Assembly (NCBI RefSeq): GCF_000003815.2 | Contig: NC_049993.1 | Coordinates: 10,115,505-10,179,504 of the forward strand | Length of the DNA: 64,000 nucleotides | Direction: 5' to 3' | Source of the DNA: Branchiostoma floridae | Taxonomy: Eukaryota > Chordata > Leptocardii > Amphioxiformes > Branchiostomatidae | In this document: positions 1 through 64,000 of the stretch, in pieces | Layout: each line of letters begins with the position of its first letter | How positions within the stretch are numbered: position 1 is the stretch's first letter | Made by a program: the position numbers and the translations under genes | Notes under the pieces: generated by a model | Databases searched by the model: none | Seen by the model: the letters and a program-made list of their open reading frames with translations, nothing else | What the model was told of the DNA's origin: nothing

Positions 1-752
1 CATTTCGGACACTTTTCCAAAATCCGCATTTTGGGTCGCGGTTAGGGGGACTTAGCTAAGAACGGGAATAACTCGGCAACAAAAAGAGCTATCTGAAAAC
101 GGATTGCAGCGTTCAACTCCCCACCAAGAGACCTTTCCAATGATACCATAGTTTGCCTATTTCGGACACTTTAAAAAAATCCACATTTTTGTTCGCGGTT
201 AGGGAGACTTAGCTAAGAACGGGAATAACTCGACAACAAAAAGAGCTATCTGAAAACGGATTGCAGCGTTCAACTCCCCACCAAGAGACCTTTCCAATGA
301 AACAATAGTTTGCCTATTTCGGACACTTTTCCAAAATCCACATTTTGGGTCGCGGTTAGGGGGACTTAGCTAAGAACGGGAATAACTCGACAACAAAAAG
401 AGCTATCTGAAAACGGATTGCAGCGTTCAACTCCCCACCAAGAGACCTTTCCAATGATACCATAGCTTGCCTATTTCAGACACTTTGAAAAATTCCACAT
501 TTTGGGTTACTGTAAGCGGTGCTTAACTATAAACGCGAATAACTCGACAACAAAAAGAGCTATCTGAAAACGGATTGCAGCGTTCAACTCCCCACTAAGA
601 GACCTTTCCAATGATACCATAGTTTGCCTATTTCGGACACTTTAAAAAAATCCACATTTTGGTCCGCGGTTAGGGGGACTTAGCTAAGAACGGGAATAAC
701 TCGACAACAAAAAGAGCTATCTGAAAAGGGATTGCAGCGTTCAACTCCCCAC

Positions 753-1016
753 NNNNNNNNNNNNNNNNNNNNNNNNNNNNNNNNNNNNNNNNNNNNNNNN
801 NNNNNNNNNNNNNNNNNNNNNNNNNNNNNNNNNNNNNNNNNNNNNNNNNNNNNNNNNNNNNNNNNNNNNNNNNNNNNNNNNNNNNNNNNNNNNNNNNNNN
901 NNNNNNNNNNNNNNNNNNNNNNNNNNNNNNNNNNNNNNNNNNNNNNNNNNNNNNNNNNNNNNNNNNNNNNNNNNNNNNNNNNNNNNNNNNNNNNNNNNNN
1001 NNNNNNNNNNNNNNNN
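753..1016. other. assembly gap (264 N) inside the satellite
   Basis: This is a run of 264 unknown bases inside the tandem array. Its length is not a round number, so it may be an estimated gap size. Confidence 0.99.
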
Positions 1017-2185
1017 GACAACAAAAAGAGCGAGCGGAAAACGGAAGGCAGCGTGCAACACCCCACTTTGAGACCTTTCCAATGATACCATAGCTTGCAT
1101 ATTTCAGACACTTTGAAAAATTCCACATTTTGGGTTACTAAATCTCGGCAACAAAAAGAGCTATCTGAAAACGGATTGCAGCGTTCAACTCCCCACAAAG
1201 AGACCTTTCCAATGATACCATAGTTTGCCTATTTCAGACACTTTTAAAAAATCCACATTTTGGGTTACTGTAATCGGTGCTTAACTTTAAACGCGAATAA
1301 CTCGGCAACAAAAAGAGCTATCTGAAAACGGATTGCAGCGTTCAACTCCCCACCAAGAGACCTTTCCAATGATACCAAAGTTTGCCTATTTCGGACACTT
1401 TTAAAAAATCCACATTTTGTGTCGCGGTTAGGGGGACTTAGCTAAGAACGGGAATAACTCGACAACAAAAAGAGCTATCTGAAAACGGATTGCAGCGTTC
1501 AACTTGCCACCAAGAGACATTTCCAATGATACCATAGTTTGCCTATTTCAGACACTTTTAAAAAATCCACATTTTGGGTTACTGTAATCGGTGCTTAACT
1601 TTAAACGCGAATAACTCGGCAACTTTAAAAAATCCACATTTTGTGTCGCGGTTAGGGGGACTTAGCTAAGAACGGGAATAACTCGACAACAAAAAGAGCT
1701 ATCTGAAAACGGATTGCAGCGTTCAACTTGCCACCAAGAGACATTTCCAATGATATCATAGTTTGCCTATTTCGGACACTTTTCCAAAATCCACATTTTG
1801 GGTAGCGGTTAGGGGGACTTAGCTAAGAACGGGAATAAGTCACAACAAAGAGAGCTATCTGAAAACGGATTGCAGCGTTCAACTCCCCACCAAGAGACCT
1901 TTCCAATAATACCATAGTTTCGCTATTTCGGACACTTTTAAAAAATCCACATTTTGGGTCGCGGTTAGGGGGACTTAGCTTAGAACGGGAATAACTCGAC
2001 AACAAAAAGAGCTATCTGAAAACGGATTGCAGCGTTCAACTCCCCACCAAGAGACCTTTCCAATGATATCATAGTTTGCCTATTTCGGACACTTTTCAAA
2101 AATCCACATTTTTGGGTCGCGGTTAGGGGGACTTAGCTAAAAAACGGAAAAACTCGCACAAAAAAAGAGCTTTCAAAAAACGGAT

Positions 2186-2285
2186 NNNNNNNNNNNNNNN
2201 NNNNNNNNNNNNNNNNNNNNNNNNNNNNNNNNNNNNNNNNNNNNNNNNNNNNNNNNNNNNNNNNNNNNNNNNNNNNNNNNNNNNN
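2186..2285. other. assembly gap (100 N) inside the satellite
   Basis: Exactly 100 N, the usual placeholder for a gap of unknown size. The monomer subtype changes across it, so satellite sequence is probably missing. Confidence 0.99.
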
Positions 2286-4175
2286 AGATGTGGTTAACTT
2301 TAAACGTTAATAACTCGACAACAAAAAAAGCTATCCGAAAACGGATTGCAGCGTTCAACTCCCCACCAAGAGACCATTCCAATGATACCATAGTTTGCCT
2401 ATTTCGGACACTTTTCAAAAATCCACATTTTGGGTCGCGGTTAGGGGGACATAGCTATAAACGGGAATAACTCGGTAACAAAAAGAGCTATCTAAAAACG
2501 GATTGCAGCGTTCAACTCCCCACCAAGAGACCTTTTTAATGATACCATAGTTTGCCTATTTCGGACACTTTTCAAAAATCCACATTTTGGGTCGCGGTTA
2601 GGGGGACTTAGCTATAAACGGGAATAACTCGACAACAAAAAGAGCTACCAAAAACGGAATGCAGCGTTCAACTCCCCACCAAGAGACCTTTCCAAAGATA
2701 CCCTAATTTGCCTATTTCAGACACTTTTCAAAAATCCTAATTCTAAGTTGAGGTTAGATGTGGCTAACTTTAAACGGTAATAACTCGACAACAAAAAAAG
2801 CTATCTGAAAACGGATTGCAGCGTTCAACTCCCCACCAAGAGACCTTTCCAATGATACCATAGTTTGCCTATTTCGGACACTTTTCAAAAATCCACATTT
2901 TTGGTCGCGGTTAGGGGGACTTAACTTTAAACGGGAATAACTCGACACCAAAAAGAGCTTCCAAAAACGGATTGCAGCGTTCAACTGCACACCAAGAGAC
3001 CTTTCCAATAATACCATAGTTTGCCTATTTCGGACACTTTTCAAAAATCCTAATTTTAAGTTGAGGTTAGATGTGGTTAACTTTAAACGTTAATAACTCG
3101 ACAACAAAAAAAGCTATCTGAAAACGGATTGCAGCGTTCAACTCCCCACCATGAGACCTTTCCAATGATACCATAGTTTGCCTATTTCGGACACTTTTCA
3201 AAAATCCTAATTTTAAGTTGAGGTTAGATGTGGTTTACTTGAGACGTTAATAACTCAACAACAAAAAGAGCTATCTGAAAACGGATTGCAGCGTTGAGCG
3301 CCCCACCAAGAGACCTTTCCAATGATACCATAGTTTGCCTATTTCGGACACTTTTAAAAAATCGCCATTTTCGGTTACTGTAATCGGTGCTTAACTTTAA
3401 ACGCGAATAACTCGGCAACAAAAAGAGTTATCTGAAAACGGATTGCAGCGTTCAACTCCCCACCAAGAGACCTTCCAATGATACCATAGTTTGCCTATTT
3501 CGGACACTTTTACAAAATCGCTCATTGGGGGTTACTGTAATCGGTGCTTAACTTTAAACGCGAATAACTCGGCAACAAAAAGAGCTATCTAAAAACGGAT
3601 TGCAGCGTTCAACTCCCCACCAAGAGACCTTTCCAATGATATCATAGTTTGCCTTTTTCGGACACTTTTAAAAAATCCACATTTTGGGTCGCGGTTAGGG
3701 GGACTTAGCTAAGAACGGGAATAACTCGACAACAAAAAGAGCTATCTGAAAACGGATTGGAGCGTTCATTTCTCCACCAAGAGACATTTCCAATGATACC
3801 ATAGTTTACCTTTTTCGGACACTTTTCCAAAATCCACATTTTGGGTCTCGGTTAGGGGGACTTAGCTAAGAACGGGAATAACTCGACAACAAAAAGAGCT
3901 ATCTGAAAACGGATTGCAGCGTTCAATTCCCCACCAAGAGACCTTTCCAATGATACCATAGTTTACCTATTTCGGACACTTTTAAAAATTCCACATTTTG
4001 GGTCGCGGTTAGGGGGACTTAGCTAAGAACGGGAATAACTCGACAAAAAAAGAGCTATCTGAAAACGGATTGCAGCGTTCAACTCCCCACCAAGAGACCT
4101 TTCCAATGATACCATAGTTTGCCTATTTCGGACACTTTTACAAAATCCACATTTTGGGTCGCGGTTAGGGGGACT

Positions 4176-4875
4176 TCAGTGCTGAATATGGCTTCAGCAC
4201 TGGATTTCCAGTGTTGAATGCTCTCTCACCACTGGAAACGCCTGCTTCAGCACTGGAAACCGAGTGCTGACGAACATTCAGCACTGGAAACCAAGTGCTG
4301 ACAAGTTTTCGGTGGTTTTATTCGGATGTTATAGCAAAGGACCAGGCGTTATGACACCATATACACCTCGGGGCGGGTCATTAACCCTTAATACATATCT
4401 GCCTACCTTCAAGTGAACCATCGAATTTACGTCTAGTGCCGCTCTCAGCACTGGGAGATTCCAGTGCTGGAAAGACGTCAGCACTGGTTCGAACATCGTT
4501 CCAGTGCTGGAAAGACGTCAGCACTCGTTTTCCAGTGCTGAAGATTTCACAGCACTGGTTTTCCAGTGCTGAAGTGTCCCCGAGCACTGGTAAATCCAGT
4601 GCTGAAGGTGAGGTTTTTGTATATCAGCACTCGGTTCCAGTGCTGACGGCGAATTCAGCACTGGGCAATCAGTGCTGAATGACATTGACCTGGCCCGGCC
4701 CCGCTGTCCCCGGATTTCAGCACTGGTAACCGAGTGCTGACGGCAGTTCAGCACTAGAAAACCAGTGCTGTGCGAGTTTCAGCTCTGGAACAAGGCCGAT
4801 CAGCACTGGAAAACGAGTGCTGAAATAATTTAGACCGTTTAGACAATTGAATCAGCACTGGAACACCAGTGCGGA
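4176..4875. repeat. array of about 14 short interrupted palindromes
   Basis: Directly after the satellite, the motif TCAGCACTGG followed by a loop of a few bases and CCAGTGCTGA recurs. Hairpins sit near 4194-4217, 4246-4270, 4278-4301, 4445-4469, 4479-4510, 4519-4542, 4550-4572, 4583-4605, 4624-4646, 4654-4679, 4716-4740, 4747-4770, 4800-4823 and 4852-4873, plus a weak one near 4778. Starts are often 31-34 bp apart, and one step of 62 equals two units. Loops and spacers differ while stems are conserved; several stem changes are one-armed (cgagtgctga). A non-array insert occupies 4302-4444. No coding potential is seen. Confidence 0.9.
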
Positions 4876-5447
4876 AGGCGAGGTTTTCGTAGACTTGCGC
4901 TAGGAATGTCAGAAACATATCATTTTCTAATCTGGCAAATATGTGACCTTTGCCATGTTTTGGCCTGTAGTTGAACGTTGAATAAGAACCCAGCGTATGG
5001 ACTGACACATTATTAATGTGTCATTAAGACAAGGTGAAATCCTGGTGCTATTTTAAATCTTCTGGCTGCAGCTCATTAAACCCGGGGGTTGACCTTCCAC
5101 TTTTTGAACAACATGCTGTCCTATACACCAGAGAGGTCTAATTTCTAGTGGTTCTGATAATTCAGCATTATGCAGAGCTCTTGTTTTTGCACAGTTCACA
5201 GACATCGGAAATACGAGATAATAATGCAAATATGCTGGAAAGTGGTTGTAACGTCATGTCATTTGCATGAATGTTTTGTACTCCAGAATATTTTCAATTT
5301 TGGGACTATATATATAGTGCAGCTTTAACCATGTATTTATCGCATGCATTGGGAAGTTAAAATTGGTAGTCCCTTCATGGTCTATGCAACGCCAGGTCAA
5401 CTAACGTTAATACATCCCGCTCAAGCGCCCCCCTCCCCCATCCAACC
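4876..5447. other. no recognisable feature
   Basis: This is unique-looking AT-rich sequence between the hairpin array and the kelch-gene fragment. I see no open frame, splice-flanked exon or clear repeat apart from the C-rich run at about 5425-5445, which matches the intron side of the kelch exon-1 duplicate. Confidence 0.5.
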
Positions 5448-5553
5448 TTATTCCTTCCACCTCCAGAACCACGTCAGTCAGCTCTGCCTGCTCCCTCAGT
5501 TTGTTTAGCTCATCCAGAACACTGTAAGAGTGATCTTCGTGCATGACGTTCAT
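5448..5553 (-). pseudogene. duplicate of kelch-like exon 1 (BTB start), partial
   Basis: On the minus strand an ATG at 5551-5553 opens a frame whose end (LREQAELTDVVLEVEG) is nearly identical to exon 1 of the kelch-like gene at 15687-15793. Upstream flanking sequence (about 5630-5660) also matches the region upstream of that exon (about 15890-15930), so this is a duplicated genomic segment, not a processed copy. The splice donor is degraded (gttgga in place of gtgagg). Only one copy of the exon tail is present, without the tandem array seen at 15.1-15.7 kb. No matching exon 2 follows. It is best read as a relic or the edge of a paralogue lost in assembly. Confidence 0.75.
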
Positions 5554-5672
5554 ATCTAATTCTGTCTGGGGGACCGAAACGAAACGAAATTCTTCCTACA
5601 CAGTGTCCGTCGGTGACAAACACGTTGTTTTTTTTACCTTTGACCTACTGTGATATCTGATAATCCATATAC

Positions 5673-6620
5673 CTAATCCTCTTCGCTCCCTTTGGTGGAG
5701 CATAAGGCACTGACGAACTTCTTCCAGTCCTTCCTATCTTGGGCCATCCATCTAACTTCATGCCAGGTCTTACGTGCTGCCTTCATCTCCCCTTCAACCG
5801 TCCTTCTCCAGGTCCCTAGAGGCCTGCCTCTGCTTCGCTTCCCTTGAGGGGTCCATTTGAGGGCGACATAAGGGTGTCTGTTTTTGTGCATACGCAGCAC
5901 GTGCCCCAACCACTTCCAACGTCTGCGTTTTATTTCCTCAACGATGTTGGGAATTCCTGTACGTTCGGCAACCTCCTTGTTGGAGACTCTTTGCTCCCAA
6001 CGTATTTTCAGGATTCCCCTGAGGCATCTACTTTCAAAACCCCTAATGCGCTGCTCGATCTTTTTATTTGTTCTCCAAGTTTCTGCTGCATATAGAAGGA
6101 CTGAACGGACGTTTGATCTGTATATCCTCAGCTTGGTCTTTTGCTTCAAGGTCGATGCTTTCCAGATGTTTCTCAGCTTGTTAAAGGCTTGTGCTGCCAT
6201 CCCAAGGAGACTTCCTTCTCTATGTTGCTGTCAGATGAGATGTAGCTACCAAGATACTTAAAGTCCTGTACTTCCTCTAAGTCCTGTCCACGAATGGTCG
6301 TCTTTACTGTACTCTTGCTCTTTACTTTTAATATCTTGGTCTTATCTTGGTGTGTCTTGAGGCCCACACTACTTGCTTGTTGGTCCACGTTGTTTGTTTT
6401 CTCTTGTATGTCTCTTTGCGCGTGTGACAGTAGAGCTATGTCATCTGCGAAGTCGCAGTCTTCCAATCTGGATGTGAGACCCCAGACAATCCCTCTTGGA
6501 TGTCCTGCAGTGGCTCTTCTCATCACCCAGTCGATGACGACAAGGAAGAGAGTAGGTGAGATCACACATCCCTGTCCATCCTCACACTCAGGGTTGACAT
6601 CGCGGCAAAGCCTAACGATA
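5673..6620 (-). pseudogene. LINE reverse transcriptase, C-terminal part, frameshifted
   Basis: Reading right to left: QGCVISPTLF, then FADDIALLSH, which is the F-x-D-D catalytic motif, then a region ending DFKYLGSYISS. Near 6200 the frame shifts, and the next frame runs through LLYAAETWR, RRWKWLGHVLRM and a basic C-terminus to the stop at 5673. The two frames overlap by about 28 bases, so a small indel explains the break. Its left edge coincides with the target-site duplication. Sequence between this part and the N-terminal part is missing or replaced. Confidence 0.88.
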
Positions 6621-6949
6621 TCACCCCTGACAAATCAGCCAGGGTATTTGGGTATTTGGGGCGCCCTGCTTATGAATATTAATGAGCTTGCCTGATTTGT
6701 CGCGGGCCAATCAGCGACCGGATTGCAAGTTTCGAACAAACAGCGTACGGCGCGGCGTGTACAAAGATCTGTATTTCTTTGCGTGATGGTAATGTTTTTT
6801 TTATCGTATGCTAGGTCGGTACATATATACTGTGATGCCGTGGTTACCCTATACCCACAGAACCGACAAATGTTAAATTTGGTACCTGATAAAGACGTCT
6901 GGACGCTGAAAGAACGTTACGCCGGTAACGTTCTAACTGTAATCGTGCT
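6621..6949. other. non-LINE segment interrupting the LINE
   Basis: The LINE stops matching near 6620, and the next 330 bases are unrelated to it. They include an AT-rich motif (gcttatgaatattaatgagc, about 6669-6688) that also occurs in both copies of the 2.2-kb duplication at 42 and 44 kb, followed by a CCAAT-type sequence (ccaatcagcgacc). I see no gene here. Confidence 0.5.
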
Positions 6950-7148
6950 CCCGCCAATTCATGATGCGCCTTATATGCAGTGTTTCTGAGCTGAACATTT
7001 CATTCACCGAGAGACCGAGAAGCGCTGTCTGCCTTGGCACGTCTGATTGCCTCAGGTTTAACCGGGTGGTACTACAGCCCTCCTTCCTCCAGCTGTCACT
7101 GCTCCAGCTCCGGTCCCTGCTTGACAGCGATGATCTGATGACCACCTC
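6950..7148 (+). pseudogene. duplicate of kelch-like BACK exon and its upstream intron, truncated by gap
   Basis: On the plus strand an acceptor (ctcag, ending 7055) is followed by about 93 bases encoding the start of a BACK domain, with FLQLSLLQLRSLLDSDDLMT as in exon 4 of the kelch-like gene at 12239-12829. Homology extends into the intron upstream (ctgaacatttcattcac and about 100 bases around it). The orientation is opposite to the exon-1 duplicate at 5448-5553, and the fragment runs into the 100-N gap. It lies within the span of the LINE. This implies an inversion or a wrong scaffold join. Confidence 0.8.
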
Positions 7149-7248
7149 NNNNNNNNNNNNNNNNNNNNNNNNNNNNNNNNNNNNNNNNNNNNNNNNNNNN
7201 NNNNNNNNNNNNNNNNNNNNNNNNNNNNNNNNNNNNNNNNNNNNNNNN
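7149..7248. other. assembly gap (100 N)
   Basis: Exactly 100 N. It separates a kelch-gene BACK exon (plus strand) from the middle of the LINE reverse transcriptase (minus strand), so the two sides need not be neighbours in the genome. Confidence 0.99.
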
Positions 7249-7693
7249 CAACGATGGTGCGTAGGACAAAGATCTGGTCTAGACATCCCCGGCCACTTCT
7301 AGATCCGGCCTGTTCCTCTCTCAGTATCTTGTCAATGGAGCGTCTTGTACGCTGTAGTAGGACTCGACAAAAGATCTTACCTGTAACTGACAGGAGATTA
7401 ATACCTCTCCAATTTCCACAAACCGATAGATCACCCTTCTTTGGCAGTTTTACTATTATCCCTCTTTTCCAAGCTTCTGGTACCGTTTCTTCGTACCAGA
7501 CTTGGTTAAAGAGTGTTATTAGACCTCTGGCAGTTGCTACTGGGTCTACTTTCAGCATGTCAGCTGTTACTCTATCTTCACCTGGGGCTCTGTTTGCCTT
7601 CGTTTCTTTTATGGCATTTACAATCTCCTGAAGTGTGATAGGACCACGTTTCATCTCTATGTTAAACCCCATATCCTCGATGGTCGCTTCGGA
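7249..7693 (-). pseudogene. LINE reverse transcriptase, N-terminal part
   Basis: This continues in the same frame after the TAG. It shows the N-terminal fingers of a LINE reverse transcriptase, including ANRAPGEDRVTADML, NWRGINLLSV and the Q-A-G-S-R-x-G-R-x-C-x-D-Q-I-F stretch. It runs into the 100-N gap at 7149-7248. The segment that should carry the first catalytic Asp is not present on the other side of the gap, so the palm is incomplete. Confidence 0.88.
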
Positions 7694-9223
7694 CTAGGGG
7701 GGAGGTCTGTTTAATGTTTCTCTGAAGTGTTCTGCCCATCTGTCCAACTGGTCTTTTCCCTCCATGAGTACTTTCCCGTTCTTGTCTTTTACTGCTGCGG
7801 CCCTGTTTTTGAGATCTCCTGATAGCTGTTTAGTGATTTTATACACGGTCCTAGTATCACCCTTCTCTGCTGCTTGTTGTGCCTCAGTTGCTAAGCTATC
7901 CATATACACACGTTTGTCTCTTCTGGCACTTCTTTTCACTTCTTTGTTCTTTGCTTGGTAGGTCTTGGCTGCTGCAGCCCTCTGTCTCTCGCTTCCATTC
8001 AACATGTGTTGCTTAGCTGCCTTCCTTTCTTGTACCAGGTTCCAAGTGGTCTCTGATAGCCACTCCTTCCTCTCTCGTTTACGGTATCCTAGTACTGCCT
8101 TACTGGTATCTGTAAAGACTTTGTGTATATCCTCACATCTGGCATTTATGTCATCAACCGGTATGTCCTCGAGTACCTGAAACCTATTCTTGAGCTCCAC
8201 GGTGAACTGTTCCTTTGCCGCTAGGTCTTTGAGCTTCCCAGAGTCGAAGAGTGGATCATTCTTGACCTTGCTTGCCTTCCTAAGTTTCAGTTGTAGTTTG
8301 CACAACATCAGGTGGTGATCGCTGCTTGCATCAGCACCTCTAATGGCCTTGACGTCTCTCAAGGTTAAGGACTTCCTCCACTTTCGGTTGATACATATGT
8401 GATCAATCTGGTTACTCGTTCTCCCATCTGGGGATACCCAAGACAGCTTGTGGATGTTCTTGTGCTTAAAGATTGTGCCCCCGATGACAAGACCATTCTC
8501 CATGCATACATCTACCAGTCTTTGACCATTGTCGTTCCTCTCACCGACACCTTCTTTTCCCATGCAGGCTTCGTAACCTACATTCTCTGTACCGACTTTG
8601 GCGTTGAAATCCCCCATCAGGATGAGAATGTCGTGCCGTGGAGTTTGGTCTATCTGGTCCTGAAGGCTGCTGTAGAAGAGATCTTTGTCCTCTTCCGTTG
8701 CCTGTTCGGTTGGCGCGTAACATTGAATAATGGTTGTCTTAATGTATCTTGAATAAAACCTCGCTCTTATAATACGCGGACTAACTGGTTCCCATCCTAG
8801 CAGGCTTTTCCTTGCCTCTTTGTCCATGATAATGCCTACGCCTTCCTGGTGTTGACCATCTGTCTTACCTGAGTAACAGACTGTTTGACCTGAGTTGAGC
8901 GTTATCATGCCTGAGTCTGTCCATCTCATTTCGCTTACACCAAGGATACTCAACCTGTACCTCTCCATCTCTTTTACGACTTGTAGTGTTTTGCCTGTCT
9001 CGTACATGGTTCGCACATTCCAGGCTGCAATTCTAAGTGGTTGTTGGGGTGTTGCCAAGGACTCCCTCAGAACGGAAACTTCCTCTCGGCTTTCATTTCC
9101 ACTCGTCATGTGGGGTTCTGCCCCAGTCATCAGTTCCACGCCCGAAGAAGAATAACTTTCTAAGTTCGTCAGCGTTTCAGTAGCACTGCAACTTTCACGT
9201 GGCGGGATGCTGACCCAGCGCAC
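7694..9223 (-). pseudogene. LINE endonuclease region
   Basis: This 509-codon frame carries the exonuclease-endonuclease-phosphatase fold of LINEs. Visible motifs in order are WNVRTMYETGK (near residue 68), SEMRWTDSG, GDFNAKVG and SSDHHLM, which contain the Asn, Glu, Asp/Asn and Asp-His residues typical of the active site. The family nicks target DNA to prime reverse transcription. The frame stops at a TAG (7694-7696) just after a proline run, and the downstream reverse-transcriptase sequence continues in the same frame. The stop therefore looks like a point mutation inside one long polyprotein. Upstream of the endonuclease are about 60 residues rich in Ser and Glu that I cannot assign. Confidence 0.9.
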
Positions 9224-9448
9224 AACCTTCTCTCTTTCACATCCGGGCTTGGGACACCGGCAACGGCGGAGTTGGATCCTCCATTTGGCGACTACCCAAT
9301 TTCCACCCCCTCATTCGAGGTTACAGAGTAGGAACTTGCCACCTACCCCAGGACAAGGAAATTGGTACATTCGGGCCCTCACACCACGACAAGGCTGGAG
9401 GATCGGGAGCCGATGTTTGGGCTCCCAGTGAGGGATATAATCCATATA

Positions 9449-10332
9449 GTGTAACGCTAATTTGCAGGACTTGTCTGTGCGTTGTAAAAGACAAAGAACT
9501 TTCTCGGTGTGGCTAAGGTTTAAAGTCATATAATTACCACAACGTACAGTAGAAGTACAGTGACTTTCCTAGCTTGTGCAATTGAACACATCATAGAGTG
9601 AAGTTTTAAAAAAAAAAGAATATCCACCAAATTCAAATTCTGGTAGACATTCATAAAACACTTTATACTTTATCAATTTCCTGGTGAGGCCACAAACATG
9701 TGTTTTATGCCATCAAATATTCTTATACTTATGTTCAAACATGGATTATATATTGCAGCCAATGCTTACACACAATGTAGGCTGTGTTTGGACTTGGAGA
9801 TCATGTTTATCACCACCTCAGGAATCTATCTCTGGTAAAATCTGGAGTTATCGATTTTAAAAGTACCTACATGTAGAATAGACATCCAAGTAAGATTCTC
9901 CTTTTGGCTGTTAACATGTTTTTTTTTTATTGTACTTTAGGTAACAAATTACATGTAGTAGCAAAAACACTGTCTGCATGGGATTATGTATAATAGATGT
10001 GCAATCCGAAATACATGTACGATTTCTTTCAAAATCTGAAATGCTACATTAATATTGTATGTCTTTCAGAATCACGAGTCTGTGATTAGTGTCACTGTCA
10101 AGACGTATCCAAACGTATGGCGGTGTTTCTTCATGGTAACTTTGGGTATATGTCGAGAGCATTACGAGTGGCACATTTGTGTTGATTCAATCTTGTATAA
10201 CACTGAGGGAGTATTACCAAATCTTCTCCTTTGCTCTCTACATATCAAGACATTGTTTGCAAATTTGTAGAGGCATTTTCTTGTCCCTGATGCTGAGGCC
10301 TGTCAGATATCTCCATCATCACTCTAACTCTG
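9449..10332. other. 3' flank of the kelch-like gene, no coding sequence
   Basis: This AT-rich sequence lies downstream, on the minus strand, of the kelch-like stop codon. A minus-strand AATAAA at 9926-9931 lies about 400 bases past the stop and is a plausible poly(A) signal. Nothing else is recognised. Confidence 0.5.
9926..9931 (-). promoter_or_regulatory. candidate poly(A) signal of the kelch-like gene
   Basis: AATAAA on the minus strand, about 400 bases beyond the stop codon at 10333. It is embedded in an A-rich run, so chance occurrence is possible. Confidence 0.35.
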
Positions 10333-13300
10333 TCAGTCGTTATCAGAATTTTCTTCATCGCTGTCGTCTTGGTCCGAGAGATCTTGCTGACTGTCATCAG
10401 TGGTTCCACTTCCGAAAGAATCCTCATCAGAGGTTATCTCCAGGCCCTCGTACATGCTTGTATCCCCCGGACTCCTCTGGATCATCCTTGCTGCCAGGCA
10501 GTCTACGCTATTCCCAGATTTGAAGTGTGCCAGGGGAGGAATCAGCCTGCGCTTAAAGGCCTTGTCTGTAATAAACAGCCAGGAGTCTGCATCTGTCTGG
10601 TACTGGTGGACATTAATCCAGCGCTGCGTCGGTCGTCCAAATATGCGGTCATGTTCGATGTGTGCAGTGATGAGATACAGGCTTCCGTCGTGCTTCATCA
10701 GGGTTGAAGCGAGGAAGGCAAAAGTCTCGCCGTTCCCAGACCGCTTCCATACGCCGTCGGCGGGGTCGTACATTTCTACACAAATGGGGTCAGAAGAAAC
10801 AGCCGATGGTTGATGACTGTCCATACAGAAAATGCGCCCCTGACACGTGACAACCCGAGGACGCACTGGTGGAAACAACATGTCCGCTATCTTACTCCAC
10901 TTGTTCTCTGGGGTACTGAAAGCTGTAGCAACCCTTCCTTACTTATAACATAGATGCTGTCATCCAGAGTCACAGTACAGAATTGTAGGAATCCGCTCAT
11001 GGGGTGAGGGATAGGTGGCATGGACGTCCACTCATCAGTGCTGGGGTCGTATCTCTCTGCTGTTCCCTTGGTGTTATCACCACCAATAGCATAGATGTAG
11101 CCCTTCAGATGCACCAGACCACACCTGGGGAAGAATAGGAAACAATAGACCAAATCAAACCACACACACATGTACTGCTTTTGTCATAGATACACAAGGG
11201 TGCCTGAGTATTCATACAATCCTTACAGAAAACATCAGTCCTTACAGAAAACATACCACCCTTACAGAAAACATGCGATCCTTACGGAATTTTAACTCCA
11301 CTACTAAAAAAAGGAGGAAACAAACAATTCTTACAGAAAACAATTATGATCCTTGCTAATTCCACGTGATTAAAGAAATTAGTAAGGATTATGTTTCTTA
11401 TAAGTGGATGGAATATTTTCCATAACGATCATCTTGTTTTTCTGTAAGGGTCATAATTATGTTTCTTAGTAGTGGATGGCATGAACTTCATAAGGATCAT
11501 ACATTTCTTAGTAGCGGACCGTTTAGATTCCGTAATGATTGTTTGTTCTCTGTAAGGATCATATGTTTTCTGTAAGGATTGTAATATGAATGCTTACTGC
11601 AGGCATCCCTGATACAGGGAATTTTGCTCACAAACTGTGCACGTCTGTAAACAACAGATTGGTTCAAATGACATTCCCAAAATTCTGCCAGTTCTTACAT
11701 CCTTCCTCGTCCCCCACCATCCAGTTATTATAAAATGAGTTTGAATTGGACAGTTCTTGAAGCTTTTCATCATACTGCTGTCAGTCGTTTTGTTACTTGT
11801 GTTAAATCTGGCTGGACAGACAACTGCATTTTCAAGCTAAGCTGCAAATGCTGCAAGTTTGCTCCTGCAATTATTGTAGTACTAATTAAGCCCTCACCTC
11901 TTCCTGATACAGGGAAAGTTATTCTAATGTCCATTCCAGCTCTATGAATTTGTTTTTAAAAAATTCCAATGTTCCCTGCATCTCTATAAACTTGAGAATT
12001 GCCTATCATACATTATAAATTAAATCACATGAAATATTGTGCACATATAGTTTTGCATCTTTCCTACAACTGTTTAATTTTTTTTCAATTTCAGGGCCTT
12101 TCTCATTTATCCAGATACAACCTGAAATAAAGTATGCACCTGAACTTTGGCAACAACCTTTTGGATTTAAAAATGTATAGTTTAAAAAGTGCGTACTTAA
12201 ATTGAGAAAACATTGTAATGTGCAAGAGAAAGACGTACCCAACTCTGGCTGAAATCATCTCACACCTTGGTTCCCAGGTGTGTAAGAGTTGGTTGTACTG
12301 GTAGAATGCCTTCTGCCTGCTAACCTTCTTGCTGCCCCTAACACCCCCTGCCAGGTACAGATCATCAGGAGTGGATGTCAGAGAGAAACTGCCCAGGTTC
12401 CTGGGCATATTGATTACATCCAGCCCACCTGTGGAGGGGTTGTAGCAAGGAGCAGACCACTGGGAATAAGAATCATCCATTAAATCATCTTGTACCTCTA
12501 TTGGCACTTCTGGTACAATCTGCATCTCCGTTCGCACCTGACCTAGTCGCTGGGTTGTGCTTTTGCTGAAAACTAACTCGCCGTCTGTCGATGGGCGCCT
12601 ACTCTTGATTTCGGCATGCTTTTCTGAGCTAATAAGCGAACGGCGGAATGATTTGCACAGAGCAGGAAGGTGTTTCAAGCGCTCATCTTGGTTGAATTCG
12701 ATCCATCTTAGAGCGGCTACAACGACGTCGTCTTCTGAGGTGGTCATCAGATCATCGCTGTCAAGCAGGGACCGGAGCTGGAGCAGTGACAGCTGGAGGA
12801 AGGAGGGCTGTAGTGCCACCTGGTTGAACCTGGGGCAGTTAGATGTGCAATGGTTTAATGCACTGCTCGATCTCACTGTGAATGAAATGTTCAGACTATG
12901 TACAATGTATATGATGCACAAAATGAACTGGTGGGTGTACTACTAAGTATCAGCTACGAAAGAACAAGAAATAGTCATACGTTCAAATACCATATTTATC
13001 AAAGTGAAAATAGAATTGTAGTGTTCTAAATCAATTTTCCTTAGAACTATCATAGAGAGGGTCTCATTGCCACTAAAAACTGTAGGAGCAATTCCTTGAA
13101 GTAGATTATTAAACTTTAATTTAAAGAGCATTTCCATTGCTAATGTTAGGAGTTATAGGTCATTCGGTGTGTTAAAAAAATACATGTAACCAGCTGCTGC
13201 TGTGCCGCATGCTTGCGAAGCTGGTGTCTTACATCAAAGGGTGTGTGGGTATGTGGTTATACTGGCTACATTGATATAGATATAGAATTGATTTTCTTTC

Positions 13301-15793
13301 TAAATTAGTGTTGTTTTGTCAAATGTCAAAATTTAATTTTGTACATTTATCCATCATCATATACAGGGCACTTCATTCCTTGAGTATTAAGCAGGCCAAA
13401 AATATTCTAACTGGATACTATGTGACTCCACTACCTAGCCAAAATATTGCTATTGTCTGCAGGTTTTCCCAAGGTAGGTCAGGAATCAGCATGATGGTAA
13501 AATTTGGCCCTAAAATTTCCAGACTTCTATGTGGGGATATTTTTTAGAGCACGAACATGTTCCATCTGATGTGACCGCGCACGAATCGAACAGAACAGGC
13601 GTTCTATTTGGGGTCATCCGCAGTCACCCGGAGATTGTTACAGTAAACACGCAGAAAATGCCCTTGTTTTCCTGGGTGCCGTGCGTCAGAAGTAAAACTA
13701 ACAATTTTACAAATATAAACATATATTTGGCAAGCTTAGTTTTGCTGCCGCTTAGATTTGGATTTTTGTCAAATTTAGGACCAATCTAAATATGGTATTT
13801 GTTTTTGGGTCCACCAAACACCCTTTCTAAATCAACCAACCAGGCACATTTCAGAAAACATTGAGACAAAACTGTGCAGCACACTTATAGGTCAAGATTT
13901 GACGTGTACACACTGCTAGTTTTCGTTTAATATCTAGGAGGCACATGCGAGGGGTTACTTTTCTAACTATCATGATCTGTTGGAAGATGTTACAGTTACT
14001 GTCAGGTTCCCCGGAGCGCGCGCGGGGAGCCCCGGTAACCCGATACCCTACGTTCGAATGGAAACTTTGGGGCCAAATTTGACCATCATGCAGGAAAGAC
14101 AACATTTTTCTTTAAGTAGGTCTAACTACCATAGGACTGACCTGGATGCAATGTACTTCTCACTGTTCTCCATTAGTTGACCACAGTCCCCCAGCATGTC
14201 AGCATACATCAGGGCATCCACACAGTTTGACATGTCCAGATGATCTGCCATGTATTTTGCTGCCCTCTGGCATACAAAGTCCACCTAGAAGCAGAAAATA
14301 TGGTTAAAACCTACCATTCTTCACTTATCAGTGTACTACACAAAGGCTTCTTTACATTCGTAGAACTTTTAACAAAATCAACTCAAAGTCAAAGTAAACA
14401 GCCTAAAGATGGCATCTCTAAAATATATCACAAAAGCTGCATGGACCTGGGCACTGTAGCAGCACTGTAGCAGCATTTCAGAAACTTAACAAGCGTCAAG
14501 CTTAGGCAAGCTTGCATAACTGAGTCCAGGAACAAAGCAAGAGTTATAAAGGCTGCCTGGAAAGAGTACGAAAAAAGAATCCGTAACGTTACCTATCAAC
14601 CCTATCAACAGAAACACAACATTTTTCCAGGTCTCACCTGTAATAGTCTGGCTGCAGACATCACAGCCTGGACCTGGTCTGGCTCTGTCTGAAGGTAGCC
14701 GGTGTAGGCGTAGTCCAGAATGGTTGCCATGGCTACCCCACTCACATCCTGAATGAGGACCCTTTCCTGTTTGGCCTCCTTGTAGCCACTGGTGAACATG
14801 GTACGGAAGTAGCGACTGCACGATGCCAGGACAGCACGATGGCAGGGAAAACTGTGGAGGAAGATATATTTTTGTTTGATAACAAGCCCACGGGTAAACT
14901 CACTTCATAGGCCCTGTGAGAATGTAGTCATGTGCCACCAACTGTGCCCCACTGTTAACAAACAGGAACGGACTAGCATGTCTGCACTCTCGGACTTAAC
15001 TCAGCTTATCTCAAAATGGTAAGCTCGTGCAGTTTTCACCAATATCTATATCTATATTTGCAAAAATAATTATGACCTCCGGCCCACCTCACCTCCTCCC
15101 TACACCTCCAGAACCACGTCAGTCAGCTCTGCCCCCTCCCCCACCTCCAGAACCACGTCAGTCAGCTCTGCCCCCCTCCCCCATCTCACCTCCTCCCTTC
15201 CACCTCCAGAACCACGTCAGTCAGCTCTGCCCCCCTCCCCTATCTCACCTCCTCCCTTCCACCTCCAGAACCACGTCAGTCAGCTCTGCCCCCCTCCCCA
15301 CCTCACCTCTTCCCTTCCACCTCCAGAACCACGTCAGTCAGCTCTGCCCCCCTCCCCCACCTCACCTCCTCCCTTCCACCTCACCTCCTCCCTTCCACCT
15401 CCAGAACCACGTCAGTCAGCTCTGCCCCCCTCCCCCATCTCACCTCCTCCCTTACCCTTCCACCTCCAGAACCACGTCAGTCAGCTCTGCCCCCCTCCCC
15501 AACTCACCCCCTCCCTTCCACCTCCAGAACCACGTCAGTCAGCTCTGCCCCCCTCCCCACCTCACCTCCTCCCTTCCACCTCCAGAACCACGTCAATCAG
15601 CTCTGCCCCCCTCCCCACCTCACCTCCTCCCTTCTACCTCCAGAACCACGTCAGTCAGCTCTGCCCCCCTCCCCTCCCCACCTCACCTCTTCCCTTCCAC
15701 CTCCAGAACCACGTCAGTCAGCTCTGCCTGCTCCCGCATTTCGTTCAGTTCTGTCAGAACATTGTTACCGTGCTGTTCGTGCGTTGCGTACAT
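10333..15793 (-). CDS. kelch-like protein (BTB-BACK-kelch), five exons
   Basis: Coding exons on the minus strand: 15687-15793, 14638-14851, 14142-14284, 12239-12829 and 10333-11124. All introns are GT-AG and phases agree. BTB spans exons 1-2 (TDVVLEVEG, FPCHRAVLASCSRYF, ILDYAYTGYL), BACK spans exons 3-4 (LLQLRSLLDSDDLMT), and kelch repeats run from exon 4 (YNPSTGG, YLAGGV, WEPRCEM) through exon 5 (YIYAIGG, YDPSTDEWTSMP). A Ser/Asp/Glu-rich tail ends the protein. Family members usually act as substrate adaptors for CUL3 ubiquitin ligases; the substrate is unknown. Exon 5 contains two apparent one-base insertions, at 10910-10913 (run of four) and 10930-10931. Discounting both gives 614 aa, a normal length for the family. 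They may be assembly errors or real damage. The start ATG was chosen because it opens the conserved N-terminus and is shared with the duplicate at 5.5 kb. Confidence 0.88.
11211..11592. repeat. long imperfect inverted repeat (foldback element) in kelch-like intron
   Basis: The left edge (ttcatacaatccttacag) and right edge (ctgtaaggattgtaatatga) are complementary. The interior is made of repeated units of the form gatccttacagaaaaca on the left and their complement on the right, so nearly the whole 380 bp could fold on itself. The centre lies near 11370. It sits in the intron between exons 5 and 4. Confidence 0.75.
13185..13295. repeat. dispersed copy of the 'cagctgctgc...gcgaagctggt' repeat
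   Basis: The sequence from aaccagctgctgctgtgccg through the phrase ending ttatactggctac resembles the tandem sub-repeats at 42656-42800 and 44884-45085. It is a single diverged unit within a kelch-like intron. Confidence 0.6.
13489..14091. mobile_element. non-autonomous element with 32-bp terminal inverted repeats
   Basis: Bases 13489-13520 and 14060-14091 are inverted repeats (both begin gcatgatggt when read inward) matching at 29 of 32 positions. The roughly 600-bp interior has no transposase. It lies in the intron between exons 4 and 3 of the kelch-like gene. Target-site duplication was not resolved. Confidence 0.65.
15079..15730 (-). repeat. 58-bp minisatellite made of exon-1 tail plus splice donor
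   Basis: The phrase gaaccacgtcagtcagctct (plus strand) starts at 15111, 15150, 15209, 15268, 15326, 15404, 15469, 15527, 15585, 15643 and 15706. Most steps are 58-59 bp. The last copy is the genuine end of exon 1 of the kelch-like gene; the other ten lie in intron 1. Read on the minus strand, each unit holds codons for AELTDVVLEVEG and, in nearly all units, a strong donor (gtgagg, gtgaga or gtgagt), then a G-rich spacer. One copy (near 15585) has a substitution (cgtcaatcag). Confidence 0.95.
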
Positions 15794-16841
15794 ATCTGCC
15801 ACTGTCAGAGGGCGGGCCCAGAGTGAAGAAATCGCCTCACTTGTTGCTACTACTTGTTCCAACACAAACCAAAATTTTTGTTCAAACTTTGACCTCTGAC
15901 CTATCTTGATACCTGACAATACACAACATGAGGAGGTCAAGAGGCCTAACGTTACGTATAAAACTTTTCTGGTACTTGGAATGTGCATGCACCCCAAGAC
16001 AAATCAAAGTTTAATAACCTTCGGTACTCAAACAACAGGAGCTATAACTTGAGATCCATTTGCATCGACCTCATCTTGACTTTGTCTTGTTCCTTATATT
16101 TGTCTGCAGCTCCTTGTATATGAGCGAGGCTATTAGCGAAGAAGACATATTCTGGGTAAATGTTAATTCATGTATTGCAAGAACATTTAGTATAAGGTTG
16201 AGGAACTGTCCATATTTAAACTGAGTGCACCTGCAATTCGCCATATCGACAGACTGACAGTAAGTGATATTATTCGGGATATAAATTCGAAGGTTGTAGG
16301 TGAGACCCACAATGCATTGTACCTAGTTTGCTGACTTTTGACCTTTGCGGTGGCGGGAAGTAACTTTGGAACCATATTTTCTGCTTTTATTTCTGTCCGT
16401 TCTACTTCCATCCCCAGAAAAGTGTAAGTGTAATTATGATACTACATGTCTAACTGATGAACCTTACTGATGAACATGTTTATCTGACAAAACATCGCTA
16501 TTATATAGCGCAAATTACGTTAAAACTGCCCTTGGGGAGGGGGGTGTCTCTGCACATAATCAGAACTTTAATACCATATGTACCCCGGTACCAACTTACC
16601 ATATGTACCAACGTTACCAAGGACTATGTAATGTCCTTGGCTAGACCAGAGATTTCCCTACCTTTGCCTTCCTGTGCTGACCTGGGTGGCTGGCATTTCT
16701 TTTGGCTTTTCTACGCTGTTTTTGTTAGGTGCATTAGGGACATAATAGGAAGTTGGAATCGTGAAAGGTCGTCGCTTTTCATTAGTGCCTGAAGTGCCTA
16801 GTATATACGTAGTCACTCACTCACTCACTGCCCTCTTGTCT
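15794..16841. other. 5' flank of the kelch-like gene, no clear feature
   Basis: This stretch lies upstream of the minus-strand ATG at 15793. A minus-strand frame is open above the chosen start (to about 15997), but it is unlike kelch-like N-termini and is probably untranslated. Promoter elements could not be identified with confidence. A (cact)n run lies near 16813-16830. Confidence 0.4.
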
Positions 16842-17935
16842 ATAACGGGGGCCACCCTAAGATGTCTCCTGCCTTTACGCACTCGAACTCACGGCGCTCC
16901 GTCACTAGTTGCCAAAGAGTGGTCAAGTTTTGATCAATGAATTTTTAACACATTCATCTAGAGACCATACTTGAATGAGGAAGGCATCCATACTGTTCAT
17001 GAACCCTTCACCCTCCGCGTTACAACTGGCAAACACCGAGGACGTTATCGTGGATATAAATTCCGATTTTGAGCTGCGTTAAACAGTGCGCCCTAACTTG
17101 CCCCGCTTTTGGAATTTGCTCTCTTCGGAAGCTGGTGACCAATTTAGACAAACGTAAATAAAAATTCTAATCTTATGATATATTAGCTTTCTTTTGACAG
17201 TAGAATTGTGATTGTGTGTGCTTCTTGTCTCTTGCGAGGAGGGCTAAATCTTTCACAATCCAGGTCGTGTTTTCGTGTTTTCATGGGTAATGGGCGAAAT
17301 GCACTGAATGCGGCGGCCCGACTCACAAAATCATTACGAAAAACGACAACGCCAAAATCACAAAGAAACTCTGTGTACGTATTGGAAAACATAGTCGACA
17401 TCACTCTGTGGAGTTTCATTTTTATAGACGGTACAAATCATTTGTTAGACTTAGAGTAACAAATTTTTTGGGCGTTCGCTCGTCTGCCACCTGCGGGGCC
17501 ACACTCCCTGGGGAAAACAATGGCAGTGATGCTTATGTTGTTTTTTCTATGGCCGTTCTTCTACTCAATAAACATTTGAAGACCAATATTTGTAGTGTTT
17601 TGTGAAGCTTTATTTCTTATGTGTATGGCAGTTGTGTGGCTGTTTTTTACTGGTTGTTTATTCATGGACACGAGCCACCAATACCCAGTAACAGTTGACC
17701 ACAGTGATTCGGCGCTACCAACATTATTGTGAAAATTCTGTCTTCCAAAAAAAAGGGAAGTGAATATGTGTAAAAAAATTTTAATAAAAAAAAAGCTGCT
17801 TGTTTGGACTTGGTTTATTTACCTTTCTAATCATCATAGTCAGTGGCAACAAACACGGCGTACTTATGCATAATAAGATCAGCAAAAAATCCGGGCATCT
17901 TAGGGCAGGGGGCATCTTAGGGCGGCCCCCGTTAT
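16842..17935. mobile_element. 1.1-kb element with 23-bp terminal inverted repeats
   Basis: The left end (16842-16864, ataacgggggcc...) and right end (17913-17935, ...cccccgttat) are inverted repeats with one mismatch. The inner part of the right TIR (gggcatcttagggc) is partly repeated once more at about 17893. The interior has only short frames and no recognisable transposase, so it is probably a non-autonomous DNA transposon. Target-site duplication is not clear. It lies between the two head-to-head kelch-like genes. Confidence 0.7.
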
Positions 17936-18141
17936 CTCAAATGCTATTGACCTCAATATAGATGAATGCAAAGATATGAGGGTCTGCTGCTCTTTTCCAT
18001 AAGGCTTAGGCAGCCTATTTTCATTTCCCGCAATTCGTAGGGAAAACCATCTTAGCTACATAATTTGTAGCGAGGAGACCAAATTTAATGTCCGCACTAC
18101 AATTGTTTAATGTCAACAATTTTCCTTCTGTCTGTTAGACA

Positions 18142-19917
18142 ATGGACGACGGTCAGTCAAAGGACGATAGTCACACCACGGAAGTCAGTGAGACAGTGGA
18201 TGAGAAAGTGGACGGTGGACTAGAGTGTGACGACTCTGACTGGTATCCAGCCACTTTCCTGCAGCGGTTACTGGACTTCAGGTCGGAGGGTCACCTGTTG
18301 GATGTAACGCTGTGTGCGGAAGGGAAGGAGATCCCCTGTCACCGCCTGGTCCTGTCTGCCTTTGCTGAGTACTTCCATGCCATGTTCCGCGGAGGCCACA
18401 GTGAGAGTAAGAAGGACAAGATAGAGATAGGAGGGGTGAGTGCAGAGGCACTGCAACAGCTGGTGGACTATGCCTACACATCCAAAATCACCGTCACCAC
18501 TGATAATGTCCAGTCACTGTATGAGGCTGCTAATATGCTGCAGGTAAAGTCTGTTGAGGACAGGTGTGAACAGTTTCTCACAGACAAGTTGAGTCCTGAG
18601 ACATGTTTGGAAAGCTGGGTACTGGCAGACAAGGTGTCATGCAAACGATTGTTAGAGAAGGCAAAATTCCATGCTTTAAAAAATTTTGAACAAGTCTGCA
18701 TGACCGAGGAGTTCCTTGAGCTACCTGTAGACATTCTAAAGGCATATCTCTCAGATAGTGGCCTTCATACTAAGAAAGAAGAACAAGTGTTGGAAGTGAT
18801 CATGCGTTGGGCAGGACATGATCTTCAACAGAGACAAATACATGTCAAGGCGCTCCTTGAGTGTGTTTGTTTCTCACATGTGGACCAAGACTATCTGAAG
18901 GACATTCTGAAGAAAGACAGAACATTGTCAAGCATTCCTGGAGTCAAGGAACTGATACAGGATCAGTCTATGCACGCTAGGCCTCGTCATATCCATCAAG
19001 AGGAAATTCTTGTTCTAGGTGGCATCAAACATGTCATGCAACCAGAGGAAGAGGATAACAAGGACATATACAGACTTAGCCTCAACTGTGATTGTGTTGA
19101 CATTTCTCCATTGCCAGAATTTCTTTTGGAAAGCGACGGATATGAAGCTTGTGTTGTTAACAATGATGTTGTTATAACAGTGGCTCAGTCATTTTCTGAA
19201 TGCAAAGTATGGCAGTGTTCACTTAATTCTTTTACTCAGCTGGGAAATCTTGTTAGGAAAGAGAGACAATTCAATAGTGTTGTAGCTTTACACGGACAGG
19301 TGTATGTTCTTGGCGGTATTACCTTACCCAATTGGGAACCAGTATATGATGTTGAGGTGTACAGTGAAACGACTGATAGTTGGAATCTGGTAGCACCATT
19401 GTCATTACAAGGGGGAGTAAGGGACTTTGGCATAACCACCTGTTCTAAAAAGATCTTCGTATTCGGTGGTAAAACTGGACAGTGTACTCAGTTGGACTAC
19501 TGTCATATCACAGATGCTGTTCAATGTTATGACCCTTCTTTAAATGTGTGGACTTTTGTTTCATCACTACCAAATCCAATGCATGGTGTGATGGCATGTA
19601 CAGTTAACTGTAAGATATATTTGGTTGGAGGACAGTTACCACATGTTCTGTGCTATGATCCTCAGCAAGAATGCTATGTGAGAATGACTGGCCGACTAGC
19701 CCCATGGTGTGCATGTGGTGCCACTGTGTGTGGCTCTGACGTCTACATCATTGGTGGCTGTGACAGAAAGTATTCACTCAGTGAAACTGATGATGATGAT
19801 TATGACTCCCATACTGCAGTCCAATGTTATAATGTGCCGAGTGATACCATGATCTTACTGAAGAAATTCCCACACCCAATCTCTGAGCACGTCAGTGTAA
19901 CAATACCAAAACTATAA
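18142..19917 (+). CDS. kelch-like protein, single coding exon
   Basis: A 591-residue frame with the full kelch-like order. An acidic N-terminus comes first, then BTB at about residues 40-150 (LLDVTLCAEG, IPCHRLVLSAF, LVDYAYTSKI), BACK at about 155-260 (ESWVLADKVSCKRLLEKA, FLELPVDILKAYLSD, VLEVIMRWAGHD), and kelch repeats at about 290-591 (VYVLGGI, IFVFGGK, IYLVGGQ, VYIIGGC). Length is normal for the family. The likely role is CUL3 substrate adaptor in the cytoplasm; the substrate is unknown. A splice acceptor (tctgttag, ending 18138) stands three bases before the ATG, which suggests a 5' untranslated exon upstream and argues against a recent retrocopy. It differs from the neighbouring kelch-like gene in sequence and exon structure, so the pair is not a recent tandem duplicate. 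Confidence 0.93.
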   Translation: MDDGQSKDDSHTTEVSETVDEKVDGGLECDDSDWYPATFLQRLLDFRSEGHLLDVTLCAEGKEIPCHRLVLSAFAEYFHAMFRGGHSESKKDKIEIGGVSAEALQQLVDYAYTSKITVTTDNVQSLYEAANMLQVKSVEDRCEQFLTDKLSPETCLESWVLADKVSCKRLLEKAKFHALKNFEQVCMTEEFLELPVDILKAYLSDSGLHTKKEEQVLEVIMRWAGHDLQQRQIHVKALLECVCFSHVDQDYLKDILKKDRTLSSIPGVKELIQDQSMHARPRHIHQEEILVLGGIKHVMQPEEEDNKDIYRLSLNCDCVDISPLPEFLLESDGYEACVVNNDVVITVAQSFSECKVWQCSLNSFTQLGNLVRKERQFNSVVALHGQVYVLGGITLPNWEPVYDVEVYSETTDSWNLVAPLSLQGGVRDFGITTCSKKIFVFGGKTGQCTQLDYCHITDAVQCYDPSLNVWTFVSSLPNPMHGVMACTVNCKIYLVGGQLPHVLCYDPQQECYVRMTGRLAPWCACGATVCGSDVYIIGGCDRKYSLSETDDDDYDSHTAVQCYNVPSDTMILLKKFPHPISEHVSVTIPKL

Positions 19918-21050
19918 GCTAGAGTTAAGTGTTAACACAGAGCTAGATTTTACTTACGTTTCATGGTCGTAGCCGGGTTCTACCCAAGATTTTATGTTAG
20001 TGGTATTATGGCAAAGTAGTAGAGCGTTCAGTTGGGTGGTCTTTTAACAGTGAGGAGATTTTGAAAATACAGTAATAGGGTAAAAAGTTGCCATTCTAAG
20101 GTTACTCACGACAAAAGTGGACATTTAACACCATATGTAATGAGAACCTGGATTTTTAGGGTCGGTTTGGAGGATCATATCAATATGTATTTCATATTTG
20201 ATCAGACATTGCTACACAAGTAAATACTTGGTAGCAAAGTATCACTATGCTAGTTGAAAAGTAGCGCAGTGGTCCTTGTGTAGCGTGGTGGTCGCAAATT
20301 ATAGTGTGATTGACCAACATGCTAAATGTATACTAGCTAGAATCCTTGGTAGACTTGAAGTTGCGCTGGCAATGATGTTTAGGGTAGCATGTTTAACCCT
20401 TTTGAGATATCATTTAATTGAAAAAAATCCACAGATATAATAGTAGTAGTCCCTTTTCATATGCAATTTGATTATTGATTGTCTTTGGAATTTTTTATGG
20501 ACCTATACTCACAGATTTGAGCATTTCTGATAGAATGTACAAGGGGACTTGATATATTGCGGTAATTCAATGAGGACTATTGATAGAAAACATAGTAAGT
20601 TGCTTTTAGTAAGAACTTGATTTAACCAATGATATCATTATAATATCGTTCTCACTTATGGTTGTTTAGTATGTCATCTTCCTTGGAACACCCCTGCACA
20701 ATTGGTTTAAACACCTTCCTGGCCGTCACTATGGTAACGGTGTGTACCTCATTGGTTTGTATTTATCTTCATCAGATATCCTTCAGCTCACAATGTAATA
20801 AAGAACAAGAAGGTGCTTCCCGAGACAAACAAAAGTCTGCATAACTTTTATGATTACCGTTTTTCTCTTCTCGTTCAAATATTGACCATGTCTGTTCAAG
20901 CTGTTATCGGGATAAAAAGTCTCAGACAAGTCGTTTTACACATATGGTTGATTGACATGCAAAGAATTTTGTACACAATAGCAGGATGTTCATGGCATTT
21001 TGAAGACCGTTATAAACCTCCCACCAACCTATGACTGAGCTATCTCAAGT
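19918..21050 (+). other. probable 3' untranslated region and flank
   Basis: This AT-rich sequence follows the kelch-like stop and has no coding potential. An AATAAA at 20797-20802, 880 bases past the stop, could end the transcript. Confidence 0.45.
20797..20802 (+). promoter_or_regulatory. candidate poly(A) signal
   Basis: AATAAA in the 3' flank of the single-exon kelch-like gene. It is the first one I find downstream of the stop codon. Confidence 0.4.
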
Positions 21051-21340
21051 GTTTGCACACATAAAGGCAAAGCCGAACAAGAGTTCGTAGACCTCAGGCC
21101 TGCATGTATTGTTTTGGATTATGCTGATACGTTGTGTGCTATCAGGTCTGTTGTTAAGGTGGGTGGGTATGGTGTTGATTGTGTCTGTGTCTGAATTTAC
21201 TTGAATTTACCTGAATGTACCTGAACTGCAGAGACTCCGTGGCCTGTTTCTGCAGTCAGGAGCTTGAAGGCTGGTAGCCCTCTGTCGCTCCTCTGACGAT
21301 TTCGGCCTCTATGTGTTTGTTTGTCTGTTTGTCTGGATAA

Positions 21341-22075
21341 TTGTACATAACTAGGCATAGATTATGCAAATGTACAAACTTTCCTTATTAATTATGCAAA
21401 TTAGCTGTCGATTTGCATAATTAGAATTCCATCATGTAAGTCTTCCCTTTGGCTATCTACATACCAAAAATCATGACGATCCGTCAACACGTTTATATTT
21501 TCTCATGTGCATAATTAATTTGCCTTGATATTTCTCTCTTTCTCCTGTATATATGTGATAAGTTTGAAAGTCCTATCATGAAATGAAGTGGATTATAAAC
21601 TTTCCTAATTAATTATGCAAATTAGCTGCTGATTTGCATAATTAGTATTCCATTATGTACATTGTTACCTGGGCTATCTACATACCAAAAATCATGACGA
21701 TTCATCAACACATTCTCGAGTTATTCTCGTCCAAAGTTTGAAAGGAAATCGGCGACTGCAGTTCTAAAGAAGCTGCTAGGGGGTCCAAACTTACAGCACT
21801 TACTCTCTGCCCCAATGGCTATCTACCACTAAAAAATCACAACCAAAGCATGTCTTATATATAATATATATATAATATAAAAGATTGAGGTTCTGCTGCA
21901 GTACCTTAGCAAGCCGCTAGGGGACCCATTATCGAACTTGACCTTCAATTTCCCGACCCCTACCCACCTACCAAATATCATCGGGATCCATCCAAGGCTT
22001 CTCGAGTTATGCTGTTAACACACAGACACACAGACCCACAAGCCCAAAACATAACCTTAGCCATTTTGGCAAAGG
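21341..22075. repeat. interspersed repeat, ATGCAAAT-rich, with '-gggccccctag-' core
   Basis: Two tandem-like sections (about 21355-21520 and 21595-21725) share attaattatgcaaattagct and its neighbours. They are followed on the complementary strand by the core ctgcagtacc...ctagggg, which also occurs near 51.0, 52.9, 53.05 and 55.8 kb. The right end has (cacaga)n and a phrase ending ggcaaaggtaac. It looks like a widespread retroposon-derived family. No coding sequence is seen. Confidence 0.65.
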
Positions 22076-22293
22076 TAACCAATACAACACCGATATATTA
22101 TCTGGCAGGAGCTGAAGCATCATCTGGCAGCAGCAGCATCTGGCACAAACAGGGGATACAAAGTAACCCAATACATTGGAGGTGACCTACATGTAGGCCC
22201 CTGCTAACCAGATGACCGTCACCTGTTTTCACAACCAAGTAGATATTAGGGGGATGCCCCAACCACACGAAAACAGGATCAACCTATACAGTA

Positions 22294-22890
22294 TCAAGTT
22301 CAAGCACTAGGAGGCCCAAAATCAAACCTGACCACCAGGACACCACCAACAATTCATGTACCAAAAAGCAACACAATGGCACCTTGCGTTCCGGAGATAC
22401 AGCGCACGCCTCGTGCCCACACAAAAGGTAACCTGGAATGTCAAGTTCAAGCACCAAGGGCGCCAAAATCAAAATTGAGAATTATTCAGCCACCGCCGAC
22501 ACATGTGCCAAATATCATCGCGCCCGCACCAACCGTTCAGAAGATATAACTCCGGAAAACCCCCTCCCGGACACGAAATTCGACCTGCCGCGTCAAGTTC
22601 AAACGCGACAGGGCCCAAAGTCAATCCTAGGCAACAGGCAACAACCCCCCACCCATGCACCAAAAATCGTTGCAATCCCGCGTATCGTTCCGGACACACA
22701 GCGCCAAAAGTGCCCAAAAAACACAAAAAATGCCACCTGCAATGTCAAGTTCAAGTGCCAGGAGGCCCAAAATCACACCTGAGTGTCAGGCTACCACCCC
22801 CAACCCACGTACCAAAAATCGTTGTGCTCGCACCATCCGTTCTCGAGATACAGCGCCCTAAATCCCCAGCTTCCAAAAGTTCCAACGCCC
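22294..22890. repeat. four diverged tandem copies of a ~150-bp unit
   Basis: The phrase tcaagttcaa starts at 22294, 22441, 22593 and 22745, steps of 147-152 bp. Each unit then has a stretch like ggcccaaaatca and one like accaaaaatcgttg. The unit shares the ggcccaaaatca core with the interspersed repeat family elsewhere in the window, so it is probably a local amplification of that repeat. Confidence 0.8.
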
Positions 22891-24832
22891 GTGAAAACCA
22901 TACCTGCATACATGCAGGTAAAAAGGAACACGGTTAAAGTTCTAGTAGTGCTGTGCACTACCAACAAGTTTTTACACGGTCTCTCTTATCGTTCTGCTCC
23001 CGACAGGTCACTGTGTACAAAATAAACCTGACGGCTTATATCTCTGGCTTTGAGCATTGAACTGTTTTGAACATTTTGACTTTTGAAATATGTTTTCCAC
23101 ATGCTAACGTTATAGAAACTACCACAGCTGGACGTTCAATTGGGACCAGTGCAATGTTGGGTTATACGTGTACATTGTACTTTTTTTATCAATTACGGTA
23201 TACTGCTTTAGACAAACAGCATTACATCAATAGTTCAAATCAACTGATTCTGGTCGGACCTAAAACTGGACACATTGCAATTGGGTACAAAAACGCTTGA
23301 AAGCCTTTTTTTATATATATTTGATTTAAAAAAATACCTAGCAAAACTATGCAAAAATCAATTTGCATATGTGCATGTGCCTAGGAAAGTCTACAATACC
23401 TGTATGAAAATAAGTGTCCTTGTCATGGAGCTTATAAAAGTTAAGATGAAAATGGTCTGTAACACGTTTTAGTTACTTAAGCTTTAATGATTCACGGCCG
23501 TTGATTATTGCCAGTTAACTCAAATTTACATCTTCAAATACTAGTATAACATGATAAATGTAGTCAATGCTTGTAAATAGTGTCTTTGCAGTGCCTGCCA
23601 CTCGCCATCCTCTTCTATCCTCTATAGTAAATCAACTCCATGTTAGTAGCCACAGATTCTGTGCTTTCTTGCTGTTTCTGTGCTGCGGAAAGGCTTGCAC
23701 AATATGGGGGGGGGGGGGGCTAGCTCTGATTCCCATTCAGTAGATTTCTAGCGAGGGCAACGCCCATGAAGTCCGCTCGTTCAAATGCAGAGTAACTAAT
23801 TAACACTAAACTGGTGGCACGCGAGGGGCAGGGAGGAATATTTCACACCTATTGTCCGTCGATTACTGGCTGTTAAATACCGTCAATACATTACAAAGGA
23901 AATCTTTGTAGAGGCTCCTTTAGTTTACAGCATGTATTTTGTGAGCTGGTCCCTTTCAATGCCGGTAATATAGAATAGAAGGAAGGACTGAAAAAAAAAA
24001 CAATACGACTTGAGTACATAGCGTTATATTTGACAATTTACTGCAGCCGTTGCGCACGGGTCATCAGATTCAGAGATCTTTTTACCTACTACGGTTACAA
24101 GATTCAGTGACTTGTAGAAGTACAGTAGAACTACGTGATGTTTTTATTTTATGTTTTACAAAATAACAACGATGGATAATGTCACATTATCCCAAAACTC
24201 AATATCGTCGTTACCGACTGTGGTTGTCTGGGATGTTTGTGGTTCTTCTACAGCATGAATAAATTATCGTGTTTACATAGCTAGGTGACGGACGTATTCA
24301 AATTCTGGAAGTGGTTTTGCATCACATAGAAGCAACCTTTCAAACATGTGAACGTCTTTGTCAAAGTTACAAGTGTGTTGTCAGCTACTTTTGCATAATT
24401 ACAAGAAGATTAACAAATGAAATAAACAAAATGAAGCAGAATGACCGATTATATGGTGCGTGATTTACGCTGACTGTATTATATGTAACAGAACGGATCT
24501 TATTTTCGAAGATAGAACCTCCTTGACATGACGAAGCATATGCAGCAAAACATATCGCGGTGTAACTTTGTGTAGTATATGCAACATGAGTCACTCAGTT
24601 CTAAACTGAGTACGTTGTATCAAGGTCTTCGGCCGTGCTATATGTAACCAAGGAGGTGTTTTTTTAATCTCCTTGATGTAACTTAAAAATGTAACGTTTA
24701 TAGTTTATGTTTGGACAGTGACAATTATAAAGGTGTTATTGGCGCTTAGCAAAGATTTTTGTATAATGACTAGTCATGATTTTTTTACAGGATCGTTGAC
24801 AAATATGTTTTTTTGCTTGTTATTACCGATTT
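22891..24832. other. no recognisable gene
   Basis: This is AT-rich sequence with only short frames. It has a poly-G run near 23706-23719 and a small inverted pair (aaggagg / ctcctt) near 24650-24675. Nothing else is supported. Confidence 0.45.
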
Positions 24833-25150
24833 CTATGTCTCCCGCCATGACCGGTGAACCAAAGACTCGGGATGCGCTGTTAGGTGACTGTCCTGGAAAA
24901 TGCGTTCGATGTCTTCTCTCGCTGATTGTCTGTAATTTGGGGCGTCACAATGCGCCATAAAATCCTCATCCAGGACAAGTTTAGATTTGATTTCCCTCCA
25001 TTTTAGTACGCGGCCCTTCCTGGAGAGCTTGATCTTGTTGGGAAATGTTGGGTCAACTCGACAAATCTCACCTTCGTCGGGATCCGTTCCTTCACGTAGC
25101 GACCGCTCCATTAGCGCGAGCGTAGCACCATTGAAAGTGTAAAACTTCAT
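24833..25150 (-). CDS. hypothetical 105-residue ORF, doubtful
   Basis: The minus-strand frame from an ATG at 25150 encodes a charged, soluble-looking protein (RSLREGTDPDEGEICRVDP, KGRVLKWREIKSKLVLDEDF). Composition is more protein-like than most frames nearby and CpG is frequent. I recognise no domain, and there is no clear splice site to extend it. It could be a first exon, a small gene, a transposon remnant like its neighbour at 25.6-26.2 kb, or chance. Confidence 0.25.
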   Translation of the reverse strand: MKFYTFNGATLALMERSLREGTDPDEGEICRVDPTFPNKIKLSRKGRVLKWREIKSKLVLDEDFMAHCDAPNYRQSAREDIERIFQDSHLTAHPESLVHRSWRET

Positions 25151-25433
25151 TTCTACAGTCCCGAGGCGTTTTGATCATCAAACTTTCAAAGTTGAGTATT
25201 TTCAAGCTGATCTATCTAGACATACGGAAGAAACTCAAAATAGCAACTCAAATGTGCTTGGGTTGAGCTTAGGACATTTACATGAAACTAGGGGCGCTAC
25301 AAGGGGTGCGATTAGCCCGTAACTGGGCTGCCATTGGCTGATTGTCGACTGCGGTCAGTGACCTGCTAGCAGCCATCTGATTGGTCCTCGCTAGAAACCG
25401 CCAGATATGTACTGCATGTGAAATAGTGTACAC

Positions 25434-25455
25434 GGGGGGGGGGGCGGGGGGGGGG
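25434..25455. repeat. poly-G tract
   Basis: A run of Gs broken by a single C (10 + 1 + 11). Such tracts are error-prone in assembly. Confidence 0.9.
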
Positions 25456-25559
25456 TGACCTCCGACACGTATTTCTGAAAACGTGGAGAATGACTGGCAA
25501 GAACATGGGGGTGGGGGGTGGGGTGGGGTACGTCATCGTCTGTCACTCGCACGGTTGCT

Positions 25560-26152
25560 TAAGTAATAAGTATGTGGACCCCCAGAGCATGCTGCAATGC
25601 CCTGCCCTGTACTTCATCCCAAAGAGCATGGTGTTCTTGAGCCACAGGCCACTGATGAGGCTTTCGGGGTTGTAAGGCCCAATAAGCTTTTTTTTTATCC
25701 AAAAGTTCCATTTCGGCTGCGCTCATCGGGTCCGCAAGCTTTGGCCTACTATCCCTTCCCCTCCTTTAAATTCTTCCGCTTCGCTTCAAGGCATTCACGT
25801 GAATGCGCAAAACGGCGATCAGTTATGATCTCTGCTGGGTAGGCCTTCTCCTTTAGATAACGGGCAATGAACCGATGCTTGCTGGTTAAACTGTCTGGCT
25901 CATATTCTTCGCCACTATCCTTGCGTATGGCTAAGAAGAATCTTCCCAGCAGCTCATTCAAGTCTTCTACCGACAAGTTCTCCGGCCTCCTCTCTTCTCC
26001 ATTTGCCTACAGGAACAACACGAAGTGACTAATGTCGGCCTCTGTCGAATCCTCTTCGTGTTGAAGTTCTTTTCCTTGTCAATGTAACTCGAGCTTGAAA
26101 CACGATCATACTCTTGGAAAACAATACTTCTCTTCATCTTTGATGCCGCCAT
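25560..26152 (-). pseudogene. broken DUF3504 / Crypton-recombinase-like sequence
   Basis: Reading right to left, pieces in different frames line up in family order. KEKNFNTKRIRQ lies at about 26060. Next come ANGEERRPENLSVEDLNELL, then FFLAIRKDSGEEYEPDSLTS and RRFAHSRECLEAKRKNLKEG (frame 25749-26007). Near 25700-25750 is RPKLADPMSAAEMELLDKK, and near 25580-25680 is GPYNPESLISGLWLKNTM followed by FGMKYRAGH. This is the order seen in the recombinase-like domain of ZMYM2/QRICH1/KIAA1958-type proteins, which derive from Crypton transposons. At least three frame changes are needed (near 26035, the G run at about 25753, the T run at 25688-25697), plus a stop near 26008. It is most likely a dead copy. 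Confidence 0.65.
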
Positions 26153-27008
26153 CGTAAAAAGAAATGTAACAATTTGGTTCGAGAAGCCATTGTTCGAATT
26201 TTCGATGGCGCGTTGTATTTAATCGATGGAAGCCCGTGTGATGCAACTTCGAAGCTTGTGTGATACGTCTTTTAATCACACGGTCCGGAACGCCTGTATA
26301 GAACGTTTTCGCGTCACAGGTATGATATAACATTCTTTATTTGACTTTTATAATATTTGATTTCAGTAGTAGGTCAACTTTCGATAGAAACATCAGGCCC
26401 AGACAAAATGTTAGAAAATAAATATCATCTACCATTTAGGCCGTACTACCTACAAAGATAATGATGTTGTTTTTTATATACCAACCGTTACTTTTGTTTG
26501 GACTACTACTAATAAAGCATAGCTGTAATTTAAGTCCCGCTGCCTTCGTCTATGATATTTTGTACAATGTAGTTCCTTTTCTCCTGTATCTTGTATGCAG
26601 TCAGCATGCATGTCAAAGAAATTAAATCATTAAATAGACCTTCTTATAACGTTTGATCATCGTCTACAAACATCGGTATTTGATTCACTTGTTGCCGTGA
26701 GAGAGAAACCGTAGGAAATATACAGCAAGACGGAACCCAAAGGTTTCTCCATCTTCAGCTGAATAGGTTTTATGATAGATTAAAAAAAAAATTCCCACTA
26801 AAAACCGAGCTCACGTTAAAGTAACACGATGATGTCCACTTGTTAGTTGTATTTGTTGCTGGCATGTTCAGCGATTAGACATTTGCCGGTCCGACTGGCT
26901 ATTAGGTCTCAATTAGACGGAACCATTGATTTAAGTGTTAATACGAATCTTCTATATGGTGAGCACACATTCTCGTAAGTCAATAAAAAAATGTCACCGA
27001 AGTCTAAA
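26153..27008. other. no recognisable gene
   Basis: AT-rich sequence without supported coding exons. A minus-strand frame at 26106-26333 overlaps the start of the Crypton-like remnant but shows no family features. Confidence 0.4.
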
Positions 27009-27351
27009 GCTAAGGGCACAACCCGCCGTACGTGCAATTTATCCGTACGTTTTTTTTTTTTTTTGAGAGGCCACGTCCGCCACGTATTTCTGGAAACGTT
27101 CAGGCTGTACAGGGCAGGCGCATCGCCCGTACTGACACCTACGGCCGCGGGGGGCGATCCGCAGCCCGATGGCACACAACGTTTTGCCTGCACGTTAAGT
27201 TCTACGGCGTGTCTGCGTGCTCCAAAATCCGTCGGATTCCCTACGAGTTCGTACGGAGGCGGTACTTACCACTTACGGATCCCATAAGATTGCCCACGTT
27301 TTGGCACGTAGACAGCACGTATTTGCACGTACGGTGGGTTGTGCCCTTAGC
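27009..27351. mobile_element. MITE with 29-bp terminal inverted repeats
   Basis: Ends 27009-27037 and 27323-27351 are inverted repeats (gctaagggcacaacccgccg at the left) with one mismatch in 29. The 340-bp interior is rich in cgtacg and cacgta motifs and includes a T run; it has no transposase. It lies about 460 bp upstream of the rolling-stone-like first exon. Target-site duplication is unclear. Confidence 0.85.
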
Positions 27352-27813
27352 TTAACGGACGAATAATATTTATCACATTTCACACTGCAATTACCCAATA
27401 TACGCTTGAAGCACTTTTCGGTCTCCGTCGCCTGACCGCAGCACTCAGGACCAAAAAATGTACACGTCCGACAATAGTTCGCATTACGAAACTTTCCTAC
27501 GCAACAATGACAGAAATACACAAGCTTTCATCTCAAATCCTTTTCACACCAGGTGGAGCGATGAAAGAGAATTCATTATATATCCAAACACACGATATAA
27601 ATACCCAGGGCAATTACTTTTTAGCCAGGATTTTTTCAGGGTCTACACTCGGAGTGATATAGAAAGAGACCATTTAGCAGGTCACATACCAGAGTTGAGA
27701 CCGTATTCGTTACGCTTCGCTGTCACATGACACACAGTTTTTTCAACATTACAAGAGCGGAATGAACACTAACAAACAAGCACCCTACAATCGTGCTCTG
27801 TACAGTCGCCAAG
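27352..27813 (+). promoter_or_regulatory. 5' flank of the rolling-stone-like gene
   Basis: This is non-coding sequence before the first coding exon. A TATA-like word (atataaata, near 27594-27602) lies about 215 bases before the ATG. No transcription start can be fixed from sequence alone. Confidence 0.3.
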
Positions 27814-29308
27814 ATGACTTGTGGACAGCGAATGAGAAGCGAATTTCGCCTGAAATCGTTTGGGCTGACGTACAACGACCTGCACGTGTTCACCAGAACG
27901 CCGGTGAGCTTACTAGTTTTGCCGAGATATGGTTTGAGAGTGACCATAGGGAATACATGTACTTGTAGGCCATTTAGTTTGTTTCCTTTAGCATGTGTTA
28001 GCCGTTCTGATATGCAACGAACTATTCAAACAGTTATGAAACTTCACTGAGAAGGTGAACTGAACTGAACTGAACTGAGAGAGATAGAAAGAGAGAGAGA
28101 GACCATGACGTAGGTCAAACACACACAGTCACACAAGGACACACAGAGGCACACACTGACACACACAGGTACACGTGGACACAGGTAGGCACACACTGAC
28201 ACATAGGCACACGTAGACACACAGACACACGCGGACACACACAGGCACACAAAGATACACACACAGACACACACGGACACATACCAGCACACGCGGACAC
28301 ACACACAGACAAAAGCACACACGTGACACACACGGACACACACAGACACACGTAAAATTTTTAGGTCAACTTGGATTCTTTCCCACGCTCTTATTTCTTT
28401 GTTTTCAGTGGCTGAGTAACCAAAACCAGCTACCATTCTTGCTGTATAGACTTGCGGTATGCTTGTACCATGTCGTTATTTACGTCGGCCTACGCGGAGC
28501 CCTGGGCGGTTTCCAACCGCTGAATCTGATATACCTGACAGACTGGGCCTACATTAGTCTCACACTCCACACCGCACTGAACGCGTTACTCTGCCTGGCT
28601 GACTACTTCAACTCTCGTTCGCAGCGTGGAGCAACATCTGACGAGTCGTCTGACGACGTCATGGATACGGGACCTACCATTTCACCCACAACCACAGGTA
28701 GTAACGCAGCAGCACAAGAGAGCATCGGCCAGGACTCCAGCCAACCCCTACCTATACCATGGTTCTACAAACTCAGCTGGGTGTTGTACAACGTCGCCTT
28801 TAGCGAAGGGATACACATCACGATTTTGTTCTGGGCACTGATAGGAGGTGACAGTAGCGATGTTAGCATCCTTATGCACGCCATTAATTCTGTCACCATA
28901 GTGATAGACGTAATGGTTAGTGGTTTCCCATGTCGACTGCTGCATTTTGTTTACCCTTTGACCTTTGGGGCTGTGTACATTCTCTTTACTGTCGTCTACT
29001 GGGCTGCAGGTGGGAGGGGAGAGGATAACCTTCCCTTTATATACCCCTACCTTGACTATGGAGGGAATCCTGTTCTAGCCGTCATTGTAGCTGTACTGAG
29101 TGTTGTAGTAGCAATGCCATTATGTCACTGTGTCGTCTTCGCTCTCGCTCTGGCTCGCGAGAGTTTGGTGCGGTTATTGCAGTGGCGTCCTCCAGGTGAT
29201 AGTCAGAATGTTAACGTTACTGGTTCTGTTGATACTGGCCTTGAAAACCATGCAAACTCCACGTGTCGTTCAGGAACCCTGACTTCCATAGAATGCACTG
29301 CACTTTAA
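27814..29308 (+). CDS. rolling-stone-like multi-pass membrane protein, two exons
   Basis: Coding exons 27814-27903 and 28409-29308 give 329 aa. The intron is GT (gtgagc) to AG (gttttcag) in phase 0. Exon 1 encodes [20 protein letters not shown], typical of the family N-terminus. Exon 2 continues with [14 protein letters not shown], then a hydrophilic Ser/Thr-rich loop (about residues 100-145). Four or more further membrane segments follow, including [39 protein letters not shown] and [19 protein letters not shown]. The family is named for Drosophila rolling stone, needed for myoblast fusion; a role in fusion here is only inference. The tail after about residue 275 is hydrophilic. The ATG was chosen because it gives the conserved N-terminus in frame. 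Confidence 0.85.
28120..28352. repeat. CA-rich degenerate microsatellite in intron
   Basis: Repeats of acacacac, with interspersed g and t, fill most of the only intron of the rolling-stone-like gene. The cysteine- and valine-rich frames on the minus strand are by-products. Confidence 0.95.
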
Positions 29309-30728
29309 AATGTCCACTTGGACCGGTAATGAGTAGCGATTACGTTTGTTATTTGCTTTATTTGTTTATCTATTTATTTATTCATTTATCTATTTATTGG
29401 CTTGGCTGTTCAGCACGCACGCACACCCAGGGCTGCCCAACTGGCCTTTGCCTATTGCAAAGGGCTAGCACTTCTTTGGCTTTTGCATAATTTATGTTTT
29501 AATGCAATATGTTTATATATGATATTATTTATGATTATTATTTATATATATATACATTCTGCTACTTATATTAATCATGTTACAACTTTCCGTGTCAAGT
29601 AATTTACAAGTTGTTACAAGTTTTTCTTTGTTAAATTTCTTGGTGAGGTTTATTATTTTTATATTGCTTCGTGTATTCGGTCCCGTAGAAAATCAATTCG
29701 GTGGTATTGAATGGGCCACCTAATTGTCTGAAAATTCTATAAATAGATAAAAGTAGATATATTTTAAACTTTCATATTAGATACGTTGCACACTTCGGAT
29801 CATGTTGGTAGGGAGAGAAAATGGCAGTCTCAGTAATTTAACTAGGATGGTACCCAAGATAGTTAAATGTGCAACAGGCCAAGTACTGCTGTATGTCTAA
29901 AGGGAAACATATATAGAGATAACGCAGAGAATAATGGCAGCAAATTGCTGGAACTTTGCCTGTGCTCTAACTCGATGATCAAGTAATGAAAGAGATTGAG
30001 TAAAGTATTTGATGGTGTCACGAGTGAAACTGGTTTAATTGAGAAACTATCAATCTGATATGAGTCGACAAGAAAGCCAAGTTACATAACCAGTACATCT
30101 CTACAATGTGTTACACGTCAATTCTGTAAATGGGCGCGTGGACGGGGTAAGGCATCCCTTGTGATTGTTCGTCAGACCCCTATTGAGGTTTTGCGTCTTC
30201 GCTTATTGTCGTACAAATTGTGCTTGTCCTACAAGTGGTATGTTCCTCTTGCTATTTCACAGGGGATAGCACACCCCCTCCTAGGGAGAAAACCCTAGCC
30301 AAAAAAAGCCAGTGGGAATGGCCCCTGCAACAATATGTAAATGGGTTATAGTATATAGTATTACATGTGCCTAGATGATTGGGTAAAGGTAGCTTGTCCA
30401 ACAAGTGATATGTTCCTCTTGATATTCAGATACAGATACAGATACTGTCATTCTTCCATAGGACTGTTTAGCCATAGACGAGGTGTAGGCTGATATCAAT
30501 TAGGATTTATAAGAGGATAACAATTTCACTAATGTTAAATTGTGTAATAATATACTACTCTTCCATTGCACTTTACTAAAATTACTATACTATAATCATT
30601 TTAACCAAAATTTACCATGGACATTTAGGGAGGCATACTGTATATGATATGTACTTCAACAGAAGCTGCTGAATTAAAGAAAAATTTTCATTCAATATCA
30701 TTTCAACTACATGCAAATCTACAGTGCA
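29309..30728. other. intergenic region between convergent genes
   Basis: This contains the 3' flank of the rolling-stone-like gene. It has a (ttat/ttta)n-rich run near 29340-29400 and AT-rich sequence near 29500-29560. No gene is seen. A repeat unit at 30285-30395 recurs at 32577-32690. Confidence 0.45.
30285..30395. repeat. direct repeat, copy 1 (~110 bp)
   Basis: The stretch from cctagggag through ggcccctgcaacaatat to gggtaaaggtag is about 90 percent identical to 32577-32690. The copies are 2.29 kb apart in the same orientation and flank the minisatellite at 31.9-32.3 kb. No coding potential. Confidence 0.85.
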
Positions 30729-30734
30729 TTTATT
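30729..30734 (-). promoter_or_regulatory. candidate poly(A) signal of the nrf-6-like gene
   Basis: AATAAA on the minus strand, about 113 bases beyond the stop codon at 30847. Confidence 0.5.
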
Positions 30735-30846
30735 TCCTCATGTCCAATCCTTATCATAAGTATATCAATTACACCATCAGATATACGAAGGAAGTTTAGG
30801 CATAGGTTGCCTGTCCTTCGTGCTTGGAGTATTCTAAAGTTCTGTC

Positions 30847-33800
30847 CTATTTCTTGAAGACGACTTTCTCCACCCCCATCAGTGGTGACTCCACCGCCAC
30901 AGACACCAGGAAGCCCATACCGAAGGATAGAGCCAAGTGCCCCAAGAAGAAGTAGATCTGAAAAAAAATTCAAAGGGATGTTAAAAGTCAGCTAACCGAT
31001 GTTTATGAGAGAAGAGACAAAGGTTTGCAAAAGAGCATTTTCGGAGATATTCAAGTCCTAGCCTCTACCAGGCTCCGCGGATCGCTGGTCAAATAATAGA
31101 ATGTAGTTATGTCTTGTGTTGAATAGACAGGTTGTTTTAGTTGAATTATAACCTTATTTGATTACTTCTACGTTTGTATGCCAGCTACACGTCACTTTGT
31201 TATTTGATTTCTTGTTGTTTTATTTCACGTCGTTATCATTATCTCTTGACTTTGTTATGTAGCCATGTATACGTATGTATGTCCTTATTTTGTTTATGTA
31301 CATGAGGAGAAGACCTCGATAAGCAGGGTCTGCTTTCCGTCTCATTCTCTTTAAAGAAATGTGAATAAAAAAAATAAAAATAATAGAACTTGAACAAATA
31401 GAGCAAATAGTATTGCTATGGGAGCATTGACTCATCTTGCCGACTGACTGCCCTAGTATTCTATTTCCTCTATTCGTCCAATCTCTACTATTCAACCAGT
31501 CATCCACGGAGCCCGCTAAAGGCTATTCAAGTTTCGCTAGTTTGTCGGATGGACCGGTTTTTGTCTATTTCATTTCACCAAGAATGTTGTGGAAAATTCG
31601 ACGATTGACCCGCTGGTGGATTACCAGGATTCCAGATTGTAAGAGGTACATATTTTTATGCTTTCTTCTTGTTTGCTCTTTAGTTTGGCAAAGCTGATCA
31701 TGTCTTTTTTTAGTAAACCCATCACTTATATTCGGATTTTTGTTAAACTGATGTGCTTTGTAAGTCTTAATGTCTGTGTTTTGTTTTTATTTTGTATGAT
31801 TGCTGTAGGAATGTTTTGATTTTTTATTTGTTAATTTCTTGTCTGTAATACTGATATGATGCTCAATTATTCATGTATAAGCTTTTAGACGTTCGTGTGT
31901 TGTGTTCCCATGTTCCGATGTTTAGGTTTGTGTAAGCTAATGTTGTATTTGAACATTGCAAGTTCTGATGTTTTTGTGAGTTGTATTTGTAAACATTGCA
32001 AGTTCTGATGTTTTGTGGGTTGTATTTGTAAACATTGCAAGTTCTGATGTTTTGTGTGTTGTATTTGTAAACATTGCAAGTTCTGATGTTTTGTGTGTTG
32101 TATTTGTAAACATTGCAAGTTCTGATGTTTTTGTGAGTTGTATTTGTAAACATTGCAAGTTCTGATGTTTTGTGTGTTGTATTTGTAAACATTGCAAGTT
32201 CTGATGTTTTGTGTGTTGTATTTGTAAACATTGCAAGTTCTGATGTTTTTGTGAGTTGTATTTGTAAACATTGCAAGTTCTGATGTTTTGTGTGTTGTAT
32301 TTGTAAACATTGCGAGTTCTGATGTTTTTGTGAGTTTGTTAATATTATTAAGATAGTGAGATCTTTATGTGTAACGTGTGTTACTTATATTTGATGTGTT
32401 TATATTTGTAATTTTTCGTTTTTGTCTTTGTAAGACTTCTGATTTTGTTGCTTATGGGAATGGTTGAGTAAATGACAAATGTTAATTTGTGATATTTGTA
32501 AAATTGAAAACCAGGGAATGAAAACCCTGCACAAAAGTCCTAGGGAAAATCCAGTGGGATAAAACAGCCCTGTTAAAAAGTCCTAGGGAGCAACCCTACC
32601 CAAAAAAGCCAGTGTGAATGGCCCCTGCAACAATATATAAATGTGTTATAGTATATAGTATTGCATGTGTCTAGATGGTTGAGTAAAGGTAGACCATTGT
32701 GTAAAATGGTAAGAGAATGTTAGTGTAAATATTTCATAATGATTGTTTTTAGGTGTGTATAATTTGTCTAGTGATACAACTGTCTAGGTGAATAGCTTTC
32801 AATGTTCTGTACTTTATGATTTGTGAATAAAAATGTAACAAGATCAGTTGACCTGAGTTGACCCAACCATCCCCCTGATCACAGCTTCCTATCAGTTGAC
32901 CTGAGCTCAGCCGGCCCAACCATCCCCCTGATCCTGGGACTTGACCCAAATTCCATTTCACATTCATTGAGGCTAACATTCCATACATGCCTGTGGAAAC
33001 ATGCGTAGCATGCCTGTGGAAACATGCCTGTACAATTCCTAGAATTTGTGCAGAGACTGCAGACTGAACATAATATATATCATTGGGCTCGCCCCTGAGG
33101 CGTCGCCAAAAAAACTTCTTGTTTTTGTTTTTACAGAATTGTACACTAACGTACCATAGTGAAAGTGCTGTAGTGGATGGGCACCTCCATGGTGAAGTAG
33201 AAAGCAAACACCACGGGAACATGCATGAGGTAGGTGCAGAAGGTCAGTCGGCTCAGGGGCACCCAGCCGTCCCAGGAGAGGATGGTGTTCACCACTCCTG
33301 TAGTGAGCAGAATACATCACAGCGGTCAATAAGAATTATCACGGAAGCTCATCTGTGTAGGTAGTAATCATAGTGCAATGCTAAACTTTCTTCCAACACA
33401 AAGGTATACACGGATCAAATTTTCAACTACCACTGTCGCCTTCGTTAGAACCAATAATGATCAATACCAATAGTGATGATCCTGAAGAAGGCGACAGTGG
33501 TGTTAATTTGATCCGTGTATACCTTTGTGTTGAATGTAAGTTTATCATGGGACTTGGTCCATGGGAACTAGTAGTCCAATTCAGCAGGGAGTTATGTTGT
33601 ATTTCTGCGTACAACATTTATAATTATATGATACCTTCAGAGAGTGCACCTCATAAAATGAGGATAGTATCCGGATGATGCTTGAGCACTGCTCTGACGT
33701 ACTGTTTGACAAAGAGTAAAGGACAGTTTAAAAGTACTGCAATAACGGAAACAGCTGTCGCGCTAGAGATGGAATCATCCAAAAATTCATATGTCAAATT

Positions 33801-36759
33801 GTACTGATATATAACAATTAACTTAACTTGAAACATCACGTATCATTGCCTGTTTGTGATTCAAAACGACAGCGGTTGCTACATGACAAATGCAGGCAAG
33901 AATTCGAACTAACTCGGCTCATATACTCTTATCAAATGTTAAAGATAAACTTAGATGTTCTGTATACCAAAGATTGCGTGAAAAAAGGATAGATTGAATC
34001 CTTGACACCGCCCCCATACCAGCAGGATAAAAAAGAGTTGAACACAAACATTGAAATTTGGGCACTTTTTTTTTCGTGACCCACCGACGTAAGTAGCTCT
34101 AGTGCTCGTTCCGGGAATTTATAATCATAAGAAGTTTGATACCATATGGAAGGAAATCACACACGCTTTCTATTAATATATAACACATTAAAATTGATGC
34201 AGAAACAACGGAAATATAATATTCCAAACTTTTTGTGCCGACTTAATGTTTGTACCTCCGTATCCATAATGACACGCGACAACCACCCATGCAAGCGCCA
34301 TGGCCCAGACGGTACGGTGGACAGTCAGGTACAGCGCATTCGCGGACAGCGTGTGGAGAGTCGCGCCGAGGTACTGGCCGTGCGTTGGGTACAACACAGC
34401 CACAGCAGAGGCAGCAGCAACGAGCCAACCAAGAATCATCAGCAGGCTCACGGTCTGGTGCGGAAAGGCGTGGAATTCGTCATTATGAACAGTAGTAAAT
34501 GCCATCATTGGTGCACAGAAAACGTTGGTGCTTAAAGGAATGACTATTTCTTGTTTTTGTCTGAGCTAGGTCAAGTATCGTCCAGTCAATCAGTCATTTT
34601 GTTCATTCAACCATTCATTCATTCAACCATTCATTCATTCATTCATTCAATGTTTTAGAAGAATGGTACAATTTATAAACATTTTTGACTCACCACGCTC
34701 CTTGTTTGCTTCCCTTTGATCTTGACCATCAGCCAGCCAACAGCAAGTCCAACCAGGTATGGTCCGATACGGCAGTACGGCCTGAAATAGTACCTACCGT
34801 CCCTGGATATCAAATACATATACAAGAAGGTATTAATGATAACAATAGAACTTTTTGCGAAATCGTCGACAGCAATGTTAAGGTAAATACAAAAGATCCA
34901 CATGACAGTATGCTATCTACCCTTATCCCTCTCTCCCTGTGTCTCTCTGCCTGTCTCTCTCTCTTTCTCTCTCTCTATACTTGACTATGACAGCATTGTC
35001 TGCCATATCAGGGATATTGATCAATCCTTACCCAAGCGGTGCTTCCATCTCAAAGTACAAGGTGATCCCTGCAGTCGTGAGGAAGCTGGCCAATAGAATG
35101 GCCAGCTGCACGGCCATCCCGAATATCTGCCATCTGGAAGGAAGCAGGTGTATCATGGATCAATGTGTCCTAAACTTGCATGATTAATGAGTCATTCCTA
35201 AAATTTTCGTGCTTTCTATATACCTGTATCATATGTATTTTAGGTCAGGTGCAACTTTACAGACACAAATAACGGCCAAGTACATACTTACTGCAAATGT
35301 TATTGTTTCGTAGTGGCAAATGATTGCAATTTCATGGTTCTGACATATGTAGGTAAGTTAACCGTGAAAACCACCATGCATGGATCATGTAAAAAGAGAT
35401 TTACATAAGGTGTTGACAAGCTTTTCATATTTTTGTGGAGGTACGAGATCTCCGAACTCTTGTTTGCAATGAGGTGCAAGGTTAACACACCTGTAAAGTA
35501 TGTAGACGAGAGGAACTCCGATGGCGAAGAACTGCATATCATTGGCCAAGTACCAGGACCAGCTCATACACTATATATAGAGAGATACAAAGTTATCTAT
35601 TATACGATTATTTTATTATAAAGACACTTTGAATAATCAAGAGTGTTAAATCATAATACAGGTACCTTAAAGAACAATACAGCATCAGCATCGTACATTT
35701 AAAACGTTAATTTCAGTGAGTTATCTTCGAGAGAGAGAGAGAGAGAGGAAGAGAGAGAGAGAGAGACAGAGAGACAGAGAGAGAAAGAGAGAGAGAGAAA
35801 GAGAGAGAGACTGTGTTGTATATGTGGTTCAAGCACTAAATAATATAAATAAATTATTTTCTCCCTTTGACTTGTACACCATATTCGGTGTTTTAAAACA
35901 AAACAGAGAACAGACGTGTGCTTACCACGTCATCAGGGTTGATCAAGTTGTTGATGTACAGTGGGTTCGCCCACCACCAGCCCGGACAGTCTGCGTCCAA
36001 TGCGTTAGGAGCTTGGGACCAGGTGGGCCCAGAGAACATGGGGGGAATCACCCACACGTACAGCATCAGGACGAACATGTAAGTAGGTGTCAACCTGAGG
36101 GTGGCAGAAGGAAAGCAAGTGTGTTACCGTCAACTATCATAGTTCCACCAGGTGCCAAAATACCGCCACCTTTAAAAACGTTAGAATAGAGGTTTTCCCA
36201 AGATTGTCTGGAACACCGAATGTTAAATATCACAAATGTAATACAAATGAGATATTAAGGTGTTGAAGACAATCTTGAGAAGATCTCTATAACAACGTTT
36301 TTTTAGGTGGCGGTATTATGGCACCTGGTGGAATTAAGCGAATGTGTGTTACAGCACATTCCTTCGGCTAGTAATGGATGTCATTCGAAACGTCCGGAAG
36401 TAGATATCAAATTTATATCCTGTTGTAGAGATGGAGAGAGAACTGACAGGACAACATCGCAGAATGGACCTACCTCAATCTACAGGAAAGGCTGACCCTG
36501 GCAAGAGAAAGAATTCGAAGGGCCTGGAAACAGCTCTCCAGCTTCATGTCTACCTTGCACCCCCCACCCCCTCACACACACACATACACACACCGCAACG
36601 ACCTGGACGTCAAGGGATTAGAGGTAGATACGTAGAGATAGACATATATCGTGTACCTGCAGCCGGATGTCTAACCTTCATTAACAGACTAGTCCTTATA
36701 TAACATTTTATTCATATTACTGGCGGTTCATGCAGTCCCCAGCTTCTTTTGATGTAGCG

Positions 36760-36832
<73 letters not shown>

Positions 36833-39800
36833 GGTAGAATCCTCCCGGCAGTACGGTTTTAGGTAACAGAAAATAAGTTTTCAAAGGCAGATCATTGAAC
36901 TATACGATACTTGTGTTTACAGGAGAAACAACGAAAGTGTCTTAGTTCACACGTACTTCAAAGTCCTACCACGGGTATGAAGAGATCTAGTTTTGAGGTT
37001 GTTTTCTTAAAATCGTGTTTTCATCTGCTGTGCATCGTGCTTCAAAATAACCCTTGGAACATACCTCAAATACCTGTGGAGATACATCATCCCATAGGGA
37101 ACTGATTTGCCATCTTCTTTGCTCTTCTGTATCCTCTTGAGTAGAAGGTATGACATCAGGAGCCCACTGGTGGGGAAGATTTGAAAATTCGGTGAGCCAT
37201 TGCCTCATTGTAGCGTACAAATGGATTTCGAAAGCAACATTTTGAACAAAGCTACGGGACTGCGTAGCGCAGCGGCAGTGTGTTCGGCCCGTGACCGAGA
37301 GGTCGCAGGTTCGAATCCGGCTGCCATGTTACCGATCTTGTGCCATTGGGAAAGGCACTTTACACGACTTTCCTCACTTTACTCAGGTGAAAATGAGTAC
37401 CTAGCTTCGGCTAGGGCCGTCCCTCGGATAGGGTGTATGGGAAGAGTCACGTCGCACACCCCATGCACGTTAAAGAACCCCCACACGTGCGATGGTGCGG
37501 TGTGCGATCGAGCAAATTCTTCTGTCTGGAGTTGGTGATTCACTTCAAATCACCCAGATGAAGGCCTGGCGAACCTCCATACCGTATCAGCCACAAGGCG
37601 ATTTACATCATTCACCCCGGACGGGAGACTTGGTGCATCCCCGTCTTGTATTCAGCTAGAAGAAAGGGTATGCGACCCCGTAACGGGCGGTATAACCCCA
37701 ACGGTGCTGTAATACACCGTATGACTATGACTGACTGACTGAGAACAAAGCTATCTCAACATTTTTGAAACATAGAAAAAAGCTAATCTTTCTTCTAACA
37801 CAAAAGTATACACGGATCAAATTTTCAACGACCATTGTCGCTTCCTTCAGGATCAATACTGATGACCAATCACTTCAGAAAGGAAACTCGCAGGAGTTAC
37901 GGACACGTGATCCTATTAACATCTGACATTCCGGATACGTCGTTGGTCGTTAAAATTTGATCTGTGTGTGTACTTTTGTGTTGGAAGAAAGTTTAGCTTT
38001 GTGCTATGATTACTACCAACACTGATGACCTAACATGATACTTTTTGAAACATGTACCTGAACCAGGGTCCATTGATAAAATGGTTACGTTACCTGATGA
38101 AAAAGAAGGAGTCCACAGAAACGGAGGAATTATTGACGGCTTGAAATGCAAATGCTTGCCGGGCCTCCGAGAACTGCAACGAGTTGTCTGAAAGAGCACA
38201 TAATAAACATAATCATACATTCTAGATAGGTAAATTTATGTACTGCGGGGATTTATATGCTACACACGCATACCAGTACTTGATATGGCACACACACAAA
38301 CCGCAAGCACACGCGCCGATTTGACCTAGCGCTCACAGCTCAATAACAAGTAACTTTCCATTTCTTCTAAGAAAAAAAGGAGACCTTGTAATTGTGGTGC
38401 CTTCTTTGCAATCTTGGAGACCAGACTCAAAGTTACAGTTACAACAAGCCAACATTTCCCTACAAGGCTGTTTTCCCGGCTATCGTGGCGGTTTCAATTT
38501 CTAGTCTTCCTGTTTAGCTGAAATTCCTTGTCTATTGTTTATAATGTTATATTTTTAAGTATTTTGAAGAGAGACTATTCGATACTATGCGGCGTCTTAG
38601 GCCAACCCAACACCCACGTAAACGGTATGGCAGTCAGTGGCAGACTGATACCAGATTGTTTAACTAGCCGAAGTGTTTTTATAGTGCAAAGCCGTCGCGG
38701 ACATGAAAAGCTCGAAAGCCTTTGTAGTTAACGTTGCGTTGAAAATGATTGTCGAGTTTTGTACTGAAACAACAAGAGGGGCGAGTAGAACAGAAAGAAA
38801 CAATGTATACAAATATCCTGACCGACCCGGGAATCGAACCCGGGTCCTCAAGATCACAACACAAGTAGCGTAACTGACTGACCCTGACAGGCGTTTGGAT
38901 ATGGTCAGTTAGCACTACTTGAGACCCCCACCCCACTGTTACACTACTGAATACGACAGGCTACCTACCAAAACTCGGTATAGCAATTTGATAAGTGTGC
39001 CCCAGGATGATCCAGCTCATACTCAAGAATCGGATGCCGTTCAGACACTTGATGCTGCCGGGTGCCTGTTTGGTGCTGAGGAGCTTTCCGATGTTGGTGT
39101 AGACGGAGAAGCTCAGGATGATACGGCCGGCGATGCCTATAGAAAAAGGAGCAGTTCAAACTTTGACACAACAAAGCCTAACAAGTGATATCACGCTCAT
39201 GATATAATTGTTTGATGGCTAGCCATGTGAAATCCTTGGATATGATCTCGACTTACTTCTGTTTTTTTTTTTTGCTTTAAAAAATGTAGACGATCATAAA
39301 ATGGTTGAAAAAAAAATATGTCAATTTCATTCCGACCTGTTGCCACTGAGGTCTCTTCGTCAGGTGGAGTCAGGGGGGTGCCGTCATTCTCCTGCAAAAT
39401 TACGTCAACAGACGTCATGATCACCGTCAGTGCAGCCTTACGAACAATATGCAATGTTCATCTAACTGTTCTAATTGAACTTGATACGGGCAAATGCGTT
39501 TTTTTAGTTTCATGAATTCGATGCTTCTGCGATGTCTTCTTACCTTCTGCCCTTTCGTGGCCATCATTCGTGGTTGGTGGACGGTGACGTCATAGATGGT
39601 GCCGATCACAAGGAGGAGAAGGATGACGCCGCAGATACAGCTGTACACAGAGCAGAGGAGACAAGCATTAGTTTTATGATAGTATGCTGGAAAACAGCTT
39701 AAATCGTAGGCATTTGCCCTTAGCCAAGTACAAACAGTATCTACTCACATCCCAGCGATAGTGACATTCTGGATTGGCAGGGATTCCTGGGAAACGGCTG

Positions 39801-42800
39801 ACGTCACTTCCAGCATCCCCTGCTGGATAAGGGCACGCCAGTAGATACCTGGAAAAAACAACAAAGATGCTTGTCTTGGTCTTGAGTGACTAGTTTGAAG
39901 CCAAAACGACTAAATTTTAAAAGATTCAGTCTAGCCTATACTTGAATCATCTGCATTGGTCGTCAGTATTTGCTAAATAATTGCTAAGATTGAATATTTA
40001 ACATTGAAAGATTATGCTGGAAGCGACAATAGTCCCTGACCCGCAAGATGAGGATGGGACGAGGTGGGGTCAGGTTGAAAAGTGCATGATCAAGAATTGG
40101 GCACGTTTTTTACACGTTCTATCGACAGCTTTATAAAGTATGAGCGAGATTCGAAGCCAGGCGTACCACCGTCCAGTCTTTCAATGACGTCTTGTTGGCT
40201 ACAGGAACTGGGCACGCAGACGGCCACCGTTAACTCGCCTCCGCCCTATTAAAACAGCAGCATGAGTTTAGTCTCCAAGCAGACCCTACGGTGCCTTAGA
40301 AATAGTATCAAAGCTGGTATAGTGGTGCCCGTTTGACTCCCTTTGGCCGGCTATCTCCATTTGGCCGGCTATACTCCTTTGCCAGCTTTGATACTATCTC
40401 TTTAGGCACCGTAGGGTCTGTTTGGAGACTAGCATGAGTTAGAATTGTTTCATTTGTTTCGTGTGAGGTAGACACTTTTTAAGCTTGGAGAAAAATGTAA
40501 CACACGCATTCGTACAGAGCATCTCCGCCTCTGAAAATATACATCATCATCATCACCCGGTAGTTCAGACGCCTCCAACGACAGTACCTCCTGGAGACAT
40601 TGTATCAGTCTTATCTACAAACATCTTGGCTAAGATCCTACTCGATATTTTACTGTGTATGTATTTGTATTCTTGTATTGTATATTTCTATATCTACTGT
40701 TGTCATTTGATATGGGTCAAGTGCTTGAATTAAAGATGAAAATAATTCATAAGAGAGATTTGAATTTTCAATTCATGTGAAAAAATGTGACATCTGCATG
40801 CAACTTCATTTATAAAGGCATTTTGTCAACCACTGCGACTTTTACACACCTGTGTTGTCTGTTGAACAGGTATACTAATGTAGTCATGTAGAACTCACCT
40901 GTGTTGTCTGTTGAACAGGTACTAATGTAGTCATGTAGAACTTCCCATCGAAGGTGATGTTGAACCCTTTCCTCGTGATATTCACGCACTGGTAGTAGCT
41001 ACCGGTCCAGGCCAGGTTTCCGCCCAAGATTCCGCTCGGTGGTTTTCCACCCGCGTCCAGCACTGTTAAAGAGAGGAGATGCCATCATTTCGCCCTACAA
41101 ATTAACCCATGTACCAGGACAGTCTTCTGATTGTTGGGATGGAAACGAATTCATTCCGTCTGTCAAATACAATCTGAAGCTCATGACATGAAAATTGTAG
41201 TTTCGAAAGCTAGGTCATGGATGTAACGACAAAAACTAGCAACATGGGATTGCAAACAATGAGTGGGACAGAGAAAAATGAATACATTTAAAGATGGAGC
41301 CAGCCCTGGTATGTACAGTCAACAACGTTATCTTCATACTCACGCCCCTTCTGATAAACGGAGCAAATTTAACTGTAAAACCAAACAGACTACAGGATCT
41401 TTGACCCGTATTTTTTATATAAGAGAGAAAACAAGCGTGGGGTCGCGTGGCCCTTTCCCCAGAGGTCATGGGTTCAAATCCGTTGATGTGTCACCGACCT
41501 TGTGCCCTTGAGAAGGGCACTTTACACGACTTTCCTCACTTTACTAAGGTGTGAACGAGTACCTATATCTAGTTATTGAGGGACGTCCCTTGGATAGGGC
41601 ATTAAATGGAGGTCCTGTGTTTGAGAAAAGCTACATCTCGAGGTCGTAAAAGAACCCATTACAATAATCGAAAAGAGTAATGGGTTCGGTGTAAGTTGTA
41701 AAAAAGAATATCGACCAAATCTGACCGGATATGCAGCTTGTACTCTTCTGTACAAACCTGGTATGTTACGGCATATTACCTGATCTTTGCTCCGTCGTTT
41801 TTATAGAACTTTATTGCGCAACGATCGTACACGGTACAATGTATACACATACAGTCCCGCAACATTCGGGATGGTTTCTTATACCCTCTCCGTTTCGGCA
41901 TACCGTTAAATATTTAAAGATGGAGGTAGCCCTGATATGTACCATTCTCCTACGCAGTGGGACCACAGTCGTGTCGAAAATCCTTGGGGTCACCTCTGCT
42001 ATCTGACGCACCCAGACCAGTTCCTAGCCACCCTGCTTATAAATATTAATGAGCTTACCCTTATATGGGCAGTCAGCCGTTGGGGATCGGGCGCAGGAGG
42101 ATGGTGCTATGTAAGACGTAACATGATTGGCTGATAGCTTCCCAGCGGCCTTTGCGAGATGGCTTTCGTAAACAGAAAGCCCAAGAAATGCCTATTCTCT
42201 GATTGGTTGACAGCTGGTTTGTGGCGACAACCATAGTAACCGTTGGTAGGCCATGAGATAGCAGGGCCCCAATAGGCAGTTAGCTAGCCGTTGGGAACCG
42301 TGCGTAGGAGGATGGTATGTACAGGCAACAGATGTTGAAGAGGTTTGCCGAGTCATTGCTCCCCCTGTGTCCTGTCTTACATAAACCATGCATCGATCAA
42401 AGATCAGGTAGTATGTAGCACACTTGAGTGACCTGGATGAAGTAACTGGTATGTGTAAATATTGCATAAAAGTGTGGTGGATTAAGTCGATCGCATACAT
42501 AATTACACCTAATCATGTATCAAACAGTGGATGCATTCGAGAGTGGAATTTGTTATCACCAAGCACAGTAGGGGCATCATATCTGGATAGTTTTAAAGAA
42601 CGCTCGCAGATAGATGTGCAAAAGTTAGGTGTGATGGATCGTTCAGTAATATAACCAGCTGCTGCCGCACCTCGTGCCTGCGAAGCTGGTATGTTACGCC
42701 AAATGGCGGTTATACCGGCTATATAGATACAGATCTATACAGAAGCTGGTGTGTTACGCCGAAGGGCGGTTATACCGGCTATATAGATACAGATACAGGT

Positions 42801-45800
42801 ACAGAAACAAGTTATACAAAGGCAGAGACAGCCCTAGTATGTAAAGGCAACAAATTTTGAAGAAGTTTGCCGAGTCATTGTGCCCCCTGTCTTATATAAG
42901 CCATCGGGCAAAGATCAGGTAGTATGTTTGTCTTGCATAGCTCCACTTACTTGAAGGCGCGTGCGTGATTATGACGATTTAAAGTGACCTAAATAAAGTA
43001 ACTGACATGTGTATAAATCGGCGCTGTATGAAGTCAATCGCAGGTATAATTACACCTGAGCATATATCAAACATAAAGTTATAAAATTACACCTTAAAGC
43101 AATCCTACAGGCTACATGACAAAGGACGATTTTCATTCCAACGACAAAGATCGTTCCGCAACATTCGGGATGGTTTCATATCCTCTCCCTTCATGCCACT
43201 CAAATCCTTAGCGCTGACTTACACGAAAGCCATGTCCAACTAAAGGGCTAACTATAAGGGCTAACTATGATGTACCGGTCCTCAATGCCTGACGTCTTTA
43301 GATATTACCGCCTTTTTCTTAATATTTTCACTATGACTGTAGCTGGCACCAAGTAGGATTAGACAGACGTACATGTTTTCAAAACCTGGTTCATGTAGCT
43401 TAGAATGTTCTCAGGACATTTGAACGAGTGCTGACGGGCATGCTAGACAGAGATGTCTGAAACAGCAGCATCCGCTGGCACCCGAGTCGAGAATGAACTG
43501 AACGCTGAGACTTGTATCCCAATGAACCTAGTCTCCAAGCAGACCCTACGGTGCCTAAAGAGATAGTATCAAAGCTATCAAAGGAGTAAAGCCGGCCAAA
43601 GGGAGATAGCCGGCCAAAGGAAGCCAAACGGGCACCGGAGCAAGCAGACCCTACGGTGCCTAAAGAGATAGTATCAGTGGCCCTTTTCCCAGAGGTCCTG
43701 GGTTCAAATCCGCTGATGTGGCACCGACCTTGTGCCCTTGAGAAAGGCACTTCACACGACTTTCCTCACTTTACTAAGGTGTGAATGAGTACCTATATCT
43801 AGTTATTGAGGGACGTCCCTTGGATAGGGCATTAAATGGAGGTCCTGTGTTTGAGAAAAGCTACATCTCGAGGTCGTAAAAGAACCCATTACAATAATCG
43901 AAAAGAGTAATGGGTTCGGTGTAAATTGTAAAAAAGAATATCGACCAAATCTGGCCGGATATGCAGCTTGTACTCTTCTGTACAAACCTGGTATGTTACG
44001 GCATATTACCTGATCTTTGCTCCGTCGTTTTTATAGAACTTTATTGCGCAACGATCGTACACGGTACAATGTATACAATACAGTCCCGCAACATTCGGGA
44101 TGGTTTCTTATACCCTCTCCGTTTCGGCATACCGTTAAATATTTAAGATGGAGATAGCCCTGATATGTACCATTCTCCTACGCAGTGGGACCACAGTCGT
44201 GTCGAAACTCCTTGGGGTCACCTCTGCTATCTGACGCACCCAGACCAGTTCCTAGCCACCCTGCTTATAAATATTAATGAGCTTACCCTTATATGGGCAG
44301 TCAGCCGTTGGGGATCGGGCGCAGGAGGATGGTGCTATGTAAGACGTAACATGATTGGCTGATAGCTTCCCAGCGGCCTTTGCGAGATGGCTTTCGTAAA
44401 CAGAAAGCCCAAGAAATGCCTATTCTCTGATTGGTTGACAGCTGGTTTGTGGCGACAACCATAGTAACCGTTGGTAGGCCATGAGATAGCAGGGCCCCAA
44501 TAGGCAGTTAGCTAGCCGTTGGGAACCGTGCGTAGGAGGATGGTATGTACAGGCAACAGATGTTGAAGAGGTTTGCCGAGTCATTGTTCCCCCTGTGTCC
44601 TGTCTTACATAAACCATGCATCGATCAAAGATCAGGTAGTATGTAGCACACTTGAGTGACCTGGATGAAGGAACTGGTATGTGTAAATATTGCATAAAAG
44701 TGTGGTGGATTAAGTCGATCGCATACATAATTACACCTAATCATGTATCAAACAGTGGATGCATTCGAGAGTAGAATTTGTTATCACTAAGCACAGTAGG
44801 GGCATCATATCTGGATAGTTTTAAAGAACGCTTGCAGATAGATGTGCAAAAGTTAGGTGTGATGGATCGTTCAGTGTAATATAACCAGCTGCTGCCGCAC
44901 CGCGTGCCTGCGAAGCTGGTATGTTACGCCAAACGGCGGTTATACCGGCTATATAGACACAGATACAGAAGCTGGTGTGTTACGCCAAACGGCGGTTATA
45001 CCGGCTATATAGACACAGATACAGAAGCTGGTGTGTTACGCCGAAGGGCGGTTATACCGGCTATATAGATACAGATACAGGTACAGAAACAAGTTATACA
45101 AAGGCAGAGACAGCCCTAGTATGTAAAGGCAACACATTTTGAAGAAGTTTGCCGAGTCATTGTGCCCCCTGTCTTATATAAGCCATCAGGCAAAGATCAG
45201 GTAGTATGTTTGTCGTGCATAGCTCCATTTCCTTGAAGGCGCGTGCGTGATTATGAGGATTTAAAGTGACCTAAATAAAGTAACTGACATGTGTATAAAT
45301 CGGCGCTGTATGAAGTCAATCGCAGGTATAATTACACCTGAGCATATATCAAACATAAAGTTATAAAATTACACCTTAAAGCAATCCTACAGGCTACATG
45401 ACAAAGGACGATTTTCATTCCAACGACAAAGATCGTTCCGCAACATTCGGGATGGTTTCATATTCTCTCCCTTCATGCCACTCAAATCCTTAGCGCTGAC
45501 TTACACGAAAGCCATGTCCAACTAAAGGGCTAACTATAAGGGCTATCTATGATGTACCGGTCCTCAATGCCTGACGTCTTTAGATATTACCGCCTTTTTC
45601 TTAATATTTTCACTATGACTGTAGCTGGCGCCAAGTAGGATTAGACAGACGTACATGTTTTCAAAACATGGTTCATGTAGCTTAGAATGTTCCAGGACAT
45701 TTGAACGAGTGCTGACGGCCATCTAGACAGAGATGTCTGAAACAGCAGCATCCGCTGGCACCCGAGTCGAGAATGAACTGAACTGAACGCTGAGACTTGT

Positions 45801-47028
45801 ATCCCAATGAACCTAGTCTCCAAGCAGACCCTACGATGCCTGAAGAGATAGTATCAAAGCTGGCAAAGGAGTATAGCCGGCCAAAGGGAGATAGCCAGCC
45901 AAAGGGAGTCAAACGGGCACCGGAGCAAGCAGACCCTACGATGCCTAAAGAGATACAGTCAAACCTGCCCTAGCGACCACCTTTTCTCAACGACCACCTG
46001 GCCAACGCGACCGCGACCGGCCCAAATTGGGACCCATAACGACCGCATCATTTTCAAATTTGAGGTTTTCATTTTTCTTTTAATGATAACTAGCGCGATT
46101 TTGTGCCGAAATCGGCCAATTTGCGTCGGATTTTGGGGTTAGATTTACAGTTTACAGTGTGTGTGTTGTATTTAACATTAAAGACCTCTCTTCTTTGCGT
46201 GCGTGCAGTGTGCTTGCTATTTGGCATTAAACACAACGGAAACCATTTATACTTTGCATCGGGCATGTTTTGAGTCGATACTCTTCTCAGCGACCACCTG
46301 TCCAAATCGACCGCTTTTTTCTGGTCCCCCGGGTGGTCGTCTTGGGCAGGTTTGACTGTAGTATCAAAGCTGGCAAAGGAGTATAGCCGGCCAAAGGGAT
46401 ATAGCCGGCCAAAGGGAGTCAAACGGGCACCGGATCCGGAGCAAGCAGACCCTACGATGCCTAAATAGATAGTATCAAAGCTGGCAAAGGAGTAAAGCCG
46501 GCCAAAGGGAGATAGCCGGCCAAAGGGAGTCAAACGGGCACCTGGTGCCGCTACACTAAGTCCCTTGCCAGCTTTGATACTATTTCTAAGGCACCGTAGG
46601 GTCTACTTGGAGACTACAATGAACCGCAACGTATCAGTCTGTGTCCAACATTTAGACCTACGTCTTATATTTAGAGAGAAGCAGATACTAAATTGACGAA
46701 GTATTCATCAGCATATATGTGGAGCTCACTCACTTTTCAGGGCATACATCTTCCCTTGGGACAGGTCTGCATTGTACTGTGCAAGATCCTTCTGACACTG
46801 TTGGCTGATGTTGGCGGTGGGTTGGGCGGTGATGGAGATATCAGTCCCGTTTTCGGTGCGCGAATCGCGGACGGTGTCGGCAAGATTCTGCTGAAGAGGC
46901 CCTTTCGAGCCGAATAAGGAAGCCAATAACTGGGCCGAGGCGTCGAGAACACCCTGGTTCCATACTGCCTGGGACCTGGCTATGGCAAATACAGCCGAAC
47001 AAAGACAAATGTACAGCAACAGCCTCAT
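30847..47028 (-). CDS. nrf-6-like acyltransferase-3 family membrane protein, 16 exons
   Basis: Coding exons on the minus strand: 46734-47028, 40899-41062, 40167-40245, 39749-39848, 39544-39640, 39337-39391, 38969-39136, 38094-38187, 37065-37166, 35926-36094, 35491-35570, 35032-35133, 34694-34802, 34256-34454, 33155-33297 and 30847-30957. Every intron is GT-AG, phases agree and the total is 688 aa. The protein starts with a signal peptide (MRLLLYICLCSAVFAIARS). An extracellular NRF domain follows, with cysteines in CQKDL, YYQCVNI and AVCVPSSCS. About ten membrane segments then carry the acyltransferase-3 signature IKCLNGIRFLSMSWIILGH. It resembles C. elegans NRF-6, needed for fluoxetine sensitivity and yolk transport, and its family of putative O-acyltransferases. 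The substrate is unknown. The signal peptide and the closing exon (FFLGHLALSFGMGFLVSV) suggest it is complete. Confidence 0.92.
31945..32345. repeat. 39/40-bp minisatellite, 10 copies, in nrf-6-like intron 15
   Basis: The phrase aacattgcaagttctgatgt starts at 31952, 31992, 32031, 32070, 32109, 32149, 32188, 32227, 32267 and 32306 (the last unit reads gcgag). Unit lengths alternate between 39 and 40 because of a T-run variant (gttttgtgt versus gtttttgtgag). The asparagine- and threonine-rich frames on the other strand are artefacts. Confidence 0.95.
32577..32690. repeat. direct repeat, copy 2 (~110 bp)
   Basis: Partner of 30285-30395 in the same orientation. It includes ggcccctgcaacaatat and gttatagtatatagtat. 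This copy lies in the last intron of the nrf-6-like gene and the first lies beyond the gene's stop. Confidence 0.85.
32838..32942. repeat. two tandem ~53-bp units
   Basis: The phrases atcagttgacctgag and ccaaccatccccctgatc occur twice in succession. Nothing is coded. Confidence 0.8.
33361..33543. mobile_element. foldback MITE, family 'ttccaacacaaaggtataca', copy 1
   Basis: The left arm (33380-33435) and right arm (33485-33543) are inverted repeats around cacaaaggtatacacggatc. The outer sequence gtagtaatcatag is shared with the second copy at 37783-38012. It lies in intron 14 of the nrf-6-like gene, just upstream (minus strand) of exon 15. Confidence 0.8.
34597..34651. repeat. (ATTC)n microsatellite
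   Basis: Tandem attc units with occasional aacc interruptions, in an intron of the nrf-6-like gene. Confidence 0.9.
34927..34977. repeat. (CT)n pyrimidine tract
   Basis: A ct-rich run about 55 bases from exon 12 of the nrf-6-like gene. On the gene strand it is purine-rich and lies just inside intron 12. Confidence 0.85.
35729..35810. repeat. (GA)n purine tract
   Basis: About 80 bases of near-pure ga repeat on the plus strand, in intron 10 of the nrf-6-like gene. On the gene's sense strand it is a pyrimidine tract. Confidence 0.95.
36145..36331. mobile_element. foldback MITE with 38-bp inverted ends
   Basis: The left end (ccaccaggtgccaaaatacc) and the right end (ggcggtattatggcacctgg plus tgg) are inverted repeats over about 38 bases, with a 110-bp interior that is also partly self-complementary. 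It lies in intron 9 of the nrf-6-like gene. No coding sequence. Confidence 0.85.
36765..36829. repeat. (AT)n microsatellite
   Basis: About 65 bases of pure at repeat. Its true length is likely to vary between alleles. Confidence 0.97.
37255..37740 (+). mobile_element. tRNA-derived SINE
   Basis: The head gactgcgtagcgcagcggca resembles a polymerase III A box region, and the B box ggttcgaatcc follows at about 37308. A conserved body (cactttacacgactttcctc) comes next, and the element ends in a (tgac)n tail near 37720-37740. Truncated relatives with the same B box and body lie at 41460-41560 and 43690-43790, and a diverged body near 52287-52390. It sits in intron 8 of the nrf-6-like gene in the opposite orientation. 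Confidence 0.8.
37783..38012. mobile_element. foldback MITE, family 'ttccaacacaaaggtataca', copy 2
   Basis: The inverted arms at 37783-37835 and 37945-37996 share the phrases tatacacggatcaaattttc and acaaaa. The outer right flank, read inward, matches the outer left flank of the copy at 33361. This copy is longer and also lies in an intron of the same gene. Confidence 0.8.
38816..38926 (-). repeat. tRNA-like sequence with hairpin
   Basis: On the minus strand, cccgggttcgattcccggg is a perfect T-arm/B-box-like stem-loop. Upstream, gtcagttacgctacttg pairs with an inverted copy at about 38905-38925. No complete cloverleaf can be drawn, so it is more likely a tRNA-derived SINE fragment than a tRNA gene. 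Confidence 0.5.
40269..40431. mobile_element. foldback element, family 'tagtctccaagcagacccta', intact copy
   Basis: The ends are inverted repeats of about 49 bases (tagtctccaagcagacccta at the left, its complement at the right), followed inward by a second inverted pair (ggccggctat). The total is 163 bp. Other copies lie at 43529-43676 (half), 45814-46616 (expanded), 56101-56263 and 60364-60675. It is in intron 2 of the nrf-6-like gene. Confidence 0.88.
40847..40942 (-). repeat. tandem duplication of exon-2 tail plus splice donor (nrf-6-like)
   Basis: Two units, 49 and 47 bp, share cacctgtgttgtctgttgaa and tagtcatgtagaact. The unit at 40896-40942 holds the last 44 coding bases of exon 2 and its donor (cag|gtgagt). 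The unit at 40847-40895 lies inside the intron and also ends in a usable donor (cag|gtgtgt). Use of the outer donor would add 49 bases and meet a stop within five codons. Confidence 0.9.
41447..43676. repeat. 2.23-kb tandem duplication, copy 1
   Basis: This stretch is nearly identical to 43677-45953, offset about 2230 bases. It begins in a SINE body (gtggccctttccccagagg) and ends inside a half foldback element. The open frames repeated in both copies are in non-coding repeat sequence. It lies in intron 1 of the nrf-6-like gene. Confidence 0.93.
42656..42805. repeat. sub-repeat, two units (copy 1)
   Basis: About 60-bp units of the form gaagctggtgtgttacgccg followed by ggttataccggctatatag. The matching place in copy 2 (44884-45085) has three units. 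Confidence 0.85.
43677..45953. repeat. 2.23-kb tandem duplication, copy 2
   Basis: Second copy of 41447-43676 with few substitutions and small indels, one extra ~60-bp sub-repeat and an extra ctgaa near 45782. Its right end passes into the expanded foldback element at 45814-46616. Confidence 0.93.
44884..45085. repeat. sub-repeat, three units (copy 2)
   Basis: Three units of the ~60-bp repeat, against two in copy 1. It shows expansion or contraction after the larger duplication. Confidence 0.85.
45814..46616. mobile_element. expanded foldback element, 'tagtctccaagcagacccta' family
   Basis: The outer ends are inverted repeats as in the 163-bp copy at 40269. The interior holds three tandem copies of the segment running from gtatcaaagctggcaaagga to the next agaccctacgatgcctaaa. 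A separate 403-bp element is inserted at 45956-46358. Confidence 0.85.
45956..46358. mobile_element. 403-bp MITE with TA target-site duplication
   Basis: Ends cagtcaaacctgccctagcg and its inverted partner (...caggtttgactg) enclose a 350-bp interior with further agcgaccacc repeats. It interrupts a tandem sub-unit: intact units read agagatagtatc, while here agaTA, the element, then TAgtatc are seen. TA is therefore duplicated, as for Tc1/mariner-type and some other DNA transposons. No transposase is encoded. Confidence 0.9.
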
Positions 47029-47717
47029 GGTTCTGTTCGTATAAGCAGAGCACCCGTGAGCGGCACTTCGTCACCACAGCCTGGCGCGATGCAAATAAGA
47101 TCCAGAGGGTTGAAACAAATTTGATACCAGATCAGCAGACTGGCGTAGTTACGCAAACAGAGATACGCCCTGATGACATTTTGCGAAGTGAGATGTAGGT
47201 TAATTGGGGGCACTTGTTTATGGAGGTAAAGATATGCAATTCGTTACATGTACGCCTTGGACAAAAGTTGCTTAGGTTTTCAGACAGCGAACCCATGTAA
47301 GAAATGGTCGATAGCCCCAGTGGAACCCATGTAACGTTAACTAAGCTTTATTCCTTTAGTGATAAATTTGTACCTAGAAACCCCCGTGCGAATGTCTGAA
47401 TAGGTACAACTACCCAAACTGCTGACCCAGCCGTTTGGTCTTTACTGTGTACATGTATGTATACCAAAGGTCTGTTTTCCGTACATGAAGATAACTATGT
47501 CATTTCAACACTGAGTTACTTATTCTAACAACTGACATGGATGTTTTTCACACTGCCCTTAGTTTGCGATTGTACAACGGATGTGACCAAATCCGAAGCT
47601 ACTTCCATGGAATATTCCGTTTTGTATTCATATTTCACTATCAATGCAAAGGTCGATGAATTTTTTCCCGAAAATGTTTGGCTATCCTACATCCATTATC
47701 ATCAGTCCCACACGGTA

Positions 47718-48095
47718 TTAAGGGATATCAAGTCGACAGACGTTGGTTTCCTGTTGTAACGCTAGTTCACCTTTGTCCGTGGGGTAACCTTTATCCGTTG
47801 TTCTTCAAACAGCACATTTAGGGGTATCAAGTCGACGGACGGCTGTTCATACTGTAATTCTTTTTCGAAATATAGCAGTTCGAACTCATTTCGTTGGCAT
47901 GATAGCTCTAAATACACTGCTTAAGAAAATAACGGATATAGCTTACCCCACTAATAAAGGTGAACTAGCGTTGATATGTTGAAACTATTGTAGTTTGAAA
48001 CTATCGTCCGTCGACTTGATATCCCTAAATACCCGTTTCCTAAAGCAACGTATATAGGTTACCCTGCGGATAAAGGTCAACTAGCGTTAATCCAA
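47718..48095. repeat. inverted and partly tandem repeat near the nrf-6-like 5' flank
   Basis: A unit containing acgctagttcacctttgtcc, ggggtaacctttatccgtt and ggtatcaagtcgacggac appears at about 47718-47850. It recurs inverted at about 47920-47975 and 48000-48095. The whole could form a large hairpin. It lies about 700 bp upstream of the nrf-6-like start codon. Confidence 0.75.
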
Positions 48096-48324
48096 TTATT
48101 TTGTATTTAGCTAAGATTCTTGACAACTGTTGAATTATGAACTTCAAGGTTTCTCTTTACTTATGCAAATAAGATCCTCATTTCCAAAGTTTACATCAGT
48201 TTTGTAATATAATCTTCTCCTCCAAAATGACACACATTGTGCAAGTAGAAAAGTCTCACATTGACAAAGTAGGCTACTGGTAGGCAGAGAAACTGGAAAC
48301 TGTAGCACTACAAAACAGGTGTTT

Positions 48325-48745
48325 TTTTGTGTTTGGCGGATGTGGTGTTCAGCACCAAGGGCAAATAAACCTGTACCTGTGTCTTTGTGCGCATGGGATT
48401 GTGTGAATTCATGTAGTATTCATTACCTAAGAAACGACGTACTGTAGACGATAAAGATTCATTTTTTGTGTTTGGCGGATGTGGTGTTCAGCACCAAGGG
48501 CAAATAAACTTGTACCTGTGTCTTTGTGCGCATGGGATTGTGTGAATTCAATAGTATTCATTACCTAAGAAACGACGTACTGTAGACGATAAAGATTCAT
48601 TTTTTGTGTTTGGCGGATGTGGTGTTCAGCACCAAGGGCAAATAAACTTGTACCTGTGTCTTTGTGTTCATGAGATTGTGTGAATTGAATAGTATTCATT
48701 ACCTAAGAAACGACGTACTGTAGACGATAAATATTCATTTTGAAC
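48325..48745. repeat. three tandem ~138-bp units
   Basis: The phrase tttggcggatgtggtgttca starts at 48332, 48471 and 48609. Units are over 90 percent identical and end in gacgtactgtagacgataaa. No coding sequence. Confidence 0.95.
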
Positions 48746-50215
48746 CCAAGGAACTCATAAGAAGTAAACAGCTTAATAAACAGTCAGGGAGGTATGATCT
48801 TCTGCGATGACCATGGTCACCGATCAACAGCGCCGCCTGACAATCCATACTAGCATTGCAATTTGCTTGTCAAAAACATGTATATTCGTCAACGTTTAAT
48901 TCCGTCATGGATCAAACGAAGCGTCTTGCAATGCTTACTAAAACTGTTAACTTTTCTAGAATCACGGCGATGTATGTTCGGACAGTTCAGTACAAACAAC
49001 ACTTTACAAGGGATCCCGGACGTCCAGAGAAAAATGTGAAATCTTGACCATCTGAAACTTCGCATTCAAGGGGCACAATTTGCTTGTAAACCTAGTTCCC
49101 TAATGCCATTTTTTTTCGATGGCCCTTCCTCGGCTCAAAAAGTTTTCGATGGCCCTACTCTCAGGCCAAAAAACGTTTCAATGCCGGCCCTTCTCACTTA
49201 AATATCGTCAAGTCCCTAGCCATATAGGATTGACGAAATGCATTAATTGATGCAGAGGGTAAGTAGCATTTGAGGGTAACTTTTCCTGGTCTATGGTTTT
49301 GATTATTTAAATGGCACCTTTGTCATCTCCACTTTCCTAGCTTCAAACATGCCTTCCTACGGGGGTGCGGGGATCGTACAATTCCGAAAAAAGGTGGGAA
49401 ATTGGTCCGGGAAGTCAGTCCACGCTAAGGTTCATCCGGCTGGGCGGTCGGCCAAACCCTGTGATAGTAAAACTCTGCTGGAAAATTATTCTCCCTATAA
49501 CAGCCAGCGTAGTCAGGCTGCTAGATCTTGAGACTACCACTTCCACCCAAAGGGTTTACTTTACTGGCATATGCTGCAATAGTGGCATTACTTCCAATAA
49601 CAGCTGTACTGGGCAATTACTAGTATGCTGTGCATTAAAAGGGACATATCGGAAAGTAAATCTTAAAAATGTGAAATAATTTTAATGTTTGGCATATAAA
49701 GTTAATACACTGTGGTCATTTATTCAACATTCGAATACTCCTGACTTCCATATTACAAATGAAGGTAATATATATATTTTTCACACGCTCGAATCAGTTT
49801 TGGGATACCTAGAGTATGCCATCCATTCAACCGAATTGACATTGCCTAATGTAACGGTTACTGTAAAACCTCGTGCCTGATCACGCCACCATACACCATG
49901 TAATCAACAAGACCGTCAAACATGGGGCAGGTATGGGGGATGGGATGTCTACTCTTCCAGGATTATTATTTCTATAATGACACGTTCCTACTTCACCAAT
50001 GTCAATTTTGTTGTATTTAACGTACGAGAAATATAAATATAATTCAATAGAAGTGAACGTACACCGTTGAAACCGATATGTTATACATAAACATTAGCGT
50101 CGCGTTCGGCGTTGACCCATTTCATAATGGTACCGTCCTACCGCATGACCTTCTTTCGTGAACAATCTAGACCTGGTATTTCTGGTTCCACACCCACAGA
50201 ATAACAACGTTGTGT
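48746..50215. other. no recognisable gene
   Basis: Intergenic sequence with short frames only. A short degenerate repeat (cgatggccct, twice) lies near 49118-49160. Nothing else is supported. Confidence 0.45.
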
Positions 50216-50311
50216 TAACTGTATTATTTATATCGCGGGTTTTTACAGCGGGGAGGTTTTTGTAAATATGTGCACATATAATCGTTGTCGCTGAGAGATT
50301 TCGTGACTGAG
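50216..50311 (+). promoter_or_regulatory. candidate promoter and 5' untranslated exon of the TLC-domain gene
   Basis: A TATA-like word (tatttatatcgcgg, about 50222-50235) is followed about 85 bases later by a good donor (gag|gtaagc, at 50311). A matching acceptor (gttttttag, ending 51302) stands ten bases before the ATG of the TLC-domain gene. The exon is inferred from these signals only. Confidence 0.3.
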
Positions 50312-50859
50312 GTAAGCTGATGCCTTATTGTATTGTATTGCATGTTTATTGTTTTATGTTATTGTTTGTCAGTTCAGTCTGGTTTCGCCTAAGTCATTGA
50401 CACGCCGTTCAAAAGCCTGATACGTGTTCGGAGCACAGGGCTGTGAAAGGAGAACACAAGGCCTGGCTCATATAGCGTTTTCTCGTTGGTAAACTGCACT
50501 TTAGCTACCCAAAGCTCCCCACACACAGCCCGAGTCGACTTCAAACGAATGACGTCAAGGTCAAGAATTGTTACTTTACAATAACATAGTGTTTCATGTT
50601 GCACCTCTAGAGATCCTGGCTGTCCATCACAATTTAATCAATTTAAACAGTTTAACCAATGACATTAAAGTAATAAGGGGTTTGACCAATGAAAGAGAGG
50701 CAGCACAAAAATTTGCATCTTTTTGTTTACATTTTGCATATTTTCTACGTTTTGAGGGATGTTTGTGTGTTCATTATTTAATGGACAATATTCTGACTAT
50801 GCAATATTTTACCTCACTATTGTATTTTTACCTCAATGAAAATGGATTTAACATTATAG

Positions 50860-51290
50860 CTTTTGGTGTGTCTGTCTGTCTGTGTGTCTGCCTGTCTGTG
50901 TGTCTGTTTGTGTTTCCGGATTTGTGGTTGAAGCATGTCCTCTGGATGGATTGTAATGATATATGGTATGTAGGTAGGTGTTTGAAAGACGAAGGTCAAG
51001 GTTGATTTTGGGCCCCCTAGTGTGTGACCTTGGTACTGCAGCAGTTGACAGATATAGCTTATGATGTAAGGAAGAAGTGATGTATTTTGGGCTCCAAGCA
51101 GCTTGCTCTGAAACTGCAGGGGCGTTTTTGTCAAAATCTTACAACAAGCATTACACAACAGAACGATGAATTTCCATGATATTTGGCATGCAGATATCTT
51201 TGGCAGAGATGTACATAATGGAGTGCATATTATGCAAATTTCCAGGACTTCATCTGCATACTTAATGAGGAAAATCTAAATTTACAGTGT
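50860..51290 (+). repeat. interspersed repeat, '-gggccccctag-' family
   Basis: A (tgtc/tgtg)n stretch, then ttgattttgggccccctagt, a ctgcag core and a tail with atgcaaat-type words. It is related to sequences at 21.3-22.1, 52.8-53.1, 53.6-53.97 and 55.46-55.83 kb. Confidence 0.65.
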
Positions 51291-51312
51291 TTTGTTTTTT
51301 AGGTGAAGCAAA

Positions 51313-54300
51313 ATGACATCTGCTGTACCCATGTACAGCATAGAACCAGTGTACCTGGCGACCTTCCTTTGTACCATTGTGGTCTGCCTCTGCATCTTCA
51401 AGTTCATTGGTCCCTGGATAATGAGAAGGGTGACAAAGAAGTATGACACCCTGTCCTACATAAAAAGAGTGGAAGTGAACGAAACGTAAGTATGACTACA
51501 TTCAAATATGATTTTATTTCATCTTATTTCATTGAAATTGTAACAATGCAACAGAGTAAATGAAATCTGTGCACCACTTTATTCTATTGTCTAAAGACTA
51601 ATGTTGATTTGATAATATGGGTGACAACTGAGCATGCATCAGTTTTTTTTCCTTTTACAAAAAGATAGTTTTCAATCATATAATTTGAATACAAAGCAGC
51701 TGCTAATATGGTTAATGTGTAATGTACTAAATCGCAAAAAAGAATTGAAAACTAGATAATGAATGAATGTACTGAATGCTACATTGTACATCTCTTAACT
51801 TAAATGTACAATATACAGGGCTCGAAATACTTTTTTCTGCATACCTGCACTGGTGCAGGTAACATTGAAAATTACCTGCACCAGACAAATTTTACTTGCA
51901 CCACTCTGAATTTAGGAAGTACTGAAATTATAGGATCATACTAAAATTATTCAGGAACCATTGCAGCTATTTTTTCTTGGTAACAGTCAATGCAGCTAAT
52001 AACAATCCATATACACTTGCATCATAGGACATTTATGTATAAAACCAAGTTCATGGACCAGTGCAGGTTAGGTGCAGGTACAGGTAGACACCAGAAATAC
52101 CTCAGCACAGCTCCAATTTTACCTGCACTAACCTGCATATGCAGGTAGTATTTCGAGCCCTAATGTTTAGGTACAATGCCATTGTCTTATTAATAACTAA
52201 TTTGTTCAACCTTCCTGACTACTTTCATTAGGAAGGTAACTTTTTAAACTTATTTCTAATCACTTTCAGAAATGTACTGTTTAGTAGTAGTCTTTACACA
52301 ACCTTCCTCACTCCACCCAGGTGTAACAATGGGCACCAGACTTTGGTTGGGGAGGTTAAAGATGCATGGGCTCCGCTCCCTTATATATAGACACAGTGAA
52401 TAACATGACCCACTGCCCTTAAACCTTTTATGTATTCAAATTCACAGAATGATGGCACTGGCACACTCGGCAGTTGTTGGCGTGGCTTCCTGGTACGTGT
52501 ACTTTACACAGGACGACATCAAACCCACACTTACCAGGTCAGATCTATACTAAGTCATGGTTATGTGTCAGAGATATCTGTTGGTAATTTATGTCTGCAC
52601 TAGTATACAATGCATGTATGTTATGGCCTGATGCAGTTTCCTTGTACATTTCCGGCCAATATTTCGCTACCACGTTTCTCCAAAGACAGTAATATTTCTG
52701 ACTCAAACAATTGATGTTAACTTTGTACCATGTAATCCTTGTCCCTTACACTAAAGTTATATTGAACTCTGTATTATTACCTTCGGCAAGAAGGTTATAT
52801 TTTGGGTAGCGTTTGTATCTATGTTTGTAGAAGACCAGCATAATTCAAGAACGCCTGGATGGATTGTATTGTTATTCGATATGTGGGTAGGTCTTGATTA
52901 CACGTAGAAACAATTAGATTTTGGGCCCCCTAGCGGCCTGTTACGGTACTGCAGCGGAACTTCCGGGTTTGATATTTCAAGTTCTGGACATGCTGCGGTT
53001 ATGATTTTTAAGTGGTAGACAGCTCTTGATGCCGAGAGTAAGTGGTATAGGTTTGGGCCCCCTAGCGGCTTGTTTTGGAACTGCTGGGCTGGTATAGTGT
53101 CAGACTTTGAAAGGGAATGACTCAAGAAGGGGTCGACAGATTGTCATTTTAGTATGTAGATAGCTTAAGAAAAGCTTCATATAATTACATATTAATTTTG
53201 CAAATTGGAATCTAATTTGCATAATTAATTAGGAAATCGTCTAAACACGCTCAGTTCCATTATAGGACCATTGACTCAATTGCAACATGTGACATTTGTA
53301 ACTGAGAAAGAGATGAATATTAATAGGTATGTAATGCAAAATAAAGGCCTAATTTGCATACTTAATGAGGACATGCTATAATGTCATTGTGGCAAATGAC
53401 GGGAACTTCTAACTTGTGGCATTTGGAAGTTATGTATAGGTGAACGTCATTCAACATTAATTATGCAAATGAGGACTTCATTTGCATAAATTATCAGAAA
53501 ATATGTAACCTATAAAAACCTTTGTAACATTTATATTGTGTATGTCTGTTTGGTGGAGGAGATGATCAAGTAATATAATTTATGCAAATGAGAACCTTAT
53601 TCGCATAATTAATGACGAACACAATGCATTAATACAGCAGTTGTAAAGGGTAGAATCATTTGGCGAAGGTATGGGGTCGTGGAACTCTAGTTGTGAATTG
53701 GGTAGATATTAGTCTTGATGTTTTGAATAGTACTGCAGCTCTAGCATACATTGTATCCGATGCGAATATTGAGCAACACATTGACTGACAATGTCTATGA
53801 ATGGACAGAATAACTGAAGGTTCATTACGATATTTGCTAGGTGGGTATAAATAGGCGTCAGGAAAACCATGGAGATTATACTGACTATAAGTATAACCTC
53901 CTAGAGAAAACAAAGGTCAAGTTTGAAAATTGACCTCCAGGCAGCTTTCTACGGTATTGCAGCAGCGCTTCTGGTGTTGATACATGTATCTCGTGTTCAC
54001 GCAATGACCCTCATACTGTAAGTTACTGTAAATGTTTTTAAGTTCGCGGGGATCTAATTTCGCGGTAGCGGGAAAAACGACTTTTCGCGGTGGATTTAAG
54101 TTCGCGGTAACACCATACACTGCAATCTAATATCATAGTAGAAAAATGTTCGCGGTGGTTTTAAATTCGCGGTGAAGTGGTCACCGCGAAAACCGCGAAC
54201 ATTAATCCACCGCGAACATTTCTGCATTTACAGTACTCAATAGCAATTTATGTGACTGTTACAGGTACAATTCTCCTCCTGTGTTGTTCATCGACTCCAT

Positions 54301-57300
54301 CTTCTTCGGGTTCAGTGTCTCTGGTAAATTGGCACTTATTGTTTTAACACATGATATTAAACACTGAGTCAAATTCAATGCGGTTTTAGAGATAGAACTT
54401 CGAAACTTATTTTGAAACCATGTATTGACTGAAGTATCCTTTTGTTGTGTATTTCAAAATTGTATGCTGAAACTAATGGCATGCCTTGCATCAACTTACA
54501 GGGCTCGAAATACACTTTTCAGTCAACTTGCACCTGTGCAAGTTAAGCCAAAGGTAACTTGCACCAAAAGAAACTTACTTGCACAACCCAAAATAGTGAA
54601 CTTTTAACCCCTTATCTCCTCTTCTGAAAATTTGCAAATGTACGTGTCTGAGTAAATGGGGATACATACCGGTAAAGACCACATGTTTGGATGTTTTTCT
54701 GTAGCGTATTTTATTTTTGGTTTGAAATTGTACAAACTGTTTCATAAAAACTGTGAATTTAGCCTCAATTAAGACAATTCAATGTCTACAACTCGATAAG
54801 ATCCATAGATTTCTTCTGGACTCTTCGAGTGACATCCATCACAGTAACTAGTCTTAAGCCTCTCCAGAATGAAGTGGTAGAACAACTCAATACAATACAT
54901 ATAACTGGAAAAACCAGTTGAACATATTAAAGTCACTAATTAGTATGCAAATGTACTCATATGCAAATCAAGGTAAAACAGCACCATAGGAATCATTAGC
55001 ATTGTAGAGATGGATTTGTTTAAAAAAAAATAGTTTACCTGGATGTCTAACCAAATTTAGAAAATAACAGAAATAAAAAATTTAGGCTTTTTTTTTATTC
55101 AGTGTTATTTTCTTTTTACCTTTCAATGACAGACAATATTCTCGGTGTGTGTAAGCTTTTTCTAATGTCAGGTATTAGAGGACAAAAGTAACTTGCACTG
55201 GTGCAAGTTTGGTCTAAACTTACTTGCACCACACCAATTTTACTTGCACAAACTTGCATATGCATGTGGTATTTCGAGCCCTGACTTACAATGTACTCTT
55301 ATGTAGTAAATACCTTGGCTAATATTAACGAAACTAATAAGCTGTTGAACTCTTTTTTTTCAGACTTGGTCTTGCTGGTCATCTATCGTGTTTTCGGGCT
55401 GCCTTTTGTCCTACATCACATGATGGCTGCATTTAATGGATACGTTGTCTTGGTATTGCATGATTTAATTACCTTCGCCAAGGAGGCTGTATATTTGGTG
55501 CCATTTTCTTTGTGCTTGTGTTTGTTGCCAGCATGACTCAAGTCAGTTATGATAATTGGCATGGGCCGGGGTAGGGTTGGAAAAACAAAGGGACAAGCTT
55601 TATAGTTGGCCTAGCTGCTTTCTTAAGCACTGCACCAGATTGAACTTCCATTTTTTTATATCTCATATTCATTATCTTGTGTTCTCATGCTATGTTTGGT
55701 ATGATTTTTTTAGAAGTAGATATGTAGCTCTTGGAAGAGAATGTGAGTGGTCTGGGTAATGGGCCCCCTAGCGGACTGTTAGGAACTGCAGGGCCTACTC
55801 TGTTTGCTACTTTAAAAAAGAATAACAGTCAAGATGTGGTTGACGGACTGCTTAACTTTGTTTATAACGAACTCTTCGCAGGTTGNNNNNNNNNNNNNNN
55901 NNNNNNNNNNNNNNNNNNNNNNNNNNNNNNNNNNNNNNNNNNNNNNNNNNNNNNNNNNNNNNNNNNNNNNNNNNNNNNNNNNNNNTGGAAATTTCACTTT
56001 GTCATTGTGGTTTTAAGTTCACAATTGAAACTGCGTTGCAGGGTTTTACTGTATGTAAAAGGGGAACATTTGCCGTGATGCAAGCCACCACAAACATTTC
56101 AATCTCCAAGCAGATCCTACGGTGCCATAAGATGGTATCAAGGCTGGCCAAGGAGTATAGCTGGCCAAAAGGCTTCACTCCTCTCCCAGCTTTTGAATGC
56201 TATCTTATGCTACCAGCAGCTTTCGATACAATCTTATGCTACTGGAGGATCTGCTAGGAGATTACAAACAATTTCCCAAAAATATCAAGCATTGACTGAC
56301 TGCCCTACCAAGGACTTTACATAGGAGGTTATACAATGTACCTTTACGTATTCTTGGACTTACTTTTTTTCGAACAAACACTAGTGATAAGACTCATGAC
56401 ACTAATTGTTTTTTTAAAATCACTATTGTTTTTTGTTAATTACCATTGTTTTTCAGTACAACAATCACAACAACCAAGTTGTGTAACTTGCTTTTGTCCA
56501 TCACCTGTCATCCAGGCGTACCGCTCCATGCCTTACTACTGTCTGACAGGAATGATGATGGAACTGTCTGGTCCATGTACTAACATGAGGTACACGTATG
56601 TTCAACAGTTTTCATAATAATTACCTCAAAAGAAGGTCCATCTCTCATAAGTAGAGCTGTGTACGTACCGGTACACTGTACCTATACAGTACCCTGAGGT
56701 ACAATGAATTACATGACTTTTTTTGTAGGTGCAGGTCCAAAATTACCGGAACACTGGTGTACTGGTACTGAATCTGTATCTACTAGTAATTAGTGCAAAC
56801 CAGGCAGGATAATAGGTCAGAGGATGGCCACTTTGACAGATAAAATTACCATGAAATTATCGTCAATCTGACGGATAAAATTACTGTGAAATTACCGCAG
56901 TCTCTGAGTGTGTGTTCAGCATCAACCTCAGTCCCAGCCCTCCCGTGGGTCAGATCACCTGGCTAAACACACTTCACTACCAGTGGACTGGCCCCCTGCT
57001 GTAGTGACTTATATATGTGTGACCCCAGGGCTTAAAAACGGAGATGGGTGCCGGGCCTACGCATCACAATGTGATGTATGGCAACTTAAGCTTTAGCTTT
57101 AGAAGAGATGGTGGAGAAGGAATTGCACACCCCTCCATATCCTTCACCATAAAAACTCATGTGCAGGTCAGGCAAACAGGTTGCCGAACCCACCGGCAAG
57201 TGCCTGTTTGCCTGCTCATCTGTCGAAAAATTGACAGGACTAACCGAAATAATGCTGAACAAAGATTTTGACATGGAGTTTCTCACATCACTTCCAGGTT

Positions 57301-57595
57301 CCTACTGAAAGTTCTCGACGTAGACCAGACGTCAACGCTTTACGTCAGAAACAGCGTCGCCATGTTGGTGTCCTTCATTGCTTTCCGGATAACGGCAAAT
57401 GGCATTAACCTCTATAACCTGTTCTGGCTTGCCTTTACGGACGACTTTTATCAGTTGACTTTGGCTGAGTATGTCAGTTTTGTTGGCGGCCTCCTCGTGT
57501 TTTCAGTACTGAACTGTTACTGGTTGAGAAAGATGATCAAAGGAGCCATCAGACTTTTGCATGGGCAGAAGAAATATGACCCAACTTTCTTCTAA
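51313..57595 (+). CDS. TLC-domain membrane protein (TLCD4/TMEM56-like), six coding exons
   Basis: Coding exons: 51313-51485, 52448-52537, 54265-54323, 55364-55452, 56516-56589 and 57298-57595. All introns are GT-AG with consistent phases, giving 260 aa, close to vertebrate TLCD4 (about 263). Membrane segments include VYLATFLCTIVVCLCIF, MMALAHSAVVGVASWYVYF, DLVLLVIYRVF and the last exon's YVSFVGGLLVFSVLNCYWL. The HH pair in FVLHHMMAAFN and the MMMELSGPCTNMR stretch are in the positions expected for a TLC domain. TLC proteins act in lipid handling in membranes; the precise substrate is unknown. A short basic tail (HGQKKYDPTFF) ends it. Assignment to TLCD4 rather than a sister TLCD is tentative. 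A 100-N gap lies in intron 4, so a small exon there cannot be excluded, although phases close without one. Confidence 0.85.
51817..52161. mobile_element. 'agggctcgaaatac' foldback element, copy 1 (acctgcacc interior)
   Basis: Perfect 14-bp inverted ends (agggctcgaaatac / gtatttcgagccct). Just inside are inverted copies of tacctgcac and gtgcaggta. It lies in intron 1 of the TLC-domain gene. Confidence 0.9.
52790..53100 (+). repeat. two partial '-gggccccctag-' repeats
   Basis: Two cores near 52916 and 53051 share ttgggccccctagcgg. The first is preceded by acgcctggatggattg, also seen in relatives. It is in intron 2 of the TLC-domain gene and is followed by atgcaaat/atttgcat-rich sequence to about 53620. 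Confidence 0.65.
54024..54235. mobile_element. GCGG-rich MITE
   Basis: Ends tactgtaaatg and catttacagta are inverted repeats. The interior is made of ttcgcggt / accgcgaa words in both orientations. It lies in intron 2 just before exon 3 of the TLC-domain gene. This style of element is common in many animal genomes. Confidence 0.85.
54500..55282. mobile_element. 'agggctcgaaatac' foldback element, copy 2 (acttgcacc interior)
   Basis: Same 14-bp inverted ends as copy 1, but the inner inverted motif is acttgcacc / ggtgcaagt. The central part (about 54600-55180) is unique AT-rich sequence. It lies in intron 3 of the TLC-domain gene. Confidence 0.9.
55462..55830 (+). repeat. '-gggccccctag-' interspersed repeat
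   Basis: It starts with taccttcgccaaggaggctg and contains aatgggccccctagcgg near 55758. It is related to the copies near 51.0 and 52.9 kb and lies in intron 4 of the TLC-domain gene. Confidence 0.65.
55886..55985. other. assembly gap (100 N)
   Basis: Exactly 100 N within intron 4 of the TLC-domain gene. Flanks resemble a ttcgcggt-type MITE, so a repeat probably caused the break. Confidence 0.99.
56101..56263. mobile_element. foldback element, 'tagtctccaagcagacccta' family, diverged copy
   Basis: The left end (aatctccaagcagatcctac) and right end (ggatctgctaggagatt) are inverted. The inner parts are also related to the copy at 40269 (gtatcaaggctggccaagga). It lies in intron 4 of the TLC-domain gene. 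Confidence 0.8.
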
Positions 57596-58724
57596 AACAT
57601 ATTTGGTATTAATTGGAGTACATGTATAATTTTGTATGGTCATAGTATTTTTTGTAGAATTGATTTATTTTGTAAAATGTCATGCGTATAAGTGTGATTT
57701 CTTCTTTGTGAAAATTGATTTGATTTTCTTAGATTTTTTAGAATTGATTTGTAAAGTGTCATGCACACGGCACTTTGTGTGATCTCTTGTTTGGGAATTT
57801 TTTATTTGATTATCTTGATTTCCAAAGAAACTTATTATAATGACATTAGTGAACTATATCAAAAGTGATTTATATTTAAAGTGTACTTACCTCGGATTTA
57901 TGCTGCTAGATTTGTTACTAAATCCACAAGAATAAGTGACCAGGCCAGTTGCTGCAGAGATTATATGTATTTAGCATATAAAATATATATCTCATACACT
58001 TGGATTCAAGTTCGTGTTGTTCAACATTTCATGCACTGTGTAACTGCCTAGTGGCACATAAGGCAATAAGCATTCAAACATTCCTTGCTGTTTCTGTTGC
58101 AGGGTATACACATGTGTATTTTTACATGGAGGGGTTGCTAGCCCTTTGAGGTACAAAATTTACATGTGCATGTTCCACAAACAAGGCAACCCTAGTTTAT
58201 GTCCAGACAGAGAAAATTCAAGGTAGTGTTCCAACTGAGATGCCCTACCCAGGACTTGAACTACTGTTACAGTATTACTGTAGGTATAATGCACCAGTTA
58301 CCAACTGTAATATATTTAAGAACAAATGTTGAATGGTCACCTAGTAAGGTAATATTAATAATAATGATATCCCATCTTTAGTCTGCATATATCATTGAGA
58401 ATGAAGAGAAGTTGGAGGTTTCTGATGCAGTGTTGACAAAAAGTCTATCACGTTATAGTGATTTAAGTCTGCATCTCAATGTTCATAATACTATGGATTG
58501 CAACTGAAGTCACATGTAAAGTTGGTCCAGGCTTAAACGGGGTCAAGTGGCCAGACAACATTGTTGACAAAACCTCACCGTGTCCTTGGTTATAGAATTG
58601 ATGTAAAAATAAACAATTCATCCGCCAGGCTAAGCAACTAGTCTTTTGCTTGAAGTGTGTTCTATGTCCTGAGAAGTGATCTTCAATGGCCAGGTGGTCC
58701 TTTAATGATGTGGAGGTAGGCACT
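57596..58724. other. 3' flank of the TLC-domain gene
   Basis: AT-rich sequence after the stop codon, without coding potential. The phrases aattgatttgt and gtcatgc occur twice near 57650-57780. No convincing poly(A) signal was found close to the stop. Confidence 0.4.
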
Positions 58725-58913
58725 AGTACAGAAGAAGCCAGTTGATTGCACAACAGATAATTGCACACTTCTGTTAACTGCACAAAATTCCAAAATCCCG
58801 TGGTGGTGCAGTCCAGCTTAATAGCTTTGTTGCGCCATTCGGATAATTGCACGATATGCACTGGCAAATGGGGTGTGCAAGTAAGCGGCTTCTTCTGTAC
58901 AGGTTTGACTGTA
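58725..58913. mobile_element. MITE with 'tacagaagaagcc' inverted ends
   Basis: The left (agtacagaagaagccagttg) and right (ggcttcttctgtac) ends are inverted. The interior holds several tgcacaa / gtgcaat words. The right end continues into aggtttgactgta, the same terminal word as the 403-bp MITE at 45956, so the two may belong to one superfamily. Confidence 0.65.
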
Positions 58914-58985
58914 TATCAATCATTGTCAGGTGGTCCTTATTATGTAGAAGTGGTCACGTTTTGGCTCACAGGTTAATTGTAATGC

Positions 58986-59341
58986 AGGGCTCGAAATACT
59001 GGGTGCATGTGCACCCAAGGAGCTGTGCACCCAATTATTTTCTGTGGGTTCACCCAAATATTTTCTCACTTTTATGTATGTAAAGATATCAAAGTATACT
59101 AGACTAAGTATACATCTGATTTTTTACATCATATTCTTGACATCTAAGTGTTGGAAAGATAATAAAATGTCTGCCATTATATACTTGTTAAGAATTTGAT
59201 AGCTTTTAACTAAGTTTTATTATTATGTTACTACTTAAATTTAAGTGGTGCACCCAGAAATTTTTTAAGCTGGGTGCACCCAGAAATTTTTTAAGCTGGG
59301 TGCACCAGTGCACCTAATCCCCAAAATGAATTTTGAGCCCT
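58986..59341. mobile_element. 'agggctcgaaatac' foldback element, copy 3 (ggtgcaccca interior)
   Basis: The left end is identical to copies 1 and 2; the right end (ttttgagccct) is diverged. The inner inverted motif is now gtgcaccca / tgggtgcac, with a 29-bp tandem repeat (aaattttttaagctgggtgc) at the right. It lies downstream of the TLC-domain gene. Confidence 0.85.
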
Positions 59342-60363
59342 GTAATGGAATATTTAAATCTATACTTAACTTTCATTTCACTATCCGATTAAACGTCTGT
59401 CTATAGGAAGTCACTCTCTGCAGCACAGAAACTTAACAGGCAACAGAATTTTCTGGTTTTGGGTAATTCCTTGCAAACAACCTGTGGACATTACAAAAAC
59501 TCATGTAGATCAAGGTGCTTTGCACTTTATGAAGTCATCAGTCCAACATGATATGCGACGCATTTGCTTTATTTTCAAATCGTCTTTCTTGTACAAAATA
59601 TCTACAGTATGTACGTACAAAACTAACTTCTTTTTCACAATATACAAACTCAAGTTTTACCTGGCAGTTTTGACGAACTGTAATGTTGTTACATGTTTGG
59701 GTAAACGTTGCATGCCAGCATGCGTTTCACAAGAGGACAGAAAGAATAAGAACAATCTTTTGAAATAAAAAGGACAGGGAGCTACATCTGTACATGTAGA
59801 GAGAACGCAAGAAACAAATTTGTACAAGCAACTAAAACAGGCTTTTGTAAGTAGACTGTAACATTGTGTTTTGACTTTCCTTGAAGAAAAGGCAACAGAT
59901 TTGAGCAAAAGCAAGTAAGTTGGGGCAGCTAAAGTGCTGTTTTTCTCTGCTACCCTTTTCTGTGTCAAACTAAGGAAGTTGGTAAAACTGTCTTCTTCAT
60001 ATCTGCAACAGGATTGGGGGAGTGTTTTTAGAAACCATGTTTTGTGTCTTGGCGCTCTTAATATCAATATGATTCATTAATTGTTAGTCTGACAGGGATC
60101 CCAGCAGCAGTATAATCAAAAATGGATACAACAATACGACGATGAGAGTTTCTAGTATTTGTTTTTCAAAAATGCGTCTTTGGCAGAAATTATTGCAGAT
60201 TGCATGAACATGTCATATTTCGATTCTAATTGGCATAAAAAAAGCTTTTTTGTGGTTATTGGTAACTGCCTTTAACATTTATCCATCTTCCGAATGGAAA
60301 AAAAAAGTGAACTGTCAAGTTGACGAAGAAGCCTCTGGCTCCTATACACTTTGTCAGAGTTGC
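59342..60363. other. no recognisable feature
   Basis: AT-rich, apparently unique sequence. Frames are short and without domain signatures. Confidence 0.4.
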
Positions 60364-60675
60364 TAATTTCGAAGCAGATCCTATAGTGTCAAAAGCTACC
60401 AGAGGAGTGAAGCCTGCCTAGGAGTGTGTCTGGCTACCAGACTTTGTCCCGGACAAAGCCAAAAGTCGCTTGAAAAATTATTAGCACCTCGGATATTCAT
60501 GTAGCTGTTAATATGGCAACAGGGAGAGGCAGCAACACCATTGTTGAACAGAAACGCTCCTCCCTGTTTAAGTGACGGCAGATCCCTGGTAGCTAATGCA
60601 CACTCCTAGGCCGGCTTCACTCCTCTGCCAGCTTTTGATACAATCTTAGGCTACTATTGGATCTGCTTGGAGATG
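60364..60675. mobile_element. foldback element with a second element nested inside
   Basis: The outer ends resemble the 'tctccaagcagaccctac' family (cgaagcagatcctatag at the left, atctgcttggagat at the right), with inner arms aggagtgaagcc / ggcttcactcct. Between them a second inverted pair (taggagtgtg...ctaccag at about 60419, and its complement ending 60610) bounds a ~190-bp insert. Confidence 0.75.
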
Positions 60676-63600
60676 AAGAGTTGCGAGGTTGTAAACCGAA
60701 GGTACAGACATCTCATTCCAGCAGCGACAGTTTTCTTTGCAGAATATGGAAGGAAACTAGCCTGGTATTCTAGCTAGGATTCAGTCCTCTGATCATTTCT
60801 ACACACAACAGTCTGGCTCCCATCTTTGTTGAAACGCTGTACATGCAGTTCAATTTTTGAGAGTCGTATTTTATAATTCTCAGGAGTGTAATGGGGATCA
60901 AACTTCTGAATGCTTGTTTGATTCGATACCATTTCATCACGAGGTTTGTAAACTTTGAGTTAAAGTCTTCGTTTATAAGCGAATACTGACATGTCAATCT
61001 TTCTCTCTAATAGATGCCAGACTATTCAGTGAAGAAGCGATCAGAGAAATGACAGAGCTAGAGTAGAGTGGATACCAGACTAAGACATAACATTAAAACA
61101 ACAGTATGGGACATGTATATACAGCTGCGCACGGAGTGTCCACAACCCCTCGGTGGAAATGGGAAATGGAATGGTCCAAGATAAAGAGGCACCTCAAAGA
61201 TAGACCAAGAGTCACACGTTGTAAGAATGAGAAGAAAAATAAAACAAAAAGGGACACCACTTTATAGTGCAGAAAAAATGTTTTAATTAATATTCAACAA
61301 ACTACTAACAGCGATTAATTAATAGGAGTAAAAACGAGTGTTAGAAGCTGTGCGGTTAAATTTCCTGAGTATATGTAATACACAGCAATGCCTGGCGACT
61401 CCACACATGCACCTCTTACACTTACTGGAAATCAAAAGACGATACAAATGAATAAAATGACAGCAAAGAGATTGAAATATTCCACCTTCCTTTCAGGGTA
61501 CTATCCTGGGCAATAGGTTAAAATGGAGACGTCACTCTATCACTAATTTTTTAAGATAAATTTTCAAGTCTCAGATTTGAAAAAAGAATTGTTTTAACGT
61601 TAGCTCCTAAAAACCATTCTAGGTAATTTTTATTAAGTCAATGCATAAAAAGGTATCAAATCACAGCAAATATAATTTCATCCAATTGCCCAGTATCTTT
61701 CTATGACCATAACCATTACAATTATGTCACCACAAACATTAACAGACAATAACTTTTGACCGCACAGAAAACTAAATGTGTGGAAAGAGTGACACAATAC
61801 AGTATTGTTGGAGTGGACATAAAACAGTGTTTCAAGCTATAGAACTCATTCAACAACTTTAAAAGGGTAATATAATTATCTAAAGACAGGGTAAAGAAAG
61901 TGCAATTGGCGGTTCAATAGCTACAATGTACATTCAAGTCATGACAGTTAACTTGAAAGTTTATCTGTGTTGGTAGAAGTCATTCTGAATCACTGAAGTT
62001 GAACTGTAATTTTCAAAGCAAAACTCGGACTGTTCCAAATTTCTTTAACATGGGAATGAGCAATCCGCCATTTTTGTGACGTCACATTGCAGAAAATCCA
62101 TGGTGCCCCGCATCTTTGTTGATTAGGGCTTTACAATCATCCCTCAACCGAGACGGGGGGCGCCATAGGTTTTCTGCAACTTATGATCTGTGCAACGTGT
62201 CTTATCTCCATAAAATGGAGTCATGGAAGGTATGGATTGCAAACTTCTTTGTAAGAACGATTCAACTTCGATTCAGATGTTGTGACAGTGATTTTCATAC
62301 AAGACTGTGTAAAATAAAAATGTGTGGTCGTACAACATTACCTACAGGTAAAACAGGACAGCCAGAATATTGGAGCAATGATACGTGACCCATGTGCATG
62401 AAATAAAGAAAAGACAGCTTGTGGCAAAGTGCAAAACTTGCATTAGAAATTTCTATCATATATATATGTGTATATATATACCATTCTATATGACTGTGCT
62501 AAGTGTCGAAATACATGTGCAACGTGAGCTAGTTATAAGCATGTGATATTGTACATATTGTTTCATCATCATAGAATTATACTTGTAGTGTATAACATGT
62601 TATCTAGAAAGTTAGTTATATCAATCATTGTTAAAACTCACTACCAACTCTGCCACACGCTGGGAGTTAGCAAGGCAGTGACTATACCCTTCCCATCATG
62701 CTTCAATGCATCCCACAATGCCACAAAAAATATCCATTTTCACCTTACCATCATTAAAAACAGTACAAGAATTCCATGCAAGTAGACAATGGTATAGAGT
62801 CAGGCTCTAGCTTACCTTGGAATCATGTGATATGGCATTTTGAACTAATTATGGTAATGTCTCATGTTAGGTGGATATGTATTACCACTGCAATAACATT
62901 TAAACACATGTATGTTTACAAAGTATACGTTTGGTGATCTCATACATACATATACAAGTAGAGAGACAGTTGATAGGCAGCAGCAAAAACGATAGTAGTA
63001 TATAAAAGCATTTTTTTTCAGATATTGCATGGGATGCCTGTTTTCAGATCTTAAAACAACAGTTTTTAGCTCAGAGTTGGTGACTGAATCATGTATAGAT
63101 TTTTTTGTTTGTTGAAATTAGTGACTGTGAAACTGTAGAAATCTTTTGGTTAAGAGTAACAACAATACAATCAAGTGAGAGAGGAAAAAAAATACATTAA
63201 TGTCAGTAGAGGATCTGTAGGGCCCCACCCCTGAGGTGCTGCCAAAAATTACAGTGATACATGGCCAGCACCACTCTAAAATAGGGGTGGTCAGGATTAA
63301 TTCCTCAGTCTAGTATTAATGACAGTTATAGAGCGATGAACACAAAACAGAAAAAGAAAATCTCGACATATAAGGCATCCAAAACAGTTCAGTGAGGCAC
63401 TGTTAGGTTCGTGCAGCAGGTTTCAAATTTCCAACATTTCCAGTATAGTTTTAGTACATGTAAGTTTAAGGTAAAGTTCTAAGCTATAAGGTCAGCTACA
63501 GTGAGAGGCAAAGAAGGATACGTAAAGAAAGTGTTCTAACTGGCTTTGTCTGTACAGTGCTTTATACTTAAGGTGAACAGCATAGCCAATCTTGATAGCA

Positions 63601-64000
63601 CTGGCCTCTCTTTCTACTACTCTACTATCTACAGTATAATATCACTAGCATCTAGCAAACATGCACTATATAAGGATATAGCATAGTTTTGTGAATAATA
63701 TCAGACTGGCTTCAGGTTACAAAATATACATATACTGCATTTGGATCTTCACACGTACAGTTTTATACCTCGGGCGTGGGTACGTTAGGAAATCTCATCA
63801 CCACACAAGGACTAATGCACATACGGTTCATACAAAAGTTGTCAGACAACTGCAAACGTGTGGCCATGCTTTTCAAGTGCCCCCTAGCTACTTCTGACAG
63901 AAGTGCACTTCATGTTTTTGTTAGATACATGTAATAATTACTAAAGATCTTTGCAGTGACTTGTGTAAAGATGGCTAAAACACCAGGAACAACAACCATT
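60676..64000. other. no recognisable gene
   Basis: 3.3 kb of AT-rich sequence with short frames only, the longest being 90 codons at 62116-62388 with no domain signature. A small (ta)n run lies near 62458-62482. It could be a long untranslated region or intron of a gene outside the window. Confidence 0.4.

What the first reader, a model, noticed from the sequence alone, without database searches (positions are those of the whole stretch)
15079..15793. Intron 1 begins with ~10 tandem copies of the exon end and its splice donor
The last ~60 bp of kelch-like exon 1, including the 5' splice site and a G-rich spacer, is amplified to eleven units. Nearly all intronic units keep a strong donor (gtgagg/gtgaga/gtgagt) and the codons for AELTDVVLEVEG. 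Reading past the true donor meets TGA at once (aggtga), so use of any decoy donor would truncate the protein to under 40 aa. The duplicate of this exon at 5.5 kb has only one unit, so the array grew in this copy. The array may tune splicing through donor competition and G-run enhancers, or simply be tolerated; that part is inference.
Basis: partly seen in the sequence, partly recalled or inferred. Interest (0 to 1): 0.82.

Follow-up and report, generated by a model that had tools for sequence, protein, structure and literature searches.

The report
Lancelet gene with repeated splice donors
In this lancelet-like genome the end of a kelch-like gene's first exon, together with its splice signal, has been copied ten more times into the following intron; such "mirage" repeats are already known from lancelets, but here they recur in sister genes at the same boundary and offer a natural test of how cells choose between near-identical splice sites.

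Summary
On the minus strand, exon 1 (15793-15687) of a kelch-like (KLHL) gene is followed by 10 intronic copies of its last 38 nt plus donor plus a G-rich block; 9 of 10 keep a strong donor. Exon 1 joins exon 2 in frame from the 15686 donor; each of 12 downstream donors tested gives a 36-aa stop. The kind is known: amphioxus "mirage" minisatellites (PMC3087553, PMC3902484; passages). This genome's class III alcohol dehydrogenase gene carries such arrays too. New is the family context: of 29 close exon-2 copies, 28 were paired with an exon 1; 25 of 28 carry a G-rich block near the donor, and 4 of 28 have arrays at this boundary, against 0 of 126 other exon boundaries. C6 arrays use another unit but the same junction. 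Decoy donors are no better conserved than exon copies. Against a working gene: the last coding exon is frame-shifted relative to 7 of 7 comparable paralogous copies. Best reading: a tolerated mirage, first donor used. A copy-number splicing rheostat is unsupported. No RNA data were available.

The parts
15687..15793 (-). Coding exon 1 of the KLHL gene (MYATHEQHGNNVLTELNEMREQAELTDVVLEVEGK + AG), 107 nt, phase-2 end
   Evidence: join to exon 2 open; joined 107-aa product matches Pfam BTB, E 1.2e-26
15663..15725 (-). Unit 0 of the array: the real exon end, true donor (first intron base 15686) and its G-rich block
15131..15662 (-). Nine intronic units (1-9); strong donors at 15623, 15565, 15507, 15455, 15443, 15384, 15365, 15306, 15248, 15189; unit 9 has lost its strong donor
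15080..15130 (-). Last, degenerate unit 10 with donor at 15092; lower limit approximate
14852..15686 (-). Intron 1 (835 nt); array occupies its first ~600 nt; acceptor TCTTCCTCCACAG
14638..14851 (-). Exon 2 (214 nt), core of the BTB domain
14141..14284 (-). Exon 3 (predicted; no Pfam match by itself)
   Evidence: paralogs conserve it
12244..12828 (-). Exon 4 coding core (BACK and following)
10932..11123 (-). First part of the last coding exon (kelch)
10441..10917 (-). Second part of the last coding exon, in another frame: 14 nt from the first part here, 12, 15 or 24 nt in 7 of 7 paralogous copies with both parts, so the frame is broken in this assembly (one sub-threshold Kelch_1 match)
5447..5553 (-). 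Single-unit exon 1 copy with the same G-rich block but weak donor; orphan within the window

Best explanation
This is a lancelet 'mirage' minisatellite of the donor type in a KLHL gene. Shown: the last 38 nt of exon 1, the donor and the adjoining G-rich intron block were tandemly duplicated to 11 units; the same boundary carries arrays with another unit in three C6 genes; the G-rich block is conserved in the subfamily. Inferred: duplication started between short repeats (GGC/GGGCA at the exon side and at the end of the G-block) and the G-rich, purine-rich array then grew by slippage or unequal exchange. The array is spliced out as part of intron 1 from the first, cap-proximal donor, and is mostly neutral. 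Any use of a tested decoy donor gives a 36-codon frame whose stop lies at least 59 nt before the next junction, so such transcripts should be removed by nonsense-mediated decay.
For: Array anatomy. In-frame join only from the first of 13 donors tested. Published class with the same description: tandem duplicates of exon-intron boundaries in amphioxus Adh3, globins, PGBD5 and TnC, with length variation and apparently normal splicing (PMC3087553 passages; PMC3902484 passages). The same genome's class III ADH gene has an exon-end+donor array of about 10 x 33 bp and acceptor-side arrays. Arrays in 4 of 28 paired genes at this boundary vs 0 of 126 other boundaries (Fisher p 0.0009 by gene; 0.028 if the three C6 genes are one event). 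Decoy donors not specially conserved. G-richness: 237 of 388 high G4Hunter 25-nt windows of the 64 kb lie in the array.
Against: No RNA was examined, so use of the 15686 donor is inferred from frame only. Most decoys score about as high as the true donor (10.3; strong decoys 8.9-10.3) and carry their own G-block, so strict use of the first site needs a positional rule; in duplicated-donor experiments (recalled, not read) the intron-proximal site often wins, which would predict aberrant splicing here. The last coding exon is frame-shifted in this assembly, so the gene may not make a full protein and 'the first donor is kept because the protein is needed' may not apply. The classical G4 pattern was found once in the array, so a quadruplex role in growth is weak. 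Species is inferred; no tool names it.
Confidence: 0.78

Rival explanations
1. Relaxed array in a decaying gene: the KLHL copy is becoming a pseudogene, so the array could grow without any cost and tells nothing about splice-site choice.
For: The last coding exon is frame-shifted relative to 7 of 7 paralogous copies with both parts; one C6 array gene (1566548) has a one-base insertion and early stop in its native exon-1 unit (sequence).
Against: Exons 1 and 2 join openly with a full BTB match and exons 2-4 lie in open frames; the frame break could be an assembly error; the C6 genes at 1565796 and 1579857 keep the last exon open past the join; the ADH gene, an essential type of enzyme (recalled), has the same kind of arrays.
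Confidence: 0.25
2. Splicing rheostat: the decoy donors compete for U1 and the 3' splice site, and the lost fraction of transcripts (36-aa frame, decay) sets the gene's output in proportion to unit number, so array length acts as a heritable expression dial.
For: Nine of 10 intronic units keep strong donors; all 12 decoys tested truncate at 36 aa; G triplets next to donors are described as a U1-linked enhancer and are over-represented at tandem donors that are both used (PMC1779574 passages), and most units repeat that block.
Against: Donor positions are not more conserved than exon-copy positions; published mirages are reported not to give aberrant mRNA; no array at this boundary in 24 of 28 genes; the gene may be broken.
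Confidence: 0.06
3. Assembly artefact: the true locus has one or few units and the count is an assembly stutter.
Against: No N inside this array; units carry private substitutions, a 6-nt insertion, a 19-nt internal duplication and a deletion, which stutter would not produce; comparable arrays occur in three other genes and in ADH. The exact count may still be wrong or differ between alleles.
Confidence: 0.05
4. Intron-birth or exon-birth intermediate: a copy becomes a real exon or new intron, as modelled for amphioxus globins.
For: Model published for mirages (PMC3087553).
Against: Units carry a donor and G-block but a purine-rich acceptor side (GGGGGGCAG) without a pyrimidine tract (sequence); no sign of exon use, but no RNA was examined.
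Confidence: 0.04
5. Independent plus-strand coding array (proline-rich frames open on the other strand).
For: Three plus-strand frames of 267-299 codons are open across the array.
Against: All three frames are open at once, as expected from C-rich repeats lacking stops; I did not run a homology search on these frames.
Confidence: 0.01

Closest known systems
Adh3 'mirage' minisatellites of Branchiostoma (Canestro et al. 2002; not held, known here through passages of PMC3087553 and PMC3902484)
   Same: Tandem copies of an exon-intron boundary inside an intron, short units, splice signals retained; a donor-type array of about 10 x 33 bp and acceptor-side arrays are seen in the class III ADH gene of this same genome.
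   Different: Different gene and unit (58 nt); here the unit includes a subfamily-conserved G-rich block, and paralogous genes have arrays at the same boundary.
BflGb6 / BflGb9 globin mirages (PMC3087553, passages seen)
   Same: Exon-intron boundary duplicates, copy number differing between haplotypes, RT-PCR taken as consistent with normal splicing.
   Different: Units of 150-160 bp; BflGb6 copies the acceptor side, BflGb9 contains a duplicate of the 3' boundary of exon 2.
Lancelet PGBD5 60-bp and 108-bp splice-site repeats (PMC3902484, passages seen)
   Same: 60-bp repeats next to a splice site; 2 vs 7 copies in two assemblies.
   Different: No paralogous series; copies there described as imperfect.
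G-triplet intronic splicing enhancers (McCullough and Berget; as cited in PMC1779574, passages seen)
   Same: G runs just inside the donor.
   Different: Function not tested here; longer G runs (GGGGGAGGGGGG).

Membership tests
Amphioxus mirage minisatellite | Tandem repeat unit spans an exon-intron boundary | tested here: met
   Unit = 38 nt of exon 1 + donor + G-block
Amphioxus mirage minisatellite | Array adjoins the real boundary and lies in the intron of a coding gene | tested here: met
   Exon 1/exon 2 join in frame, BTB match; but the last coding exon is frame-shifted in this assembly
Amphioxus mirage minisatellite | Many copies keep splice signals | tested here: met
   9 of 10 intronic units
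Amphioxus mirage minisatellite | Genome is a cephalochordate's | tested here: inconclusive
   No tool names the species; the class III ADH gene here bears boundary arrays as described for amphioxus Adh3; 513.4 Mb in 431 contigs
Amphioxus mirage minisatellite | Length polymorphism between alleles or cells | not testable with these tools
   One assembly only
Amphioxus mirage minisatellite | Does not disturb splicing | not testable with these tools
   No RNA data
G-triplet intronic splicing enhancer | G runs close to the donor, conserved beyond the intron background | tested here: met
   25 of 28 genes; run of >=4 G in 23 of 23 introns at nt 1-60 vs 3 of 23 at nt 101-160; shared words >=10 nt in 162 of 227 pairs without body homology vs 0 of 227 at nt 67-120
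G-triplet intronic splicing enhancer | Enhances use of the adjoining donor | not testable with these tools
   needs a minigene assay

The most novel reading that the evidence does not exclude
The boundary 'exon end + donor + conserved G-rich enhancer' of this KLHL subfamily is a recurrent amplification hotspot, because the enhancer that marks the donor also supplies the microhomology and G-rich DNA that seed tandem duplication; the resulting stack of complete donor modules acts as a copy-number dial on productive splicing through decay of decoy-spliced transcripts.
Probability: 0.06. Interest if true: 0.78.

Novelty: new member of a known kind. Interest (0 to 1): 0.4.

Why it matters
It places a little-studied amphioxus oddity in a testable series: one gene subfamily, one boundary, 1, 3, 6, 6 and 11 units, in one genome. 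If only the first of a dozen near-identical donor modules is used, position (cap or exon start) must dominate donor strength, which can be measured directly. I saw no description of the family-wide G-block next to this donor or of mirages in kelch-like genes in the listings, but only aimed at kelch genes and none at the G-block, so this is no proof of absence from print.

Tried and rejected
Selection on decoy donors: tested, not supported. Special synonymous constraint on the exon end: codon heterozygosity averages about 0.14 over the eight residues listed at positions 23-34 of exon 1 (my average; 0.23 over all listed residues of exon 1) vs 0.18 in exon 2, so the exon end does not stand out; rejected. 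Shared ancestry of the C15 and C6 arrays: non-array intron tails of C15, C6a and C6b show no cross-match at E<=1, and unit spacers differ; independent growth of C15 and C6 favoured, gene conversion not excluded. The blast matches between C15 and C6 intron bodies I take to be the arrays themselves, since the tails do not match. Rfam scan of the window: no family at gathering threshold. Other exon boundaries as mirages in the family: first counted as 0 of 144; that count included ends between two stretches that one search shows to be one exon, so I recounted 0 of 126. Rows set aside: the relic unit C6:1581231 was left out of the 29 exon-1 ends; exon 2 at C15:10072547 has no exon 1 within 12 kb (nearest is the 5.5 kb copy, 48 kb away), so 28 of 29 were counted. 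One pairing (C6:1566548 with exon 2 at 1575119) spans 8.6 kb. G-block: two G runs, or one run of at least 9 G; C6:1565796 (interrupted by one C), C2:28299107 and C6:1214149 count as misses. Ascertainment: exon-1 ends were found with queries that include the G-block; the denominator comes from an exon-2 protein search that scored 150 of 468 candidates. Papers: ten answered searches.

Full report
What is there. On the minus strand at 15793 a coding exon begins (MYATHEQHGNN...), ending at 15687 in ...GAAGGGAAGAG|GTGAGG. It joins in frame to an exon at 14851-14638 behind a good pyrimidine tract, and the joined 107 aa match the BTB domain of Pfam (E 1.2e-26). Further coding stretches follow at about 14.2, 12.5 and 11.1-10.4 kb; those at 12.5 and 11.0 kb match BACK and kelch, the one at 14.2 kb matches no Pfam family alone but is conserved in paralogs. 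So this is a kelch-like gene of five coding exons.

A broken last exon. The two stretches at 11123-10932 and 10917-10441 lie in different frames, 14 nt apart. In 7 of 7 paralogous copies where both parts were found they are 12, 15 or 24 nt apart, and in 6 of these the frame of the first part stays open for 235-283 aa (the seventh runs to the end of the stretch read), against 78 aa here. In this assembly the window gene is therefore frame-shifted near its C-terminal part. It may be a pseudogene, a truncated gene or an assembly error; I cannot tell.

The array. The first ~600 nt of the 835-nt intron 1 consist of ten further copies of the last 38 nt of exon 1, the donor, and a G-rich block ending GGGGGGC. 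With the real exon end this makes eleven units. Units differ by private substitutions, a 6-nt insertion (unit 4), a 19-nt internal duplication (unit 5) and a deletion that removed the strong donor (unit 9). Units 4 and 8 are identical apart from the insertion, and their spacer is that of the single-unit 5.5 kb copy (0.92 identity, against 0.83 for the unit at the real exon), so they may keep the older spacer (inference).

Consequences. Of thirteen donors tested, only 15686 gives an open frame; the other twelve give the same 36-aa product. The stop ends at nt 111 of the frame and the nearest tested decoy junction lies at nt 170, so decay of those transcripts is expected (inference from the usual 50-55 nt rule, recalled). 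Donor scores use a human-like matrix recalled from memory; on it, six decoys equal the true donor at 10.3 and the other strong ones score 8.9-9.9.

Known kind. [quoted passage not shown] Passages of PMC3902484 describe 60- and 108-bp repeats at lancelet PGBD5 splice sites, 2 vs 7 and 3 vs 6 copies in two assemblies, and say that Adh and TnC mirages do not generate aberrant mRNA. The original Adh paper was not held. As a positive control I looked at the class III ADH gene of the window's own genome (best place found with TIGR02818, below that family's cut-off; exons are scored singly): it has an array of about 10 x 33 bp made of the exon end ...AAAATCAG|GTGAG (7 exact copies of the 20-mer searched), and acceptor-side arrays of 59 bp x 6.9 and of 26-29 bp units. 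This makes it very likely that the genome is a lancelet's and that the KLHL array is the same kind of thing. That the species is Branchiostoma floridae is my inference from genome and contig sizes and memory.

Family context. The array as a query finds 30 places in the genome. An exon-2 protein search finds 29 close copies at 79-100% identity, the window gene included, and nothing else above 56% among the 150 candidates scored. Exon 1 was found upstream for 28 of the 29. Four of these 28 have arrays: the window gene (11 units) and three on C6 (3, 6 and 6 units by the count). The C6 unit is about 67 nt with its own intron start (GTAAGTTAGATCGGT), but the junction GGGGGGC^AGAGCTG is the same. 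Non-array intron tails do not match between C15 and the two C6 genes compared. None of 126 other exon boundaries in the 21 loci lies in an array; Fisher p is 0.0009 by gene, 0.028 if the C6 genes count once. One C6 gene (1566548) has a one-base insertion in its native unit that brings a stop, read from the sequence.

The G-block. In 23 paired introns a run of four or more G lies within the first 60 nt in 23 of 23, against 3 of 23 at nt 101-160 and 0 of 21 near the acceptor. Among 227 intron pairs without body homology, 162 share a word of 10 nt or more at nt 7-60 and 0 at nt 67-120. By a stricter pattern (two G runs, or one of at least 9) it is 25 of 28. G triplets in intron flanks of donors are described as enhancers acting through U1 (PMC1779574 passages). 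So most array units are full donor modules. Exon ends read GGGCA|GAGCTG in many paralogs and some introns read GGGGGGCAGA after the block: direct repeats that could seed duplication here (inference).

Function. Decoy donors are not better kept than exon-copy sequence (1 of 63 vs 5 of 333, p=1.0), so nothing shows that they are used or selected. I favour a tolerated array, with the first donor used. Open point: in duplicated-donor experiments (recalled; only titles in a reference list seen) proximity to the acceptor often favours the last donor, which here would destroy the protein. How the first is chosen is the interesting question, if the gene is alive at all.

Limits. No RNA, no second individual, one assembly with gaps. 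Exon-1 searches used queries containing the G-block; the exon-2 count does not. The number of units may differ in the living animal.

Noticed in passing
L062 (G000:C6:27451500-27459000), 2528-3877: Class III ADH gene with three arrays at exon boundaries: 26-29 bp acceptor-side units, 59 bp x 6.9 acceptor+exon start, 33 bp x 9.8 exon end+donor.
   Followed up: partly
10918-10931: Frame break in the last coding exon of the window's spliced KLHL gene relative to 7 of 7 comparable paralogous copies.
   Followed up: partly
L009 4545-4926 (G000:C6:1566544-1566925): C6 gene whose native exon-1 unit has a one-base insertion and an early stop that its intronic copies lack (sequence).
   Followed up: partly
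L018, L019, L020 intron 1 starts: After the G-block these C2 paralogs read CAAAGCTGGCTG / CAGAACTGGCTGG, resembling a decayed start of a second unit.
   Followed up: no
6950-7148 and 12737-12935: Part of the BACK exon (83% identical over 199 bp) lies inverted at 7 kb, ending at an N gap within a LINE-like stretch (endonuclease match at 7.7-9.3 kb); possibly a join or misplaced contig.
   Followed up: partly
1-4176: Satellite of 157-bp units (TRF rows of 4.8, 3.1 and 16.3 copies, with N gaps).
   Followed up: no
11213-11311 and 11504-11583: 20-bp tandem units present as an inverted pair within the KLHL intron upstream of the last coding exon.
   Followed up: no
18139-19917: Intron-less BTB-BACK-kelch gene on the plus strand, neighbour of the spliced KLHL gene.
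   Followed up: no
28217-29308: Frame matching Pfam 'Rost' (rolling stone).
   Followed up: no
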